A stretch of 64,000 bases of DNA, taken from Acidobacteriota bacterium. GTDB taxonomy: Bacteria; Acidobacteriota; Vicinamibacteria; Vicinamibacterales; 2-12-FULL-66-21. The DNA is taken from the NCBI GenBank assembly GCA_016184105.1, contig JACPDI010000040.1, positions 62,001 through 126,000 of the forward strand. Reading direction: 5' to 3'. This document shows, piece after piece, positions 1-64,000 of this stretch; the first letter of the stretch is position 1; the number at the start of each line of letters is the position of its first letter. Position numbers and translations under genes: made by a program. The notes under the pieces were generated by a model. That model had not been told where the DNA came from and did no database searches. It saw only the letters and a program-made list of their open reading frames with translations.

Positions 1-271
1 CCCGGAAAGTGTGACTGTCCCCCTTATTCGGCACGTTGCAACTCACCACCTCGTAGCCGGCGGGCAGCACGACGGCGTTCCGGTTGATGCCGAGCGGCCG
101 CGCGAACACGATCGTGCTCCCGTCCACCGCTGTGACGTCGTATACAACGCGGAATTTCGCCGTCGGGGGGTCGAGCAGCTCGTATCGCGTGTACTCGTCG
201 CTGCTGGCGTTCTGGGGAAAGGCGGGCGCTGCCAGTGCGAGCAGCGCGCAGGCGAGAACAGTTCTCCTCAT
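1..271 (-). CDS. Secreted protein of unknown function, C-terminal part outside the window
   Basis: Ninety codons are visible before the frame runs off the left edge. The first 20 residues (MRRTVLACALLALAAPAFPQ) look like a Sec signal peptide, so the product is probably exported. Its ATG overlaps the TGA of the lipoprotein gene upstream (ATGA), which indicates translational coupling and the last visible place in a five-gene leftward operon. The body contains the stretch FARPLGINRNAVVLPAGYE, which resembles a conserved block of uncharacterised acidobacterial secreted proteins; I recognise it only loosely. The frame then enters a copy of the GGAAAGTGTGACTGTC palindromic repeat without meeting a stop, so the natural C-terminus may have been replaced. 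No function can be assigned. Confidence 0.6.
   Translation of the reverse strand, partial: MRRTVLACALLALAAPAFPQNASSDEYTRYELLDPPTAKFRVVYDVTAVDGSTIVFARPLGINRNAVVLPAGYEVVSCNVPNKGDSHTFR
4..25. repeat. Arm of palindromic intergenic repeat (family A), cut by window edge
   Basis: The right arm GAAAGTGTGACTGTCCCCCT is identical to the right arm of the full element at 29261-29318. The matching left arm must lie outside the window. It lies inside the open frame of the partial gene, with the same junction (AATAAGGGGGACAGTC in the gene's direction) that follows the stop codon of the M19 gene at 29262, but here the TAA is out of frame. Confidence 0.75.
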
Positions 272-834
272 CGGATCACCCTCTCAAATGTCGCGGGCGC
301 GCTGAAGTCGCGCTCCTCGCGCGCGCGGAGCCACGAACGGATCGCGGGCGTCGCGCCGGTCAACACGACGTTGTGCCGCTCGTCCAGGGCGGCTGCCACT
401 CGGCCGCGTGCAGTGCGGCCAGGCAGGGCGCGCGCGCGATCGTAGTCGATCGCCGCCACGTGCCATCTCTCGCCGTCGCGCGTCAGCCGCAGGATGATGT
501 GGGTCGGGATGAGCCCGGTGCCGTGTTCCACGCCGCGCAGGGGCATCAGGTCCAGGTAGTACGTGTTCTCCACCGCGGTCAGGTGTGCCGTGAAGACGCT
601 TTCGGCGACGGGGTGCTTGTACTGAATGCGGTAGGAGCGCCACTCGCCGCGCTCGACGATCACCTGGACGTTGTCCTCCGTCGCGCGCCACTCCCCGAGC
701 AACGCCTCGTCGAAGGCGATGGTCTGGTCGTCGTACGCAGGGTGCAACGACAGCACGAGACACCCCGCGGAGAGCGACGCGGCGAGCAGCGCGACGGCAA
801 TCACAGCTCGCGGCCGCGCGTTTCCGGGATCCAT
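268..834 (-). CDS. Small lipoprotein of unknown function
   Basis: 188 residues starting MDPGNARPRAVIAV, with a hydrophobic stretch ending in the lipobox LSAGC; Cys25 would be lipidated and anchor the protein in a membrane. The mature part (LGEWRATEDNVQVIVERG, THIILRLTRDGERW, HNVVLTG) looks like a compact beta-rich domain seen in small acidobacterial lipoproteins, but I cannot name a family. The start codon lies 34 bases inside the end of the permease gene, and the TGA overlaps the ATG of the next gene (ATGA), so it belongs to the same operon and depends on upstream translation. A longer upstream reading in this frame is the shadow of the permease gene and was rejected because the lipobox fits only the short start. 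Confidence 0.75.
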   Translation of the reverse strand: MDPGNARPRAVIAVALLAASLSAGCLVLSLHPAYDDQTIAFDEALLGEWRATEDNVQVIVERGEWRSYRIQYKHPVAESVFTAHLTAVENTYYLDLMPLRGVEHGTGLIPTHIILRLTRDGERWHVAAIDYDRARALPGRTARGRVAAALDERHNVVLTGATPAIRSWLRAREERDFSAPATFERVIR

Positions 835-2018
835 ATCCACGTCACTGCCGCCAGCAGAAATGCGACGGATGCCATCGCGAGCGCGAAGCCGAAGCCGCGC
901 GTCTCGGCGACGCGCCCCACGAGAAACGGCGCGACCGCACTCGCGATCCGCCCGAGATTGTACGTGAAGCCCTGCGCGGTCGCGCGGATCCCGGTGGGAT
1001 AGATCTCCGCGGTCACCGCGCCGAACCCCGTGAAGTAACCGGTGCCGAAGAACGCGACGAACGGGCCCAGCACGAGGAGCACCCAGGGAGTTCTCGTGAG
1101 GCCGTAGCTGAAGATGAGCACCGCCGCCGTCACCAGATAGACGATGTAGGTCCGCTTGCGGCCGAAGCTGTCGCTGACGAATCCGAACGTCACGTAGCCG
1201 AACCACATGCCGACCTGCATGGCGATGATGAAGCCGGACATCACGTGCGGCGCGAGGCCGATGCCGCCCGCCGACGGGGGCAGCGAAAGGTATGCGGGGA
1301 TCCAGAGGTTGAATCCCCACCAGGCGAACATGGTGCACGCGTTCATCAGCGTGACCGCGAGCGTCAGGCGGCCGAGCGGTCCGCGGAATATCGCGGCCAG
1401 CGATCCCCGGGGCGCGGCCTGCTCCCGCGTGCGCTGCCACAGCACCGGCTCTTCCACCCGGCGGCGGATCCAGATCGTGAACAGGGCTGGAAGCACGCCG
1501 ACGAAGAACACGGCCCGCCAGCCCCACAGGGGGAGCACCACCGCGGTGACCGCGGCCGCCGCGGCATAGCCGACCGCCCACGCGCTCTGCATCAGCCCGA
1601 GCGCCTTTCCGCGGTGTGCGGCCGGCCACGTCTCGGAGACGAGCGCGGCGCCGCTCGCCCACTCGCCGCCCATCCCGATCCCGAGGAGCGCGCGGAACAC
1701 GGCCAGCTGCAGCACCGTCTGCGCGAGGCCGCTCGCGGCGGTGAACACCGAGTAAATGAGGATGCTGCCCACCAGCGCGCGCGTGCGGCCGTACCGGTCT
1801 GCGATGACGCCGAAGATCAGCCCTCCCGCGGCGGACGCGATGAGCGTCGCGGAGCCGAGCAGCCCCGCGGTGGCCTTCGTCATCCCGAGGTCGGTCATGA
1901 GGGAGGCGAGGACGAGGGCGTACAGCATCACGTCGAACGCGTCGAGCATCCACCCGAGCCCCGCCGCGACCAGCGCGCGCCTCGCCCCGGGGGAGGCCGC
2001 AGACCACCAACTGTTCAC
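801..2018 (-). CDS. MFS transporter, aromatic acid/sugar-acid symporter type
   Basis: 405 residues, the usual length for a 12-helix major facilitator permease in the inner membrane. Helix 1 carries the paired acidic motif DAFD (residues 26-29), typical of the AAHS/NanT-like proton symporters, and loop 2-3 carries the MFS signature GVIADRYGRTR (70-80). A second conserved block, RALLGIGMGGEW, lies in helix 4. Substrates of this subgroup are usually organic or aromatic acids; the neighbouring PxpA and M20 peptidase suggest a peptide- or amino-acid-derived acid such as 5-oxoproline, but that is inference from context. It lies 78 bases downstream of pxpA and overlaps the following lipoprotein gene, so it is mid-operon. 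Confidence 0.88.
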   Translation of the reverse strand: MNSWWSAASPGARRALVAAGLGWMLDAFDVMLYALVLASLMTDLGMTKATAGLLGSATLIASAAGGLIFGVIADRYGRTRALVGSILIYSVFTAASGLAQTVLQLAVFRALLGIGMGGEWASGAALVSETWPAAHRGKALGLMQSAWAVGYAAAAAVTAVVLPLWGWRAVFFVGVLPALFTIWIRRRVEEPVLWQRTREQAAPRGSLAAIFRGPLGRLTLAVTLMNACTMFAWWGFNLWIPAYLSLPPSAGGIGLAPHVMSGFIIAMQVGMWFGYVTFGFVSDSFGRKRTYIVYLVTAAVLIFSYGLTRTPWVLLVLGPFVAFFGTGYFTGFGAVTAEIYPTGIRATAQGFTYNLGRIASAVAPFLVGRVAETRGFGFALAMASVAFLLAAVTWIWIPETRGREL

Positions 2019-2096
2019 GTCGTGTCTCCACCGCGGAAGGCGCCGAACGCGCAGAGCTTCATCTTGAGGTTCCGCGCATTCCGCGCGTGCGGCGGT

Positions 2097-2876
2097 TCAA
2101 GTCTTGTTCGCCGGCAGCGAGGCGACGACGACGCCCGCCTCTTCGAGCGCGTGGCGCACCGTGCGCGCGAGCGCCGCGGCGCCGGGCGTGTCGCCATGGA
2201 TGCAGATTGTGTCCGCCCGCAGCGAAACCACCTCGCCGCTCGTGGCCACGACGTTCCCGTCGCGGACCATCCGCACCGCGCGCGCGGCCACGACCGCGGG
2301 ATCGTGGATCACCGCACCGGCGATTCGGCGCGACGCGAGCGACCCGTCCCGCTCGTACGCACGGTCCGCGAACACCTCGGACGCCACGCGAAGCCCCGCC
2401 GCTTCAGCCGATGCGAGCATCGGCGAGCCGGCGAGACCGAAGAGGATCAATGAGGAATCGAACGCCCGCACGGCACGGGCGATCGCATCGGCCAGCAAGC
2501 TGTCGCGAACGGCCATGTTGTAGAGCGCACCGTGTGGCTTGACGTGCCGCAGCGTCGCCCCTTCGGCGCGGACAATCGCCGCCAGCGCGCCAAGCTGGTA
2601 CAGCACCATGCCCTCGACCTCGTCCGGGCTGACCTGCATCTCGCGGCGGCCGAATCCCACCAGGTCCGGGAGACCGGGGTGTGCCCCCACGGCCACGCCG
2701 TGCGAGCGTGCGAGGCGGACGGTCCGCCGCATCACCGCGGGATCCCCGCCGTGAAATCCGCAGGCGATGTTGGCCGACGTGATGCTCGCCATCAGCGCCC
2801 CATCGTCGCCCATCGGCCAGGGGCCGAAGGACTCCCCCATGTCGCAGTTGAGATCGACCGTGACCCGGCTCGCCAT
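2097..2876 (-). CDS. pxpA: LamB/YcsF family protein, 5-oxoprolinase subunit A (PxpA)
   Basis: 259 residues, the full family length. It opens with the signature VDLNCDMGESFG (Asp8, Asn10, Asp12, Glu15), followed by ANIACGFHGGDP (His42, Asp45), GAHPGLPD and HVKPHGALYN, all hallmarks of the PxpA fold. In PxpABC the enzyme uses ATP to open 5-oxoproline to glutamate in the cytoplasm. The start was chosen at MASRV because its ATG overlaps the stop of the peptidase gene upstream (TGATG). PxpB and PxpC are normally adjacent but are absent from this window, so either they lie elsewhere or the subunit has another role. The upstream M20 peptidase could release N-terminal pyroglutamate dipeptides, which would explain the pairing. 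Confidence 0.88.
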   Translation of the reverse strand: MASRVTVDLNCDMGESFGPWPMGDDGALMASITSANIACGFHGGDPAVMRRTVRLARSHGVAVGAHPGLPDLVGFGRREMQVSPDEVEGMVLYQLGALAAIVRAEGATLRHVKPHGALYNMAVRDSLLADAIARAVRAFDSSLILFGLAGSPMLASAEAAGLRVASEVFADRAYERDGSLASRRIAGAVIHDPAVVAARAVRMVRDGNVVATSGEVVSLRADTICIHGDTPGAAALARTVRHALEEAGVVVASLPANKT

Positions 2877-4393
2877 CACATCCGCAGCACGGCGGCAGCG
2901 GTCACGATGCCGTCGAAGAAGTGCCCGAGGCGCAGGTTCTCGTTTTCCTCGTGCTGGTTGTTGTCGAAATTCACCGTCGGGACGAGCGCGGCGGGAAACC
3001 CCAGCGCGTCGATGAACGGAGCGATCGGCACCGTGCCGCCGAGCGTCCGGATCTGCACCGGGGGAGCGCCGTAGGCGCGTTCGAGCGCCGCCGCCAGCGC
3101 GCGAGCCTGGGGATGGAGCGGCGGGGTCCGGAAGGCTTCCGTGGCGCTGGCGTCCCACACCATCGACGCGAGGCGCGCGTGGGTCGCGCGTTCCGCGTCG
3201 TTCGGCTCGCGGTCCAGCAGGTGGTAACCCTGCGCGCGGAGGTGGGCGTCGACCCTGGCGCGAAGATCCGCGGCGCGTGTCTCCTTCACGAGCCGGATGT
3301 CAATCTCCGCGACCGCGCGGTCGGGGATGATGGTTCGCGCGCCCGCGCCGACAAACGCGCTCGCGAGGCCGCGGATGTTGAGCGTCGGGGTCTGCAGCCC
3401 CTCCTGCAGGCTGCGGCCCGCCGCCTCGGGTGCCGCCACGCCGAAGGCGCGCAGCATGCGCTCCGAATCGTCCGGCACGGCGGCCACGAGCGCGCGTTCC
3501 TCGTCCGGGAGCGGCTGCACGCCGTCGTAGAACCCGGCGACCTGCACCCGGCCGCGGTCGTCTTTCATGGACGCCAGCAGGTGCGCGAGCCGCAGCGCGG
3601 GATTGGGGATCCAGTTGCCGTAGTTGCCGCTGTGGACGCCGGATCTCGGGCCGTAGATGGTGAGGGTCCCGGTGAGAATTCCGCGCGCGCCGAAGGCGAT
3701 CGTAGGCCGTCCGCTGGTGTGGATCGGCCCGTCGAAGATCAGCATCAGGTCGGCGGCGAGCTTGTCGCGGTACTGCGTGATGGCGGGAACGAGGCTGGGA
3801 GAGCCGGCCTCCTCCTCGCCGTCGAGAATCACGCGGATGTTGGAGGTGGGCTGCAGGCCGTTCGCCTTCAGCGCGTCGATTGCCGTGAGAATCATCACGA
3901 TCGGCGACTTGTCGTCGGAGGCCGACCGCGCGTACACGCGCCAGTCGGGCTCGAACGCCGTGACGTCCGGCCACGCGACGTCGCCCGCCCCGTCCTGCAG
4001 GCGGCCGCGGCGCAGAACGGGCGTCCATGGATCCTTCTGCTTCCACGCCGCTGGATTCACCGGCTGGCCGTCGTAGTGGCTGTACAGGAGCAGGGTGCGT
4101 GTCGCTCCGGGCACGCGCAGCTCCGCGTGCACGAGCGGGTTGCCGGAGGTTTCGAGCAGCCCGGCAGTGAAACCACGCTTCGCGAACATCGCCCGCAGGT
4201 GCTCGGCGTTGCGGCGGATGTTCGCCGCGTCCGGGGCGACGTTCGGAATCGAGAGCAATTCGACCAGCTCGCGCACGATCTCGCGCTGGTGGGCGGTGAC
4301 GTACGTGGAAACCTGTTGGCGGAGGGGCTCGCCCGCGGGAACGGCGCTCGCCGAAACAACAATCGCGGCGATGGCACCTGAGAGGAGCGTCAT
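2876..4393 (-). CDS. Secreted M20 family metallopeptidase (dipeptidase type)
   Basis: 505 residues with an N-terminal signal peptide (MTLLSGAIAAIVVSASAVPA), so periplasmic or secreted. Metal ligands of the M20 fold are all present: SHYDGQP (His106, Asp108), SASDDKS (Asp160/161), DGEEEAGS (Glu193-195) and the C-terminal NNQHEENENL His. The lid domain begins near AFGARGILTG. Members hydrolyse dipeptides or short peptides with two zinc ions. It is the first gene of the leftward operon; the pxpA start overlaps its stop. The gene is intact and of normal family length; the exact substrate cannot be read from sequence. Confidence 0.9.
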   Translation of the reverse strand: MTLLSGAIAAIVVSASAVPAGEPLRQQVSTYVTAHQREIVRELVELLSIPNVAPDAANIRRNAEHLRAMFAKRGFTAGLLETSGNPLVHAELRVPGATRTLLLYSHYDGQPVNPAAWKQKDPWTPVLRRGRLQDGAGDVAWPDVTAFEPDWRVYARSASDDKSPIVMILTAIDALKANGLQPTSNIRVILDGEEEAGSPSLVPAITQYRDKLAADLMLIFDGPIHTSGRPTIAFGARGILTGTLTIYGPRSGVHSGNYGNWIPNPALRLAHLLASMKDDRGRVQVAGFYDGVQPLPDEERALVAAVPDDSERMLRAFGVAAPEAAGRSLQEGLQTPTLNIRGLASAFVGAGARTIIPDRAVAEIDIRLVKETRAADLRARVDAHLRAQGYHLLDREPNDAERATHARLASMVWDASATEAFRTPPLHPQARALAAALERAYGAPPVQIRTLGGTVPIAPFIDALGFPAALVPTVNFDNNQHEENENLRLGHFFDGIVTAAAVLRM

Positions 4394-4424
4394 CGCCGCG
4401 AATTCTACCGGAAACGGTGGATGC

Positions 4425-4449
4425 GAAAAGGGGGACAGTCCCCCTTTTC
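4425..4449. repeat. Short derivative of the family A palindrome, probable terminator
   Basis: An 11-bp perfect stem (GAAAAGGGGGA / TCCCCCTTTTC) with loop CAG, lying one base beyond the stop of the TonB receptor gene in its direction of transcription. The outer arms match the ends of the longer family A elements, and the inner TCACACTTTCC part is missing, so it looks like an internal deletion product. The T-run at the 3' side would help termination of the receptor transcript. Confidence 0.7.
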
Positions 4450-4450
4450 T

Positions 4451-7400
4451 TCAGAACCTGCCCACGACGGTCAACTGGAACGCCCGCGCCTGCTGGCGAT
4501 TGCGCATCTCCAGGAACAGCGAGCTCCAGGTCTGGTACGCGCTGTTGTAGCTGAACTGCGTGAAGTCGCCGCCATTCAGCAGGTTGAAGATGTTGCCAGC
4601 CACCTCCACCTCGCGCGATCCTCCCAGCTTGACGCGCTTGCCGATCTTCAGGCCGACGGTGTGGATCGCCGGCGCCTGGATCTGACCCTCGCCCCTGTTG
4701 CCGTAGATGTAGCGGTTCCGGGTTGCCAGCGGGTTGGACTGGGTCGACCCGTTTGGCAGCCGGAAGCTCGCGGGGCCGAACTGCGCGATCTGCGGATCGT
4801 TCGCGGCCAGACGATACAGCGGTGAACCGGACCACGGCCCCGCCTGGAGCGTGTAGCTGCCCGCCACGCTCAGACCGAGCGGCGCCATCCAGGTGGCCGC
4901 GAAGTTGCCGCGGTACTTCATCCACGTCGGCCCGTAGCTCAGGGCGTTGCCGCTGTCCGGCAGGCTGTTGCGGTCGTTGTTGCCGCGCGGCATGTAGAGG
5001 TTCGCGTCGTTCGCGAAGTGATCCGGCTGGATGTAGCCGGCCCGGTCGGTCGGGTTCCACGTGCCGTCCATGTGGTGCCACTGCCGGTTGAAGCCAGCCA
5101 TCACCTGGAAATTGTGCGACAGGTTCTTGGCCACGGTGATTTCCATGGCCTGGTACTCGAGGGTGCTCCAGGTGTTGTTGGTCTGCTGCAGCAGTTCTCC
5201 CCGGTTCGGGTCGATCCGGCCGAACCCGCCAAAGGGTTTGAACGGCGCGTCGGGCCAGAACCCGTTGACCTCGACCTGCGCCCACATGTGCTTGTAGCTG
5301 CGCTTGATCCAGGCGATGTCCACCGACGTCTGCAGCGGGAACTGCCGGCGGAACCCGATAATCAGCTCGTCAAGGTACGGCTGGTGCGCATCCGGATCGA
5401 TCTCGTAGGCAGCCAACGACGCCGCGACAGCCGGAGAGAGCTCGATCTCCCCGGGCTCACCCCAGATACCATCGAGGTCGTTGTCGTACTCGGTCCGAGT
5501 GGTGAGCTTGCTTTCCGTGCCGCCGGAAGTGATCGCGTCGCGCCCCATCACCTGCTCGCCCACGCGCACGTAGCTGCCGCGCAGGATGTTCTTCGCGTCG
5601 CTCGTCAGCATGTACGAGAAGCCCGTGCGCGGCTGGATGGTCCACGAGTTCTGGCGCGTCACGTTGAAGACTTCGTCGACGCGCTTCACCCAGTCGGCGC
5701 GGATCCCGATGTTGGCGGTCAGGCGGGGCGACGGCTTCCAGTTGTCCTGCACGTAGAACGCATAATCGGAATCGCGCGCTGCGCGGGTCTGCAGCGTCGT
5801 GGGCTCCACGTACCAGCGCTGGAATGGAACAGTGCCCGCCGACGGGTTGTTCCGGTCCTTCCAGGTGCGCCGCTCGAGGTAGAACCCGTCGTTCACATAC
5901 TTATCGGTCACGTCGTAGACGTTGCGGGGCTCGATGAAGAAGCCGGTCTGCAACTCGTGCGAGCCGCCCCAGCCCTGCTTGAAGTACGTCAGATCGCCGC
6001 GCAGTGTAATCAGCGAAGCGGGCCCCACGAATTCATTGTTCCGGTTCCCGCCCAGCACCACTCGGTTGTTGCCGACTCGAAAACCTGAGCTGATGCTAGT
6101 GCCGGCATAGACCTCGATCTGGGGGCCGGTGCCCTGGAACCGGGACCAGTCGTACGTGGATTCCGTGTTGCTGCCCTTGTCGTTGTAGCCTGCGAGAAAC
6201 GTCGTCGTGACGTTGCCGCCCCACACCGAGTTGAGCTTGACCGTGTACAGATTGCCGCCGTTCGAGTAGACACCGACCGGATCGGAGTAGTACTCCCAGT
6301 TGTTCTCCCCGTTGGTCAGGTCTCTCTGGTACACGACGGCCAGCTCGTGCGCCACGCCAGGTTTGGCGGTCACCTTCACGTAGGGCTGATATCCCTCGAT
6401 CAGGTTGGTGAACAACTCCGCGTCCGGCTTGAACGCCTTGATGGCGTCGACGACCGGTTGCGTTCGCGGGATCGGCACCTCGACATCCGAGTACCGCATC
6501 GAGCCGAAGAACCACACCAGGTCCTTCTTGAGCGGGCCGCCCAGGGAGCCTTCGATCTGCGTCAGCCCGTTCTGCGCGGGTGTGCCCCCCTTGGACTCGA
6601 CGAACGTCGCGCTGCCCAGGCCGGCCCCCGCACGTGCCGCCACGATCTCAGCCGGGAGGTCAAAGCGGGTCGTGGCTCCCGTGTTGTCGCCGTTCCACTT
6701 GAGCGGCTGGAGAGCAATTCCAGCCGAGCCCCGGAACGAGTTCCCGCCGCTCTTGGTGATGACATTGATCGCCAGGCCGGTGCCCATGGGCGTGGAGGCG
6801 TCCACGCCGCCGGTCTTCACCTGCGTGTCCTGGATCATGTCGCTGCCCATCTGCACGTAGGTGAGCTGGAAGTCGTTGTAGTTGCCCGCCTGCATCCCCT
6901 CGAGCTGCACGACGTGGGCGAAGTGCTCGGTCGAGTGGCCGAAATACACCATGCGGCCGCTCCCATCGTCGAACGGGCGGGAGTGGACGCCGGGTGTCAT
7001 TTCCAGGAAGTCCGACCAGTTGCGCCGCGCGGCGATCGGCATCTGCTTCTGGAAGTCGCCGTCGACATTGAGCACGTTGCTCGGGCGCGAAACCTCGAGC
7101 ATGGGCGACTCGCCGGCGACCGTGATCGTCTCCTGGAGCGCGCCGACCTTCATCGTCAGATCGACGGCGAAGTTGGCGTTGGCGCGCAGGAGGATGTCCT
7201 CGCGCTTGACTGTTGAAAAACCCGTCAGTTCCGCGGTGAGCTCGTACTCACCGGGTGGCAGGTTGACGACACGGTAAAACCCCGTCGCGTCGGTCACGAC
7301 GCTCGACGGCCTGATCAGCACCGGACTGCGAGCGGTGACCGTCACCCCCGGCAGGACCGCTCCCTGCTCGTCCTTGACGTACCCGCTCAGACTGCCGCCC

Positions 7401-7477
7401 GTCTGGGCGGAAGCTGCCCCCCCGGAAAGCGCAATCAGGAGGATTGCGCCTGCGAAAACGAGAGACCTACGCTGCAT
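4451..7477 (-). CDS. TonB-dependent receptor, Oar-like, with N-terminal carboxypeptidase-regulatory domain
   Basis: 1008 residues. A signal peptide (MQRRSLVFAGAILLIALSGG) is followed by a carboxypeptidase-regulatory-like beta-sandwich (GGSLSGYVKDEQGAVLPGVT), a plug domain (roughly residues 110-250) and a large outer-membrane beta-barrel ending in Phe (TVVGRF), as expected for Bam insertion. Such receptors import large or scarce substrates using TonB energy; in Acidobacteriota they number in the dozens and usually serve peptide or glycan uptake. The ATG at 7477 was chosen over an upstream in-frame start because CGGAGG lies at ideal spacing before it. The divergent S9 peptidase across the palindrome at 7544-7570 suggests a peptide substrate and shared regulation. 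Confidence 0.93.
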   Translation of the reverse strand: MQRRSLVFAGAILLIALSGGAASAQTGGSLSGYVKDEQGAVLPGVTVTARSPVLIRPSSVVTDATGFYRVVNLPPGEYELTAELTGFSTVKREDILLRANANFAVDLTMKVGALQETITVAGESPMLEVSRPSNVLNVDGDFQKQMPIAARRNWSDFLEMTPGVHSRPFDDGSGRMVYFGHSTEHFAHVVQLEGMQAGNYNDFQLTYVQMGSDMIQDTQVKTGGVDASTPMGTGLAINVITKSGGNSFRGSAGIALQPLKWNGDNTGATTRFDLPAEIVAARAGAGLGSATFVESKGGTPAQNGLTQIEGSLGGPLKKDLVWFFGSMRYSDVEVPIPRTQPVVDAIKAFKPDAELFTNLIEGYQPYVKVTAKPGVAHELAVVYQRDLTNGENNWEYYSDPVGVYSNGGNLYTVKLNSVWGGNVTTTFLAGYNDKGSNTESTYDWSRFQGTGPQIEVYAGTSISSGFRVGNNRVVLGGNRNNEFVGPASLITLRGDLTYFKQGWGGSHELQTGFFIEPRNVYDVTDKYVNDGFYLERRTWKDRNNPSAGTVPFQRWYVEPTTLQTRAARDSDYAFYVQDNWKPSPRLTANIGIRADWVKRVDEVFNVTRQNSWTIQPRTGFSYMLTSDAKNILRGSYVRVGEQVMGRDAITSGGTESKLTTRTEYDNDLDGIWGEPGEIELSPAVAASLAAYEIDPDAHQPYLDELIIGFRRQFPLQTSVDIAWIKRSYKHMWAQVEVNGFWPDAPFKPFGGFGRIDPNRGELLQQTNNTWSTLEYQAMEITVAKNLSHNFQVMAGFNRQWHHMDGTWNPTDRAGYIQPDHFANDANLYMPRGNNDRNSLPDSGNALSYGPTWMKYRGNFAATWMAPLGLSVAGSYTLQAGPWSGSPLYRLAANDPQIAQFGPASFRLPNGSTQSNPLATRNRYIYGNRGEGQIQAPAIHTVGLKIGKRVKLGGSREVEVAGNIFNLLNGGDFTQFSYNSAYQTWSSLFLEMRNRQQARAFQLTVVGRF

Positions 7478-7543
7478 TCGTCCGCCTCCGTAAAAGTGCA
7501 CGCGCCGGCATCCGTCGGCGGACGATGTATTTATTTGTGTCGT

Positions 7544-7570
7544 TTTACACCAGGGTGTCTCTGGTGTAAA
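7544..7570. promoter_or_regulatory. Perfect palindrome between divergent TonB receptor and S9 peptidase genes, probable operator
   Basis: TTTACACCAG, seven bases, CTGGTGTAAA: a perfect 10-bp inverted repeat in a 127-base divergent intergenic region. It contains a nested ACACC-AG-GGTGT repeat. A -10-like TAAATA lies on the receptor side (within ACAAATAAATACATC on the minus strand). There is no T-run, and it stands before both genes rather than after either, so a dimeric regulator site fits better than a terminator. The regulator is not encoded nearby. Confidence 0.65.
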
Positions 7571-7604
7571 TAGACATTCGACAACTCACCGGGGGAGAGT
7601 CTCA

Positions 7605-9707
7605 ATGATGCAACGTCCTGTCGTTTCCCGCCTGGCGCGCCTGATGTGCGCGTTCGCGTGCGTGTTCCTGTCGGCGTCTGCCGCGAGATCCGTCGCTGCG
7701 CAATCGCCGCGCGCGATGACACTGATCGATCTGCTGAACGTGCCGCAGCTTTCGGATCCGCAGCTTTCACCCGACGGCCGTTCGGTTGCGTACGTGCTGG
7801 CCGAGGCCGATTGGAAAGCCAACCGTCGCATCAGCCACATCTGGCGCGCCTCGGCCGACGGCACCGGCACCGTGCAGATGACCAACGGCAAGGACGGCGA
7901 GCGGCTGCCGCGCTGGTCTCCTGACGGGCAGACACTGGCGTTCCTGGCCAGGCGGGCGGCGCGGCCGGACGAGAAGGAAGACGACCTCAAGACGCAGATT
8001 TATCTCCTGCGGAACGAGGGAGGAGAGGCGCGGGCGCTGACCACGCATGCCGCGTCGATCAGCGATCTCGAGTGGGCTCCCGACGGGCGAACCATTTACT
8101 TCGTCGCCGAAGATCCAAGGAGCGACGCTGAAAAGAAGCGCCAGGCCGCAAGAGACGACGTCTACGCGTTTGACGAGAATTTCAAGCAGCGGCATCTCTG
8201 GAAGGTCCAGGTCGATACCGGCCGCGCGGAGCGCGTGACGAGCGGCGATTCCTCGATCCTGGAGTTCGCCCTCTCACGCGACGGTAAGAGGATCGCGTTC
8301 CGCCGCGGGCCCACTCCGCTCTTCGGCGAGAGCGACCAGGCCGAAGTGTGGGTCATGGACGCGTCGGGCGAGAACGCGACGCAACTGACCGCCAACTCCG
8401 TGCCCGAAGCGAACGCGCTGCTCTCGCCGGACGGCACGCAGGTGTTGTTCCTCGCGCAGGCCAACGAGCGCTTCGAGACGTACCACAACCGGAAAGTCTT
8501 CGTCGTTCCGGCCTCCGGCGGGACGGTCCGCGTGCTCACCGCCACGCTGCCCTATGAGGTGGAACGCGCGGCGTGGTCCGCCGACGGGAAGTCGATCTAC
8601 TTCACCGCGAACACCGGCGTCGAGGACCAGCTGTTCCGCCTGCCCGCGAGCGGCGGCAAGGCAGAGGCGCTGACGCGCGGCCAGCATTCCTTCAACGGGT
8701 GGGCGTACGAGCCCTCCGCGGACCGCCACCTCCTCGCCCTCGACCAGCCCGACAATCCGGGCGATTTATGGACGTTGCCGGGCGCGGGCGGCGCGTCACC
8801 CGCGCGAGTGACCCGCGTGTTCGAACACCTTGCGCGCGAGTTCCAACTGCCGCGCCAGGAGCGCGTCGAGTGGAAAGGGGCCGATGGCGTGAGGGTCGAG
8901 GGTCTTCTCTTCTATCCCCTCGATTACCGCCAGGGAGAACGCTACCCGCTGGTCGTGCAGACCCACGGCGGGCCGCAGGCGTCCGACAAGTACGGCTTCG
9001 GCGGCTGGAGCGACTACGTGCAGGTGCTGGCCGCGATGGGCTACGCCGTGCTCCAGCCGAATTATCGCGGCAGCACCGGCTACGGCGACGCGTTCCTGCG
9101 CGACATGGTGGGCAGCTACTTCAAGAACTCGCACCTGGACGTGATCGCGGGCGTCGACCATCTCGTGAAGATCGGGATCGCGGATCCCGATCGGCTCGTC
9201 AAGATGGGATGGAGCGGCGGCGGGCACATGACGAACAAGGTCATCACCTTCACCGATCGGTTCAAGGCGGCCTCGTCCGGCGCCGGCGCGTCCAACTGGG
9301 TGTCGATGTACGGGCAGAGCGATGTCCGCACGTATCGCACGCCGTGGTTCGGCGGCACCCCCTGGCAGGCGAACGCGCCGATCGACGTGTACTGGGAGCA
9401 CTCGCCGCTCAAGTATGCGGCGAACGTGAAGACGCCGACGATCTTCCTCGTCGGCGAGCGGGACGTCCGCGTGCCGATGCCGCAGTCGGTGGAGATGCAC
9501 CGCGCGCTCAAGTCCAACGGGGTCCCGACGAAGCTGTGGGTGGCGCCGCGCGAGCCGCACGGCTGGCAGGAGTTGCGTCACGAATTGTTCAAGATGAACG
9601 TGGAACTCGACTGGTTTGAGAAGCACGCCCGCGGGCGGTCGTATACGTGGGAGCAGGCGCCGGAAAGCGACAGACCGGAGTTGAAGATCACCGACGGCGC
9701 TCACTGA
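7605..9707 (+). CDS. Secreted S9 family prolyl oligopeptidase (acylaminoacyl-peptidase-like)
   Basis: 700 residues: signal peptide (about 1-33), a beta-propeller with TolB/DPP-like repeats (LSPDGRSVAYV, WSPDGQTLAFL, WAPDGRTIYFV), then an alpha/beta-hydrolase domain. The catalytic triad is visible: Ser537 in GWSGGGH, Asp620 in GERDVRVP, His652 in REPHGW. S9 peptidases cut short peptides after proline or release N-acylated residues; the propeller limits substrate size. The ATG follows GGGGGAGAG at good spacing. It is divergent from the TonB receptor with a shared palindrome between, suggesting that peptide uptake and hydrolysis are regulated together. Confidence 0.93.
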   Translation: MMQRPVVSRLARLMCAFACVFLSASAARSVAAQSPRAMTLIDLLNVPQLSDPQLSPDGRSVAYVLAEADWKANRRISHIWRASADGTGTVQMTNGKDGERLPRWSPDGQTLAFLARRAARPDEKEDDLKTQIYLLRNEGGEARALTTHAASISDLEWAPDGRTIYFVAEDPRSDAEKKRQAARDDVYAFDENFKQRHLWKVQVDTGRAERVTSGDSSILEFALSRDGKRIAFRRGPTPLFGESDQAEVWVMDASGENATQLTANSVPEANALLSPDGTQVLFLAQANERFETYHNRKVFVVPASGGTVRVLTATLPYEVERAAWSADGKSIYFTANTGVEDQLFRLPASGGKAEALTRGQHSFNGWAYEPSADRHLLALDQPDNPGDLWTLPGAGGASPARVTRVFEHLAREFQLPRQERVEWKGADGVRVEGLLFYPLDYRQGERYPLVVQTHGGPQASDKYGFGGWSDYVQVLAAMGYAVLQPNYRGSTGYGDAFLRDMVGSYFKNSHLDVIAGVDHLVKIGIADPDRLVKMGWSGGGHMTNKVITFTDRFKAASSGAGASNWVSMYGQSDVRTYRTPWFGGTPWQANAPIDVYWEHSPLKYAANVKTPTIFLVGERDVRVPMPQSVEMHRALKSNGVPTKLWVAPREPHGWQELRHELFKMNVELDWFEKHARGRSYTWEQAPESDRPELKITDGAH

Positions 9708-9727
9708 AGATCCAACCGTGGAGAACC

Positions 9728-11833
9728 TCAGCGCGAGTCGCGCGGCAGCGCCCGGAGCAGCGCTGCCGCGCGCGGCTCTGATGGATCGAGGCGCATGGCC
9801 TCGCGCGCGGCGGCCCGCGCCTCGCGGACGCGCCCGAGCTGCGCGTAGACCACGGCAAGATTCAGCCTCGCGCTCGCGCTGGCCGGCGCGAGCCGGCACG
9901 CGCGCTCGATGGACGCGAGCGCTTCGTGGGGACGCCGCTGGAGTACGAGCGCGACGGCCAGCTTCTCATGGGCCTCGGCGGAACCCGGGTGACGCGCGAC
10001 TGCGCTTCTCAGCCATCTCTCCGAGGGGACTGGCGCCTGCAGCTCCAGTCCGAGCGATCCGATCTCCAGCGCCGTTGCGGCGCTCGCCGCGTCCACCACC
10101 GCGTCTGACAGGCTCGCGAGCGCCAGGACAGCCTCGGCGCGCTCTCCCGCCGCCGCCAGAGCACGCACCAGCCACGGCCCCGACACCTCGGGCCTGAACG
10201 CGGCGTCGGCCGCCGCTTTCAGATGGCCGACCGCCTCCTCGGATCGCCCGGCCAGCAGCAGTGCCTGCCCCAGCGCGAGGCGAATCGCCGGCTCGCCGCG
10301 ATCGATCGCGAGCGCCGCGCGCAGCTCCGCCATCGCGTCGCCGTATCGTCCCGCCGCCGTCAGCGCCTCGCCGACTTGAAAGTGAAACACGCCGGGGTAC
10401 GCCAGCCCTTCGGCAGCCGCGGCGGCGTACCGCCGCGCCTCGTCGTACCTACCCTGTTCGATCAGCCAGACCGCTTTTCTCGACCGCTCGCCCCCGCGCC
10501 CGTCGTCCAGGCCGAGATCCCGGGCGGAAACGGTGGCGGCCAGCGCGAGCCCCGCCAGCGGCAGCACCAACGCGCGGTACTGCCGCCGCGTCACCGCGTC
10601 ACACAGCCACGCCAACGCGTGGGCCGCGAGCACCGCAAGGGGGATGAACAGCGGAAGCCGGTATCGATCGGCGACGAAGAAGACGGCGACCGAGGCGCCG
10701 TAGATCGGAACGAAGGACGCCCATGTCCAGTACGGGAGCCCGGCACCCCTGGCGCCCAGGAACAGGCCAACCATCCCGAACGGCAGGAGAACGATCGGCC
10801 CGGCCACCAGCACCCGCAGCAGCGTGGGCTCGTCGCGGCGGTAGAACGCGTAGCTGTAGTTCAGTGGAACGTCGATGCGGTTGACAAGCAGCAGGGCTTT
10901 GCGTGCGAACAGCGTGAGAGCCGGAATGGGCTCGGACGCAATCCATTGCCAGGCGCGCGTGTAGAAGTAGCTCGAGACCTCCGCCGGGGCAAGGGACCGC
11001 CCCTGCGCCGCTTCCGCCACCCGGGTGGCGTCGCGCACCTGCCCTGCCATCGATGCCGACACACCCGGTACGCGGTGGTAGATGCCGGTCGCGTCGGCGT
11101 TGTTCCCGATGTAGAAGTTGAGACCGCCATGTGACGAGATGAGAATCGCGTCACCGGATGCCAGGTAGTTGCGCAGCGCGTTGGCTCCGACAACGGCGAG
11201 CAGGGACGCCAGGACGAGCGCCGCGCGGCCGACCCGCTGCCGGCGCGACGCCAGGGCGATGAGAACGGGAGCGGCAATCCCATACGCGAGGCCGTTCGGC
11301 CGGTTCAGCCCGAAGAGCCCAAGCGCCACGCCGGCCGCCACGAGCGCCGTGCGCCCGCCCGTCGCCTGCGTGCGCGAGACGGCATACAGGGCGCTCGCGA
11401 CCAGGAACGGATCGAGCGCGGACTGGAGAATGAGAATTTCGCTGAACGTCAGAAAGCCCGTCAGCAGCGCCAGGCCTGCCGCGAGCCGCGCCACGCGCAC
11501 GCCGAACCACTGGCGCGCGAGCAGGTACACGAACCCCACCGCCGCCGTGCCCAGCACGATCTGCACGATCCTCGCGGCGGCCAGCGAGTCGTGAACGCTG
11601 AACACCGCCGCCAGGAAGTACACGTAGAGCGGCGAGAGAAAGAAGGGCTCGTGGATCGCGAGCGGTCCGCCCGCGGCGATCTGCCGCGCGAGCTGCACGT
11701 ATCGCGCGGTGTCCAGATCGCCCTGCGGCTGGAGCAGCGGGTGACCGCCGAGCTGGACCAGCACGACAGCCTTCACCGCCAGCGCGGCGGCGAGCAGCCA
11801 CGCCAGCTCCTTCTCGCGGCTCCGCCAGCGCAT
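9728..11833 (-). CDS. GT39-like polytopic glycosyltransferase with C-terminal TPR domain
   Basis: 701 residues. The N-terminal two thirds are polytopic (about 11 hydrophobic segments) and resemble the ArnT/PMT-type GT-C fold: an acidic motif early in loop 1 (PQGDLDTARYVQLA), then HEPFFLSPLYVYFLA. Such enzymes transfer sugars from polyprenyl-phosphate donors on the outer face of the inner membrane. The last ~230 residues are tetratricopeptide repeats (FQVGEALTAAGRYGDAM, AIRLALGQALLLAGRSEEA, ARLNLAVVYAQLGRVREA), probably a scaffold. The ATG at 11833 was chosen because it follows the RidA stop by four bases; an in-frame TTG 18 bases upstream is less likely. It is the last gene of the M19-RidA-GT operon. 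Acceptor and sugar are unknown. Confidence 0.78.
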   Translation of the reverse strand: MRWRSREKELAWLLAAALAVKAVVLVQLGGHPLLQPQGDLDTARYVQLARQIAAGGPLAIHEPFFLSPLYVYFLAAVFSVHDSLAAARIVQIVLGTAAVGFVYLLARQWFGVRVARLAAGLALLTGFLTFSEILILQSALDPFLVASALYAVSRTQATGGRTALVAAGVALGLFGLNRPNGLAYGIAAPVLIALASRRQRVGRAALVLASLLAVVGANALRNYLASGDAILISSHGGLNFYIGNNADATGIYHRVPGVSASMAGQVRDATRVAEAAQGRSLAPAEVSSYFYTRAWQWIASEPIPALTLFARKALLLVNRIDVPLNYSYAFYRRDEPTLLRVLVAGPIVLLPFGMVGLFLGARGAGLPYWTWASFVPIYGASVAVFFVADRYRLPLFIPLAVLAAHALAWLCDAVTRRQYRALVLPLAGLALAATVSARDLGLDDGRGGERSRKAVWLIEQGRYDEARRYAAAAAEGLAYPGVFHFQVGEALTAAGRYGDAMAELRAALAIDRGEPAIRLALGQALLLAGRSEEAVGHLKAAADAAFRPEVSGPWLVRALAAAGERAEAVLALASLSDAVVDAASAATALEIGSLGLELQAPVPSERWLRSAVARHPGSAEAHEKLAVALVLQRRPHEALASIERACRLAPASASARLNLAVVYAQLGRVREARAAAREAMRLDPSEPRAAALLRALPRDSR

Positions 11834-11837
11834 GTCG

Positions 11838-12350
11838 CTAGCGCGCGGCAATCATCTGGATCTCGACGCGGGCGCCGAGATTCAGGCCGGCGACCTGCAC
11901 CGTCGCGCGTGCGGGCGGATCGACCCGAAACACTTCCGAGTACACGGCATTGAACTTCGGGAAGTCGGCGAAATCGGCGATGAACGCGGTCACCGAGACG
12001 ACGTTGCTGTAGTCCATCCCCGCCGTCCTCAGCACCTCGCCGAGGTTCTTCAACGCCTGCCGGGTCTCCGCTTCGATCCCGCCCGGAACGAGCTTCGCGG
12101 TGTCGGGATCGCGCCCGAGTTGCCCCGACAGATAGAGCGTGTCGCCGGCCAGGATCCCCGGACTGTAAGGCAACCCGGTCGCCGGAAATCGCGCGGGACG
12201 GATCACTGTGCGGTCTCGAGGCGCGGCGAGCGCCTGACCCTCCGGCGCGCCGGCGGAACTCGCGCCAAGGAACAGCGTCACCGCGCCAAGCGAAACGATC
12301 GCGGCAATCATGCGTGGACGCCCGTGGTTCTGCACATTCCCTCCGTTCAT
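11838..12350 (-). CDS. Exported RidA/YjgF family protein
   Basis: 170 residues. The RidA fold is clear (YSPGILAGDTLYLSGQLG, NLGEVLRTAGMDYSNVV, ATVQVAGL), including the Arg before ATVQV that binds the carboxylate of imine or enamine intermediates. Unlike cytoplasmic RidA, which deaminates reactive enamines, this one has an N-terminal hydrophobic segment (MIAAIVSLGAVTLFLGASSA) that looks like a signal peptide. The start is uncertain: an ATG lies four bases after the upstream stop (used here), while a GTG at 12335 has GGAGGG just before it, and an ATG lies at 12311. It is the middle gene of a three-gene operon. Confidence 0.88.
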   Translation of the reverse strand: MNGGNVQNHGRPRMIAAIVSLGAVTLFLGASSAGAPEGQALAAPRDRTVIRPARFPATGLPYSPGILAGDTLYLSGQLGRDPDTAKLVPGGIEAETRQALKNLGEVLRTAGMDYSNVVSVTAFIADFADFPKFNAVYSEVFRVDPPARATVQVAGLNLGARVEIQMIAAR

Positions 12351-12354
12351 CGGG

Positions 12355-13428
12355 TCAAGACGCCTTGAGGACCTCGCCGAAGTACCGCACCCAGTTGCCG
12401 CCGAGGATCTTCTCGATCTGATCCGACGTGTAGCCGCGCCGCGCCAGGCCGTTGGCGATGTTTCGGAAGCGCTCCGGCGGATCCAGCTCCTTGATCCACG
12501 GCGGCCAGCGGACGCGGTACACCGGCTTGAACATCTTCAGGCGCGGTTCGTACCACGTCTCCCGGGTCGCCGTCGCCTCGATGCCGCGGATCGAGTAGTC
12601 CGACGCGAGCCCGACGTGGTCCACGCCGGCCACCTTGACGGCGTGGTCCACGTGACGGAGATAGTCCTCGAAGGTCGTTTCAGCCGTGGGGCCGATGAAA
12701 TACCCCAGCGTGGCGATGCCGACGACGCCCCCCTTGTCGGCGAGCGCGCGCAGCAGGTCGTCGGGCTTGGCGCGCACGTGCTCGTACACCGCCTTGCACA
12801 TGGTGTGCGTGAATGCCGGCGGCCTGCGGCTGACCGCGATGCCGTCGCGCGAGGTCTGCTCGCCGCAATGCGACAGATCCACCACGATGCCCAGGGCATT
12901 CATGCGATCGACGACGGCGACGCCGAAGTCCGAGAGCCCGGCGTTCGTCCGTTCCGTGCACCCGTCGCCGAGCAGGTTGCGCGAGTTGTAAGTCAGCTGG
13001 ATGCAACGCGTCCCGAGGCTGTACAGCGTGTCCAGGTTCCTCAAGTCGCCGTCGAGCATCGTCGCGTTCTGGAAGCCGAGGACCACCGCGATGCGCCCCG
13101 CGCGCTTTGCGCCGGCGAACTCGCCCCCGTCGACGACCTTCACCAGGCGATCGGGAAAGCGATCGAACTGCGCCTGCCAGCCCGCGAGGTCGCGCAGCGC
13201 CGACGCGAGACTGCGATTGTCGAGACTGGTCTGGATGGCCGACACTCCGGAGCGCCGGAAGGCCCCCCAGACGGCGTCGTTCCACTCCCCGTCTGCCGAA
13301 AGCGCGTCGAACACGATGCTCCGGTCGAACACTGCCGCCGCGTCCTGGCCGCCCGAGACGCGGTTCGCGGTCAGCCCGACGAGCGCGGCGGAGCCGGCGT
13401 AAAGAAAACCACGACGATCAATTTCCAT
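12355..13428 (-). CDS. M19 membrane dipeptidase homologue with altered metal site
   Basis: 357 residues starting MEIDRRGFLYAGSAAL, a Tat-like or Sec signal. The renal dipeptidase fold is recognisable (VVDLSHCGEQT, FTHTMCKAV, DHVGLASDY, ILGGNWVRYF). The first metal ligand pair, normally GHND, is replaced by FDALSAD, and the bridging Glu position reads GFQN instead of GxEG, so the binuclear zinc centre is incomplete. The intact paralogue at 28024 keeps both. It may be catalytically changed or non-peptidase. The ATG at 13428 follows CCGGAGG at ideal spacing; a longer upstream frame overlaps the promoter and was rejected. First gene of the operon with RidA. Confidence 0.85.
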   Translation of the reverse strand: MEIDRRGFLYAGSAALVGLTANRVSGGQDAAAVFDRSIVFDALSADGEWNDAVWGAFRRSGVSAIQTSLDNRSLASALRDLAGWQAQFDRFPDRLVKVVDGGEFAGAKRAGRIAVVLGFQNATMLDGDLRNLDTLYSLGTRCIQLTYNSRNLLGDGCTERTNAGLSDFGVAVVDRMNALGIVVDLSHCGEQTSRDGIAVSRRPPAFTHTMCKAVYEHVRAKPDDLLRALADKGGVVGIATLGYFIGPTAETTFEDYLRHVDHAVKVAGVDHVGLASDYSIRGIEATATRETWYEPRLKMFKPVYRVRWPPWIKELDPPERFRNIANGLARRGYTSDQIEKILGGNWVRYFGEVLKAS

Positions 13429-13448
13429 CTCGACCTCCGGGGACGCGG

Positions 13449-13456
13449 CATAATAT
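13449..13456. promoter_or_regulatory. Shared symmetric -10 region for divergent genes
   Basis: CATAATAT gives a -10-like hexamer on both strands: CATAAT or TAATAT rightwards and TATTAT leftwards. The leftward start (13428) lies 21 bases away and the rightward start (13485) 28 bases away, so both transcripts would have short leaders containing their ribosome sites (GGAGG and GAGGAGC). Confidence 0.45.
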
Positions 13457-13484
13457 CGCGTCCACGCACGAGAGAGGAGCATTC

Positions 13485-16082
13485 ATGCATCTCTGCCGAG
13501 TGAAGCCAGCCGCGGCGGCCTTCGCGATCGCCCTGACATGCGTGGCGGCGCCCGCCGCCGCGCAGCCGGTCTACCCGAACGCCCAGTGGGAGCGCGTCGC
13601 GGACCTGCCGAAGCAAGGGTGGTCGCCCGAGAAGCTGAAGGCGGCGCGCGACTACGCCGCCACGATCCCGACCGCTGCCGTGATGGTCGTTGAGGGCGGC
13701 CGCATCGTCGACGAGTGGGGAGAGACGGCGACGCGCTACAACGTTCACTCGATCCGCAAGAGCTTCCTGAGCGCGATGTACGGCATCCACGTCGCGGACG
13801 GCTGCATCGACCTGACAAAGACGATGGGCCAGCTTGGCATCGACGACAACGCGCCGTCGCTGACCGACGTGGAGAAGCAGGCCACGGTGCACGACCTGCT
13901 GAAGGCGCGATCCGGCGTGTACCATCCGGCGCTCTACGAGACGCCCGGGATGAAGGCGGCGCGCCCGGCGCGCGGCAGCCACGCGCCCGGGACGTTCTGG
14001 TACTACAACAACTGGGACTTCAACGTCCTCGGGACGCTCTTCGAGCGATCGACGAAGGCGAACCTGTTTCACGAATTCAAGGCGAGCATCGCGGATCCGA
14101 TCGGCATGCAGGATTTCCGGCTCGAGGACACCGCGTACGTGACTGGCGCGGATTCGGTCTGGCCGGCGTACCCGTTCCGGATGACGGCACGGGACATGGC
14201 CCGCTTCGGGCTTCTTTTCCTCAGGAACGGAACGTGGCGCGACAGGCAGGTCGTGCCAAAACAGTGGGTGGCCGACAGCGTCAAGGCGTACTCGGAATCC
14301 GGCGAGTCGGGCGGATACGGGTATCTCTGGTGGATCGCGGCGCGCGGGAAGCACCTGCCCGGCGCGGCGCTGCCGGACGGCAGCTACTCGGCGCGGGGCG
14401 CGGGAGGGCACTACATCCTGGTGATCCCGGCCTATGACCTCGTCATCGTGCACCGCGTCAACACGGACCTCCGCGGGAACAGCGTCAGCGGCGAGCAGTT
14501 CGGCCGGCTCGTGCAACTCATTGTCGATGCGAAGCGCAGGACGGAGGCGGCGCCCGCGTACAACATCGTGCTGCGCGGCGGATGGATCGCTGACGGCAGC
14601 GGCAACCCGGCGTATCGCGCCGACGTGGCGATCGCGGGCGACACGGTCGCCGCGATCGCGCCCCGGATCGACGCTGGTGGAGCGCAGATCATTGACGTCG
14701 CGGGCCTCGTCGTGGCCCCCGGCTTCATCGACATCCACACGCACGCGCGACGCGGCATTCTCGACGTGCCCACCGCGGACAATTACGTCCGCCAGGGAGT
14801 CACGACGGTGATCGAGGGACCGGACGGAGGTTCTCCCGTGCCGTTGAAGCCGTTCCTCGATCGGGTGGCCGCGGCGCGGCCGGCGGTCAACCTCGGCAGC
14901 TTCATCGGGCAGGGCTCGGTGCGCCAGACCGTGATCGGCGAAGCGGATCGAACAGCGACGCCTGACGAGCTCGAAAAGATGAAAGCGCTCGTCCGCCAGG
15001 GCATGGAGGACGGCGCCCTCGGCCTCAGTTCCGGCCTCATCTACGTGCCGGGCAACTTCACGCCGCACGCGGAGGTGGTCGAGCTCGGAAAGATCGCGGG
15101 CGCGATGGGAGGCGTGTATATCTCCCACATGCGCGATGAGGCGACGCGTGTCGCCGACAGCGTGCGCGACACGATCGATGTCGGCGAGCAGGGGCGCATG
15201 CCGGCACAGATCACCCACCACAAGATCGTCGGGACGAAGAACTGGGGCCAGAGCAAGACCACGCTGGCGCTGGTAGACGCCGCCCGCGCACGCGGCGTGG
15301 ACGCGACGATCGACCAGTATCCCTACACTGCCTCCAGCAGCGGCCTGACGATCCTGCTGCCTGCGTGGTCGCTGGACGGCGGCCAGCCTGCCACCGTCAA
15401 GCGCCTTGCCGATCCCGCCACCCGGGCGAAGATCCGCGCCGCCGTCGTCGAAAACATCACGTACGACCGCGGTGGCGGCGATCCGAAGAACGTCGTGATT
15501 GCTGCGTGCGCGTGGGACCCCTCGCTGGCGGGGAAGAGCCTGGCCGACATCGCGCGGGCGCGCGGCCTGGAGGTGACGATCGAAAATGCCGCCGAAACGC
15601 TGCTGACGCTCGTCGAGAAAGGGAGCGCGCAGGCCGTCTTCCACGCGATGTCGGAAGAGGATCTCGAACGCATCCTGAAGCATCCGGCGACGATGGTCGC
15701 CTCGGACGGCGAGATTCCGATCTTCGGGAAGGCGGCGCCGCATCCGCGGAGCTACGGCACGTTCGCTCGCGTGCTGGGGCGCTACGTGCGGGAGCGGAAG
15801 CTGCTGACCGTCGAGGAGGCGGTGCGGAAGATGAGTTCGTTCCCGGCCCAGCGCCTGGGGCTCACCGACCGCGGCGTGCTGCGGCCGGGGCTCAAGGCAG
15901 ATATCGCCGTCTTCGACGCCGCGCGGGTGCGCGACGCCGCCACGTTCGAGCAACCGCATCAGTACGCGGAAGGGTTCGCGCTCGTCGTCGTCAACGGCGA
16001 GATCGTCTACCGCGACGGCAAGATGACAGGGGCGCATCCGGGGCGCGTGTTACGGGGGCCTTCGGCGAAACGCTCGTCGTAG
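13485..16082 (+). CDS. Fusion of class C beta-lactamase-like serine hydrolase and D-aminoacylase
   Basis: 865 residues in one frame. After a signal peptide (HLCRVKPAAAAFAIAL) comes a beta-lactamase-like domain (to about residue 355) with SxxK at Ser89-Ile-Arg-Lys92, WYYNNWDFN and a GAGGH motif. From about residue 360 follows an N-acyl-D-amino-acid deacylase/amidohydrolase: IDIHTHARRG (His418, His420), GVTTVIEGPDGG, SSGLIYVPGN, YISHMRDEA, THHKI and ASDGEIP. The first half could hydrolyse D-Ala or ester bonds of peptidoglycan fragments, and the second removes N-acyl groups from D-amino acids, so a two-step periplasmic pathway is plausible. ATG follows GAGAGGAGC. Both domains appear complete. 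Separate genes are the rule, so the fusion is notable. Confidence 0.9.
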   Translation: MHLCRVKPAAAAFAIALTCVAAPAAAQPVYPNAQWERVADLPKQGWSPEKLKAARDYAATIPTAAVMVVEGGRIVDEWGETATRYNVHSIRKSFLSAMYGIHVADGCIDLTKTMGQLGIDDNAPSLTDVEKQATVHDLLKARSGVYHPALYETPGMKAARPARGSHAPGTFWYYNNWDFNVLGTLFERSTKANLFHEFKASIADPIGMQDFRLEDTAYVTGADSVWPAYPFRMTARDMARFGLLFLRNGTWRDRQVVPKQWVADSVKAYSESGESGGYGYLWWIAARGKHLPGAALPDGSYSARGAGGHYILVIPAYDLVIVHRVNTDLRGNSVSGEQFGRLVQLIVDAKRRTEAAPAYNIVLRGGWIADGSGNPAYRADVAIAGDTVAAIAPRIDAGGAQIIDVAGLVVAPGFIDIHTHARRGILDVPTADNYVRQGVTTVIEGPDGGSPVPLKPFLDRVAAARPAVNLGSFIGQGSVRQTVIGEADRTATPDELEKMKALVRQGMEDGALGLSSGLIYVPGNFTPHAEVVELGKIAGAMGGVYISHMRDEATRVADSVRDTIDVGEQGRMPAQITHHKIVGTKNWGQSKTTLALVDAARARGVDATIDQYPYTASSSGLTILLPAWSLDGGQPATVKRLADPATRAKIRAAVVENITYDRGGGDPKNVVIAACAWDPSLAGKSLADIARARGLEVTIENAAETLLTLVEKGSAQAVFHAMSEEDLERILKHPATMVASDGEIPIFGKAAPHPRSYGTFARVLGRYVRERKLLTVEEAVRKMSSFPAQRLGLTDRGVLRPGLKADIAVFDAARVRDAATFEQPHQYAEGFALVVVNGEIVYRDGKMTGAHPGRVLRGPSAKRSS

Positions 16083-16120
16083 TGGGGAGATCTGCGCGTT
16101 CTGCGCGCTCTCAGGTGAAA

Positions 16121-17227
16121 CTAGTCCGTTGGTTTCTTCATCGCGAGCGCCAGCTCCGCAATGCTCATCGCCAGCTCGCGGAGTCTGCCCGCGCTCTCGA
16201 CGTTGCAGAGCACGACGACCGCCACTTTGGCGTCCGGGTTGCGCAGCAGATACGTCGTGCCGCCGGTCGCGCCGCCGCTGTGCGCGATCCAGGTGCGCCC
16301 CTTCTCGTCGGTCGTGATCGTCCAGCCGAGTCCGTAGGTCGTTCTGGATCCGTCGGCAAGCAGCGCCGGCGTGTACATCTGGCGGAGCGTCTCGGCCTTC
16401 AGCAACCGCCCCTCGTCGAGCGCGATGTGAAAGCGCGCCAGGTCGCCGGCGGTGGAGATCACGCCGCCGCCCGCCCATTTCACGCTCAGGTCCGCGTACG
16501 GCGCGTTTCGCACGTCGCCGCCGGCCTTCACGTACTGGCGCGATCGGTGCGGCACGATCTCCTCGGCGCGCTCCAGCCGCGTCGACCTCATGCCGGCCGG
16601 CCCCCAAATGTGCTCGCGAAGGTAGGCCTCGTAGCTGAGGCCTGAGGCCCGCTCCACGATTCCCGCGAGCAGGTTGTACGCGTACGTGGAATAGAAGTAC
16701 TTCGTGCCGGGCGTAAAGAGCAGCGGGTCGTCCTCGAAGATCCGCGCTGCGGCCGCGACCGTGTCGTACCGCGTCATGTTGGCCATCTCGCCCGGCTTGT
16801 AATGGCGGATGCCCGAGGTGTGGGTCAGCAGGTGCCGCACCGTCAGCGCCAGACCGCCCTTGTCCGGGAACGACGGCAGGTACTTCCGGACCGGATCGTC
16901 GATCGACACGCGACCGCGCTCCACGAGCTGCATGATCGCCGTCGCGGCGACCGGCTTCGAGATTGACGCGATGCGGTATACCGTGTCGCCGCGCGCGGAC
17001 ACCTGGTGCTCGACATCGGCGAGGCCCGAGGCCCCTTCCCACGCCAGCCTGTCTCCCACGACGACGGCGACAGACATGCCCGGTGCCCCGGCCTGCCTGC
17101 GCGCCGCCTCGATCATCTGCGGCACGCCGGCGAGCGAGGCCTGGGAGTCTGCGCTGATGGTGCGTCCGGCGAGGGCGAAGAGCCCGACGGCGAGCGCCGC
17201 CCTGCGAACCTGCACGCGCGCAATCAT
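16121..17227 (-). CDS. LACTB-like serine hydrolase (class C beta-lactamase family)
   Basis: 368 residues with a signal peptide (MIARVQVRRAALAVGLFALA). The serine hydrolase motifs are intact: YRIASISK (Ser88, Lys91), HLLTHTSGI, FYSTYAYNLL (the LACTB-type replacement of YxN) and IAHSGGATGG. Enzymes of this family are periplasmic esterases, D-peptidases or carboxypeptidases; beta-lactam resistance is not implied. The gene ends convergently with the fusion gene (38-base gap) and lies 18 bases downstream of the CapA-type gene, so the two are probably co-transcribed. The start ATG follows GAGGGTCTC. Confidence 0.9.
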   Translation of the reverse strand: MIARVQVRRAALAVGLFALAGRTISADSQASLAGVPQMIEAARRQAGAPGMSVAVVVGDRLAWEGASGLADVEHQVSARGDTVYRIASISKPVAATAIMQLVERGRVSIDDPVRKYLPSFPDKGGLALTVRHLLTHTSGIRHYKPGEMANMTRYDTVAAAARIFEDDPLLFTPGTKYFYSTYAYNLLAGIVERASGLSYEAYLREHIWGPAGMRSTRLERAEEIVPHRSRQYVKAGGDVRNAPYADLSVKWAGGGVISTAGDLARFHIALDEGRLLKAETLRQMYTPALLADGSRTTYGLGWTITTDEKGRTWIAHSGGATGGTTYLLRNPDAKVAVVVLCNVESAGRLRELAMSIAELALAMKKPTD

Positions 17228-17245
17228 GATGAGACCCTCACTTGG

Positions 17246-18628
17246 TTACCGGCTGGACGAGGCCGCCGGCAGCCGGACGCGGCCGACACCGTTGTCGAAC
17301 ACGACAGTGGTGCCGAACGGCTTCGAGAACCGCGCCACGTCGTCGATGATCTTCCGCGCGACATCGCCCTGCGCAAGCTGCGGCCGGCCGCGTTCGGCGG
17401 GAGGCTTGCCGAACCCGAGGCTGATCGGATGGAGGGTCAGCTCCTCGAGCGTGCCGTCACGCCACCGCGGCGCCGCGACGACCGCTTCCCAGATCTCCCG
17501 CTGCGCGGGAAAGCCGCGTTTGTCGAAATCGTAGCGGGCGTCGTTGAAGTCGGCGACGTGCGCCTCGGCGCCAAGCTTGTACGTGTCGTAGTTCTCCGCA
17601 GGCAACCGCAGCAGCGTCTCGTTCTGGAAGATGAAGTCGCCCAGGCTGTAGAACACCGGGCGCCCTTTGTACATCTCGATGCCACGCAGCACGTGCGGGC
17701 CGTGGCCGACAAACACCGTCGCCCCGGCGTCAATCATCGCGCGGGCAAAGGCCGGCAGGAAATCGGCCGGCACGAAGTTCGTCTCGCCGCGCTCGTGCGC
17801 ATGGATCGTCACGATCGTGTAGTCGGCGAGACGGCTCGCGTTGTGGACGACGGCGGCGATCGCCTTCACGTCTTCTTCGTCCGGCGCCGTGAGAACCGCG
17901 GGCGCATCGCCGCGCACGAAGCGCGCCCCGAGCAGGCCGAACGGCTCACCCGCCGGAGTCACGCTGAACCGCAACCGCTTCGCCGTCTCGCGCAGCGCCT
18001 CCAGGCGATCGGAGGGAAGCACGTAGGTCGTCGTGAAGCGAAGCGGGTTGAGGCCGGGGCGTGCGGGCATGTCGCCGCGCGAAGAACTCGCGCGGGAGTG
18101 ATCGGGGAAGGTCGAGGCGACCGACACCAGGGCCACGCGGCCGTTCGGCGTCTCGAGGAACTTCGCCTCGCGCGCCTGTTCGAGGCTCTCGCCGACACCG
18201 GCCTGCACGAGGCCGGCGTCCGCCACGTGACGCGTGGTCAGGCGCATGCCTTCCACGCCGTAGTCCCCCGTGTGGTTGTTCGCGCGCGAAACCATGTCGA
18301 AGCCGGCCCAGACGAGATCGCGCACCAGCGCCGGGTCGGCCCGCATGTAGGTGCCGCCGCTCTGGTTCATCGGGTACGGCTCGTAGTCGTGGAAGAGCAT
18401 TTCCAGGTTGGTGAACGCCACGTCGGCGCGCCGGATGATGTCGAACAGCTGCAGGAAGGCCGGCTCGGAATAAATCGCCAACCGGCGCGTGATGATCGAG
18501 TCGCCGGTCAGCGCCATGGAAAAGGTGCGCCCGTCGGGCTCCCGCGTGCGTGCGGGATTGCTCTGACCCGCCAGGTCGGATGTGAGCGCGATGACGAGGA
18601 ACGCTGCGGCAAGATGCACGAGGCGCAT
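17246..18628 (-). CDS. CapA family metallophosphatase-like protein (PGA_cap domain)
   Basis: 460 residues with a signal peptide (MRLVHLAAAFLVIALTSDLA). Motifs of the PgsA/CapA calcineurin-like fold are seen in order: ALTGDSIITRR, FTNLEMLFHDYE, SRANNHTGDYGVEG, VTIHAHE, VFVGHGPHVLRGIE and FYSLGDFIFQNE. CapA proteins take part in poly-gamma-glutamate synthesis or export; distant homologues occur alone, as here, without CapB or CapC, so the substrate is open. A -10-like CATAAT (18655-18650, minus strand) lies just upstream, next to the structured RNA region transcribed the other way. Probably in one transcript with the serine hydrolase downstream. Confidence 0.87.
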   Translation of the reverse strand: MRLVHLAAAFLVIALTSDLAGQSNPARTREPDGRTFSMALTGDSIITRRLAIYSEPAFLQLFDIIRRADVAFTNLEMLFHDYEPYPMNQSGGTYMRADPALVRDLVWAGFDMVSRANNHTGDYGVEGMRLTTRHVADAGLVQAGVGESLEQAREAKFLETPNGRVALVSVASTFPDHSRASSSRGDMPARPGLNPLRFTTTYVLPSDRLEALRETAKRLRFSVTPAGEPFGLLGARFVRGDAPAVLTAPDEEDVKAIAAVVHNASRLADYTIVTIHAHERGETNFVPADFLPAFARAMIDAGATVFVGHGPHVLRGIEMYKGRPVFYSLGDFIFQNETLLRLPAENYDTYKLGAEAHVADFNDARYDFDKRGFPAQREIWEAVVAAPRWRDGTLEELTLHPISLGFGKPPAERGRPQLAQGDVARKIIDDVARFSKPFGTTVVFDNGVGRVRLPAASSSR

Positions 18629-18660
18629 GGACCCTCCCGTTGACGGGGGATTATGCCGCA

Positions 18661-18932
18661 GGAGGTCTGGGCCCCCTGGACCCTGATCACATTTCCGTAA
18701 GTCGCCCCCGAAAACCGTCGGCGCAACCGTATCGTGCGGGCCCGGCCCGGCCGCAAACGAGCGAGAAATCGCCTGTAAACACGGGCGAATACGGCTCTCT
18801 GCGCGGTGGCATAGCCGCTGCTATGTCGGGGTGCAGGCGGCCTGAAATTACGGCAGGGAGCCGTGAGTTGCTGGGGAGCCGGGTCGCCAACTGGGCTGGG
18901 GCATCGTGAATAGCGATGCCCCACTTTTTTTT
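18661..18932 (+). ncRNA. Candidate structured RNA of unknown class, ending in a strong terminator
   Basis: A 327-base gap between two leftward genes ends, on the plus strand, in a textbook terminator with no plus-strand gene before it. The gap folds into several helices: CCGTAT (18727) with ATACGG (18789), enclosing TGCGG/CCGCA (18735, 18751), a GAAA-capped hairpin GCGA-GAAA-TCGC (18761-18772) and CTGT/ACGG (18773, 18781); then CTCTC with GGGAG (18795, 18856) enclosing CTGC/GCAG and the 8-bp hairpin GGCATAGC/GCTATGTC (18808-18827). I looked for and did not find signatures of tmRNA, RNase P RNA, SRP RNA or cobalamin and c-di-GMP riboswitches. The 5' end is not defined. Its neighbour is the DGQHR-domain gene. 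Confidence 0.5.
18898..18932 (+). terminator. Rho-independent terminator
   Basis: GGGGCATCG, seven-base loop, CGATGCCCC, then AC and eight T. The T-run is on the plus strand, so it stops rightward transcripts; the only candidate is the structured RNA. The minus strand lacks a T-run after the stem, so it is unlikely to serve the DGQHR gene. Confidence 0.85.
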
Positions 18933-18955
18933 GGCCTCGCCCTAAACCCTGAACC

Positions 18956-20092
18956 CTAGACCGTTGCCCCCTCCGGATACTGCAGCGCCAGGCGCAGTTC
19001 TTTCGCCAGCGAATCCACCGTCGTCCCCGAGCGCTTCCAGGCGCCGTCGGTCTCGAACCGGAGGTCGCCGATACGGCGGCCCCAGGGCGCGATGACGCGG
19101 CCGATCGCACGGAAGTCCGAGCGGTCCGCGTGCTCCTGGTCGAGCCGCCGGACGACGTCCGGCGCGACGCGGATAAAGGCGCGCAGCGCGCTCGCGTTCT
19201 TGATCGAGTACTTCCGGCCGTTCCACGCCGCGTTGAAGATCATCGCGATCTGCTTGAAGTAGTTCACGAAGAACTTCTTCGCGTCCTCCTGGAACTCTTC
19301 CCCCTTGCGGCCCGATCCGAACGCGTCGGTGCCGAACAGCTTCTTCAGCTCCTGCGCCAGGGGCGCCTGCGCCACGCGCCCCGTGCCCACGCCCAGCAGC
19401 TTGATCTCGTCATAGAGCGGCGAGTCCTCGCGGTCGTTGAGCGCGCGCACCACATCGTGCGCCGTCGCGAGGGCGTCATCCCGGTAGAGCTGCCGCCCCG
19501 AGAGCGACACGAGGTGCGACGCGTTCAAGCGCGTGTGTTTCGCGTTGATCGTGACGAACATCTGGACGACGTGATCTTCGGGGAGCTTGTCGAAGATGAT
19601 CGCCGGGACCGTGAACTGCTCCCCCTCGAACTTCTCGAGGTCCGCGTGCAGGGCGAGCAACCGGTGCTGGCCGTCGATCGCGCGCAGCACGCCTTCACGC
19701 TCGGGGATCTTCAACGTGCCGAGCGACGAGTTTTCCTCCGACGGCTCGAACTTCAGCGTTTCGTCCGACGAGATGATCACCGCGCCGGGTATCGACGGGA
19801 GGTCGCGTGCCTGCCGGCACTGCTCGTAGTACTGCACCAGCTCGTCGATCTTGCGGCGGATGATCTGCCGCTGGTAGGCCTTTTCGCTCGAGGCGATCCG
19901 CCGTTCGAGCAGATCCCAGTTGATGCGGTTCTGCCGGCCCCCTGCCTTGCCGCCCCGCACCGGCGGGTGCGCACTCTCGCCGTAGCTCAGGACCTCGAAG
20001 CGAACGAGCTTGTCTATGTCATTGGCGCTCAGCGAAGCCTGATAGAATGCGACGCCAAACTGCTGCATGCGGATTGCGGCAACGTGAATCAT
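18956..20092 (-). CDS. DGQHR-domain protein (DndB-like)
   Basis: 378 residues. The defining motif AIDGQHRLLAL lies at about residues 138-148, followed by the second conserved block MFVTINAKHTRLNASHL, both typical of DGQHR/DndB proteins that regulate or accompany DNA phosphorothioation and other defence loci. No dndA, dndC-E, ssp or dpt gene is in the window, so it stands alone. A -10-like TATAAA overlaps the upstream in-frame ATG (20101), so the ATG at 20092, eight bases beyond, was chosen as a leaderless start. Its stop codon lies within a TAGGGTTCAGGGTTTAGGG motif. The structured RNA is downstream on the opposite strand. Role unknown; a nucleic-acid-linked role is inferred from the family only. 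Confidence 0.85.
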   Translation of the reverse strand: MIHVAAIRMQQFGVAFYQASLSANDIDKLVRFEVLSYGESAHPPVRGGKAGGRQNRINWDLLERRIASSEKAYQRQIIRRKIDELVQYYEQCRQARDLPSIPGAVIISSDETLKFEPSEENSSLGTLKIPEREGVLRAIDGQHRLLALHADLEKFEGEQFTVPAIIFDKLPEDHVVQMFVTINAKHTRLNASHLVSLSGRQLYRDDALATAHDVVRALNDREDSPLYDEIKLLGVGTGRVAQAPLAQELKKLFGTDAFGSGRKGEEFQEDAKKFFVNYFKQIAMIFNAAWNGRKYSIKNASALRAFIRVAPDVVRRLDQEHADRSDFRAIGRVIAPWGRRIGDLRFETDGAWKRSGTTVDSLAKELRLALQYPEGATV

Positions 20093-20194
20093 ACGGGGCA
20101 TTTATAGGCTTAACAGCGCGGCAAACTCAAGGCCACCGCGTGGCCGTTCTGCCCGTTCCGTCACGCCATTTCACACGCCTGCAAGGAGTTATAT

Positions 20195-22984
20195 ATGGTT
20201 CGGCGCTCTCTTACGCTGCTGCTCGTCGTCGGCCTTTTGACCGTTTTGGGCTCCGGGATCGCCGCGCAGCAGAGCGTGCTGCAGCCTCGCGACCCCGCAC
20301 AGCCCCAGGACGCGGAGTTCGCGCGCCTCGTCAAGGAATGGACGACGAAGCCTGAATTCATCAGCCCGCTGGTCGATCACCTGCCCAAGTCGGCCACGGT
20401 GCCGACCCCCAAGGACGTCCTCGGGTACTACATCGGCGCGCCCAAGAAGCTCACCTACTACGCGGACATCGTGGGCTACTACCGCGCGCTCGCGGCGAAG
20501 TCGCCGCGCGTCCGCGTGCAGTCGATCGGGAAGACAGACGAGGGACGTGACTACGTCGTCGTCTACCTGTCGTCCGAGGAGAACCTCAAGGGGCTGGAGC
20601 AGTATCGCCAGTACTTGAACCAGCTTGCCGACCCGCGCACGCTTTCGGACGCGCAGGCGCGGGAGATCGTCGCGAAGGCGAAGCCCGTGTATCACCTGAT
20701 GGCCGGGCTGCACAGCGGCGAGACGGGGAATTCGGAAATGCTGATGGAGCTGGCGTACCGCCTCGCGGCGGAAGAATCGCCGCTCATCAGGCAGATCCGC
20801 AACAACGTGATCGTGACGCTGACGCCGGTCGCCGATCCGGACGGCCGCGACCGGTACGTGGACTGGTATTACCGCCATCTCGTCGACCTCGAGGACGAGA
20901 ACGACCGCGTGGCGGGCCCGCCGTACTGGGGCAAGTACGTCCTGCACGACAACAACCGCGACATCAACTACTCGCAGGTCACGATGCGCGCGCTGCTCGA
21001 CTGGTACATGCAGTGGAAGGCGCCGATTCTCCACGAGCTGCACGAGTCAATCCCGTTCCTCTACACCTACAGCGGCCAGGCGCCGCAGAACCCGGGGCTC
21101 GATCCGATCCTCTTCGCCGAAATGCCGTGGTTTGCGAATTTCGAGATGGCGCAGATGACGAAGTACGGGATGCCGGGCGTGTGGACGCACGGCTTCATGG
21201 ACGCCTGGTCTCCCGGATATCTCGGATCGATGTCGTACAACCACAACGCGATGATGCGGATGTACGAGGTGTTCGGCAACGGCGGCGCCACGACGATGAA
21301 GCGCACGCTCGTGCGCGAGACGCCTGGCGGCGCACCTGCGGGAGGACGCGGATCGCAGGTGACCCGGGAGTGGTATCGGCCGCTGCCGCCGTACCGGGAA
21401 GTCGTGTGGTCGATGCGCAACAACATCAACTACGGGCAGACCGGCGTCCTGAGCGGCCTGCAGCTCGCGTCCGCCTTTCCACACGTCGTCCTCGAGAACT
21501 TCTACTTGAAGGGCGTGAACTCGGTGAACGCGGGCAGGAAGGACGCGCCGCACGCGTTCGTGATTCCCGGCGGCCAACCGGACCAGACCCGCGTCGCGTT
21601 CGTGGCCGGCATCCTGCGGCTCCAGGGCATTGAAGTCGGCCGCACGACCGCCGAGTTGACGCTCAAGGACGGGACCTTCCCCGCCGGCTCGTTCATCGTC
21701 AAGGGAGGGCAACCGTACTGGCGGCTCGCGAAGATCCTGCTCGAGAAGCAGAACTATCCCGATCCTGCGCTGCAGACCTACGACGACAGCGGTTGGACGA
21801 TGGGGCTGATGGCGCAGGTGGACGTGAAGGAGATCGCGGACAAGGCGGTGCTCGACGCGGCAGTCGAGCCGGTCAGGGAGTACACGCCGGCGGGCACGAT
21901 CGCGGGAGCCGGCCCGGTCATCGCGGTCGCACACAACGGCTCCAACAATCTGATCACGCTGCGCTATCGGCTGAAGGACGCCAAGGTGCGGGCGGCCCAG
22001 AAGGCCTTCGCCGCGGGCGGTCGGGAGTTCCCCGCGGGGTCGCTCGTCATCGACGCCGGCGCGAATGCGGACGGCGCGCGGAAGACGATCGAGGACCTGG
22101 GGCTGGTCGCCGCCGCGGTAAGCGCCGCGCCCGACGTGCCGATGCACGACGTGGACATGCCGCGCATCGCCGTGTACAGCACGTGGGGCAGCACGCAGGA
22201 TCCCGGCTGGCTGCGGCACGGGTTCGACCGGTTCGAAGTGCCGTACGACCTCATCTACAAGGAACGCGTGAAGAAGGGTGGACTGCGTGGCTCGTATGAC
22301 GTCATCGTGATCCCGAGCCAGGGCTCCAGCGCGAAGTCGCTTGTGTACGACGTGCCCATGCGAGGCAAGCCGCTCGCGTACACGAAGACCGACCGATTCA
22401 AGTTCCTCGGCATGTACGGCGAGTCCGAAGATGTCCGCGGCGGCATGGGACTCGAGGGGGTGCTCGAATTCCAGAAGTTCCTGGATGAAGGGGGCCTGCT
22501 CGTCACGCTCGGGGCCGCGAGCTACTTCCCGCCGGACTTCGGCGTCGTCCGCGATGTAGAGGCGTCGAGAACCTCGGGCCAGTTCTACGCGCCGCGCCCG
22601 ATCGTCGAGGCGGAGATCCTCAAACCGGCGCACCCGATCTTCTACGGGTACACGAAGACGAAGATCCCGGTGAAGTACGTGAATGGGCCGCTGCTCCAGG
22701 TATCGGAGCGCGAGCGCGACCGGGCAACGCTGATGCGGTTCACCGGCGGTGAGGCGGGCGTGCTCAGTGGCTTGATGCGAAGCCCGAACGAGATTCGCAT
22801 GCGCCCCGCGGTCGTCGATATGCCCGTCGGGTCGGGCCGCGTGCTGCTCTTTGCGACCTACCCGGTCTATCGCTGGCAGAACTGGGGCGAGTTCAACATG
22901 CTCTTCAACGCGCTGATGCACTACAACGACCTGGGCGCGGCGCCGGACGTGAAGAAGACCGAGACGATGGCAGGAGCACGCTGA
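20195..22984 (+). CDS. Secreted M14 family zinc carboxypeptidase with long C-terminal extension
   Basis: 929 residues; a signal peptide (MVRRSLTLLLVVGLLTVLGS) precedes an M14 peptidase domain. Zinc ligands: GLHSGETGNSE (His173, Glu176) and a distal His in ILHELHES (280 or 283); the substrate-binding Arg is in HDNNRDINY. The second half (after about residue 430) resembles a glutamine-amidotransferase-like domain found in large secreted M14 proteins of this phylum (VIPGGQPDQ, VIVIPSQGSS, EGGLLVTLG). It removes C-terminal residues from peptides outside the cytoplasm. AAGGAG stands at good spacing before the ATG. A diverged relative is encoded at 29325-31964. Confidence 0.92.
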   Translation: MVRRSLTLLLVVGLLTVLGSGIAAQQSVLQPRDPAQPQDAEFARLVKEWTTKPEFISPLVDHLPKSATVPTPKDVLGYYIGAPKKLTYYADIVGYYRALAAKSPRVRVQSIGKTDEGRDYVVVYLSSEENLKGLEQYRQYLNQLADPRTLSDAQAREIVAKAKPVYHLMAGLHSGETGNSEMLMELAYRLAAEESPLIRQIRNNVIVTLTPVADPDGRDRYVDWYYRHLVDLEDENDRVAGPPYWGKYVLHDNNRDINYSQVTMRALLDWYMQWKAPILHELHESIPFLYTYSGQAPQNPGLDPILFAEMPWFANFEMAQMTKYGMPGVWTHGFMDAWSPGYLGSMSYNHNAMMRMYEVFGNGGATTMKRTLVRETPGGAPAGGRGSQVTREWYRPLPPYREVVWSMRNNINYGQTGVLSGLQLASAFPHVVLENFYLKGVNSVNAGRKDAPHAFVIPGGQPDQTRVAFVAGILRLQGIEVGRTTAELTLKDGTFPAGSFIVKGGQPYWRLAKILLEKQNYPDPALQTYDDSGWTMGLMAQVDVKEIADKAVLDAAVEPVREYTPAGTIAGAGPVIAVAHNGSNNLITLRYRLKDAKVRAAQKAFAAGGREFPAGSLVIDAGANADGARKTIEDLGLVAAAVSAAPDVPMHDVDMPRIAVYSTWGSTQDPGWLRHGFDRFEVPYDLIYKERVKKGGLRGSYDVIVIPSQGSSAKSLVYDVPMRGKPLAYTKTDRFKFLGMYGESEDVRGGMGLEGVLEFQKFLDEGGLLVTLGAASYFPPDFGVVRDVEASRTSGQFYAPRPIVEAEILKPAHPIFYGYTKTKIPVKYVNGPLLQVSERERDRATLMRFTGGEAGVLSGLMRSPNEIRMRPAVVDMPVGSGRVLLFATYPVYRWQNWGEFNMLFNALMHYNDLGAAPDVKKTETMAGAR

Positions 22985-23010
22985 GGTGGAGAGCAGTCAA
23001 CGGAATGTGG

Positions 23011-23054
23011 GGCGGACCTTTCAGGTCCGCCGCGCGAGCCTGGAAGGCTCGCGC
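23011..23054. repeat. Two adjacent perfect hairpins after the M14 gene
   Basis: GGCGGACCT-TTC-AGGTCCGCC (23011-23031) is followed directly by GCGCGAGCCT-GGA-AGGCTCGCGC (23032-23054). They lie between the M14 stop and the degenerate acylase remnant on the other strand. There is no T-run. Paired short hairpins of this kind resemble REP-type interspersed elements; I see only one copy here. Confidence 0.7.
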
Positions 23055-23062
23055 CACAGCTT

Positions 23063-23386
23063 CTAGCGTGGGACATGTGGCGGTGCGCCGCGGAAGGGCG
23101 CCTCTCCGAGCCGCTCGGGCCGAAGGCCATCGACCGCGACACCTTCGCGCACGAAGCGCCTCCGGCAAACCCAGATATCCGGGACGCCCCACGTGTCGCG
23201 GATCACCTCAACCGGCTCGCGCAGGCCGGCCAGCTCGATCGTGCCGTCGATCTGCGACAGCGCCGCGGTCGCGCGGGCATGCAGGTCGTCTGGCGCTCTC
23301 GCCGCGAGCAGCGCGAGGAGGGGGGCCACGAGAATCGCGGTGGCTTTGATGTGCCGCTTGCCGCGAAAGACTCGCATGGCCTGCAC
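23063..23386 (-). pseudogene. N-terminal remnant of an S45 penicillin acylase-type gene
   Basis: The translation begins with a basic/hydrophobic signal-like segment (FRGKRHIKATAILVAPLLAL) and then has the block LSQIDGTIELAGLREPVEV followed by IRDTWGVPDIW, the conserved opening of S45 (penicillin amidase family) precursors. After that the similarity fades (FVREGVAVDGL could be the FAQGYVAAQD block) and the frame stops after 107 codons, whereas family members have about 750-850 residues including the Ser nucleophile of the beta chain. The twin hairpins lie right at its 3' end. Most likely a deletion relic, not a working acylase. The start could be 23377. Confidence 0.65.
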
Positions 23387-23468
23387 CCGCCGGCGGCCGC
23401 CCTGAACCCCGACGCCTCACGCCGGTCGCCGCTCGGCGCTATACTCCCCCGCATCAGAGAGGTGGTTG

Positions 23469-26400
23469 ATGAGCACCTGGAGTTCCCGCGCGCTGCAGTC
23501 CGCTCTCATTGTGCTTCCCGTCCTGGCCGCGCCGGCCGGCGCTCGAACCCTGCCAGACGCCAACCTCGTCGTCGATCCGTCGCTGTACCAGGATCTTCGC
23601 TGGCGCAGTCCGGGCCCCCACCGCGGCGGGCGCGTGACGGCGATTGCCGGCGTTCGATCGCAGCCCTGCACGTTCTACATGGGCGCGACCGGCGGCGGCG
23701 TGTGGAAGACGGAAAGCTGCGGCAACGTGTGGTCGCCGGTCGGCGACGGCCAGATGGCCACCGGGTCCATCGGCTCCATTGACGTCTCTGAATCCAATCC
23801 CGACCTGGTCTGGGTGGGCACCGGCAGCGCGGCCATCCGCAGCAACGTCATCATCGGCCGCGGCGTCTACAAGTCCGCCGATGCGGGAAAGACGTGGCAG
23901 TTCATGGGCCTGAAAGAGTCCGGTCAGATCGGCGCCATCAAGGTGCACCCGGCCAAGCCGGACGTGGTCTGGCTCGCGGCGCTCGGCTCTCCGTTCGGTC
24001 CGAACGACGAGCGCGGGATCTTCAAGACGACGGATGCCGGCCGCACGTGGAAGAAGGTCCTGTTCGTCAACGGCGAGACGGGCGGCCGGTCGCTGGCGAT
24101 CAATCCCGCGAACCCCGACGAGATTTACGCCGCGATGTACCGCGGGTTCCGCAAAGGGTGGGACATCATCAGCGGCGGCCCCGCGAGCGAAGGGGGCATC
24201 TACAAGTCCACCGACGGCGGCGAAACCTGGACGCACCTGACGAGCGGGCTGCCGCAGACGCTGATTGGCAAGATTGATATTGACGTCGCGCGCAGCAACC
24301 CGAAGGTCGTGTACGCGATGGTCGAAGCGCCGGGTCCCGAAGGCGGGCTCTATCGCTCCGACGATGCCGGTGCGAGCTGGCGGCTGGTGAACAGCAGCCA
24401 GAGGCTGCGGGCGCGGCCGTTCTATTTCCACTACGTCGATGTCCACCCGACCAACGAAAACGAGGTCTGGGTCAACGAGCTGGGCCTGCACAAATCCACC
24501 GACGGCGGGAAGACGTTCACGCAGGTGAGCGTGCCGCACGGCGACAACCACGGCATCTGGTTCAACCCCGACCACCCCCGGGTCGCCGTGCAGTGCAACG
24601 ACGGCGGCGCCAACGTGACCCTGGACGGCGGCCGCACCTGGTCGACCATTCTCAACCAGCCCACCGCGGAGCTGTACATGGTGACGGTGGACGAGCAGCA
24701 TCCGTACCGGTTGTACGCCCCGCAGCAGGACAACTCGACGATCGTCGTGTCGAGCGTGCCCGAGATCTCTGGCCGGTTCGATCACCAGGCGATGTCCTGG
24801 TTCCAGGCGTCGGGCTGCGAGACCGGGCAGATCATGCCGCGCCCCGACGGCAAGGTGATCTGGGGCGCCTGCAAGGGTGAAGTCGGCCGGTACAACGTCG
24901 AGACCGGGCAGGAAACACACTACTGGGTGTACCCGCAGAACCGCTACGGCCACGATCCCGATGAGATCAAGTACCGGTTCCCGCGGCAGACCGTCGTCTG
25001 GGTCTCGCGGCACGACCCGAGGGTGGTGTACCAGGCGTCGCACGTCGTGCATCGCTCGGCAGACGAGGGCGTGACGTGGGAGACGATCAGCCCCGATCTG
25101 ACGGCACGCGAGCCGGACAAGCAGATCGTGCCGGGCAACCCGATCACGCGCGACGTCACCGGCGAAGAGGTCTACAGCAGCATCTATGCGTTCACCGATG
25201 CGCGACTCGAGCCGGGCGTCCTGTGGGCCGGCGCGAACGACGGTCCCGTGCACGTGTCGCGTGACAGCGGCAGGACGTGGACGAACGTCACGCCGAAGGA
25301 CCTGCCGCCCGGAGGACGCGTGCAGAACATCGAGGACTCGCCGCACCGCAAGGGCTCCGCGTACATCGCGGTGTACCGGTTCCTCCGCGAGCACGACTTG
25401 AAGCCGTACATCTACCTGACGAACGACTACGGCCGCACGTGGACGAAGCTCACCGACGGAAACAACGGCATTCCCGGCGATTTCCCCACCCGCGTGGTGC
25501 GCGAAGATCCGGACCGCGAGGGGCTGCTGTACGCCGGTACCGAGTTCGGCGCGTTCGTGTCGTTCGACAACGGCCGGCACTGGCAGACGCTGCAGCAGAA
25601 CCTGCCGGCCACTCCCGTGACCGACATTCGCGTGCACCGGAAGGATCTCGTCATTTCCACCATGGGGCGGTCGTTCTGGATCATGGATGACATCAGCCCG
25701 CTGCAACAGCTCGCGGCCGCGCGCGCCGGGTCTGCGCCGACCGCTTCGAACGGCGGATCCGGCGGGGGCGTGGCGGCGGCCGACGCGCCGCTTCTGGTGC
25801 AGCCGCGGAACGCGATCCGCTATCGCTACGTTGCGGGGGGCAGCGGACCCGGCGAGCCGCACTATCCACCCCCCGCGGCAGCCATCGATTATGTGCTGCC
25901 CGCGGGCGCCAGCGGGCCGCTCTCACTTGAAATCGTGGACGCGGGCGGCAATGTCGTACGGACCATTCGTTCCGCGCGCGCCGGCGAGGGGGCGGCGGGT
26001 GGCGCCCAGGAGATGACGGGCCGGCGCGGCGGCGGCGTGCGCGCGGTGCTCGCCGCCAAGCCGGGGCACAACCGCGTCTGGTGGGACTACCGGTGGGACG
26101 GCACCGGCCCGCTCGTCGCGCCGGGGCGTTTCACGGCCAGGCTTTCCGCCGCGGGCGCGACGCTGACCAAGACGTTCGAAGTGAAGGTCGACCCGCGCGT
26201 GCTCGCCGACGGCGTGACGCAGGCGGATCTGGTCGAGCAGCAGAATTTCCTCCTGAAGGTCCGCGATGCGATCGCGGACGCGCGCGCGTTGCAGGGGCGT
26301 CTCGAGCGGGCGATGCAGGGTGCAGGTGTGAAGCCCGCGCCCGCGCCCGCGCCGGGCGAGACGCCGGCAACGATCAAGTACGACCACCCGCTCCAGGCCG

Positions 26401-26579
26401 CGTGGGGCCGGCTGGTGAGCGCTCCGGGGCCGTACCCGCAGCCAATGCTGATCGACCAGCTGTCCAACATCGCGCGCATGGCCGGCCAGGCGGATCAGAA
26501 GGTCGGGCGTGACGCGTATCAGCGGTTCGACGACGTGATGAAGGAGCTGAGCGCGCTCAAGGGGCAGGTGGAGCGATAA
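23469..26579 (+). CDS. Secreted Asp-box (BNR/VPS10-like) beta-propeller protein
   Basis: 1036 residues with a signal peptide (STWSSRALQSALIVLPVLAA). About ten Asp-box motifs SxDxGxTW are spread through the first 740 residues, for example KSADAGKTW, KTTDAGRTW, KSTDGGETW, HRSADEGVTW and TNDYGRTW, forming sortilin/sialidase-like propellers. A Ser/Gly-rich linker (about 755-780) leads to a C-terminal beta-domain (TRTFEVKVDPRV-like: LTKTFEVKVDPRVL) and a helical tail. Often annotated as glycosyl hydrolase, but no catalytic sialidase Arg triad is evident; binding of peptide or glycan outside the cell is more likely. ATG at 23469 follows GAGAGG; the TTG before it was rejected. Confidence 0.88.
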   Translation: MSTWSSRALQSALIVLPVLAAPAGARTLPDANLVVDPSLYQDLRWRSPGPHRGGRVTAIAGVRSQPCTFYMGATGGGVWKTESCGNVWSPVGDGQMATGSIGSIDVSESNPDLVWVGTGSAAIRSNVIIGRGVYKSADAGKTWQFMGLKESGQIGAIKVHPAKPDVVWLAALGSPFGPNDERGIFKTTDAGRTWKKVLFVNGETGGRSLAINPANPDEIYAAMYRGFRKGWDIISGGPASEGGIYKSTDGGETWTHLTSGLPQTLIGKIDIDVARSNPKVVYAMVEAPGPEGGLYRSDDAGASWRLVNSSQRLRARPFYFHYVDVHPTNENEVWVNELGLHKSTDGGKTFTQVSVPHGDNHGIWFNPDHPRVAVQCNDGGANVTLDGGRTWSTILNQPTAELYMVTVDEQHPYRLYAPQQDNSTIVVSSVPEISGRFDHQAMSWFQASGCETGQIMPRPDGKVIWGACKGEVGRYNVETGQETHYWVYPQNRYGHDPDEIKYRFPRQTVVWVSRHDPRVVYQASHVVHRSADEGVTWETISPDLTAREPDKQIVPGNPITRDVTGEEVYSSIYAFTDARLEPGVLWAGANDGPVHVSRDSGRTWTNVTPKDLPPGGRVQNIEDSPHRKGSAYIAVYRFLREHDLKPYIYLTNDYGRTWTKLTDGNNGIPGDFPTRVVREDPDREGLLYAGTEFGAFVSFDNGRHWQTLQQNLPATPVTDIRVHRKDLVISTMGRSFWIMDDISPLQQLAAARAGSAPTASNGGSGGGVAAADAPLLVQPRNAIRYRYVAGGSGPGEPHYPPPAAAIDYVLPAGASGPLSLEIVDAGGNVVRTIRSARAGEGAAGGAQEMTGRRGGGVRAVLAAKPGHNRVWWDYRWDGTGPLVAPGRFTARLSAAGATLTKTFEVKVDPRVLADGVTQADLVEQQNFLLKVRDAIADARALQGRLERAMQGAGVKPAPAPAPGETPATIKYDHPLQAAWGRLVSAPGPYPQPMLIDQLSNIARMAGQADQKVGRDAYQRFDDVMKELSALKGQVER

Positions 26580-26598
26580 CGCCACGCGCCACGTGACG

Positions 26599-26672
26599 CC
26601 ACGTGCGACGTGCGACGTGCCAGGTGCGACGTGCGGGCACGTGGCACGTCGCACGTCGCACGTCGCACGTGG
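26599..26672. repeat. Iterated 7-bp palindrome filling a convergent gene junction
   Basis: Left arm CCACGTGCGACGTGCGACGT (26599 onward, 22 bases) is perfectly complementary to the right arm ending at 26672; the inside continues with near-complementary copies of the same GCGACGT/ACGTCGC unit, giving arms of about 36 bp. The right arm ends exactly where the OsmC stop codon begins, and the left starts 20 bases after the BNR stop. A two-way terminator is the simplest role. Confidence 0.7.
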
Positions 26673-27083
26673 TTAGGTGCCCACCTCGTACGTCACGCGC
26701 AGCTCGATATCCTCCCGCATCGAGTGCCACACCGAGCAGTACTTCTCGCGCGAGAGCGCGATCGCGCGCTCGACGGCGTGCGAGGGAACGTTCCCCGTGA
26801 TGACGTAGTGCAGCGTGATTTCCTGGAAGCGCTTCGGCGGCTCCGGCGCGCGCAGGCCGGTGAACGTCGCGCGCAGCCCGCGAAAGTCGTGGCGCCCCTT
26901 GGTGAGCATGTCGACGAGATCGATGGCCATGCAGCCGGCCAGGCCGGCCGCGAGCGCCTGCATCGGCGAGGGCGCCCGGCGCGTGTCGCCATCGAGCCAG
27001 AAGTCGAAGCCGCCGGTGCGGCCCGAGAAGAACAGATGGTCCTGCCAGGTCAGCTCGGTGGAAATACTCGGACGCTCGGCCAT
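26673..27083 (-). CDS. OsmC family peroxiredoxin-like protein
   Basis: 136 residues, normal length. The two redox cysteines of OsmC/Ohr proteins are present: Cys51 in GLAGCMAIDL and Cys116 in REKYCSVWHS. The variant motif and the GLRAPEPPKRFQEITLHY block place it with the OsmC/YhfA side rather than Ohr. These cytoplasmic dimers reduce organic or fatty-acid hydroperoxides using dihydrolipoamide-type thiols. The gene stands 48 bases downstream of the FTR1 gene on the same strand, so it may share its iron-linked control; that is inference. Confidence 0.9.
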   Translation of the reverse strand: MAERPSISTELTWQDHLFFSGRTGGFDFWLDGDTRRAPSPMQALAAGLAGCMAIDLVDMLTKGRHDFRGLRATFTGLRAPEPPKRFQEITLHYVITGNVPSHAVERAIALSREKYCSVWHSMREDIELRVTYEVGT

Positions 27084-27131
27084 CGGAGAGCCTCTCTCAT
27101 GAAGAAGACCCTCCGATGGTAGCAGAGCGTC

Positions 27132-27905
27132 CTACGCGCCGGTGGGAAGCGCCCGCCGCTGCTTCGGCCCGACGAACGCCGAAATGGCAAGCCACGCCAT
27201 CGGGAACAGCACCAGGGCGTACGAGAAGTACTGGCCGTACACGCCATCGAAGCTGTACGGCTCGGTGAGCGCGTGCCAGTAGTCGCTTCCGGGCCAGAGG
27301 TGCGCCTCGGTCAGCTCGTGAAACCCGTAAATCAGCAACTGGACGACGAACACGGCGAGGAAGACGGCCGTCACCTGGAAGAAGAGCGACAGGTTGACGC
27401 GATGGCCGTAGCGGGACCAGAGCCACGCGACGAACGCCGCGAGCGCGGTGCCGCCGATGGCGCCGCCGATCAGCTCCGGCGACTTCACCTGGAACAGGAG
27501 CGCGTTCATGAGCAGCGCGGTCTCCATCCCTTCGCGCGCGATCATCAGCACGGTGAAGGTGAACACGCCGAAAAACGCCGCCCGGCCGGCCCGGAGGGCG
27601 GACTGCTCGAGCCGTCCCTCGATTTGCGCCTTCATCCGCCGGCCGATGCGCCACATGTGCACGATGAGGGTGGCGACCAGCACCGCGGCGATGAGCGCCA
27701 GCACCCCCTCCCAGAGCGCCTGGTTCAGCGCGCGCTGGAGCAGCACGCCGAGGCCGATGCTGGCCGCCACGGCGGCGGCAATCCCCCAATGCACGGCGGG
27801 CAGAAGCGCGTGCCGCCCCGTTTTTCGCAAGTACGCCAGACTGATGGCTACGATGAGAAACGCCTCGAGCCCCTCTCGAAGCGTGATGACGAACGCCTGT
27901 AGCAT
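27132..27905 (-). CDS. FTR1 family iron permease
   Basis: 257 residues with seven hydrophobic segments. Both iron-binding REGLE-type motifs are present: Arg10-Glu14 (REGLE) in helix 1 and Arg124-Glu128 (REGME) in helix 4. These inner-membrane permeases import ferric iron produced by oxidation of ferrous iron (EfeU/Ftr1p type); the usual partner EfeO or a multicopper oxidase is not adjacent. A Fur-like palindrome lies at 27942-27956, 37 bases before the start, so iron repression is likely. No strong ribosome site is seen; GGGGGACCGGC precedes the ATG. Confidence 0.92.
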   Translation of the reverse strand: MLQAFVITLREGLEAFLIVAISLAYLRKTGRHALLPAVHWGIAAAVAASIGLGVLLQRALNQALWEGVLALIAAVLVATLIVHMWRIGRRMKAQIEGRLEQSALRAGRAAFFGVFTFTVLMIAREGMETALLMNALLFQVKSPELIGGAIGGTALAAFVAWLWSRYGHRVNLSLFFQVTAVFLAVFVVQLLIYGFHELTEAHLWPGSDYWHALTEPYSFDGVYGQYFSYALVLFPMAWLAISAFVGPKQRRALPTGA

Positions 27906-27941
27906 GCCGGTCCCCCGTCCCTGAGGTCCTGTCCCTTAAAG

Positions 27942-27956
27942 TGAGAATGAATCTCA
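27942..27956. promoter_or_regulatory. Fur-like box upstream of FTR1
   Basis: TGAGAATGAATCTCA matches the 7-1-7 Fur consensus TGATAATNATTATCA at 11 of 14 specified positions. It sits in the AT-rich divergent region between the iron permease and the M19 dipeptidase, close enough to control the permease promoter. Confidence 0.55.
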
Positions 27957-28008
27957 ATTTAGAGTCTATAACCGGATATCCGACAAATCAAGTCGGCTTT
28001 CGGGCTGA

Positions 28009-28014
28009 TAGAAT
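28009..28014 (+). promoter_or_regulatory. -10 box placing the M19 mRNA start at or near its ATG
   Basis: TAGAAT ends nine bases before the ATG at 28024, with no ribosome-binding sequence between. Transcription would begin about at the start codon, giving a leaderless mRNA. Confidence 0.5.
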
Positions 28015-28023
28015 CGGCCCACT

Positions 28024-29262
28024 ATGCGTCCGTTCTTTTTCCTGTTCGCGGTGGGCTTTGCGTGCGTGCTGGCCACGGTCATGGCCCAGCCGCCGCAGGC
28101 CCAGGATTTCCTCCAGCGCGCCCTGGCGATCCACAAGCAGTCGCCGCTCGTCGATGGGCATAACGATTACCCGTGGGAAGTACGCCAACGCGCACGTGGC
28201 GACCTCGCCAAGCTCGACATCTCCACGTCCCAGCCCGTGCTGATGACCGACATCGCGCGGCTGCGCGCCGGCGGCGTCGGAGCGCAGTTCTGGTCGGTCT
28301 ACACCCCATCCGACTTCGCCGGACAGAAGGCGGTGACGGCGACGATGGAGCAGATCGACGTGGTGCATCGCATGGTGCGCCGCTGGCCCCAGACGTTCGA
28401 GCTGGCGTTGACCGCGGCCGACGTCGACCGGATTTTCAAGGCGGGCAAGATTGCCTCGATCATCGGCATGGAGGGGGGGCACTCGATCGACAACTCGCTC
28501 GCCGCCCTCCGCATGTTCTACCGCCTCGGCGCCCGGTACATGACGCTCACGCACGGTCTGAACACGCCGTGGGCCGACTCGGGGACCGACAAGCCCGCCG
28601 CGCAGGGCCTGACGGCGTTCGGGGAAGAAGTGGTGCGCGAGATGAACTGGCTCGGCATGCTCGTCGATCTGAGCCACACCTCGCCTGACACGATGGAGGA
28701 TGCGCTGCGGGTGGCCGAAGCGCCGGTCATCTTCTCGCACTCCAACGCCCGCGCGCTCTGCGACGTGGAGCGGAACGTGCCGGACCATATCCTTCGGATG
28801 CTGCCGAGAAACGGCGGCGTGATCATGGTCACCTTCGTGCCGAGCTTCACGTCGAGCGAGGCGGCGGCGCACATGAAGCGCGGCACGGCGGAACGCGATC
28901 GCCTCCGGAAGCAGTTTGCGGGCGACGAGCAGGCGGTCGCGGCGGCGCTCGACGAGTGGCGCAAGGCGAACCCGGAGCCGAAGGCGACGCTGGCGGCGGT
29001 GGCGGATCATATCGATCACATCCGCAAGGTGGCGGGCATCGATCACATCGGGATCGGCAGCGATTTCGACGGCATCACGTCGACGCCGGTGGGGCTCGAG
29101 GACGTCTCCACGTATCCGGCGCTCACCGCGGAGCTGCTGCGGCGCGGCTACAGCGAGGCGGACGTGAAGAAGATCATCGGGCTCAACATCCTGCGCGTGA
29201 TGCGCGAGGCCGAGCGCGTCTCAGCGCGCCTGCAGAAGCAGCGCGGGCCGTCAGCGAAATAA
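28024..29262 (+). CDS. Secreted M19 membrane dipeptidase
   Basis: 412 residues with a signal peptide ([20 protein letters not shown]). All metal and substrate ligands of renal dipeptidase are present: DGHNDYPW (His46, Asp48), IGMEGGHSI (bridging Glu), [19 protein letters not shown] and GIGSDFDG. It hydrolyses dipeptides, often with a C-terminal D-residue, outside the cytoplasm. A -10 box directly before the ATG suggests a leaderless mRNA. The TAA stop is shared with the first two bases of the family A palindrome. Compare the degenerate homologue at 12355-13428. Confidence 0.94.
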
Positions 29263-29318
29263 GGGGGACAGTCACACTTTCCCGGGCCGCTGCTCCGGAA
29301 AGTGTGACTGTCCCCCTT
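29261..29318. repeat. Family A palindromic element, full copy, probable two-way terminator
   Basis: A 22-bp arm (core GGGGGACAGTCACACTTTCC) is followed by a 14-base loop and its perfect complement ending TGTCCCCCTT. It begins inside the TAA of the M19 gene and ends six bases before the stop of the convergent M14 gene, so it fills the junction. Other copies: 4-25 (part), 4425-4449 (short), 33072-33139 and 50711-50767. Confidence 0.85.
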
Positions 29319-29324
29319 AATCGC

Positions 29325-31964
29325 TCAATGCGCCGGCCCGAGCAGAATCGCATTCATGAACAGCAGCTCGCTCGCCTCCGTGAACGCCCGGTAGTTCGGG
29401 TCTTCCGCGAACGCCACCACGTGTCCACGCCCGAGCGGCTGGTGAATGAGGAACGCCTTCTCCGCGAGCAGCGCCTGCGCGCTCTCCCACGCGAGCCCGC
29501 CGGCGACCAGGCGCTCCTTCTTCGCGTACACACCGACGTTGCGCCCCTTGTCCAGCCTGATCGGCGCGAACACGCGGTTGCTCTCGACGAGCGCCGTGAT
29601 CTCCTCATCGAAGCCCGCCGACAACCAGTGCTCGCCGTCCAGCCTCACACGCACCATCGCGCCGGGCGTGTTGTCCGGCCGCTCGCGTTCCGGCTGAATG
29701 GATTTCTCGTAGTCCGCCTTTTCGTCCGGCCTGGCCGCCGGCTTCTTGTCGTCGGCCGGATCGACCTCCGGCGAGCCGTCGCGAAGCAGCGTGCGCGTCT
29801 CGAGGAGCGCGACCCTCTCGCGCGCCGCCCAGCGCGACGCCTCGCCAACCGTGATGAGCGTGCCGCCCACCCGCACCCACTCTTTCAGCCGCCTCACCAC
29901 GTCATCGCTGAACGTGTACGTGCCTGAGGGCAGTGCGAGCACGTCAAAGCGCCGCAGGTCGACGTTGGGAAGCGTGCCCGCGCGGATCGCCGTCACCGGC
30001 TGCCCGAATCGCCGCTCGATGACGTAGCGCATCCACCCGGCGGAGAGGCTCACCGTGGGCGCGTCCCACACCATCGCCACTTTCGGCGCCACGAGGTGGG
30101 CCACATCGCTGCTGCCGAGCGAAATGCCCTCTTCCACCCAACCGCTCTCGGTGGACACGATTTCGAGCCCGCTGTGCCTCGCGCCGACCGCCGCGAGTCG
30201 GCCGCGCAGATCCTCGACGCCCGCGTTCGCCGCCACCCTGACGATCGCCGTTCCCGCGCCAAACCGCCGCCCGTTCATCACCAACGGGGCGTCGGCGAAC
30301 GCCACCCGCACACCGGCCTGGAGCAGCTCGGCGACGGCGGCCGCGGCGGCGCTGCCCCACGGGACCAGGTACGCGACCTTCGCCGCAGGCAGCGGCGGGG
30401 CCGCCTCGGCATCCCACATCACCGGTGCCGCCTTCACCGCCAGCGGCCGGTCGGACGTGACGCACTCCACGTCGAAGGCCAGCGGCAGGCTCCACGCGGT
30501 CACGTCGTAGATCTGGTCGCCGATCCGCTCGCGGCGGCGGCGATCCTGCTCCTTGACGAACGATTCATCCTGCGCGATGTGCGGCTCCAGCAGATTGCGG
30601 ACCAGGCGCCCGGCAGGCTGGGCCGCCGAAACCAGGTACGTGCCCGCCGGCAGCGTCCTCGCCGCGAGCCTCACGGGCTCCTCCGCGCGGCGCACCTCGA
30701 TGCCCTGCTGTGAAAGCAGCCACGCGAGCCGCCGGGTGCGCGACGGATCGGAGCCTGCGACGAGCAGGTACTCGCGGGTCCCTTGTTCTCCCTGTGCCAC
30801 GGCGCTGCGCCGGTACTCGACGAAGTCGCGGAGGATCGGCTCGCGGTTCTTCGCGGCGGTCGCCGCGGTCTGGATGGCCGACGTGAAGTGATGGGCCACC
30901 CCCTGCTGGTAAGTGAGGATCGTGCCGTCCTCGCGGCGGAACAGCAGACCGCGCGCCGATGCCTGTTCGTACGTCATCCCGATTGCGCCCTGGAAGATCG
31001 GCCACGACTCGCCATACCCGGGGTAAAACGAGTCGTACGTTTCGCGGATGAAATACGCGAACCCGCGCTCGTCGAACCGCGCCGCGTTCGTGCGGCCGAA
31101 CGCCTCGAGCCACTTCATCTGGTCCTTCGTGATGAACGGGTTGATCGGCACGGCAGGCGGAGCGAAGTAGTAAGTGGCGTTGCCGCTCATCTCGTGGAGA
31201 TCCACGAGCACGTGCGGGTACCACTCCAGGTAGACTCGCGTGCGCGCCTGCGTCTCGCGCTGCGACTGCGAGAACCAGTCGCGGTTCATGTCAAACAGGT
31301 AATGGTTGGATCGCCCGCCCGGCCACGGCTCGTCGTGCTCGGCCGAGAACGGCTCGGGGTCCGGCGACGCCGCGCGTCCCTGCCTGTTCGTCGAGACGAA
31401 CCGCGCGCGGCCGTCAGGGTTCTCCAGCGGATCGATGATGACGATGGAGTCGCGGAGGATCTGGTCCACGCTCGCGTCTCCTCGCGCGGCGAGGAGATGA
31501 TAGGCCTCCGCGAGCGCCGCGTCAGACGAGGAGATCTCGTTGCCGTGGACCGCGTGCATCAGCCACGTCACCACGGGCAGCTCGCGCACGAGGCGCTCGG
31601 CGGCTTCCGGAGCGATGTTGCGCGGATCGGCCAGGCGCCTCAAGCCCGCCTTGATCTCGTCGAGGCGCGCGATGCGCTCGGCCGATCCCACGATGAGGAG
31701 GTAGAGCGGCCGTCTCTCCCACGTCTCGCCGTACTGGATGAGCCGCGTCCGATCCGGCGCGGCGGCCGCCAGCGCCTTCACGTACGTGATGATGCCGTCG
31801 GGCGGCGTGATCTCGTCGCCCGTGTTCCACCCGAGCACGGATTTCAACGTGGGGATCTTCGGATCGTAGGTCGCGCCCGGCCACAGCTCCTGTGGTTGCG
31901 CCGCAACCGCCAGCGGCACCCGGAGCAGGCACACCATGAGGAAAAGGACGAGTCTGCGGATCAT
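29325..31964 (-). CDS. Secreted M14 family zinc carboxypeptidase, second copy
   Basis: 879 residues starting MIRRLVLFLMVCLLRVPLAV, a signal peptide. Zinc motif HAVHGNEISSSD (His140, Glu143), Arg in FDMNRDWFSQ, and distal ligand region VLVDLHEMSGNATYY. The C-terminal half repeats the amidotransferase-like architecture of the 20195 gene (GTLITVGEASRW, VVAFAEDPNYRAF). It should trim peptides in the periplasm or outside. TTGGAG precedes the ATG at good spacing; a much longer reading upstream is antisense to the VWFA gene and was rejected. It is convergent with the M19 dipeptidase across the family A repeat. Confidence 0.92.
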   Translation of the reverse strand: MIRRLVLFLMVCLLRVPLAVAAQPQELWPGATYDPKIPTLKSVLGWNTGDEITPPDGIITYVKALAAAAPDRTRLIQYGETWERRPLYLLIVGSAERIARLDEIKAGLRRLADPRNIAPEAAERLVRELPVVTWLMHAVHGNEISSSDAALAEAYHLLAARGDASVDQILRDSIVIIDPLENPDGRARFVSTNRQGRAASPDPEPFSAEHDEPWPGGRSNHYLFDMNRDWFSQSQRETQARTRVYLEWYPHVLVDLHEMSGNATYYFAPPAVPINPFITKDQMKWLEAFGRTNAARFDERGFAYFIRETYDSFYPGYGESWPIFQGAIGMTYEQASARGLLFRREDGTILTYQQGVAHHFTSAIQTAATAAKNREPILRDFVEYRRSAVAQGEQGTREYLLVAGSDPSRTRRLAWLLSQQGIEVRRAEEPVRLAARTLPAGTYLVSAAQPAGRLVRNLLEPHIAQDESFVKEQDRRRRERIGDQIYDVTAWSLPLAFDVECVTSDRPLAVKAAPVMWDAEAAPPLPAAKVAYLVPWGSAAAAAVAELLQAGVRVAFADAPLVMNGRRFGAGTAIVRVAANAGVEDLRGRLAAVGARHSGLEIVSTESGWVEEGISLGSSDVAHLVAPKVAMVWDAPTVSLSAGWMRYVIERRFGQPVTAIRAGTLPNVDLRRFDVLALPSGTYTFSDDVVRRLKEWVRVGGTLITVGEASRWAARERVALLETRTLLRDGSPEVDPADDKKPAARPDEKADYEKSIQPERERPDNTPGAMVRVRLDGEHWLSAGFDEEITALVESNRVFAPIRLDKGRNVGVYAKKERLVAGGLAWESAQALLAEKAFLIHQPLGRGHVVAFAEDPNYRAFTEASELLFMNAILLGPAH

Positions 31965-32051
31965 TCGTGTCTCCAAACAGGGAAATATCCGCCGTATGTT
32001 ACGATTTTTGACGGGTGACGTGCCTGCCACCACGACTGGCGACGAAAACAC

Positions 32052-33053
32052 ATGCGAAAACTTGGGTCGACCCTTCTGCTGCTGACCGCCCTCGCCCTTC
32101 TCTACCCGCTCCACGCGCAGTTCAAGAGCGGCACGCGGATGGTCCCGCTGTACGTCACGGTGACCGACGCGGGAAAGCGACTCGTCGCTGACCTGGCGAA
32201 GGACGACTTCGAGCTGTTCGAAGATGACCGGCCGCGCGCGATCGACCTGTTCGAGAACGAGCACATCCCCATCGCGGTCGCCGTCATGCTGGACACGAGC
32301 GGCAGCATGACGCTGGTGCTGGACCGCGTGAAGGCGGGCGCCGAGCAGTTTCTCATCCGCCTTCACCCGGACGACCAGGGGGCCGTCGGCGCGTTCAGCG
32401 ACAAGATCTACGTGAGCGGCCTCACCGACGATCGCGATTCCCTCGTCGCGGAGCTGAAGGAGCTGGACTTCGGCTATCCGACCCGGCTGTACGATGCCCT
32501 GAGCGAGGCGATGCTGCAGCTGCGCCAGGCGGACCGGCGGAAGGTGGTCCTCGTGTTCACCGACGGCGAAGACACCGCCAGCCGCACGGGCCGCGACGCC
32601 GTGGTCGATCGCGCGAGAAACGAAAACGTGATGGTCTACGGAATCGGGATGCGGACGGTCGTCGGTCCGGTGCGATCGCGCCCGGACCGTGTGTTGAAGA
32701 AGCTGGCGGACGAAACCGGCGGCGGCTACTACGAGTTGAAGCAGCAGGATCCGCTGACGTCCACCTTTACGGAGATCGCCACCGAGCTGCACAGCCAGTA
32801 CGTCCTCGGGTTCGTTCCCGAGCGGCTGGACGGCAGAGTGCACAAGCTCGAAGTGCGCGTGAAGAGGCCCGGCCTGACTGCGCGGTCGCGGAAGTCGTAC
32901 CTGGCGGCCCCGGAAGGCTCCGGGACGCGGTCGCTCAGGCTAGATCAGGATGACCGCGACCATCGCGGCGACGAGCAGAATTCCCACGACGGCTTCGGCG
33001 GTGCTCGAGAAATCCAGTTCCCACATGGTGTGTTTCCCCCTACAGAGGATTAG
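32052..33053 (+). CDS. Secreted VWFA-related domain protein
   Basis: 333 residues with a signal peptide (MRKLGSTLLLLTALALLYPL). An N-terminal domain (VPLYVTVTDAGKRLVADLAK, FELFEDDRPRAI) precedes a von Willebrand A domain with MIDAS motif MLDTSGSM (near residue 82) and VVLVFTDGEDTAS. This is the 'VWFA-related Acidobacterial' architecture: exported, metal-dependent binding proteins of unknown partner. The normal end of the family is near RKSYLAAP; the last ~45 residues here are charged, low in similarity and overlap an antisense small gene (32940-33026), so the C-terminus may result from stop loss. Related proteins lie at 58275 and 62515. Confidence 0.87.
   Translation: MRKLGSTLLLLTALALLYPLHAQFKSGTRMVPLYVTVTDAGKRLVADLAKDDFELFEDDRPRAIDLFENEHIPIAVAVMLDTSGSMTLVLDRVKAGAEQFLIRLHPDDQGAVGAFSDKIYVSGLTDDRDSLVAELKELDFGYPTRLYDALSEAMLQLRQADRRKVVLVFTDGEDTASRTGRDAVVDRARNENVMVYGIGMRTVVGPVRSRPDRVLKKLADETGGGYYELKQQDPLTSTFTEIATELHSQYVLGFVPERLDGRVHKLEVRVKRPGLTARSRKSYLAAPEGSGTRSLRLDQDDRDHRGDEQNSHDGFGGAREIQFPHGVFPPTED
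32940..33026 (-). CDS. Possible 28-residue single-pass membrane peptide
   Basis: An ATG preceded by AGGGGG begins MWELDFSSTAEAVVGILL and ends VAAMVAVILI: an acidic head and a 17-residue hydrophobic helix. It lies antisense to the 3' end of the VWFA gene, upstream of the MoaD-like gene's opposite end but on the same strand as it. The composition is that of a membrane peptide and not of a random antisense frame, yet no homologue is known to me. Low certainty. Confidence 0.35.
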   Translation of the reverse strand: MWELDFSSTAEAVVGILLVAAMVAVILI

Positions 33054-33071
33054 ACGAGGGAAGGGGACGCG

Positions 33072-33139
33072 GAGTTTAAGTGGGACAGTCACACTTTCCG
33101 GACCGCTGCGCGGAAAGTGTGACTGTCCCACTTAAACTC
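33072..33139. repeat. Family A palindromic element, variant with matched changes in both arms
   Basis: 29-bp perfect arms (core GTGGGACAGTCACACTTTCC, closing with TTTAAG/CTTAAA) around a 10-base loop. Where other copies have GGGGG/CCCCC this one has GTGGG/CCCAC, so a change in one arm is matched in the other. It separates the convergent VWFA and MoaD-like genes. Confidence 0.85.
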
Positions 33140-33146
33140 GCTGGCC

Positions 33147-33401
33147 TCAGTGACCACCGGAAATAGTCGGGACGATCTCGACGCGATCTCCATCCCTCAA
33201 CGGCTGCTGCAGCAGGTCATGCAGGACCAGCTCATCATTGACGGCAAAGCTGAGCAGCGCGTCGTCGAATTTCTCTGAAAACCCCGGTACGCGTCCCGCG
33301 AGCACGTCGATGAGAGCGGCAAGGCTGGCGACCGGCTCGTCCACCGCCAAGACGTCGGCACCCCCCTGGCGCAGCATCGCGGGCAGGCGGACGGTCACCA
33401 T
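33147..33401 (-). CDS. MoaD/ThiS-like small sulfur-carrier protein
   Basis: 84 residues with the ubiquitin-like beta-grasp pattern (MVTVRLPAMLRQ, SLAALIDVL, FAVNDELV, LRDGDRVEIVPTISGG). The start overlaps the stop of the aldehyde oxidoreductase gene (TGATG), so the two are made together. MoaD proteins carry sulfur on a C-terminal GG for molybdopterin/tungstopterin assembly; here the chain reads SGGH, with one His after the GG, which would have to be removed or tolerated. Such genes commonly accompany tungsten AORs, supporting a dedicated cofactor-sulfur donor. Confidence 0.82.
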   Translation of the reverse strand: MVTVRLPAMLRQGGADVLAVDEPVASLAALIDVLAGRVPGFSEKFDDALLSFAVNDELVLHDLLQQPLRDGDRVEIVPTISGGH

Positions 33402-35353
33402 CAGTGCCCTCCCTCGAGGATGCCGGTGAGCTCCCGCCGCCACTCCGCCTCTGGCAGGCCGTCCTGATCGAGCCCTGAGATCTCGTAAAACCGCGACAGC
33501 ATCCGCTGGAATTCCTCGCGGTCGATCTTCTCTCCCTTGTACGCGCCAACCTGGATGGGCTCATCGAACCAGCGGTCGGGCAGCGTGTCGTCCTTGCGGC
33601 CAACGCCGAAGCGGTGATTCACGAGCCGCTCGACCCCCATGATGTTCTGCCCCACGCGGTCGAGTTCCGGCACCCCGAAATCAAGGCCGGTCACGTTGGC
33701 GATCTGCCCCGCGAACTCGTCGAGACCCGGAAGCGATGGGCTGTTGAACAGCTGTGTCGTGAAACGGCACATTCCGACCGCGTCCCCGACCGCGAAGATG
33801 TTCTCGCACGCACGGACCGCGCGCTCCTTGCCGTCGTAGCTGTTCGGGGCCGCGCTGACCTGGCCGCCGTAGAGCCGCGCCTTGAACGCGGGGTCGTCGT
33901 TGATGCGCGCGTTGATCTCCAGCGTCACCCGGTTGCGCAGGTGGTCCATGCCGCGTGTCGAGACCGCGAGGCCGAGCGCGAACGCCTTCAGGATGCGCGA
34001 GTCGTGCGGATCGCTCTGCATCAGGCCCTTCACGGCCATCCGGTAGCGCAACGCCTCGGCGGGATACCAGCCTTTCTCCACGGCGCGCGTGCCCTCCGCC
34101 ACGACGTCGCCGAAGCCTTCGCGCGCGGCGACCATGAACAGCAATCGTTCGATCGAGTCCGCGCGTCCCCACTCGAGATCGAGCCCGCCGGTCTCCTTCG
34201 TCGTGATGATCCGGCGCTGGAACAGCTCCATCGCCCACGCGATGGCCGAGCCGGTGGACGCCGTGTCGAGTCCCAGATCGTTGCAGATGTTGTTCAACCG
34301 GATGACCGTTTCGACGCGGTCGATCCCCAGGTTCGGCCCGAACTTCCCGAGCGTCACGTACTCCGGCCCATCGCCGCGGCCGTATTTGTCCGCCGCGTCG
34401 GTCTTGAGGTCGTTGAGCGGGCGGCAGTTCACCGGGCAGCGGAAGCACCCCGCCATGCCGGGCCGGTACGGATCGATATTCTCCGCGTCGAGCCGGTCGG
34501 TCCACGTCGTTTCCTGGTTGTTCTTCGTGCCCATCGCGCCGAGCAGGCGGCTCGGGCGATACAGAAACGGGGTGCCCCGTGTCTTCAGCGCGTGCTGGAC
34601 GACGGAGGTGGCGAGCAGGCGCTGGGCGATGTCGCGGTTGTACGGCTTGTACGGCTGGCTGGTCTCGAAGTCGCGCGTCTGCCCCTGCACGAGCACGGCC
34701 TTGAGGCGCAGCGCGCCCATCTTCGCGCCGGGACCACCGCGCGCGTAACACGCCTTCGGGCCCGCCATGATCGCGCTCGTGAGCACCTGGCGCTCTCCGG
34801 CGCGCGTGATGTTCACCATCGCGATGTCGCGGGCCCAGGTGCCGTGGAAATCGTCCGCGATCCGGTCGCGCAGGTCGATGTTGTCGAGACCCACGTACGT
34901 CGTGGCATCCAGGAACTCGACGCCCTCGGCATGAACCCGCAGCATCGTCCAGATCGCGCTGCGCCCGTACAGCACCAGATGATCGACGCCGCACATCCGC
35001 AGGAACGATGGGAAGTAGTCCCCGGCATTGCAGTCCATCAGCACGCCCGATTCGGGGGACCACGAGGTCGCGTTGCCCCGCGCAGCGCTCGGCACGATGC
35101 CGGTCAGCACTCCCGACCCGAAGATGAGCGGGACGTCTGGATGGAGGGGATGCCGCCGCTCGTCGAGCAGCCGATACAGGTAGAACATGTTCGCGCCCCG
35201 CCCGCCGAGCAGGGTGCGGATGACGCGAAGCGGCGTGTAGCCGCGCTGCACCTCGCGTCGTTCGAGATCCACGAACAGCGTCGCCCCCTGGCTGGGAAAT
35301 TGCGGCGCCCGTGGAAGTTCGCTCGCGAGCCGCGCGACGCGATCCCGAATCAT
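33401..35353 (-). CDS. Aldehyde ferredoxin oxidoreductase family (tungstopterin) enzyme
   Basis: 650 residues, the normal AOR length. The N-terminal tungstopterin-binding region is recognisable (RTLLGGRGANMFYLY, YARGGPGAKMGALRLKA), and the iron-sulfur ligands are present: Cys303, Cys306, Cys310 in GCFRCPVNC and Cys529 in VGMCRFTTQ. These cytoplasmic enzymes oxidise aldehydes or reduce acids with ferredoxin. No signal peptide. The start MIRDRVARL was chosen because TACACT, a -10-like box, ends seven bases before it, giving a probable leaderless mRNA; longer frames overlap the divergent lipoprotein gene. Co-transcribed with the MoaD-like gene. Electron partner and aldehyde are unknown. Confidence 0.92.
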   Translation of the reverse strand: MIRDRVARLASELPRAPQFPSQGATLFVDLERREVQRGYTPLRVIRTLLGGRGANMFYLYRLLDERRHPLHPDVPLIFGSGVLTGIVPSAARGNATSWSPESGVLMDCNAGDYFPSFLRMCGVDHLVLYGRSAIWTMLRVHAEGVEFLDATTYVGLDNIDLRDRIADDFHGTWARDIAMVNITRAGERQVLTSAIMAGPKACYARGGPGAKMGALRLKAVLVQGQTRDFETSQPYKPYNRDIAQRLLATSVVQHALKTRGTPFLYRPSRLLGAMGTKNNQETTWTDRLDAENIDPYRPGMAGCFRCPVNCRPLNDLKTDAADKYGRGDGPEYVTLGKFGPNLGIDRVETVIRLNNICNDLGLDTASTGSAIAWAMELFQRRIITTKETGGLDLEWGRADSIERLLFMVAAREGFGDVVAEGTRAVEKGWYPAEALRYRMAVKGLMQSDPHDSRILKAFALGLAVSTRGMDHLRNRVTLEINARINDDPAFKARLYGGQVSAAPNSYDGKERAVRACENIFAVGDAVGMCRFTTQLFNSPSLPGLDEFAGQIANVTGLDFGVPELDRVGQNIMGVERLVNHRFGVGRKDDTLPDRWFDEPIQVGAYKGEKIDREEFQRMLSRFYEISGLDQDGLPEAEWRRELTGILEGGH

Positions 35354-35360
35354 CAGGCTA

Positions 35361-35370
35361 AGTGTACAAT
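35361..35370. promoter_or_regulatory. Overlapping divergent -10 boxes
   Basis: AGTGTACAAT holds TACAAT rightwards (35365-35370) and TACACT leftwards (35366-35361), sharing two bases. The leftward AOR start follows after seven bases (leaderless); the rightward lipoprotein gene has a 20-base gap with CGGAGG. Confidence 0.55.
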
Positions 35371-35390
35371 CTTCCGACTTCGGAGGATGC

Positions 35391-36041
35391 ATGCGTTCAC
35401 GTGTTGCGATACTCAGCCTCACCGTGGCGGCCGTCACAGCCGCTGCGTGTGGAAAGTCAGAACAGCAGAAGGCGGCCGAAGCCGCCGCGACACAGCTGGA
35501 GGAAGCCGCGAAGAGCGCCGAGGCGGGAGATACCGCCAAGAGCCTCCAGGAGATGGGCAAGGCGCTGGGCGCCCTGGCAGGCTCCGGTTCGGGAGAGAAC
35601 AAACCCGTGGAGCCCGTCAGTTTCAAGGAGCTCCAGCTGGCGTTTCCCGAGTTCGAGGGTTGGGAGAAGGGCAAGCCGACCGGCGAGAGGATGTCCAGCC
35701 CGGTGCCGTTCTCCGAGGCGGAAGTGAGTTACACGAAGGATGACGCGCGGATTACCGCGAAGCTCGTGGACTCGGGATTCAACCAGCTCCTGATCGCGCC
35801 GCTGTCCATGTACCTCGCGGCGGGGTACGAGAAGGAAACGGAAGAGGGCTACGAGCGCTCCGCCAAGGTCGCCGGCTACCCGGGCTGGGAGAAGTGGAAC
35901 ACCGAGTCGAAATCCGGCGAAGTCAGCGCCGTCGTCGGCAAGCGGTTCATCCTCACGGTCGAGGGGGACAACCTCGAGGACACGAAGGTGCTGCACCAGC
36001 TCGCCGCGAAGGCGAACTTGAAGGGGCTGCCAGCGAAGTAG
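35391..36041 (+). CDS. Lipoprotein of unknown function
   Basis: 216 residues. Signal peptide with lipobox TAAAC (lipidated Cys at about residue 20), then a helical, Ala/Glu-rich segment (EQQKAAEAAATQLEEAAKSA) that may form a coiled coil, a short Gly/Ser linker, and a globular domain (VSFKELQLAFPEFEGWEKG, SYTKDDARITAKLVDSGFN, KRFILTVEGDNLED). The globular part resembles uncharacterised lipoproteins found in several phyla. CGGAGG precedes the ATG. The gene is divergent from the AOR operon and ends in a palindromic terminator. No function can be given. Confidence 0.8.
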   Translation: MRSRVAILSLTVAAVTAAACGKSEQQKAAEAAATQLEEAAKSAEAGDTAKSLQEMGKALGALAGSGSGENKPVEPVSFKELQLAFPEFEGWEKGKPTGERMSSPVPFSEAEVSYTKDDARITAKLVDSGFNQLLIAPLSMYLAAGYEKETEEGYERSAKVAGYPGWEKWNTESKSGEVSAVVGKRFILTVEGDNLEDTKVLHQLAAKANLKGLPAK

Positions 36042-36106
36042 AAAAAAGGGGCCGGGAGCCTTCTTCCTGTCCAAAGGCGGGAAAAAGGCTCCCGACCCCT
36101 TTTTTC
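36041..36106. repeat. Family B palindrome at a convergent junction, probable two-way terminator
   Basis: GAAAAAAGGGGCCGGGAGCC and its complement GGCTCCCGACCCCTTTTTTC pair over about 22 bp with one C/A mismatch, separated by 22 bases. Both ends carry A/T runs, so it can terminate transcripts from either side. It overlaps the stop codons of both the lipoprotein and the proline racemase genes. Confidence 0.85.
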
Positions 36107-37106
36107 ACAGACGAAACCCCTCCTTCAGCGCATCATCGCTCTGAATGACGAACGTGTGCTCCCCCGTGATCCATGCCGATCCCTGTATCTCGGGGATGAT
36201 CGCGGGCAGGTCGGCCACCGTCTCGCGTCCCACCACGCGTCCGCGGAACGTGGTGCCGACGATGGATTCGTGCGTGAACGGCGCATCGGGCTGCAGCAGC
36301 CCCATCGCGTCGAGCACCGCCATCACGGCACACGTGCCGGTGCCGCACGGCGAGCGATCGATCTCGGCGTCGGCGAAGACCGTGACGTTCTTCAAGTCTG
36401 CGCCGGGCGTCTCCGGCGGTCCGGTGAAGATCGTTCCGTAGATCCCGGCGAGCCCGGGCTCGAGCGGGTGTTCGACGCGGAAGGCCCCTTCGATCTGCTC
36501 CTTGATGGCCATGCCGGCGCGGCGGACGTCCGGAAGCGCGCGCGGCTGCAGCGCAACACCCGCGGCCTCGCTGTCCACGATCGCGTAGAAGGCGCCGCCG
36601 AACGCCACGTCGGCGCGAAACCGGCGGTCTCGCAGCCGCACCGGCACCCCGGCGTGGAGCACGAACGACGGCACGTTGACGAAGCGCACGTGCTCGACGC
36701 GGCCGTCCGGCCGCCGCGAGAACCGCGCGCGGACGGGCCCCGCCGGCGAGTCCAGCACGATCTCTGCCTGCCTGTCGCGAAGCGTGAGCAGCCCCCGCTC
36801 GAGCGCGATCGTCACGACGGCGATGACCCCGTGCCCGCACATCGTGCTGTAGCCTTCGTTGTGCATGAACAGCACGCCCGCGTCGGCGCCGGGGCTGACC
36901 GGCTCGGTCAGCAGCGCGCCGTACATGTCGGCGTGCCCGCGCGGTTCGAGCATCAGCGCGCGGCGCAGGGCGTCGTGCTCCGCGAGCACGTGCGCCCGCT
37001 TCTCGAGCATGGTCTTGCCGTGCACCTCGGGGAAGCCGTCGACAATCAGGCGCAGCGGCTCTCCCCCGGCGTGTGCGTCAATCGTTCGAATTCGCGTCTC
37101 GGCCAT
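36105..37106 (-). CDS. Proline racemase family protein, probable 4-hydroxyproline epimerase
   Basis: 333 residues, family length. Both catalytic cysteines are present: Cys90 in STMCGHGV and Cys254 in DRSPCGTGTC. A Thr at the second position would mark trans-3-hydroxyproline dehydratase, so a racemase or epimerase is indicated. These cytoplasmic enzymes invert the alpha carbon of proline or 4-hydroxyproline. The start MAETRIRTIDAH was chosen for family fit; longer frames are upstream of the promoter. The divergent neighbours, an HDAC-family deacetylase and an ornithine-cyclodeaminase family enzyme (members of which reduce pyrroline-2-carboxylate), suggest hydroxyproline use. Confidence 0.88.
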   Translation of the reverse strand: MAETRIRTIDAHAGGEPLRLIVDGFPEVHGKTMLEKRAHVLAEHDALRRALMLEPRGHADMYGALLTEPVSPGADAGVLFMHNEGYSTMCGHGVIAVVTIALERGLLTLRDRQAEIVLDSPAGPVRARFSRRPDGRVEHVRFVNVPSFVLHAGVPVRLRDRRFRADVAFGGAFYAIVDSEAAGVALQPRALPDVRRAGMAIKEQIEGAFRVEHPLEPGLAGIYGTIFTGPPETPGADLKNVTVFADAEIDRSPCGTGTCAVMAVLDAMGLLQPDAPFTHESIVGTTFRGRVVGRETVADLPAIIPEIQGSAWITGEHTFVIQSDDALKEGFRL

Positions 37107-37112
37107 TTCGGG

Positions 37113-37122
37113 TAATATCCTA
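37113..37122. promoter_or_regulatory. Divergent -10 region between proline racemase and deacetylase genes
   Basis: TAATAT (37113-37118) reads rightwards and ends 11 bases before the GTG at 37130; TAGGAT (37122-37117) reads leftwards and ends 10 bases before the ATG at 37106. The whole intergenic space is 23 bases, so both mRNAs must be leaderless or nearly so if they start here. Confidence 0.5.
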
Positions 37123-37129
37123 ACCCCGC

Positions 37130-38077
37130 GTGAAGGCGTTCTACTGCGACAACTTCGTGCTGCCGCTGCCGGCCGCGCACTCCTTCCCGATGGCGAAGTA
37201 CGCGCGCCTGCACGAGCGGATCGTGGTCGAGGGGATCCTCCGGCCCGAGGACCTGGTCGTGCCGCGCGCCGCCCGTTGGGACGAACTGGCATTCGTGCAC
37301 ACGGCGGAGTATCTGTCGGCCGTCGCGTCCGGCACGCTGTCGCCCGAGGCGCAGCGCCGGATCGGGTTCCCGTGGTCTCCCGCGATGGTGGAGCGCGCGC
37401 GCCGCTCCGTGGGGGCCTCGATCGAAGCCTCGCACGCGGCGATCATGGACGGCGCGGCCGCCAACCTTGCGGGCGGCACCCATCATGCCTTCGCCGACGG
37501 CGGGGCCGGTTACTGCGTGTTCAACGACGTCGCGGTCGCCGCGCGCGTGCTGCTCGAGGAAGGGCGTGCCTCGCGCGTGGCCGTGCTCGACACCGACGTG
37601 CACCAGGGGGACGGCACCGCCCTCATTTTCCGAGATGCGCCGGAGGTCTTCACCTGTTCCCTGCACGGGGCCAACAACTTTCCCTTCACGAAGCAGCGCA
37701 GCGACCTCGATATCGTGTTCGAGGACGGCACGCGCGATGACGAATACCTCCGGCGTCTCGGGGAGGCGCTCGAGGCGGTCGTGGCGCACCGTCCCGACGT
37801 GTTGTTCTACGTCGCGGGCGCGGATCCGTACGAGCACGATCGGCTGGGGCGCTTGAAGCTGACGATCACGGGCCTCGCCGAGCGTGACCGGCTCGTGTTC
37901 GGCACCGCCGTGTCGCGACGCATTCCCGTGTCGGTGTGCATGGCGGGGGGCTACGCCCCCGACGTCGACGCGATCGCCTCGATCCATGCGAACACCGTCC
38001 GCGAGGCGCAGCGGGCCTTGGCGATGGCGAAACGCCGCGGGGTGAATGGATCGGGGAAGATAACGAAATGGCCGTAG
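37130..38077 (+). CDS. HDAC/AcuC family deacetylase
   Basis: 315 residues. The histone-deacetylase fold signatures appear in order: GGTHHAFADGGAGYCVFNDV (catalytic His pair), LDTDVHQGDGT and GADPYEHDRLG (zinc ligands Asp, His, Asp), and MAGGYAP (catalytic Tyr). Bacterial members remove acetyl groups from proteins, acetylpolyamines or other acetylated amines, using zinc in the cytoplasm. The start is a GTG directly behind a -10 box. It overlaps the next gene by 10 bases. Substrate unknown; its place beside amino-acid enzymes suggests a small acetylated metabolite. Confidence 0.9.
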   Translation: MKAFYCDNFVLPLPAAHSFPMAKYARLHERIVVEGILRPEDLVVPRAARWDELAFVHTAEYLSAVASGTLSPEAQRRIGFPWSPAMVERARRSVGASIEASHAAIMDGAAANLAGGTHHAFADGGAGYCVFNDVAVAARVLLEEGRASRVAVLDTDVHQGDGTALIFRDAPEVFTCSLHGANNFPFTKQRSDLDIVFEDGTRDDEYLRRLGEALEAVVAHRPDVLFYVAGADPYEHDRLGRLKLTITGLAERDRLVFGTAVSRRIPVSVCMAGGYAPDVDAIASIHANTVREAQRALAMAKRRGVNGSGKITKWP

Positions 38078-39045
38078 TCCTCGGGGAGTCCGACGTCCGC
38101 CAGCTGCTCCGCATGCCGGACCTGATCGACACCATGGAGCGCTCGCTGCTCGCCTTCTCCAGCGACCAGGTGGAACAGCCGCTCCGCACCGTGCTGCGCG
38201 TGGGAGCCGACATCGCGTTTTTCGGGCTGATGCCGGCGTTCCAGGCGCATCCTCCCGCGCTCGGCGCCAAGCTCGTGACCGTGGCGCCAGGAAATGCCGG
38301 CAAGGGGCTGCCGACACACCTCGCGACGATCCTGCTGATCGATCCCGCAACGGGCGAGCTGCTCGCGGTGCTCGATGGGCGCTTCATCACCGAGGCACGA
38401 ACGGCGGCCGTGTCGGCGGCCGCCACCCGCGCGTTGGCGCGCGCCGATGCGGGCGTGCTGGCGATCCTCGGCACGGGGGTGCAGGCGCACAGCCACCTGG
38501 AGGCGCTCGCGCTCGTGCGGCCGCTCCGCGAAGTGCGGGTGTGGAGCCCCACCGCGGCGCACCGCGATCGCTTCGCGGACGAGCACGGCGGCTTCGCGGG
38601 GCGGGTCGTCGCCGCGGGGTCTCCTCAGGCGGCAGTGGACGGCGCGGACCTGATCATCACCGCGACCTCGTCGGCCGAGCCGGTGCTGGAGAGCGCCTGG
38701 GTGCGCGACGGCGCCCACATCTGCGCCGTGGGCGCGTGCCGCCCCGACATGCGCGAGCTGGACACGGAGCTCGTCTCGCGCGCGCGCGTCTACGTGGACT
38801 CCCGCCGCGGCGCGCTGGCCGAAAGCGGCGACCTCCTTATCCCGATCGAGGAGGGGCGGTACTCGGCCGATCGCATCATCGGCGAGCTGGGCGAGCTGTT
38901 CGCGGGACGCATCGCCGGCCGTGAGAGCGGTCGCGACGTCACGATCTTCGAGTCGCTGGGCATGGCGATCGAAGACGTGGCCGCCGCCGATCTGGTGTAC
39001 CGGAGGGCGGCGGAGGTGGGGCTCGGCCGTGGGTTGGTGCTGTAG
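38068..39045 (+). CDS. Ornithine cyclodeaminase/mu-crystallin family enzyme
   Basis: 325 residues. Rossmann NAD(P) binding is seen in LAILGTGVQAHSHLEAL, and family blocks DGRFITEARTAAVSAAATR, IITATSSAEPVLE and AVGACRPDMRELD are clear. Members include ornithine cyclodeaminase, alanine dehydrogenase and delta1-pyrroline-2-carboxylate reductase; beside a proline racemase family gene the last is the best guess, forming L-proline from a hydroxyproline breakdown product. ATG lies 10 bases inside the end of the deacetylase gene, so translation is coupled. Confidence 0.87.
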   Translation: MAVVLGESDVRQLLRMPDLIDTMERSLLAFSSDQVEQPLRTVLRVGADIAFFGLMPAFQAHPPALGAKLVTVAPGNAGKGLPTHLATILLIDPATGELLAVLDGRFITEARTAAVSAAATRALARADAGVLAILGTGVQAHSHLEALALVRPLREVRVWSPTAAHRDRFADEHGGFAGRVVAAGSPQAAVDGADLIITATSSAEPVLESAWVRDGAHICAVGACRPDMRELDTELVSRARVYVDSRRGALAESGDLLIPIEEGRYSADRIIGELGELFAGRIAGRESGRDVTIFESLGMAIEDVAAADLVYRRAAEVGLGRGLVL

Positions 39046-39052
39046 ACCGGGT

Positions 39053-40225
39053 GTGGCCGCCGCGCTGGCGACGGTGGTCATCGCGTTCGCGCCGGCGCAT
39101 GCGGCCGCGCAGTCGCCCGCAGACCTGCGGCGCGAGGCGTTCGATCTCGCCTACAACCTCGATCACGACGCCGCGCAGGCGGCGCTCGAGCGGGCGCTCG
39201 CGCTCGCACCAGACGATGGGGGGACGCATCGGGCGATCGCGACGATCACGTGGCTGAACATCCTGTATCAACGCGGCGCGATCACGGTCGATCACTATCT
39301 GGGCAGCGTCGCCAGGCCGCGCGTGGACGTCACACCCCCGCCGCCGGCGCTGGACCGGCGGTTCGACCGGCATTGCGATCGCGCCCTCATGCTGGCGCGC
39401 GCGTGGATCGCGCGCGCGCCGAGGTCCGCGCAGGCGCATTACGATCTCGGCGCCGCCCTCGGACTGCGCGCGTCGTACACCGCGTCGGTTGAAGGGCGGC
39501 TGCGCGCGGGCTTTCTGGCGGCGCGCGGCGCCTTTGACGCGCATGAAAAGGTCCTCAGCCTCGACCCGCGCCGCCACGACGCCGCACTGGTCCTCGGTAG
39601 CTATCGATACATCGTCGCAACGATGTCGCTTCCGATGCGCTGGATGGCGTACCTCGCGGGGTTCGGGGGCGGCAAGGTGCGCGGGATCGAGCTGCTGGAG
39701 CGCGCCGCGGCCTACAACGCCGATTCACAAACGGAGGCGCGCTTCGCGCTGATTCTCGTCTACAACCGGGAGCGGCGCTTCGACGAGGCGCTGCGTGTCA
39801 TAGGCGAACTGCAGGGGCAATTCCCTCGTAACCGGCTATTAGCGCTGGAGCATGGGGCGACCGCGCTGCGGGCAGGCCGCGCCGCGGACGCCGAGAGGGT
39901 GCTGTCGGAAGGCATCGGGCGGTTCGAGGGTGACACGCGGCCGAAAGCGGGCGGCGAAGCAGCGATGTGGCACTATAAGCGCGGCGCCGCGCGCGTTCGC
40001 CTGCAGCGGCTGAACGAGGCGGCCGCGGACCTGCGCCTCGCGCTCGCACCGGGCGTTCCGGGCTGGATTCGCGGCCGCGCGACGTCGGAGGCGGGCCGCA
40101 TCGCCGATCTCCGCGGCGATCGCCGCACCGCCAGCGCGCGCTATCGTGAAGCCATCGCGCTCTGCGAAGCCGATCGCGATCCGTTGTGCGTCGCCGAAGC
40201 GCGCGCGCTGCTGAACCGTAAGTAG
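39053..40225 (+). CDS. Secreted TPR protein
   Basis: 390 residues. A GTG start seven bases after the previous stop gives the signal peptide VAAALATVVIAFAPAHAAA. The body is helical with TPR-like repeats (AAQAALERALALAPDDGGTH, RFDEALRVIGELQGQFPRN, RLQRLNEAAADLRLALAPG, AEAGRIADLRGDRRTASARY-like). Probably a periplasmic scaffold. It is the fourth rightward gene of the run from 37130 and is followed after two bases by a small membrane protein gene. No enzymatic motif is visible. Confidence 0.78.
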   Translation: MAAALATVVIAFAPAHAAAQSPADLRREAFDLAYNLDHDAAQAALERALALAPDDGGTHRAIATITWLNILYQRGAITVDHYLGSVARPRVDVTPPPPALDRRFDRHCDRALMLARAWIARAPRSAQAHYDLGAALGLRASYTASVEGRLRAGFLAARGAFDAHEKVLSLDPRRHDAALVLGSYRYIVATMSLPMRWMAYLAGFGGGKVRGIELLERAAAYNADSQTEARFALILVYNRERRFDEALRVIGELQGQFPRNRLLALEHGATALRAGRAADAERVLSEGIGRFEGDTRPKAGGEAAMWHYKRGAARVRLQRLNEAAADLRLALAPGVPGWIRGRATSEAGRIADLRGDRRTASARYREAIALCEADRDPLCVAEARALLNRK

Positions 40226-40227
40226 GT

Positions 40228-40743
40228 ATGTCGCTCCCCCGCTGGGCCTGGGCCGTCATCATCGTCGCCGCGCTGTTCGTCATCGGCATCATCGCCATGG
40301 CGGGGGCCGGCGTGTATTTCGTGACGCGCCAGGTCCAGGTCGGCTCCGCCACGCCGGCGCGGGCCGAGTCGCTCTTCGACGAGACCCGCGCGCGCTTCAG
40401 GAACGTCAGGCCGCTCATCGAGCTGGACCACGACGGTGACATCCTGCGATCGCACCTGCGCGAAGCGCGCGAGGAACGCGAGCAAAAGGGGGGCGCGCGC
40501 ATCCCGGTCGAGGCGCTGCACGTCCTCGCCTGGGATGCCGACGAGGAAAAAGTCATCCAGATCGCGATTCCTTTCTGGCTCCTGCGCCTCAAGAGAGGTC
40601 CGATCGAGGTCTTCTCCGAAACGGCCGGCCTGCGGCGCGCGGGTCTGCGCATCACCGTCGACGACATCGAGTCGCTCGGACCCTCGCTCCTCATCGATCA
40701 GCGCGGCCGCGACGGCGACCGTGTCCTCGTTTGGACCCAGTAG
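40228..40743 (+). CDS. Small single-pass membrane protein of unknown function
   Basis: 171 residues. One N-terminal membrane helix (WAVIIVAALFVIGIIAMAGA) is followed by a soluble domain (SLFDETRARFRNVRPLIELD, IPVEALHVLAWDADEEKVI, PFWLLRLKRGPIEVF). The domain resembles uncharacterised acidobacterial proteins that follow TPR genes. The ATG lies two bases after the TPR stop, so the two are translated together and may act together at the inner membrane. Confidence 0.75.
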   Translation: MSLPRWAWAVIIVAALFVIGIIAMAGAGVYFVTRQVQVGSATPARAESLFDETRARFRNVRPLIELDHDGDILRSHLREAREEREQKGGARIPVEALHVLAWDADEEKVIQIAIPFWLLRLKRGPIEVFSETAGLRRAGLRITVDDIESLGPSLLIDQRGRDGDRVLVWTQ

Positions 40744-40874
40744 CTGTCGCCCCCGGAGGGCGGTGGATCGCATTTAACTCCCTCCAAGCCAACATCTTGC
40801 GGTAGGCGCCTCTTTTGCAGACTCGCGGAATGCGCCGGGAGCGATGCCAGGTGCGCCCGCTGGAGAACAAGACG

Positions 40875-41540
40875 ATGACCGGACGGATGAAGATCGTTTC
40901 GCTTGCGGTGATTGTGACGATCGCGCCGGCGTTCACGGCCTGCGCGTACGCGCAGCACGGCCCGCGTGGGGGGTACGGCTACGGGCGCGTGGCTTCCCCG
41001 GCCTTCGACGTCGGGTATCGCGAGGGGCTCGAGCACGGCGCCAGGGACGCCCGGCGCGGCCGTGGCTGGGGGCTGGAGCACGACCGCGACTACCAGCACG
41101 CCGACAAGGGATGGCATCGGCGCTACGGCAGCCGCGAGGAATATCGCCACGAGTTCCGTCGCGGGTACGAGCGCGGCTATCGTGAAGCGTTTGCGCGCTA
41201 CGACGCGTACGGACGCGGCGGCGGCTACGGGACGTACCCGCCCGGCGGCCGCTACCCTGATGCGCGCGACCCGGAGACCCGTTACCCTGGCGGCGCGTAT
41301 CCGCGCGGTGGGTATGGCTATCGCTCGCCTGCCGCAGAGTACGGGTACCGCGAAGGGTACGAGCGCGGCCGCGAGGCGGCGCGCGATCGCGACCGGTACG
41401 ATCCGGCACGCGAGCGCTGGTATCGCGAGGGCGATCGGCACTACGACCGGCGGTACGGCTCTCGCGAGCAGTGGAAGAACGAGTATCGCGAGGCGTTCCG
41501 GCAGGGATACGACCAGGGCTACCGCCAGGCGCGGTACTAG
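40875..41540 (+). CDS. Tyr/Arg/Gly-rich exported protein with internal duplication
   Basis: 221 residues. The signal-like N-terminus (MKIVSLAVIVTIAPAFTACA) contains TACA but no clear lipobox. The mature part is very rich in Tyr, Arg and Gly and contains two related units: RYGSREEYRHEFRRGYERGY (about residues 77-96) and RYGSREQWKNEYREAFRQGY (about 194-213), each preceded by REGLEHG/REGYERG blocks. Such proteins are uncharacterised; the charge suggests binding to anionic polymers. GGAG precedes the ATG. Its TAG stop is shared as CTAG with the convergent MscS gene. Confidence 0.72.
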   Translation: MTGRMKIVSLAVIVTIAPAFTACAYAQHGPRGGYGYGRVASPAFDVGYREGLEHGARDARRGRGWGLEHDRDYQHADKGWHRRYGSREEYRHEFRRGYERGYREAFARYDAYGRGGGYGTYPPGGRYPDARDPETRYPGGAYPRGGYGYRSPAAEYGYREGYERGREAARDRDRYDPARERWYREGDRHYDRRYGSREQWKNEYREAFRQGYDQGYRQARY

Positions 41541-42973
41541 GACAGCCTGAGGAAGCGCTTCATGCGCAGGAGGAAAGTCGCTTCCACCTGCGGCGCGCTC
41601 GCGGCGGCGGCGCTGTCACGCACCGTGTGCAGCTCCGTCCGCCGCTCCATCGCGGCCCGGCCGACTCGCTCGAGCACGGCCGGGTCTGCTGATGCCACCT
41701 GGCGGAACATCTCCGCGTCGATCTCGAACACGCGGCAGTCGCCGCGCGCCGACACCGTGGCCGTGCGAGGCTCGCCGGTGAGCAGCGACATCTCGCCGAA
41801 GTAGTCGCCGGGTCCGAGCGTCGCGACTTCGCCCCCCGGCTCCACCGTCACCACGGCTTTTCCAGACGACACCACGAACAGCGACGAACCCGCGTCCCCT
41901 TGCCGGACGATGGCGTCGCCGTGGCCGAACAACCGCTCGCGCGACGCGGCGGCCAGCCGCTCGTGCTCCCGGGGGGACAGCGAGGCGAAGATGCCGGCCG
42001 TGCCGAGAATGCGCGCGCGCTCCACCAGGCGCTCCGGCGGATCCGCGGGCGGCTCCTGCCGTGAGTACTCCACCTGGATCGGCCACGGGATCTCGATCCC
42101 ATGACGGTGAAGCGCGTAATAGATCGCGGTGCGCACCTCGTCGCGCGTGACCTCGTCCTTTTCGAAATCATCGACCCAGAACCGCACGCGGTACGTGACC
42201 GCCGATGACGCGAAATCCACGAGGACGACGTCCGGCGCCGGCGCCTTCAGCACGCGGCGGCAGTTGGCGAGCGCCTCCTGGAGCGCGGCTTTCACCTCGG
42301 CGGGCGGCGCGAGGTAGCTCGCGCCCACCTCGACCTGCAGGCGGGTGGGCGAGGCCGGCTCCGAGTAGTTGGTGATCGCTTCCTTCGAGATGATGTTGTT
42401 GGGGACGATGACGAAGTTCCCGGTCTTCGTGCGCAGCTTCGTCGCGCGCCACGTGATTTCGGCGACCCGCCCCTCGAAGCCCCCCACCGTGATCCAGTGC
42501 CCCACGCGGAACGGCTTTTCCATCTGGATCGCCAGCCCCGCGAACGCGTTGCCGAGCGTGTCCTGCAGCGCGAAACCGATGACGACCGCGCCAACGGCTG
42601 ATGCCGTCGCGATCTTCTCCCGGAACACGAAGGTCGCAATCAGCATGAACAGCCCGACGAGGATCGTGTCCTGCATGATGCCGGGAAAGCGGTCCGGCAT
42701 CCGGTTCTCGCGCAGCGGATTAATCGCGATGACGACGAGCGCGTTCAGTGCGGCCAGCGTGAGGGCGAGCTGCTCCCACGAGCGGATGCGCGCGTCCGCC
42801 TCGGGCGCCAGCGCGACGAGCCACAGCACGGCGTTGCCCGCCACGTAGACGAGCGCGAGAAACGCGGAGAGCGAGAGCCGGCGGCGGACGTAGCTGTTCG
42901 CGCTCGCGGCACGGCCAGCGAGTGAGACGACCAGCACCGCCGCGCCGAGCGCGAGGTGAAGGGAATGGGTCAT
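41537..42973 (-). CDS. MscS-type mechanosensitive channel with C-terminal cyclic nucleotide-binding domain
   Basis: 478 residues. Three to four N-terminal membrane helices lead to the MscS pore and beta-domain (AVVIGFALQDTLGNAFAGL, FRVGHWITVGGFEGRV, VPNNIISKEAITNYS). From about residue 335 a cNMP-binding domain follows, with phosphate-binding cassette YFGEMSLLTGEPRTATV. Channels of this bCNG type are gated by cyclic nucleotides rather than, or besides, membrane tension. Cytoplasmic C-terminus, inner membrane. No cyclase for cAMP or cGMP is nearby. The stop overlaps that of the convergent gene in a shared CTAG. Confidence 0.9.
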   Translation of the reverse strand: MTHSLHLALGAAVLVVSLAGRAASANSYVRRRLSLSAFLALVYVAGNAVLWLVALAPEADARIRSWEQLALTLAALNALVVIAINPLRENRMPDRFPGIMQDTILVGLFMLIATFVFREKIATASAVGAVVIGFALQDTLGNAFAGLAIQMEKPFRVGHWITVGGFEGRVAEITWRATKLRTKTGNFVIVPNNIISKEAITNYSEPASPTRLQVEVGASYLAPPAEVKAALQEALANCRRVLKAPAPDVVLVDFASSAVTYRVRFWVDDFEKDEVTRDEVRTAIYYALHRHGIEIPWPIQVEYSRQEPPADPPERLVERARILGTAGIFASLSPREHERLAAASRERLFGHGDAIVRQGDAGSSLFVVSSGKAVVTVEPGGEVATLGPGDYFGEMSLLTGEPRTATVSARGDCRVFEIDAEMFRQVASADPAVLERVGRAAMERRTELHTVRDSAAAASAPQVEATFLLRMKRFLRLS

Positions 42974-43171
42974 GTGATGCGGGCCCGCTTCGCGCGCAAA
43001 GCTTCAGCAGTCCTTCAAGCGGGCGCGGTCTCGACGGCCACGTGCACCGAGTCCGATTCCGGGACAGAGAAATTGAGCTTCTCGATGCATATTCCAGCGC
43101 CTGTCCAGCGCATCCTGCCTCTGCCTTGCAAGAGAGTAGCACTTGCCGGTGCGTCCGGCTCTGCCCAATCG

Positions 43172-43450
43172 CTAACTTCTAAACTCCCTCGCGAGCGACT
43201 CGATCGCGGCGCGAGTGCCCTCCGTGAAGCGTCCCATCTCGTCAGAGTGAAGAAGACCGAGGTTGCAGATCACAACGAGCTGGCCTATCATGCGGCTGCG
43301 TCGCGGATTGTTGAAGGCATCCGCGAGCTCATCGTCCCGTTCTCGCAAGAGGCGGAAGACACCGAGGTACCGCTCGTGGTGAGTTGGTGAACCCTCCCGC
43401 AGAATGGCTTGGACCTCCTCCAAGGTCCGTTTGCAGAACCGCTCAAGCAT
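43172..43450 (-). CDS. Small helical partner of the XRE/ImmA protein, unknown family
   Basis: 92 residues starting MLERFCKRTLEEVQAILREG; the ATG overlaps the stop of the XRE/ImmA gene by eight bases, so the two form one translational unit. The protein is predicted all-helical with charged heptad-like segments (HHERYLGVFRLLRERDDELA) and a conserved-looking centre (RRSRMIGQLVVICNLGLLHSDE). The common partner of XRE/ImmA modules is a larger PIN-like protein; this is too short and lacks acidic PIN residues, so it is a different effector or substrate. No family recognised. Confidence 0.72.
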   Translation of the reverse strand: MLERFCKRTLEEVQAILREGSPTHHERYLGVFRLLRERDDELADAFNNPRRSRMIGQLVVICNLGLLHSDEMGRFTEGTRAAIESLAREFRS

Positions 43451-44642
43451 CCACACCGGACGACCCCGCGGCACCACTCGTCAGCTCGTCGCGCAGCTTC
43501 TCGATGTGGTCGAACCTGAGATCGAGGTATCGGCTCGCATCGACCGCGGTGATCCGGTTGGCGTCGAGCGCTTCGAGCACGAGCTGGATGAACGGGCGTC
43601 CGGCGCGCCCAAGCGTCTTGTCAACGGGAGACGCGATGCCGCCCCTCCGCGGCTTGAGCGAAGACACGTACTCGTTCCAGTCCAACCGCCATTGACGGTA
43701 GCCGTCCCAACTCATGGCTCCGGCGCTGCGTAGCCTTGTCGCCATCGCGAGCGGCGTCACGCGGAACCTGGCCGCCAGCGCCCGCACCCTCGCAACGTCC
43801 CAGCCGTCACGCCCCACCGCGATGCCCCTGAGCTGCGCCTCGAGAGCGCGCTGCGGAATGAGGGCCTCACTGGCTGCCTCCTCGGCGAAACGTTCGATCT
43901 CCATCCACTGGGTGTCGCTGCGAGGCTCGCGCAAGGCAACTGCTTCCTCTTTGCCGAGCGCCAGGACAATGTGAACGAGCTCGTGGAGGAGAGAGTAAAT
44001 GCGTGCCCCCGGCGCACTCTCTTTACTGTTGATGCCGACCGCCGGCAAGGGGAAGTCGAGGACCGAGACGCCGCGCGTCTGCTCCAGCGGCACCTTCGGA
44101 AACTGAAACACCAGCACGCCAGTCTGTTCGACGGCCGCACGCCACCCTCGCCACGCCTGCCACTCGTCCCACCAGGCCAGCTGCTGCTCGATGGCAACGC
44201 CCAACGCTTCGCGAAGACGCTGCCCGACTGTTGCCGGGCCTTCGGAGAGGCGAGCGACGGTTCGGAACTCGGGAACCGCAATTCCCAGCTCGTCGTTCAA
44301 CTGCAGGGCCAGTTCTCTGCGCTGCAACATCAGGCGGAGGGCCAGCCTGAACTCGGGCGACTCGACGCCGGGACGCACGCCAGGTAGCCGACGGTACTCC
44401 GCCGCCAACGGCGGAACCGACGGAGGCTGCGGAAGGAAGAACACACCGAACGGCCGATGGTAGTAGCGGGCCAGCTCCTGAGTCTGGCGCACGGTGGGCC
44501 TGCGGTCACCGCGCTCCCAGGCTTCGAGGCGATCGAGCTTTACACCCAGGCGCTTCGCGACGGTCTCGGCCGGGTAGCCGCTCTGCTCCCGTGCCCACAC
44601 GAGGAGGGTCGGGTTCACTTCGGCTGGAATGGCAACCGACAT
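43443..44642 (-). CDS. XRE-family HTH / ImmA-IrrE metallopeptidase protein
   Basis: 399 residues. Residues 15-60 form a helix-turn-helix (SGYPAETVAKRLGVKLDRLE), and the central part is an ImmA/IrrE peptidase with zinc motif HELVH (His220, Glu221, His224) and a third acidic ligand in ERFAEEAASEALIP. Family proteins act as regulators or antitoxin-like components that cleave a repressor or partner. A -10-like TAGACT ends seven bases before the ATG, so the mRNA is probably leaderless. Co-translated with the 92-residue gene. The module lies beside tRNA-Glu, a common insertion point for mobile islands, but I see no integrase. Confidence 0.87.
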   Translation of the reverse strand: MSVAIPAEVNPTLLVWAREQSGYPAETVAKRLGVKLDRLEAWERGDRRPTVRQTQELARYYHRPFGVFFLPQPPSVPPLAAEYRRLPGVRPGVESPEFRLALRLMLQRRELALQLNDELGIAVPEFRTVARLSEGPATVGQRLREALGVAIEQQLAWWDEWQAWRGWRAAVEQTGVLVFQFPKVPLEQTRGVSVLDFPLPAVGINSKESAPGARIYSLLHELVHIVLALGKEEAVALREPRSDTQWMEIERFAEEAASEALIPQRALEAQLRGIAVGRDGWDVARVRALAARFRVTPLAMATRLRSAGAMSWDGYRQWRLDWNEYVSSLKPRRGGIASPVDKTLGRAGRPFIQLVLEALDANRITAVDASRYLDLRFDHIEKLRDELTSGAAGSSGVDA

Positions 44643-44822
44643 TGCGACCAGTCTACCCCTACGAGGTGTTCGCCGTTGAACACTGCCGGCAGTGGCTGGA
44701 CGATCCGACGGGGCAGAGCTTCGCCGACAGCCCTGACCACTCGCAGAACACTCTTAGAAGTAACGGAAAGATCTCGGGCTGGGAAGTTGGCGTGCCAACC
44801 ATTCGGCCGAAGGCGCGAAGGT

Positions 44823-44897
44823 TGGTACCGGTACGGGGATTCGAACCCCGGTCCCGTGGCTGAGAACCACGTGTCCTGACCCCTAGACGATACCGGC
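44823..44897 (-). tRNA. tRNA-Glu (anticodon CTC)
   Basis: The minus strand folds as a cloverleaf: acceptor GCCGGTA/TACCGGT, anticodon arm CGTGG-TTCTCAG-CCACG with anticodon CTC, and T arm GGGG-TTCGAAT-CCCC. The 3' CCA is encoded. A stem-loop (CCAACC/GGTTGG, 44795-44825) overlaps its 3' end. Confidence 0.95.
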
Positions 44898-44918
44898 ACA
44901 GGACTGCAAGAACCTCTA

Positions 44919-44948
44919 ATTGTAGCAACCGCCTTCAAACGGGGTCAA
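44919..44948 (-). promoter_or_regulatory. Sigma-70 type promoter of tRNA-Glu
   Basis: On the minus strand TTGACC (44948-44943), 18 bases, TACAAT (44924-44919). The transcript would start near 44912, about 14 bases before the tRNA. It is the closest match to the housekeeping consensus in the window. Confidence 0.75.
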
Positions 44949-44978
44949 GCGCGTGCGGCATCGTGGCATCATTGGCGG

Positions 44979-46358
44979 ATGCGGATCCTGCTTTCGATCG
45001 TGCTTGCTCTTCTCCTTGGGCTGGCGGGGGCGTGGGTGTACTCGGGCCGCGGCGGCGGCCCCGCGATCCTCATCCACCAGCCGGCGACGTTCGTCGGGCA
45101 GACCGGAACGCTCGACGTGACGGTGGAGGCGCCCGGCGGGACGCTCAATCGCTTCGAGGCGTACATCGAACAGACAGGAGGCCGCGTACTGCTGGCGACC
45201 TCGATCGACGCGGCCGGTCTCCAGGTGAAGCAGGACGGCGCGAACCGCCTGCGCATCACGCGCGCGCTCGGCAAACGCAGCCTGCCCGAGCTGCAGGCAG
45301 GCGACGCCACGATAACGGTCGTTGCGGCCCGCCCCGCGCTGTACGGCGTGCGCACGCTCGAAAGCAGGGCCACGCGCGATGTCCGCGTCCGGTTCGAGCC
45401 GCCCCGCGTGTCGGTGGCCTCGACGCATCACTTCATCAACCACGGCGGCGCCGAGTTCGTGGTGTATCGCGCCACTCCGTCCGACGTGGTCTCGGGGGTC
45501 AAGGTGGGAGATATCGAATACCCCGGCTTCAGCGCGGCGGCCGCCGCGTCCCTCGCCGGCGTGCAGCTGCCGGATCCCTCTCTCAAGATTGCCTTCTTCG
45601 CGCTGCTGCACGACCAGGATCTGAACACGCCGATTTCACTCTTCGCACGCGACGAAGCCGGCAACGCCGCGCGCGCCGATTTCGACTATCGTCCGTTTCC
45701 CAAGGCGTTCCGCCGCAGCCGCATCGAGCTGAACGACGAGTTCCTCAACCGGGTCGTCCCGGCGATCCTCGAGCACACGCCGGAGGTGAAGGCCGAGGGC
45801 TCCGTGCTGGAGCAGTTCCTCGTGCTGAACGGTGAGCTGCGCCGCAAGAACGCGCAGCAGATCGCCGGGCTCGCCTCGAAAACGTCGCAGGCCCCCCTCT
45901 TCACGGGCGAGTTCAGGCAGCTCGCGAACTCGAAGGTCGAATCGGCCTTCGCCGACCACCGGACGTACTTGTCCCAGGGACGCGAGGTCGACCAGCAGGT
46001 GCACCTCGGCTTCGACCTGGCGACGACGGCAAGTGCGCCTATCGTGGCGTCGAACAGGGGCACGGTGATCTTCGCCGATTACGTGGGCATCTACGGGAAC
46101 ACGGTCGTCATCGATCACGGCCTCGGTCTGCAGTCGCTTTACGCGCACCTCTCGTCGTTCGAGGCGTCGGTGGGCCAGACGGTGGAAACGGGGCAGGCGA
46201 TCGGCCGCAGCGGGACGACCGGCCTTGCGGGCGGCGACCACCTGCACTTCGCGATGCTCGTGCACGGGCGCATGGTGAGCCCTGTTGAGTTCTGGGATCC
46301 GCACTGGCTCGAAGACCGCGTGCTGCGCAAGCTGCGCGACGCCGCGGCGGCACCGTGA
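44979..46358 (+). CDS. Membrane-anchored M23 (LytM) family peptidase
   Basis: 459 residues. One N-terminal membrane segment (LLSIVLALLLGLAGAWVYSG) anchors a long extracytoplasmic region of beta-type repeats, then a C-terminal M23 domain with zinc motifs HLGFDLA (first His, Asp) and GGDHLHFAM (HxH). Family blocks RGTVIFADYVGIYGNTVVID and QAIGRSGTTGLAGG are intact, so an active peptidoglycan endopeptidase is likely. It stands upstream of the haem A/oxidase-assembly run but with a 24-base gap to the next gene, so co-transcription is possible without a shared role. Confidence 0.9.
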   Translation: MRILLSIVLALLLGLAGAWVYSGRGGGPAILIHQPATFVGQTGTLDVTVEAPGGTLNRFEAYIEQTGGRVLLATSIDAAGLQVKQDGANRLRITRALGKRSLPELQAGDATITVVAARPALYGVRTLESRATRDVRVRFEPPRVSVASTHHFINHGGAEFVVYRATPSDVVSGVKVGDIEYPGFSAAAAASLAGVQLPDPSLKIAFFALLHDQDLNTPISLFARDEAGNAARADFDYRPFPKAFRRSRIELNDEFLNRVVPAILEHTPEVKAEGSVLEQFLVLNGELRRKNAQQIAGLASKTSQAPLFTGEFRQLANSKVESAFADHRTYLSQGREVDQQVHLGFDLATTASAPIVASNRGTVIFADYVGIYGNTVVIDHGLGLQSLYAHLSSFEASVGQTVETGQAIGRSGTTGLAGGDHLHFAMLVHGRMVSPVEFWDPHWLEDRVLRKLRDAAAAP

Positions 46359-46382
46359 CCTGTGATATTTCTAAGGGTTGCC

Positions 46383-47147
46383 ATGAGCCGCCTGTGCCTC
46401 GCGCTGCCGCTGCTCGCATCTGTGGGCATCGCCGCCTGCGGTGGGTCGAGCCCGTTTGAGTCCGCCGCGCCGAAGCCGCCTGAAGGCGCGCCGGCCGGCA
46501 AGCGCGTGGACGCCGCCAAAGCCGGATCCGTCGCGGGCCGCATCGTCTTCGAGGGCACGCCGCCGGCCGCGTCCGAGTTGAAGATGACCGACTCAAAGTG
46601 CCCGGCCGGCGAACATCGCCGCGACGAATCGATCGTCGTCCGCGATGGCGGCCTGGAGAACGCGTTCGTGTACGTCAAGGATGGCCTGTCGGGGTACTCG
46701 TTCGACATCCCGTCGGAACCCGTCCAGCTCGATCAGGATGGCTGTGTCTACACGCCGCGCGTGCTTGGCGTGCGTGTCGGCCAGCCGCTCAACGTGCTGA
46801 ACAGCGATCCCGCGCCGCACAACGTGCACGCCGCGGCGAAAGTCAACCGGCCGGTCAATACCGCGCAGCCGATCCAGGGTATGGTCCACACGCACAGGTT
46901 CAGCGCGCGGGAAGTCATGGTGCCCTTCACGTGCGACATCCACCCGTGGATGATCGCGTACGTGGGCGTCGTCGATCACCCGTACTTCGCCGTCAGCGGC
47001 AAGGCGGGAACGTTTGCGCTCGAGGATCTTCCCGCGGGCACCTACACCATCGAGGCGTGGCACGAGAAGCTCGGCACGCGCTCGACGACCGTGACCCTGG
47101 GCGAATCGGAATCGAAAGAGCTCACGTTCACCTTCAAGGCTTCATAA
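46383..47147 (+). CDS. Cupredoxin-like lipoprotein with C-terminal regulatory-like domain
   Basis: 254 residues. The lipobox GIAAC lipidates Cys19. A cupredoxin-like domain carries a full set of type-1 copper ligands: His146 in PAPHNVH and Cys184, His187, Met190 in FTCDIHPWM. A short carboxypeptidase-regulatory-like sheet follows (TFALEDLPAGTYTIEAWHEK). Such proteins carry electrons or copper in the periplasm; standing directly before CtaA, CtaB and CtaM, it probably serves the cytochrome oxidase, either as electron carrier or for copper delivery. ATG at 46383 follows AAGGG; an upstream GTG was rejected as it lacks a ribosome site. Confidence 0.83.
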   Translation: MSRLCLALPLLASVGIAACGGSSPFESAAPKPPEGAPAGKRVDAAKAGSVAGRIVFEGTPPAASELKMTDSKCPAGEHRRDESIVVRDGGLENAFVYVKDGLSGYSFDIPSEPVQLDQDGCVYTPRVLGVRVGQPLNVLNSDPAPHNVHAAAKVNRPVNTAQPIQGMVHTHRFSAREVMVPFTCDIHPWMIAYVGVVDHPYFAVSGKAGTFALEDLPAGTYTIEAWHEKLGTRSTTVTLGESESKELTFTFKAS

Positions 47148-47152
47148 CACCC

Positions 47153-48097
47153 ATGGCATTCCGCGTCTTCACGCGCGTGCTCTCCGCCGCCACGCTGTTC
47201 CTCATCCTCGCGGGTGCGATGGTGACGAGCACGGGGTCCGGGTTGAGCGTTCCTGACTGGCCCACCAGCTACGGGTACAACATGTTCACGTTCCCGCTGC
47301 ACCTGATGGTCGGCGGGATCGTCTTCGAGCACGGGCACCGTCTCGTCGCGACCGCGGTGGGGTTCTTCACGATCGTCCTCGCGGCGTGGCTCTGGTGGCG
47401 CGATGGCCGAGGGTGGCTGCGGTGGTTCGGCGTCGCCGCTCTCGGAGTGGTGATCGTCCAGGGGGTGCTGGGAGGGCTGACGGTGCTCTACCTGCTGCCG
47501 GATGCGATCTCGATCGGCCACGCGGGGCTCGCGCAGATTTTCTTCTGCATGATGATCGCGATCTCCGTCTTCACGTCCAGGGGGTGGATGGACGACCGCC
47601 GGGTCGATGATGACCGGATGCTGCGGCGGCTGGGCGCGTGGACGGTGGCGGTCGTGTACGTGCAGATCCTGCTCGGCGCGGCCATGCGGCACACGGGCTC
47701 GGGGCTCGCCATTCCGGACTTCCCGCTCGCGTTTGGCGGGCTGCTGCCGCCGCAGTGGGATGGAAAGATCGCGGTCCACTTCGCGCATCGCATGGGCGCC
47801 GTCGCCGCCAGCGGGATGATCGCGTGGCTCGTCGTGCGCATCCGCACGCACCATGCGGGCAACCCCTGGCTCACGCGGCCGGCGACGATCCTCGTGCTGC
47901 TCGTGACGGCGCAGGTCACGCTTGGCGCGTACGTGATCTGGACCGCGCGCGACATGTACGTCAACTCGCTGCACGTGATGACCGGTGCGCTCGTCCTCGC
48001 GACCGCCCTCATCGTCGCGTTGCGGGCACACCGCGGTCTGTTCGGCAGCGCCGCCGCCGCAGGCGACGGGGCGCGGCGGGCAGAGGTCGCCGCGTGA
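47153..48097 (+). CDS. ctaA: Haem A synthase (COX15/CtaA)
   Basis: 314 residues, eight hydrophobic segments in two related halves. Conserved haem-ligand histidines are seen in FEHGHRLVA, SIGHAGLAQ, VHFAHRMGA and NSLHVMTGA; STGSGLSVPDWPTSYG and HTGSGLAIPDFPLAFGG are the two family signatures. It oxidises the C8 methyl of haem O to give haem A in the inner membrane. It lies five bases after the cupredoxin gene and overlaps ctaB by one base, making a clear oxidase-assembly operon. Confidence 0.93.
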   Translation: MAFRVFTRVLSAATLFLILAGAMVTSTGSGLSVPDWPTSYGYNMFTFPLHLMVGGIVFEHGHRLVATAVGFFTIVLAAWLWWRDGRGWLRWFGVAALGVVIVQGVLGGLTVLYLLPDAISIGHAGLAQIFFCMMIAISVFTSRGWMDDRRVDDDRMLRRLGAWTVAVVYVQILLGAAMRHTGSGLAIPDFPLAFGGLLPPQWDGKIAVHFAHRMGAVAASGMIAWLVVRIRTHHAGNPWLTRPATILVLLVTAQVTLGAYVIWTARDMYVNSLHVMTGALVLATALIVALRAHRGLFGSAAAAGDGARRAEVAA

Positions 48098-49020
48098 TGA
48101 CGCCGGTCTCCGCCGGATCGCTCGTGCAGGGGACCCGTGGCGGCACGCGCATCGGCCCCGCCGTTCGGACGCGCACCTCCGATTTCCTGCAGCTGACCAA
48201 ACCGCGGCTCAACGCGCTCGCGGTGGCGACGGCGCTCGGCGGCTACTACATGGCGGGCGGCGGCGGGCGGGAGTTCTCGCTGCTCTTCCACACGATCGTG
48301 GGCACCGCGCTCGTCGCCGGAGGGTCGGCCGCCTTCAACCAGTACTACGAGCGCGTGACCGATGGCCTGATGCGGCGCACGCAGGTGCGCCCGCTCCCTG
48401 ACGGGCGCATGCAGGCGGGCGACGCCTTGTGGTTCGCGATCGTGCTCTCCGCGGCGGGATTGCTGCAGCTCGGGCTCGGGGCGAACCTGCTCGCGGCGGC
48501 GGTGGCGCTCGTGACGCTGGTCGCCTACGTCGCCGTCTACACGCCCCTGAAGCGCCGGTCTCCGTTCTCCACCGTCGTCGGCGCGATCCCCGGGGCGCTG
48601 CCGCCCATCATCGGCTGGACGGCCGTGCGCGGATCGCTCGAGCCGGTATCGTGGGTGCTGTTCGCCATCGGGTTCCTGTGGCAGCTGCCGCACTTCCTGG
48701 CGATCGCCTGGCTGTACCGCGCCGATTACGAACGCGCCGGCTTCCCGATGCTGCCCGTGATCGAGCCGGACGGCCGCAGCACCGGACGGCAGGCGGTGGC
48801 GTACGCGGCGGCGTTGCTGCCCGTCAGCCTGGCGCCGGCCGCGTTCGACCTCGCCGGCCCGGTGTATTTCGGGGCCGCGTTCGTCCTGAGCGCCGGGTTC
48901 CTCGGGCTGTCGGTTTGGTTCGCCGCGACGCGCTCGACGGCCGCCGCGCGGTGGCTGTTCTTCGGATCGATCGTCTACCTGCCGATTCTCTGGGCGTTCA
49001 TGCTGGCCAACAAGGCGTGA
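48097..49020 (+). CDS. ctaB: Protohaem IX farnesyltransferase (CtaB/CyoE)
   Basis: 307 residues of the UbiA superfamily with nine hydrophobic segments. The first prenyl-diphosphate motif is AFNQYYERVTDGLMRRT, the second region is YTPLKRRSPFSTVVGAIPGA with DYERAGFPMLPV. It attaches a farnesyl group to haem B to make haem O, the substrate of CtaA. The ATG shares one base with the ctaA stop (TGATG). The reaction order is CtaB then CtaA, and both stand in one operon. Confidence 0.94.
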   Translation: MTPVSAGSLVQGTRGGTRIGPAVRTRTSDFLQLTKPRLNALAVATALGGYYMAGGGGREFSLLFHTIVGTALVAGGSAAFNQYYERVTDGLMRRTQVRPLPDGRMQAGDALWFAIVLSAAGLLQLGLGANLLAAAVALVTLVAYVAVYTPLKRRSPFSTVVGAIPGALPPIIGWTAVRGSLEPVSWVLFAIGFLWQLPHFLAIAWLYRADYERAGFPMLPVIEPDGRSTGRQAVAYAAALLPVSLAPAAFDLAGPVYFGAAFVLSAGFLGLSVWFAATRSTAAARWLFFGSIVYLPILWAFMLANKA

Positions 49021-49427
49021 CGATCAACGCCCTCCCGACGCTCAATGCGATCCTGAACGCGATTGCGGCCACGCTGCTCATTTGCGGTTACCTGTCCATC
49101 CGGCGCGGCCACATCCAGGCGCACCGTCGCTGCATGCTGGCGGCGTTCGTCGTCTCGATACTGTTCCTGGTTTCCTACCTGACCTATCACGCGCAGGTGG
49201 GTTCGCGACGGTATCCGGGTACTGGTACCTTTCGCACAATCTATCTGACGATTCTGTTCACGCACACCGTGCTTGCCGCCGTGGTCCCGCCCCTCGCGAT
49301 TGTGACGCTCTGGCGCGCGCTCCACGGGCGTTTCGACCGCCACGTGGCGATCGCCCGCTGGACGCTGCCTGTCTGGATCTACGTTTCCCTAACGGGCGTC
49401 ATCGTGTATGCGATGCTGTATCACTGA
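49017..49427 (+). CDS. ctaM: DUF420 family oxidase-assembly protein (CtaM-like)
   Basis: 136 residues with four membrane helices. DUF420 hallmarks are present: IRRGHIQAHRRCMLAAF, SYLTYH, FRTIYLTILFTHTVLA and RHVAIARWTLPVWIYVS, with conserved His residues. CtaM of Staphylococcus is needed for a haem-copper oxidase, and this gene's place in the ctaA-ctaB operon fits that. The GTG start overlaps the ctaB stop (GTGA). Good functional link, exact biochemical role unknown in the family. Confidence 0.87.
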   Translation: MTINALPTLNAILNAIAATLLICGYLSIRRGHIQAHRRCMLAAFVVSILFLVSYLTYHAQVGSRRYPGTGTFRTIYLTILFTHTVLAAVVPPLAIVTLWRALHGRFDRHVAIARWTLPVWIYVSLTGVIVYAMLYH

Positions 49428-49498
49428 CCCCTGAACCCTGACTTCTGTCTCCCGACTCCCGCGTCGGGTATCATGTAGGTACTCCCCCGAGAGGCCGC

Positions 49499-50707
49499 AT
49501 GCAGACGGCCGTCAGCCTGTTCGACCGCGCCCCGGTCCCCATTGCGCTCACGATCAATCCGCGCGGGGCCGCGGCGGTTGCGGCACTCCTCCTCGCCACG
49601 CTGCTCGCCGGACTGTTCGTCTACCGGCGCCGCACCTACATTCTCCAGTGGTCGTGTGCGTGGGGACTCATCGCTCTCTCGCTCGCGCTGCTCGCGCGTG
49701 AATGGCCTTCGCTCGCGGCCGGTCGCGCCATCGTCGGCCTGGCGCAACTGTTGAACCTCGCCGCCGCGCTGGTGTTCGTGCTGAGCGCCGACAGCTTCCG
49801 GCAGAGACCGCGGTTCAGCATCCGCGATCTCTGGTACGTCCTGCCGCTCGTCCTGTGGTTCACGCTCTCGCCGATCGCGCTCGGCATCACATCGGTTCTC
49901 TCGCCGGGTTACTTCCTGACCGGGGCGATGTATGCCACTGCGGCGCTCGCCTACATGCTGCTGACGCTGCGGACGCGGCTCGTCGGCGCGGCCGCGACTG
50001 GTGTCGCGTTCCTGCTGCTGGCCGCGCTGCACGGGTGGATGGCATGGGACGCGTCGCGGAACGTGGCGACGTGGGACGTGCGGGCGCTGGCGGCGCTGAT
50101 CCCCGCCGCGCTCGTGGCGATCGTCGCGGCGCTCGGCATGCACGTCCTCGTCTTCGAGGACATCACGTGGGAGCTGCGCCAGACGAACCGCCGCCTCGAA
50201 GCGGCGCACCGCGACCTGGAGCAGCTCGTCATCACGGATCCGCTGACCGGCTGTTACAACCGCCGGTTCTTTCACGAAATCATCGGGCGGGAGATTCAGC
50301 GCCGTCACCGCTACGGCACGCCGTTGTCCGTGCTGTTCGCGGACGTCGACCGATTCAAGGCGGTGAACGATACGCTCGGGCACGAGGCGGGCGACGCGGC
50401 GCTGCAGCTGGTCGCCGAGTTCCTGCGGAGGAACGTGCGCGAGGCTGATTACCTGTTCCGGTGGGGCGGCGACGAGTTTCTCCTGCTGCTCACGTGCGGC
50501 GAGCTCGAAGCCGCACGCAAAGGTCTCGATCTGCAGCGCGCATTCGCCGCCGCCATTGAGGGCGAGCGGTTCCCGAGCGGATTCGGGCTGAGCATCGGCA
50601 GCGCCGAACTGCGCGCGGGCAGCAGCGACGTGCTCGCCGTCGTGAAGGAAGCGGACGATCGGATGTACCAGGACAAGACGCGCGCACACCGCCGGGCGCG
50701 GGCGTGA
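49499..50707 (+). CDS. Membrane diguanylate cyclase (GGDEF)
   Basis: 402 residues. Seven to eight N-terminal membrane helices (to about residue 220) form a sensory module of unknown ligand, then a short coiled linker (LRQTNRRLEAAHRDLEQLV) and a GGDEF domain. The active site RWGGDEF is intact (Gly323-Phe327), and an inhibitory-site motif READ stands five residues before it, so the enzyme should make c-di-GMP and be product-inhibited. A -10-like TATCAT lies about 20 bases upstream of the ATG, and the gene has its own promoter region separate from ctaM. Confidence 0.92.
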   Translation: MQTAVSLFDRAPVPIALTINPRGAAAVAALLLATLLAGLFVYRRRTYILQWSCAWGLIALSLALLAREWPSLAAGRAIVGLAQLLNLAAALVFVLSADSFRQRPRFSIRDLWYVLPLVLWFTLSPIALGITSVLSPGYFLTGAMYATAALAYMLLTLRTRLVGAAATGVAFLLLAALHGWMAWDASRNVATWDVRALAALIPAALVAIVAALGMHVLVFEDITWELRQTNRRLEAAHRDLEQLVITDPLTGCYNRRFFHEIIGREIQRRHRYGTPLSVLFADVDRFKAVNDTLGHEAGDAALQLVAEFLRRNVREADYLFRWGGDEFLLLLTCGELEAARKGLDLQRAFAAAIEGERFPSGFGLSIGSAELRAGSSDVLAVVKEADDRMYQDKTRAHRRARA

Positions 50708-50710
50708 TCC

Positions 50711-50767
50711 AAGGGGGACAGTCACACTTCCGACCCGGTCGGAACCGGAAGTGTGACTGTCCCCCTT
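50711..50767. repeat. Family A palindromic element with matching one-base deletion in both arms
   Basis: 22-bp arms (core GGGGGACAGTCACACTTCCG) around a loop that contains a nested hairpin TTCCGAC/GTCGGAA. Compared with the copy at 29261, one T of the left arm and one A of the right arm are both missing, so pairing is kept. It separates the convergent GGDEF and NamZ-fusion genes. Confidence 0.85.
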
Positions 50768-50773
50768 TTCCGC

Positions 50774-53188
50774 TCAGTGGTACAGCAGGTACTTCGCACG
50801 CAGCTGTCGCCACCGCGCTTCCCCTGCCGCCCAGGATGCCACGATCCGCGCGGGATCCTCGCCGGCCTTGATCCCTTCGAGCGCCTCCTTCGAGCCGAAC
50901 AGCCGCAGCGCGGTGTCGATGTCGTACTTCGCGCCGTGCAGCCGGTAGATCGCTGCGGCAATCTCCAGGCCCACGCGCACCGGGCGCAGCGCCTGGCGAT
51001 CGGTGACCACCATGAAGACGCCCTGGCACGGCTCGTTCGCATACGTGCTCGCCGAAGGCGTGAACGCCACCGGGTAGAACCGGATCCCCGGCAGCTCGCG
51101 GCCGTTCAGCGCCTCGGCGAGCCGCACGCCGTCGATCCACGGCGCGCCAATCTGCTCGAACGGCGTGTCGGTGCCACGCCCCACCGAGATGTTGGTGCCT
51201 TCGATCGCGCCGATGCCGGGATACAGCGTCGCCTGGAGGAGGTTCCGCATGTTCGGCGAGGGATTCACCCACGGGAGACCGGTCGCGTCGAACCAGTCAT
51301 CGCGCCGCCAGTTCTTCATCGCCAGCACCGTCAGGTCCGCCCCGATCTTGTTTTCGCCGTTGAACAGCTGCGCCAGCTCGCCCATGGTCAGGCCGTGCCG
51401 GATCGGCATCGACATGTAGCCGGTAAAGCCGAGCGCTGCCTTGTCGAGCATCGGCCCTTCGATCTGCACGCCGTTGATGGGATTCGGCCGGTCGACGACA
51501 TACACCGGCATCTTGCGTCTCGCCGCCTCTTCCATCACGTACGCCATCGTCGTCATGTACGTGTAGAAGCGCGCGCCGATGTCCTGCAGGTCGACGATGA
51601 GCGCGTCCACGTCGCGGAGCATGGCGTCGGTCGGCCGGCGCGTATTGCCGTAGAGCGAGTGAATCGGCAGGCCCGTCTTCTCGTCGCGCGAGGAGGGGAC
51701 CGACTCGTCGAGGATTCCGCGGATGCCATGCTCGGGCGAGAAGAGCGCAACCAGCTTCACGTCTTTCGCGTCGTTGAGGAGATCGATCGTGGACTGGCGG
51801 TCGCGCGCGATGCCCGTGTGGTTCGTGACGAGCGCGACACGCCGTCCTCGCAACGCCGAGAAGGCGTCGGCGCGAGATGCGTCCAGGCCGGTCTGTACCG
51901 GCGACCACGAGGGGCGCGGCGGAGCGCTCCCCGCGACCGCGTTCGTGTTCACCGTCCAGGGATGCACCGTGCGCGTGCCGAGCGCCGTCCGGTCGACCAG
52001 CGCCGCCGCCACCGTTGTGGCGATGCGCGCGCGCAGCGGCGTGACATCCCCCTTTCCGTACGGGTGCACCCGGTTGGACAGAAACACGATGAACACGCCG
52101 GTCGTGGGATCGATCCAGAGCGACGTTCCGGTGAATCCCGTGTGGCCGAAGGATCCGGGCGGCAGCAGCTCGCCTCGGTTGCTCGAGAACGCGCTGTCCA
52201 TGTCCCAGCCGAGTCCGCGCACGTTCCGCTCGCCGGGCGGCGTCGAGGGGCTGGTCATCCGGGCCACCGTCAGCGGTGCGAGGACCCGCCGGCCGTTGAA
52301 GCTGCCGCCCGCGAGCAGCATGCGGCAGAAGATCGCCAGGTCGGCCGCCGTGCTGAACAGGCCGGCGTGGCCGGCGACGCCGTCCATCCGTCGCGCGGTC
52401 GGATCGTGGACGATGCCGCGCAGCATCGATCGGTCCGCGCCTTCGCACGGCCAGCCGTACGCCGTGCAGAGCTCGGTGGGCGCGATGCGCGCGCGAAGTC
52501 GCTCCGGCGGATTGAAGCCGGTCTCGCGCATGCCGAGCGGCTCGAAGATGTGCTTCTTCGCGTAGGCGTCGAGCGGCTCGCCGCTGACGCGGTGGACGAT
52601 CTCCCCGAGGAGGAAATAGTTGATGTCGCTGTACACGAACCGCTCGCCGGGCCGCGAGGCCGGCACCTCTTCGGCCGCAAGCGCGATCGCGGTGCCGTAC
52701 CCCTTCCAGTCATGCGACACGTCGACGTCCGGCCGCAGCCCCGAGACGTGCGTCATCAGGTGCAGGACGGTGATGCCGGCCTTGCCGTACTTCCCAAACT
52801 CCGGGATGAACGTGGCGACGCGGTCGCTCAGCCGGACCTTGCCCTGCTCCACGAGCTGCATCACGCTGGTGGTCGTCGCGACGACCTTGGTGAGCGACGC
52901 GAGGTCGAAGATCGTGTCGGCCGTCATCGGCTCGGCTGCCGGGCTGAGGGCGCGGTGGCCGAACGCCTTCTGGTAGATGACGCGGTGGCCGCGGCCGACG
53001 AGCAGCACGGCCCCGGGTGTTTTCTTCGCGGCGATGGCCGCCGTGATGTGTTCCTCGACGCGGCTGAGGCGCGCCGGGTCGAAACCGGCGGCGGCGGTGG
53101 CGGAACCGGCGTCGGAGGGCCGCGGCTGAGCCAAGGCGTTGGCGGTGACGCAGAAACAGAAAATGAGGGCGAATGTCAGCGTTCGCAT
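50774..53188 (-). CDS. Fusion of serine hydrolase (beta-lactamase family) and NamZ (DUF1343) domains
   Basis: 804 residues with a signal peptide (MRTLTFALIFCFCVTANALA). The first half is a class C beta-lactamase-like domain: LASLTK (Ser98, Lys101), FVYSDINYFLLG (YxN) and FGHTGFTG. From about residue 430 a complete NamZ/DUF1343 domain follows (RVALVTNHTGIARDR, LFSPEHGIRG, LIVDLQDIGARFYTYMTTM, VDRPNPINGVQIEGP). NamZ of Bacillus is an exo-beta-N-acetylmuramidase (GH171) that releases MurNAc from peptidoglycan fragments. The fusion would couple stem-peptide or ester cleavage to sugar release. The TATAAT box ends 11 bases before the ATG. Confidence 0.92.
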   Translation of the reverse strand: MRTLTFALIFCFCVTANALAQPRPSDAGSATAAAGFDPARLSRVEEHITAAIAAKKTPGAVLLVGRGHRVIYQKAFGHRALSPAAEPMTADTIFDLASLTKVVATTTSVMQLVEQGKVRLSDRVATFIPEFGKYGKAGITVLHLMTHVSGLRPDVDVSHDWKGYGTAIALAAEEVPASRPGERFVYSDINYFLLGEIVHRVSGEPLDAYAKKHIFEPLGMRETGFNPPERLRARIAPTELCTAYGWPCEGADRSMLRGIVHDPTARRMDGVAGHAGLFSTAADLAIFCRMLLAGGSFNGRRVLAPLTVARMTSPSTPPGERNVRGLGWDMDSAFSSNRGELLPPGSFGHTGFTGTSLWIDPTTGVFIVFLSNRVHPYGKGDVTPLRARIATTVAAALVDRTALGTRTVHPWTVNTNAVAGSAPPRPSWSPVQTGLDASRADAFSALRGRRVALVTNHTGIARDRQSTIDLLNDAKDVKLVALFSPEHGIRGILDESVPSSRDEKTGLPIHSLYGNTRRPTDAMLRDVDALIVDLQDIGARFYTYMTTMAYVMEEAARRKMPVYVVDRPNPINGVQIEGPMLDKAALGFTGYMSMPIRHGLTMGELAQLFNGENKIGADLTVLAMKNWRRDDWFDATGLPWVNPSPNMRNLLQATLYPGIGAIEGTNISVGRGTDTPFEQIGAPWIDGVRLAEALNGRELPGIRFYPVAFTPSASTYANEPCQGVFMVVTDRQALRPVRVGLEIAAAIYRLHGAKYDIDTALRLFGSKEALEGIKAGEDPARIVASWAAGEARWRQLRAKYLLYH

Positions 53189-53199
53189 GGTGCGGCGCG

Positions 53200-53207
53200 A
53201 TTATACT
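53200..53207. promoter_or_regulatory. Overlapping divergent -10 boxes
   Basis: ATTATACT holds TATACT rightwards (53202-53207, eight bases before the ATG at 53216) and TATAAT leftwards (53205-53200, 11 bases before the ATG at 53188). Both genes would be transcribed from nearly the same point without a usable leader. Confidence 0.6.
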
Positions 53208-53215
53208 TTGGGCCC

Positions 53216-53845
53216 ATGCGACGCTTGAGGACCCTGGCAGCCGTGACGGCGCTGGTGGCCTTGCCCGCGGCTGCGTTCGGGCAGCTTGGAACCGGCCGCG
53301 TCGCCGGGACGATCCGCGACGAGAGGGGACGGCCGTTGAAAGGGGCCACGGTCGTCGCGGCCAACGACGTGTATTTCCCGCGCTCGTTCAGCGCCGCCAC
53401 TGACGACAAAGGCCGGTTCAGCATCCTTGGACTGCGCCGGGCCATTTACAAAGTCACGATCCGAGCGGCCGGCTTCGAGACCGTCACCTTCGATCTGCCG
53501 GTTGTCTCCGGGCCGCGGAATCCCGCCCTGGACCTCAAGCTTGTGCGTTCGCTCGAGCCTGCGCCGCCGCCCTTGCTCGCCAACGCGGACGCGGCACGGC
53601 TGCAGACAGAGCTGGATGAGGCCGCGTCGCTCGTGGCCGCGGGCCGGATCGAGGCGGCGATTGCCGCGTACGGGCGGATCGCGCGATCCACGCCGGCACT
53701 GACGAGCGTGAACCTGCAATTGGGCTATTTGTACGAAGTCACAGGCGATCGGCGTTCGGCCATCGCCGCTTACGAGGCCGCGCTGAGGACGGACCCCACG
53801 AGCATCCGCTCCCGCGAGGCGCTCGCACGGCTCAATAGGCCATAA
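53216..53845 (+). CDS. Exported protein with carboxypeptidase-regulatory and TPR domains
   Basis: 209 residues. A signal peptide (RRLRTLAAVTALVALPAAAF) leads to a carboxypeptidase-regulatory-like sheet (GRVAGTIRDERGRPLKGATV, FSILGLRRAIYKVTIRAAGF) and two TPR repeats at the C-terminus (AASLVAAGRIEAAIAAYGRI, LGYLYEVTGDRRSAIAAYEA). It opens the rightward run of TPR- and VWFA-type genes. Probably a periplasmic interaction module; no catalytic motif. Likely leaderless. Confidence 0.8.
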   Translation: MRRLRTLAAVTALVALPAAAFGQLGTGRVAGTIRDERGRPLKGATVVAANDVYFPRSFSAATDDKGRFSILGLRRAIYKVTIRAAGFETVTFDLPVVSGPRNPALDLKLVRSLEPAPPPLLANADAARLQTELDEAASLVAAGRIEAAIAAYGRIARSTPALTSVNLQLGYLYEVTGDRRSAIAAYEAALRTDPTSIRSREALARLNRP

Positions 53846-53891
53846 CACGATCCAGCGCCGTTCAGGAGCGTGACATACTGGTTCCATCCGC

Positions 53892-56063
53892 ATGGGCCGC
53901 CCTTCCCCCGCCAAGACGGTGGGCACACGTGGCGCAGCCGGCCGACGGTCGCGCCGGCGCTGGATCGCGTTCGCGGCGGTCGTCCTCGTGGCGGCGTTCG
54001 CATCGTGGTTCGTGTCGCGCCCGCGGTCCACGTTCCCGCCCGTTGTCAGGACGGCCGACCAGAACGTGCTGCTCATCACGATCGATACGCTGCGCGGCGA
54101 TGCGCTCGGCAGCTATGGAGGTCGCGCCCGCACGCCGAACCTCGATCGCCTGGCCCGCGAGGGGGTGCGCTTTACCTTCGCGCACGCGCACGCGGTCGTA
54201 ACGCTTCCCTCTCACGCGAGCATCCTGACGGGCCGCTACCCGTTCGAGCACGGTGTCCGCGACAACGCCGGCTTCCGCCTCGCCGATTCGGCGGAGACGC
54301 TCGCGGAGGCGGCGCGGGCGAAGGGCTTCGCCACCGGGGCGTTCGTCGGCGCCTTCCCCCTCGATCGGCAGTTCGGGCTCGCGCAGGGGTTTGACACGTA
54401 CGACGACCTGTCCGGCCGCGAAGTGGCGCCCGACGACTTCGCGTTCAGCGAGCGGCCCGCCGGCGAAGTTGTATCGGCCGCCACCACGTGGATCGGGCAG
54501 CAACGCAAGCCGTGGCTCGCGTGGGTCCACCTCTTCGATCCGCACTCGCCGTATGCGCCGCCGCCGCCGTTCGAAACGGAGTACGCGGGCAACCGCTATG
54601 CCGGCGAGGTGGCGTACGTCGATGGGGCGCTCGGGCCGCTGCTGGATCTCGCGCGTGCGAGCGACCGCCCCACGACCGTGATCGTCACCGGCGACCACGG
54701 CGAAGGGCTCGGCGCTCACGGGGAGCCCACGCACGGCGTGTTCGCGTACGAGACGACGTTGCGCGTGCCGCTGCTCGTCGCGCAGGTGCTCGGCGAATCC
54801 GGCGGACGCGGTGCGACGAGCGACGTCCCCGTGCGCCACATCGACATCCTGCCGACGATTGCCGACCTCATTGGCATCGGCGTGCCGGGCGACCTGCCCG
54901 GCCGTACGCTTCTCGCCGCCGTGCCTGGCGAGCGCGAGCCGCGCCACACGTACTTCGAGGCGATGACCGCGACGCTCAAGCGCGGGTGGGCGCCGCTGCG
55001 CGGCGTGATCGCGGGCCGCGAGAAGTACCTCGACCTTCCCGTCGAGGAACTGTACGACCTCGGCGCCGACCCGCACGAGGAGCGCAATCTCGCCGCCTCC
55101 GCGGGCGAGCGCGTCCGCGCGCTGGCGTCCCGGCTGTCGGCATTCGGCGCGTCGCTTCCTGGCGAGCAGTCGGCGGAGACCGCCGAGGTGCGCGCGCGGC
55201 TGCAGTCGCTCGGCTATCTCTCCGGCTCAGCGCCGCGCAAGCCGCGCTACACAGAAGAGGACGACCCGAAGCGGCTGATCGATGTCGATCGTCTGATGAT
55301 CGAGGGAATCGAGCTGCAGCGCGCGGGGCGGAGCGCGGAAGCCATCGGCGCCTACCGGCGCGTCATCGCGCGCCGCCAGGACATGGAGCTGGCCTATCGC
55401 CGGCTCGCCTACATCCAGTGGGAGAGCGGCGCCACGCGCGATGCGATCGCGACGCTGCGCTCGGCCATCGCGAAGCTCGGGCCGCGTGTGGAAACGGAGA
55501 TCAGGCTCGGCAGTTACCTGGCGGAAACCGGCGCGATACAGGAGGCGCTCGTCCTGCTCGGCCGCGCCACGGCCGCCGAACCGGGCAATGCCGAAGCGCT
55601 CAACGCGCTCGGCATCGCGTACGCGCGCGCCGGGCGAAACGTGGAGGCGCTGCGCACGTTCGAACGTATCCTGGAGTTGGACCCCCGCAATGCGTTCGCG
55701 CTCGAGAACGCGGGCATCGTGCACCTCGATCGCGGCGATCTGGCCGCCGCGCGCGCCGCGTTCGGGCGCGCGGCCGGGAACGACCCGCGGTCCTCGCGCG
55801 CGCGCGCGGGTCTCGGCGTGGTCGCCATCAAGTCGGGGCGGCGCGACGAGGCGATCGCGCACTGGCGTCGCGCGGTCGATCTCGACCCGAGAAACTTCGA
55901 CGCGCTCTACAATCTGTCCACGGAGCTTGTGAACGCCGGGCGCGCGGCGGAGGCGCGCCCGTACCTCGAGATGTTCGTCCGAACCGCGCCGCCGGCCTTC
56001 TACGGCCCCGACATCGCGCGAATCCGCCGGCTGCTCGCCGAGGGACGGACAGGCACGTGGTGA
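53892..56063 (+). CDS. Sulfatase-fold hydrolase with C-terminal TPR domain, copy 1
   Basis: 723 residues. One N-terminal membrane segment anchors an alkaline-phosphatase-superfamily domain (about 57-430): LITIDTLRGD (metal Asp65), VVTLPSHASILTG, LFDPHSPY and TGDHGEGLGAH. The nucleophile motif reads T104-L-P-S-H, so the Cys/Ser that is turned into formylglycine in sulfatases is a Thr, as in phosphoethanolamine or phosphoglycerol transferases; a phosphotransferase or phosphodiesterase is more likely than a sulfatase. From residue 460 TPR repeats follow. The active domain should face the periplasm. It overlaps its paralogue by four bases. Confidence 0.87.
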   Translation: MGRPSPAKTVGTRGAAGRRSRRRWIAFAAVVLVAAFASWFVSRPRSTFPPVVRTADQNVLLITIDTLRGDALGSYGGRARTPNLDRLAREGVRFTFAHAHAVVTLPSHASILTGRYPFEHGVRDNAGFRLADSAETLAEAARAKGFATGAFVGAFPLDRQFGLAQGFDTYDDLSGREVAPDDFAFSERPAGEVVSAATTWIGQQRKPWLAWVHLFDPHSPYAPPPPFETEYAGNRYAGEVAYVDGALGPLLDLARASDRPTTVIVTGDHGEGLGAHGEPTHGVFAYETTLRVPLLVAQVLGESGGRGATSDVPVRHIDILPTIADLIGIGVPGDLPGRTLLAAVPGEREPRHTYFEAMTATLKRGWAPLRGVIAGREKYLDLPVEELYDLGADPHEERNLAASAGERVRALASRLSAFGASLPGEQSAETAEVRARLQSLGYLSGSAPRKPRYTEEDDPKRLIDVDRLMIEGIELQRAGRSAEAIGAYRRVIARRQDMELAYRRLAYIQWESGATRDAIATLRSAIAKLGPRVETEIRLGSYLAETGAIQEALVLLGRATAAEPGNAEALNALGIAYARAGRNVEALRTFERILELDPRNAFALENAGIVHLDRGDLAAARAAFGRAAGNDPRSSRARAGLGVVAIKSGRRDEAIAHWRRAVDLDPRNFDALYNLSTELVNAGRAAEARPYLEMFVRTAPPAFYGPDIARIRRLLAEGRTGTW

Positions 56064-58231
56064 CCGGGCGGAGACTCGCCGCGTGGCTGGGCGCCGCCGC
56101 GATCGTGACCGCGGCGCTGCTCGTCTGGTGGCGGCATCAGGCTGCCGGCACTGTCCGCGCCGACGGACCCATCGTCCTGATCTCGATCGACACCCTGCGG
56201 GCCGACCGTCTGCCCGCCTACGGCTACACGCGCATCCGGACGCCCAACATCGACCGGCTCGCCGCCGACGGCGCGCTCTTCGAACGGGCCTACTCGCAGT
56301 CGCCGCAGACGCTGCCGGCCCACACATCGATCCTGTCCGGACGGCTCCCGTTCGCGCATGGCGTCCGCGACAACATCGGGTTTTCCGTCGCGAAAGACGA
56401 GCGCATGCTGCAGCACGCCCTTCACGAAACGGGCTTCGAGACGGGCGGGTTCGTCTCGGCTTACGTGCTGCGCCGCCAGACCGGCATCGGCGCCGGCTTC
56501 GACGTGTACGACGACCGCCTGCCGCCTGCGTCGGCCGACAAGCCGCTCGGCCAGGTGCAGCGTTCGGGCGGGGACACGGTGGCCGCGGCGATCCGCTGGA
56601 TCGACGGCCGGGCATCGCCGAAGTTCTTTCTCTTCGTTCACATCTACGAACCGCACAGGCCGTACTCGCCGCCGCAGCGGTTTGCCGCCGCCGACCCCTA
56701 TGACGGCGAGATCGAATACTCCGACGCGATTGTCGGCCGTCTCCTGGACGATCTGCGTGCCAAGCGCCTGTACGACCGCGCGACGATCGTCCTGGTCTCG
56801 GATCACGGCGAGGGGCTCGGCGATCACGGCGAGGACGAGCACGGGATCTTCCTGTATCGCGAGACGATACAAGTGCCCCTGATTGTGAAGCTGCCCGCAT
56901 CGCGCGGCGCGGGCCGCCGCCTTTCGACACCCGTGCAGCAGATCGATCTCGCGCCGACGCTCCTCGATCTGGGCAGTGCGGGCGCGGCCGGGTCGCAACC
57001 CCGCGACGCGTTGCCGGGCCGGTCGCTCGTGCCGATCCTCGACGGCACGGGCGCAATCGCCGAGACGAGCCTGTATGCGGAATCCCTCTCGCCGCGCTAC
57101 CACTTCGGCTGGAGCGAGCTGTACGCGCTCACCGACGGCCGCTACCGTCTGATCCGCGCGCCGCGTGACGAGCTGTACGACATCGCGCAGGATCCGGCCG
57201 AGCGGCATTCCATCGCCGGCGATCGCCCCCAGGTCGTCAGCGCGATGCGCCGCGCGCTCGACGGGCTGATCGGGGCCGCGGCGGTCGGGCGTCCCTCCGC
57301 GGTGTCCGACGAGGATCGCCGCCGGCTTGCCGCGCTCGGCTACGTCGGAACGCAGACCGGCGCCCCACTGCTGCTTCCGGCCGATCGACTCCCGGACCCC
57401 AAGGACAAGGTCGCGGTGCTGCAGAAGTACAGGCGCGCGACGGATCTGGCCGGCGCGCGCAGGTTCGCGGACGCGTCGGCGCTGTACCGCGAGCTGCTGC
57501 GCGAAGACCCTGAGCTGACCGACGTCTGGCTCCAGCTTGCCGAAGTTTACGGGCGTCGCGGACTGGTCGTGGATGCAGTCGCCGCCTATCGCGAGGTGCT
57601 CAAGCGAAGCCCGAAGGACCCCGCCGGCCTCACCGGCGCAGCCGCGGGACTCCTGCGGCTGGGACGCCTGGACGAGGCGCGCGCGCACGCGGAGCTGGCG
57701 CTGGACGTCGCGCCCGCCGGGGCGCACGAACTGCTCGCCCGGATCGCGATCGAGCGCGGCGACCCCGCCGAGGCACGGCGCCACGCGAAGCTCGCGCAGG
57801 CTGCGGACCCGGGCCTGCCGATGACGGCGTTCGCCGAAGGGCTGCTGCTGCACCGGGAGGGCCGCTTTGCCGCGGCGCTCGGTCAGCTCATGGCGGCGAA
57901 GGAGGCACTCGCAGATCGCACCGTCCAGATGCCCGATGTCCACTACTACATCGGCGATTCCCTCGCACGCCTCGAGCGATACGACGAGGCCGAGCGGTTC
58001 TTCTTGGCCGAGCTGGACCTCCTGTCGGGTCACGTGCGCGCGAGAGCCGGCCTCGCGATGCTCTACAAAGCGCAGCGGCGCGACGCGGATGCCGCCCGTG
58101 CCATCGCGGACCTCATCCGCCACGCCCCGACGCCCGAGGGCTACGACGTGGCCGCACAGCTCTGGACGATGTTCGGAGAGCCGGCGCGCGCGGCCGAAGT
58201 GCGCGCCGAGGCCGGCCGCCTCCCGAGGTAA
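56060..58231 (+). CDS. Sulfatase-fold hydrolase with C-terminal TPR domain, copy 2
   Basis: 723 residues, a tandem paralogue of the gene upstream with the same layout: membrane anchor (WLGAAAIVTAALLVWW), hydrolase domain (LISIDTLRADR with metal Asp44; SPQTLPAHTSILSG; VHIYEPHRPYSPP; SDHGEGLGDHGEDEHG) and TPR repeats (AVLQKYRRATDLAGARRFAD, LAEVYGRRGLVVDAVAAYRE). The nucleophile is again Thr (84) and not Cys or Ser. The GTG at 56060 overlaps the previous TGA (GTGA); a GTG three bases earlier is equally possible. The pair may act on one surface polymer. Confidence 0.87.
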   Translation: MTGRRLAAWLGAAAIVTAALLVWWRHQAAGTVRADGPIVLISIDTLRADRLPAYGYTRIRTPNIDRLAADGALFERAYSQSPQTLPAHTSILSGRLPFAHGVRDNIGFSVAKDERMLQHALHETGFETGGFVSAYVLRRQTGIGAGFDVYDDRLPPASADKPLGQVQRSGGDTVAAAIRWIDGRASPKFFLFVHIYEPHRPYSPPQRFAAADPYDGEIEYSDAIVGRLLDDLRAKRLYDRATIVLVSDHGEGLGDHGEDEHGIFLYRETIQVPLIVKLPASRGAGRRLSTPVQQIDLAPTLLDLGSAGAAGSQPRDALPGRSLVPILDGTGAIAETSLYAESLSPRYHFGWSELYALTDGRYRLIRAPRDELYDIAQDPAERHSIAGDRPQVVSAMRRALDGLIGAAAVGRPSAVSDEDRRRLAALGYVGTQTGAPLLLPADRLPDPKDKVAVLQKYRRATDLAGARRFADASALYRELLREDPELTDVWLQLAEVYGRRGLVVDAVAAYREVLKRSPKDPAGLTGAAAGLLRLGRLDEARAHAELALDVAPAGAHELLARIAIERGDPAEARRHAKLAQAADPGLPMTAFAEGLLLHREGRFAAALGQLMAAKEALADRTVQMPDVHYYIGDSLARLERYDEAERFFLAELDLLSGHVRARAGLAMLYKAQRRDADAARAIADLIRHAPTPEGYDVAAQLWTMFGEPARAAEVRAEAGRLPR

Positions 58232-58274
58232 GATAGGAATTCCAGCGCGCTCCGCAGCCTCAGGGGGATCACCC

Positions 58275-60881
58275 GTGAACTTACCTGTCCGCCTCACGGC
58301 GGTTCTGCTGCTGTTGCACGCGGCGCCCTCAACCGCGCAGCAGCCCGCCGACTCCAGGCCCACGTTCAAATCCGGCATCGACGTCGTGCGGCTCGATGTG
58401 CGCATCACCGATGCCGCCGGACGGCCGATTACGGATCTGCGGCAGGAGGAGATCGAGATCGTCGAGGACGGTGTCTCGCTTCCGATCGTGCTTTTCCAGA
58501 GGCTCATCGAGCCGGCCGAATCGTACGTGGACGCCGCGATTCGGGCGGTCACCGCGGAAGTCTCCTCCAACGAGGCCTTCCCGCGCGGGCACCTGTACAT
58601 CCTCATCTTCGACCAGCAGCACATCACGCCGGGCAACGAGCAGCGCGCGCGCCGGGCCGCCGAAGGGTTCATCCGGCGGCGCGTGCGGCCGTCGGACCGC
58701 GTGGCGCTCTTTGCGATTCCCGGACCCGGCCCGCAGATCGGCTTCACCGCGGACAAGTTGCGCGCCATCCGGGAACTGGAGGCGATCCGCGGCTCCGGTG
58801 AGCGTGTCGTCTCCAGCCCGGTCGGCACGATGAGCGTGTACGAGGCGCATCAGGTCGTCCAGGGCGACGAGCGCCTGCTCACCGAGCTGGTCATGCGGCT
58901 GAACCGGGATCCGGCGGCAGACATCTCCACCGGCCGTGCCGACGAGACGGTGAACACGCGCGCGGCGGCTGCCGCCGAGGATCCGCAGATCGTGCGCCGC
59001 GTCCTTCAGGAGAACGCGCGCACGCTGGTGGCGCAGAGCGACAGCGCCACCCGGCAGTTCCTGCAGCGGCTCGCGGACGTGATCGCGGGCTTTCGCGGCA
59101 TCGAGGGGCGCAAGACCGCCGTGCTCTTCTCCGAGGGCTTCTTCCAGGACAACCTGTCACGGGAGCTTGAGACCGTGGCCGCCGCGGCCGCGCAGAGCTA
59201 TTGCGTCTTCTACACGTTCGATCTCAACCAGCGGACGAACACGCTGAACGACGCATACGCCGCCGACAGCACGCTCGCCAACGAGATACAGGCGCGCATC
59301 GCGCCGCTCTCGACGCTGGCGGCAGAGACCGACGGGATGATGGTCGTCGACGCGGCGAGCCGTGGCGTGCAGGCGCTGGACCGCCTGGCCGACCAAGCGC
59401 AGGACTACTACCTGATCGGCTTCATACCGTCCGAGCGGGCGCGGGCCGACCGCGGCAAGTACCGCCGCCTGAGCGTCAGGGTGAGGCGTGACGGCGCGCG
59501 CGCCAGCACGCGCACCGGATGCGCGCTACCGCCTGATGCCACCGCACCCGCGGATCGCCGGCGTGCGATCGACAGCGTGCTCGGTGCACCGTTCGTGCAA
59601 CAGGGCTTGCGGATCGACTACACGACGTACGTGATGAAGTCGCCGGAGTTCGGCCGCCAGCGCGTCGTGCTGAGTCTCAATGCGGATCTTCCAGTCCGCT
59701 CGACGCCCGCCGACGCCGCCGACGTCGTCTTCATCGTTCGCAGCGTGCGCGACGGCCGCGTCGCGGCGAGCGGCACCGACACGATCCCGTTGCCAGCCTC
59801 GCCGCGCCCGGGGGACCCGATGGGAACCGGCGCCTGGCGCGTGCAGTTCGACGTGCCGGCGGGCGCGTACCTGATGCGCGCGGTCGTCCGCGAACCGGGT
59901 GGCCTGGTGGGCAGCGCCGACCGCCGGCTCGACATCCGCCCGCTCGACGGCCCCGACCTGGCCGTCAGCGACCTCGTGCTGGGCTCGTCGGTCGCCGGCC
60001 TGCCCGTGCGGCCGCGCGCCTACACCGGCGATGGGCTGTCCGGCGTGCTGGAGACGTTCGGGCGGACGGCGGTACAGCTCGAAGACCTCGATGTCACGGT
60101 GCAGCTCCGCGATGCCGGCGGCTCGAGCGTCACGACGCTGAAAGCGGATCTGCAGCCCGCGGAGCGGCAGGACGACGGCGTTCGCCGGCGCGCCAGCTTT
60201 CTGCTGCCGCTGGAGGACGTGTCCCCGGGCAACTACCTCGCGCACGCGATCGTCCGGGCGCGCGGAGAGATCGTGGCCGAGCGCACACGCCAGGTCGAGG
60301 TCCTCCCGGGGCGTGCGCCCGCGCCGTCGGCGACCGACGATCCGGTGCTGCCGCTGGAGTCCGTCTCTCCCCTGGACGTCACGCGAGGCGATCTCGGCCG
60401 CGCGTACGTCGGTTCGCTGATGCGGCAGGCGGACGGAACCGTCATCTCCATGGCGGCGCGGCGCGCGACCGAGGGGAAGTGGGAGGAGGCGGAGCTTGAG
60501 CTGCGCCGTCTCGCGTCCGACACGAGCATGGCAGCCGAGGCGCTGCGCGGGCTTGCCCTGTTCGTGCGCGAGGACTACAAGGGCGCCGCCGCCGCGTTCG
60601 AGCGCGCGTGGACCGCCGGGCCGCGCAACGCGCTCACCGCCTTCTTCCTCGGATGGGCGCGCGAAGGAGCGGGCGACAGCTCGGGCGCGCTCAGCGCCTG
60701 GCGCAGCGCAACGCACCTGGACCCGGCGCTCGTGTCGGCGCACCTCGCGCTCGCCGACGGCTACCTGCGGATCTCGCAACCCGCGCTTGCCATGCAGGCG
60801 TTGCGGGCCGGATTGACGGCGATCCCCTCGTCGCCCGAACTGCAGTCGCGCCTCCGGCAGATCGAGGGCATTCATCGGTGA
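58275..60881 (+). CDS. Large secreted VWFA-related protein with C-terminal TPR
   Basis: 868 residues from a GTG start preceded by AGGGGG. A signal peptide (MNLPVRLTAVLLLLHAAPST) is followed by the VWFA-related N-domain (VVRLDVRITDAAGRPITDLR) and a von Willebrand A-like domain (HLYILIFDQQHITPG, TAVLFSEGFF, AQDYYLIGFIPSE). The MIDAS DxSxS is not conserved (FDQQH), so metal binding is doubtful. A beta-sandwich region follows, and the last ~120 residues are TPR-like (EEAELELRRLASDTSMAAEA, WREATHLDPALVSAHLALAD-type). Exported; probable adhesion or scaffold role. Possibly one operon with the sulfatase-fold genes (43-base gap). Confidence 0.82.
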   Translation: MNLPVRLTAVLLLLHAAPSTAQQPADSRPTFKSGIDVVRLDVRITDAAGRPITDLRQEEIEIVEDGVSLPIVLFQRLIEPAESYVDAAIRAVTAEVSSNEAFPRGHLYILIFDQQHITPGNEQRARRAAEGFIRRRVRPSDRVALFAIPGPGPQIGFTADKLRAIRELEAIRGSGERVVSSPVGTMSVYEAHQVVQGDERLLTELVMRLNRDPAADISTGRADETVNTRAAAAAEDPQIVRRVLQENARTLVAQSDSATRQFLQRLADVIAGFRGIEGRKTAVLFSEGFFQDNLSRELETVAAAAAQSYCVFYTFDLNQRTNTLNDAYAADSTLANEIQARIAPLSTLAAETDGMMVVDAASRGVQALDRLADQAQDYYLIGFIPSERARADRGKYRRLSVRVRRDGARASTRTGCALPPDATAPADRRRAIDSVLGAPFVQQGLRIDYTTYVMKSPEFGRQRVVLSLNADLPVRSTPADAADVVFIVRSVRDGRVAASGTDTIPLPASPRPGDPMGTGAWRVQFDVPAGAYLMRAVVREPGGLVGSADRRLDIRPLDGPDLAVSDLVLGSSVAGLPVRPRAYTGDGLSGVLETFGRTAVQLEDLDVTVQLRDAGGSSVTTLKADLQPAERQDDGVRRRASFLLPLEDVSPGNYLAHAIVRARGEIVAERTRQVEVLPGRAPAPSATDDPVLPLESVSPLDVTRGDLGRAYVGSLMRQADGTVISMAARRATEGKWEEAELELRRLASDTSMAAEALRGLALFVREDYKGAAAAFERAWTAGPRNALTAFFLGWAREGAGDSSGALSAWRSATHLDPALVSAHLALADGYLRISQPALAMQALRAGLTAIPSSPELQSRLRQIEGIHR

Positions 60882-60893
60882 ATGGAGGAAACC

Positions 60894-61694
60894 ATGGAGA
60901 TACCGCACCGCGCCTTACGCGCCGCCGTCCTCCTGCTCGCAGCCCGTCCGCTCGTCGCCGCTGGGCAGACGCCGCTCGACATCGCGGCCTTGCAGTTCTC
61001 GCCGGCGACGACCATCGCGGAGCTGGACATGGGCAAGCTCAAAGGCGAGCCTTCCCGCCTTGCCTGGTCGGCGGACGGGCGGCTCTTGTACCTCCAGACG
61101 ACGGAGAATCGCGGCAGGCCGGACGCGAAAAACCATCACTACTCGTTTTCGGTCGACGGCGGCAGGAAACAGGACCTGGATGCCGAGCCGGTGTGGGCGG
61201 CCGACTACTGGAGGGGCAAGAGCGGGCAGGCGCCCCCGGACATGCCGGCGTTGAAGATCGACCTCAAGACCGAGACGCGCGAGCGGCGCACCACGTCGGC
61301 ACCGATGGGGGGTGACCTCGCCCGCGGTGGCATTACGCCGGGTGAGGCAGGGACATCAGCCGGCGACGCCGGCAGCGCGGCGTACGGCGCCCAGAGCGCC
61401 ACCGTGCATTCGATGGTGCTCAAGGGACAGACGATCGGAGAGTTCGTCAACTCCGTCATCGTCCCCGGGCTGACGTTCGGCTGGGGCCCGAAGGGCTCGC
61501 AGGTGATGGCCTTCGCGGCGCCGAAGGACGGGCGCATCGTGGTCATGGACTACGAGGGCAGGAAGCGCGACGTCGATGGCACCGGGGATGCCCTGCTGCC
61601 GGCGTGGTCCCAGGATGCCCAGCGGCTCGCCTGGCTGGAGAAGGGAGGGCGCAGGAAGGTTCGCCTGAGGGTCGCGAATGTCACGACATCGTAG
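60894..61694 (+). CDS. Secreted protein of unknown family, tandem copy 1
   Basis: 266 residues with a signal peptide (HRALRAAVLLLAARPLVAAG). The body has WD40/TolB-like pieces (SRLAWSADGRLLYLQTTENR, LLPAWSQDAQRLAWLEKGG) and a conserved core RRTTSAPMGGDLARGGITPG plus VHSMVLKGQTIGEFVNS, shared with the next gene. The ATG at 60894 was chosen over one 12 bases upstream because GGAGGAAACC precedes it. No catalytic motif; a partial beta-propeller binding protein is possible. Confidence 0.78.
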   Translation: MEIPHRALRAAVLLLAARPLVAAGQTPLDIAALQFSPATTIAELDMGKLKGEPSRLAWSADGRLLYLQTTENRGRPDAKNHHYSFSVDGGRKQDLDAEPVWAADYWRGKSGQAPPDMPALKIDLKTETRERRTTSAPMGGDLARGGITPGEAGTSAGDAGSAAYGAQSATVHSMVLKGQTIGEFVNSVIVPGLTFGWGPKGSQVMAFAAPKDGRIVVMDYEGRKRDVDGTGDALLPAWSQDAQRLAWLEKGGRRKVRLRVANVTTS

Positions 61695-62478
61695 CGTGCG
61701 GCGCGTGTGGTTCGCTGCCGCGCTGCTGTTCCTTTCGGCGCGGCTGGCCGCGCAGATGACGTTCCGCGCGGAGAGTCTCGCCTTTTCCGGACCACAGACG
61801 GTCGCCTCGATCGACGTCGACGAGCTTCACGGAGAGCCATCGCGGCTGGCATGGTCGCCGGATGGTACCCAGTTCTACGTGCAGACCCTCGAGGGAGGCT
61901 TCGGCCGCCCCAACGCCATTCTGCGGCACTACGTGTTTACTGCCGATCGAGGCAAGCGGCGGGACCTGCAGGCGGAGCCCGACTGGGCTGCGGAATACTG
62001 GAAGACGAAGAGCGGGCGGACATCCCCGGATCGCGAGGCGCCACTCCGGATCGAGCTGAAGAGCGAGAGCCGCAGGGAGCGCACCACGTCGCTGCCGATG
62101 GGCGGCGACCTCGCCCGCGGCGGGATCAATCCCGGCATGAGCGAGAACGATCAGCTCAGCGTGGTCGGCGCGCAGGTCGTCGGCGTGCACAGCATGCTGC
62201 TGCATGGACAGACGATCGGCCAGTTCGAAAACACCGTGATTGTGCCGGGACTCACCTACGGGTGGGCCCCCGAGGGCACGAGGCTGATCGCGTACGCGGC
62301 GCAGAAGACCGGCCACCTCACCGTGATGGACGCAACGGGAGGCCGCAAGGAAGTGCCCGGATCGGGTCATGCGGTCCTGCCCGCGTGGTCGCAGGATCTC
62401 GGCCACATCGCGTGGCTGCAGAGGGAAGGGCGCAGCAGGTACTCGCTGCGCGTGAGCCGGGTGCGATTGGTGAATTAG
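61678..62478 (+). CDS. Secreted protein of unknown family, tandem copy 2
   Basis: 266 residues, clear paralogue of the preceding gene in the same order of blocks: SRLAWSPDGTQFYVQTLEGG, RRERTTSLPMGGDLARGGIN, VHSMLLHGQTIGQFENTVIV and LPAWSQDLGHIAWLQREGR. A signal peptide (RVWFAAALLFLSARLAAQ) is present. The start lies 17 bases inside the end of copy 1, so the pair is translationally coupled and arose by duplication. Equal length and retained overlap suggest both are in use. Confidence 0.78.
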   Translation: MSRHRSVRRVWFAAALLFLSARLAAQMTFRAESLAFSGPQTVASIDVDELHGEPSRLAWSPDGTQFYVQTLEGGFGRPNAILRHYVFTADRGKRRDLQAEPDWAAEYWKTKSGRTSPDREAPLRIELKSESRRERTTSLPMGGDLARGGINPGMSENDQLSVVGAQVVGVHSMLLHGQTIGQFENTVIVPGLTYGWAPEGTRLIAYAAQKTGHLTVMDATGGRKEVPGSGHAVLPAWSQDLGHIAWLQREGRSRYSLRVSRVRLVN

Positions 62479-62534
62479 TGGGCTGGTGGATTGGTGAATT
62501 GGGATCGTGAATTGGTGAAGTGGAGAATTGGCGG
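62468..62534. repeat. Degenerate tandem repeat at the start of the third VWFA gene
   Basis: About six imperfect copies of a unit like GGTGAATT (GGTGAATTAG, GGTGGATTGG, GTGAATTGGG, GTGAATTGGTGAAG, GGAGAATTGG) span the end of the preceding gene and the beginning of the VWFA gene. They create several GTG codons that confuse the start. Confidence 0.6.
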
Positions 62535-64000
62535 CCCGGCCATGTGCGTGTTGGCCGTGGCGGGCGTGCTCTCGGCGCAGACCGCTCCGCAACAACCGCA
62601 GCAGCCTCTCTTTCGATCCGGCGTCCAAGTCGTCGAAGTCGACGTCCGCGTGTTCGACCGCGACGGCAGGTTCGTCCACGATCTCACCAAAGACGATTTC
62701 GAGCTGGTCGAGGGGGGTTCCGCGCAGCAGATCCAGACGGTGTTCCTCGTCGACGAGGGTGGCGCCACGCTGCTGCCCGCCACACCGGCTCCCGCCGACG
62801 AGCCGGCCACGCCGCCCGCGCGTGCCGCCGTTCCCGGCGCGCGCCACACCTGGATCTTCTTCTTCGATCTCAACCACCTCACTCCCGGCGGCGGCTTCGA
62901 TCGGGCGCGCCAGGCGGTCCACGACTTTATCCGCGATCGATTCAAGCAGGGAGACCTCGGCGGCGTCGTCGACGGCACGCGAATGGTCAACAACAGGCTC
63001 ACGAGCGTTCGCGAAGAGTTGGTGGCCGCCGCCTCGAGCGTGAAGCCGCTGAATGAGAGGCGCCGCCTCTACATGGAGATGTCGCGCGAGTGGCCTCCAC
63101 TGCTGGATGAATACGAGGTCTGGCAGATCAGCCGGAACGATCGCGACGCCCTCCAGCGCGCCGTTATCCGCGCGTGCTCGGAAGACCCGAACGCCTGCGG
63201 GCGGGTCGATCCGGAGCCGCAGATTCGCGCGAAGGCGCAGCGGGTACACAGCGAGCTGCAGCGCAGCTCGATGCAGACGCTCAACGCCGTGCACGGGCTC
63301 GCCGCGGGGCTGGCGAAGATGCCCGGACCGAAGACCGTCGTGTTTCTCACCGACGGTTTCATCACGCAGGAGGTCGAGACGACGCTGCGAAGCGTCGTGG
63401 GCCAGGCGGCCAGGGCGGGCGCGCGCTTCTACGCCATCGACGTGCGCGGCCTGAACCGCGGCGCGAACCCGGAGATTCTCAATCAGCGCGCCGTGGAGGA
63501 CCCGGCCGGTCCCCCGCCGATTCAGCTCGACTGGGCCGAGGACGCGCCGAACAGCCTTTCGGTGGACACGGGCGGGATGATGATCCGCAACGAGAACGAC
63601 ATCGGCCGCGCGCTCGAGCGGATCGCGCAGGACGCGGGGCGCTATTACGTGCTCGCGTACCAGCCCGCCAACACGAACTTCGACGGGAAGTACAGGGCAA
63701 TCGAGGTTCGTGTCAGGCGCCCCGGCGTGCGCGTCCGAGCGCGACGCGGGTACCTGGCGCTCGAGCCGGCAAGGATGCTCATCCCGAGGCCGATCGCCGC
63801 TCCCTCAGAAGGCGGCGCAGGCAACGCTGCCGGCGGCGGCGCGGCGGCGGCACCTGAGTCCACCGCGGTGCGGGCCTCCTCGCCTGCGCCGACAACGCCG
63901 GGCGCGGTCGTCGCCGGAAAGGGCGCACCGTCAGGCGCCGCGCGCCTTCGGCCGGATGCGGCAGGAAACGTCGCTGCCCTTTCCGCGGGGAACACCACGG
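62515..64000 (+). CDS. Secreted VWFA-related protein, C-terminal end outside the window
   Basis: 495 codons visible, no stop before the window ends. The GTG at 62515 gives a sensible signal peptide (MKWRIGGPAMCVLAVAGVLS); an ATG at 62542 is the alternative but leaves no basic n-region. Then come the VWFA-related N-domain (VVEVDVRVFDRDGRFVHDLT, DDFELVEGG) and the A-like domain (TWIFFFDLNHLTPGG, KTVVFLTDGFITQEVE, GRYYVLAYQPANTNFDG, RARRGYLAL). The MIDAS is degenerate (FDLNH). An Ala/Gly/Pro-rich tail follows from about residue 420. It is the third member of this family in the window. Confidence 0.83.
   Translation, partial: MKWRIGGPAMCVLAVAGVLSAQTAPQQPQQPLFRSGVQVVEVDVRVFDRDGRFVHDLTKDDFELVEGGSAQQIQTVFLVDEGGATLLPATPAPADEPATPPARAAVPGARHTWIFFFDLNHLTPGGGFDRARQAVHDFIRDRFKQGDLGGVVDGTRMVNNRLTSVREELVAAASSVKPLNERRRLYMEMSREWPPLLDEYEVWQISRNDRDALQRAVIRACSEDPNACGRVDPEPQIRAKAQRVHSELQRSSMQTLNAVHGLAAGLAKMPGPKTVVFLTDGFITQEVETTLRSVVGQAARAGARFYAIDVRGLNRGANPEILNQRAVEDPAGPPPIQLDWAEDAPNSLSVDTGGMMIRNENDIGRALERIAQDAGRYYVLAYQPANTNFDGKYRAIEVRVRRPGVRVRARRGYLALEPARMLIPRPIAAPSEGGAGNAAGGGAAAAPESTAVRASSPAPTTPGAVVAGKGAPSGAARLRPDAAGNVAALSAGNTT

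Follow-up and report, generated by a model that had tools for sequence, protein, structure and literature searches.

Does the 327-base gap between a capsule-synthesis-type gene and a DGQHR gene in a bacterium of the order Vicinamibacterales (phylum Acidobacteriota) encode an RNA, and if so, of what extent and kind? The gap lies in a stretch of 64,000 nucleotides that was analysed as a whole, termed the window here (Table 1). A sequence-only reading had described the gap as carrying a strong plus-strand terminator and no plus-strand gene. We saw the same gap and terminator (18897-18932) again, and no conserved plus-strand gene was found in 18629-18955; tRNA and tmRNA were also absent from it. 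Rfam gave no convincing match at the RNA in the window, even at permissive thresholds, and none at the gathering threshold. The covariance models of 6S, SRP, RNase P, tmRNA, and CsrB/RsmX did not reach their gathering thresholds at this RNA, and 20 homologue loci yielded only isolated sub-threshold Rfam matches. The fold of the whole 291-nt plus strand was moderately better than those of shuffled sequences (z = -2.45), compared to z = -1.47 for the minus strand of the same region.

Table 1 Features of the gap and its flanking genes in the window.
Feature	Position	Strand	Remarks
Gap	18629-18955		327 bases, between the PGA_cap gene and the DGQHR gene
PGA_cap gene, capsule-synthesis-type	17246-18628	-	Left flank of the gap
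Putative enhancer site (UAS), TGT-N10-ACA-like, CGTAAGTCGCCCCCGAA	18690-18715	+	Centre 104 bp upstream of the -24 box
Predicted sigma-54 promoter -24/-12, TGGCATAGCCGCTGCT, GG-N10-GC	18807-18822	+	Predicted +1 at 18833
Small RNA, predicted transcript of ~100 nt	18833-18932	+	Covariance models R1 and R2; 100/162 genomes of the order; z = -4.57
Closing stem P1	18836-18844 paired with 18880-18888	+	Arm-shuffle test; 8/9 core pairs with double-sided changes
Hairpin P2, UUACGGC / GCCGUGA	18848-18866	+	96% of cells paired; 4/7 pairs with double-sided changes
Mini-hairpin P3, GCU-GGGG-AGC, exposed G-run loop	18870-18879	+	Invariant core
Intrinsic terminator, stem GGGGCAUCG/CGAUGCCCC then T8	18897-18932	+	Terminator scan; double-sided changes at 9/9 pairs
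DGQHR-domain protein (DndB/DpdB-like) gene	18956-20101	-	Convergent with the RNA here; conserved neighbour; TIGR03187 6.4e-40, PF14072 1.8e-15

To collect homologues, 100 related genomes were searched at the DNA level, and the matches were oriented and aligned. They were nearly always single, and their common core was the right-hand part of the interval, where the aligned sequences shared one order of elements, a GG-N10-GC box followed by a short structured RNA and a terminator. The conserved part was thus the right-hand ~100 nt (18833-18932) rather than the ~250-nt transcript that had been expected. When 18834-18932 (99 nt) was folded alone, none of 200 shuffled sequences was as stable (z = -4.57), and its minimum-energy fold was the comparative structure of P1, P2, P3, and the terminator.

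The fold was examined by covariation. For P1, 296 of 324 cells were paired with the anchored arms, compared to 239 ± 6 after the arms were exchanged between genomes. In 87 aligned homologues, standard pairs made up 94.8% of pair cells (78.4% in shuffles), double-sided compensations numbered 390 (88 in shuffles), and pairing dropped to 25-48% when the partners were slid; this alignment was fitted to the structure of the covariance model, so the anchored arm-shuffle test is the more independent of the two. P3 was too invariant to yield covariation support, with GCU-G(4-7)-AGC found in 82 of 86 homologues and a G-run of 4 to 7. The P2 loop was unconserved, with many different sequences among homologues. 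Because P2 loops vary freely while GCU-G(4-7)-AGC stays invariant, the G-run loop is the predicted working site. This comparative evidence demonstrates the existence and the predicted fold of the RNA.

That the gap holds a structured RNA with its own terminator, outside Rfam, had been proposed from the sequence alone, and this part of the proposal is upheld by the strong covariation and the lack of an Rfam match. Judged from the homologues, the RNA exists, but the boundaries and fold first drawn for it are mostly wrong. They described an RNA of ~250 nt spanning 18661-18932 that could switch between two forms, and complementary segments are indeed present in this single sequence. In the left half, however, conservation is confined to the promoter and the enhancer site. 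The stretch 18661-18822, in which stems and long-range helices had been placed, consists of DNA of the enhancer and the promoter and shows no conserved structure; the ATACGG/ACGGCTCTC helices fall in promoter DNA beyond the limits of the predicted RNA, and homologues do not preserve them. The switch pairing of ACGGCTCTC with GGGAGCCGT lies upstream of the -24 box, is missing in relatives, and amounts to just 4-7 nt of exact complementarity across the window and 11 relatives. Adding the left half also weakens z from -4.57 to -2.45, and we give a bistable RNA of this length almost no credence. The compensatory changes that had been suggested as a check were strong in P1, P2, and the terminator and gave no support to the helices listed originally.

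The box upstream of the RNA matches a sigma-54 promoter. A GG-N10-GC with at least 9 of 12 specified consensus positions, located within the 40 nt before the model start, was found in 72 of 86 homologues, compared to 1.1% of shuffled sequences. The ~14 homologues without a clean consensus promoter (e.g. no GC at -12) belong mainly to one subgroup of family f2. De novo expectation-maximisation on the 86 homologues yielded an upstream motif, CAnatTGTAAtnnnnnnnACaaa, which is TGT-N10-ACA with flanks. Its distances to the -24 box, measured for 68 confident sites, cluster at 59-62, 69-72, 79-84, 92-94, 104, and 115 bp, with one outlier at 64. The sites are phased on the DNA helix: the circular statistic R reaches 0.83 for a repeat of ~11 bp, a degree of phasing that 0 of 5000 random distance sets attained. 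Such ~11-bp phasing is the expected trace of an activator that faces the polymerase through DNA looping. The copy in the window is among the weaker matches yet is in phase, and of the highest-ranked among 97 sigma-54-like sites in ~160 kb of DNA from the same genome it has the best enhancer score, as scored with a matrix whose training included this site. A reading of the GTAA...CGTC block as an ECF-type promoter was dropped; a sigma-54 promoter was found, and the block is phased relative to it. The promoter class and the phased enhancer are thus established comparatively, and the RNA is apparently switched on by the predicted sigma-54 promoter.

In the genome that holds the window, rpoN is present once, and ~40 enhancer-binding proteins are encoded. 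Near-perfect sigma-54 promoters were also observed there beside other enhancer-binding-protein genes (L179 2611, L181 2756, and L197 2333), and these have no TGT-N10-ACA. Because they lack it, TGT-N10-ACA is not general to sigma-54 promoters in this genome.

A candidate for the activator of the RNA is a response regulator of the same genome (C43:17141-18526) with Response_reg, sigma-54 AAA+, and Fis-type HTH domains. Both this protein and the RNA were found in 92 genomes, the RNA only in 8, the activator only in 34, and neither in 28 (p = 5e-8, Fisher test), with a co-occurrence within family f9 as well (p = 0.003); this co-distribution is confounded by shared ancestry, genome reduction, and fragmentary genomes. 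Because shared ancestry and fragmentary genomes weaken the co-occurrence, we treat the protein as a lead only. Another activator, C11:16298-17824, which served as a control, was rejected as the sole activator: the 100%-complete RNA-positive genome G007 is without it, and its occurrence does not follow that of the RNA (p = 0.14). These two were considered because their recognition helices look NifA-like by eye.

To describe the distribution of the RNA, two covariance models were run on 162 genomes of the order. Model R1 matched 90 of them, and model R2 identified the RNA in 100, among them 68 of 100 good-quality genomes; with R2, 60 of 86 genera were represented, and a genome nearly always carried one copy. 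Outside the order, ~300 genomes of the phylum gave three R1 matches and one R2 match with E values of 0.003-0.007, which is the chance level. When 84,980 named species genomes were scanned with a pattern, 30 matches came up; the covariance model confirmed 13, all labelled Acidobacteria, Vicinamibacteraceae, or Vicinamibacterales. Across these comparative searches, the predicted RNA is specific to the order Vicinamibacterales of the phylum Acidobacteriota. Departures from a single copy were also observed. A single-contig genome carries a tandem pair, each copy with its own sigma-54 promoter (L090 9896-9990 and 10231-10325; G027:C1:940495-940924), and two members of family f11 have diverged second copies at a separate locus (G051:C2:287112-287204, R2 E value 1e-4; G021:C38:7052-7145, R2 E value 3e-6).

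The RNA keeps company with the DGQHR gene. An orthologue of this gene was found in 109 of 162 genomes of the order. It is DndB-like, present in single copy, and mostly 75-85% identical across families, which is unusually well conserved, unlike a mobile defence gene, and the protein probably serves a core function of the order. A solved-structure search with the DGQHR protein gave no match. Of the 73 RNA copies from genomes holding both (R1 matches), 70 lie 3' of the DGQHR gene, and in the remaining three cases RNA and gene are on separate contigs. The 70 linked copies comprised 34 convergent ones, 21 on the same strand within 600 bp, and 15 on the same strand at 0.6-3.2 kb. In family f6 (loci such as L095 and L097), DGQHR and the RNA are separated by an inserted gene without a change in the orientation of the RNA; in g43, the inserted gene is dTDP-glucose dehydratase-like by eye.

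This arrangement bears on two readings that tie the RNA to its neighbour. According to one, the RNA would be a cis element, that is, the 3' UTR or terminator of the DGQHR mRNA or an antisense transcript of it. In the window, RNA and gene converge at a spacing of 31 bp, and in the 34 cases above they converge within 260 bp, but the 36 other copies are on the same strand as the gene, up to 3.2 kb off, and retain their own sigma-54 promoter, which makes a cis element highly improbable. According to the other, the RNA would be the partner of the adjacent DGQHR protein, either bound by it or regulating it. The position of the RNA in 70 of 73 testable copies, kept in two orientations and over distances of 6 bp to 3.2 kb, is consistent with a partnership, as is the co-occurrence (p = 8e-7, Fisher test). 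However, inherited synteny can account for the linkage, and the two do not always occur together. With R2, 18 of 100 RNA-positive genomes had no DGQHR; among these were G014 and G027, both complete in a single contig, and every genome of family f9 that has the RNA. A further 27 genomes with DGQHR showed no detectable RNA. In addition, pairing of the RNA to the DGQHR leader was rejected, as no conserved C-rich motif complementary to the RNA was found in the leader of the adjacent gene. We consider such a partner role very unlikely. The association noted in the sequence-only reading is statistically real, but an obligate partnership is contradicted by the 18 genomes; joint action is possible but weakened.

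Our preferred reading, which we regard as the probable one, is that the RNA is a stand-alone, ~100-nt regulatory sRNA of Vicinamibacterales that depends on sigma-54 and an enhancer-binding protein and acts through its predicted G-run loop. An enhancer-binding protein would bind the TGT-N10-ACA-like site 60-115 bp upstream and, once bound, would reach the sigma-54 RNA polymerase on the GG-N10-GC promoter through a DNA loop. We infer that transcription would then start at ~18833 and run as far as the intrinsic terminator, ending at ~18932. In the predicted RNA, P1 would close a junction formed by P2 and P3, and the terminator hairpin would stand at the 3' end. The G-run loop (GCU-Gn-AGC) would be the probable working part, and we infer that it most likely serves as a seed that pairs with C-rich (CUCCCC-like) stretches of target mRNAs or other RNAs.

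The same loop could instead be a protein site. In that case, the RNA would be a protein-binding or decoy sRNA whose invariant G-run hairpin titrates an RNA-binding protein, as in CsrB/CsrA and GlmY/RapZ, and it would not act by base pairing. A decoy is favored by the form of the invariant element, a small hairpin loop whose sequence is fixed, by the lack of detectable Hfq in the 96%-complete genome that holds the window (no PF17209 match), and by a GGA that the window copy carries in its P2 loop. On the other hand, this GGA is unconserved among homologues, the genome gave no CsrA match (PF02599), and a G-run varying from 4 to 7 nt is unusual for a tight protein site. A CsrA sponge of the CsrB/RsmZ type was ruled out, given the lack of CsrA in this genome and of a conserved loop GGA. 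We judge a decoy unlikely overall, though it fares better than the readings built on the neighbouring gene. Less probable than a decoy in general is a new RNA family whose GCU-Gn-AGC loop is recognised by an RNA-binding protein, possibly DGQHR, which would make it a sigma-54-controlled post-transcriptional regulator in Acidobacteriota without detectable Hfq or CsrA.

Acidobacteriota are abundant environmental bacteria, and the RNA is conserved across most genera of one order. With a defined promoter, enhancer, fold, and invariant loop, it is directly testable in cultured members. If the stand-alone sRNA reading is true, a lineage in whose sampled genome neither Hfq nor CsrA could be detected would have a regulatory RNA under sigma-54 control. 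In a limited literature search, we found no described sRNA of Acidobacteriota.

Several known systems resemble parts of this one. The Pxr sRNA of Myxococcus xanthus has a sigma-54 promoter with an upstream enhancer and three stem-loops, the third stem being variable, in a host without hfq; it is described as confined to myxobacteria, has an adjacent activator gene, pxrR, and loses function upon a single-base change in the SL1 loop (PMC5684412). Compared by described features and not by sequence, Pxr and the Vicinamibacterales RNA are alike in the sigma-54 promoter with enhancer, in the three stem-loops with a variable third stem, and in the host without hfq. The Qrr sRNAs are Hfq-dependent. 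In Vibrio, they have sigma-54 promoters activated by an enhancer-binding protein (PMC10162802). The sigma-54 control is alike, while the fold and the seed differ, and no Rfam family matched the Vicinamibacterales RNA. In enterobacteria, GlmY is transcribed from a sigma-54 promoter that QseF, a response regulator bound at upstream sites, activates (PMC6075780), and it is a decoy for RapZ (PMC7073468); its promoter class is alike, and its covariance model gave no match here. NifA-type promoters have a TGT-N10-ACA UAS upstream of the -24/-12 promoter (PMC2820453), and the likeness to the Vicinamibacterales RNA is limited to the half-site layout. By analogy with Qrr, GlmY, and Pxr, a regulatory sRNA under predicted sigma-54 and enhancer control is of a kind already known, whereas novelty, as far as our searches reach, seems to lie in the RNA family with its fold and invariant G-run loop and in the group of hosts.
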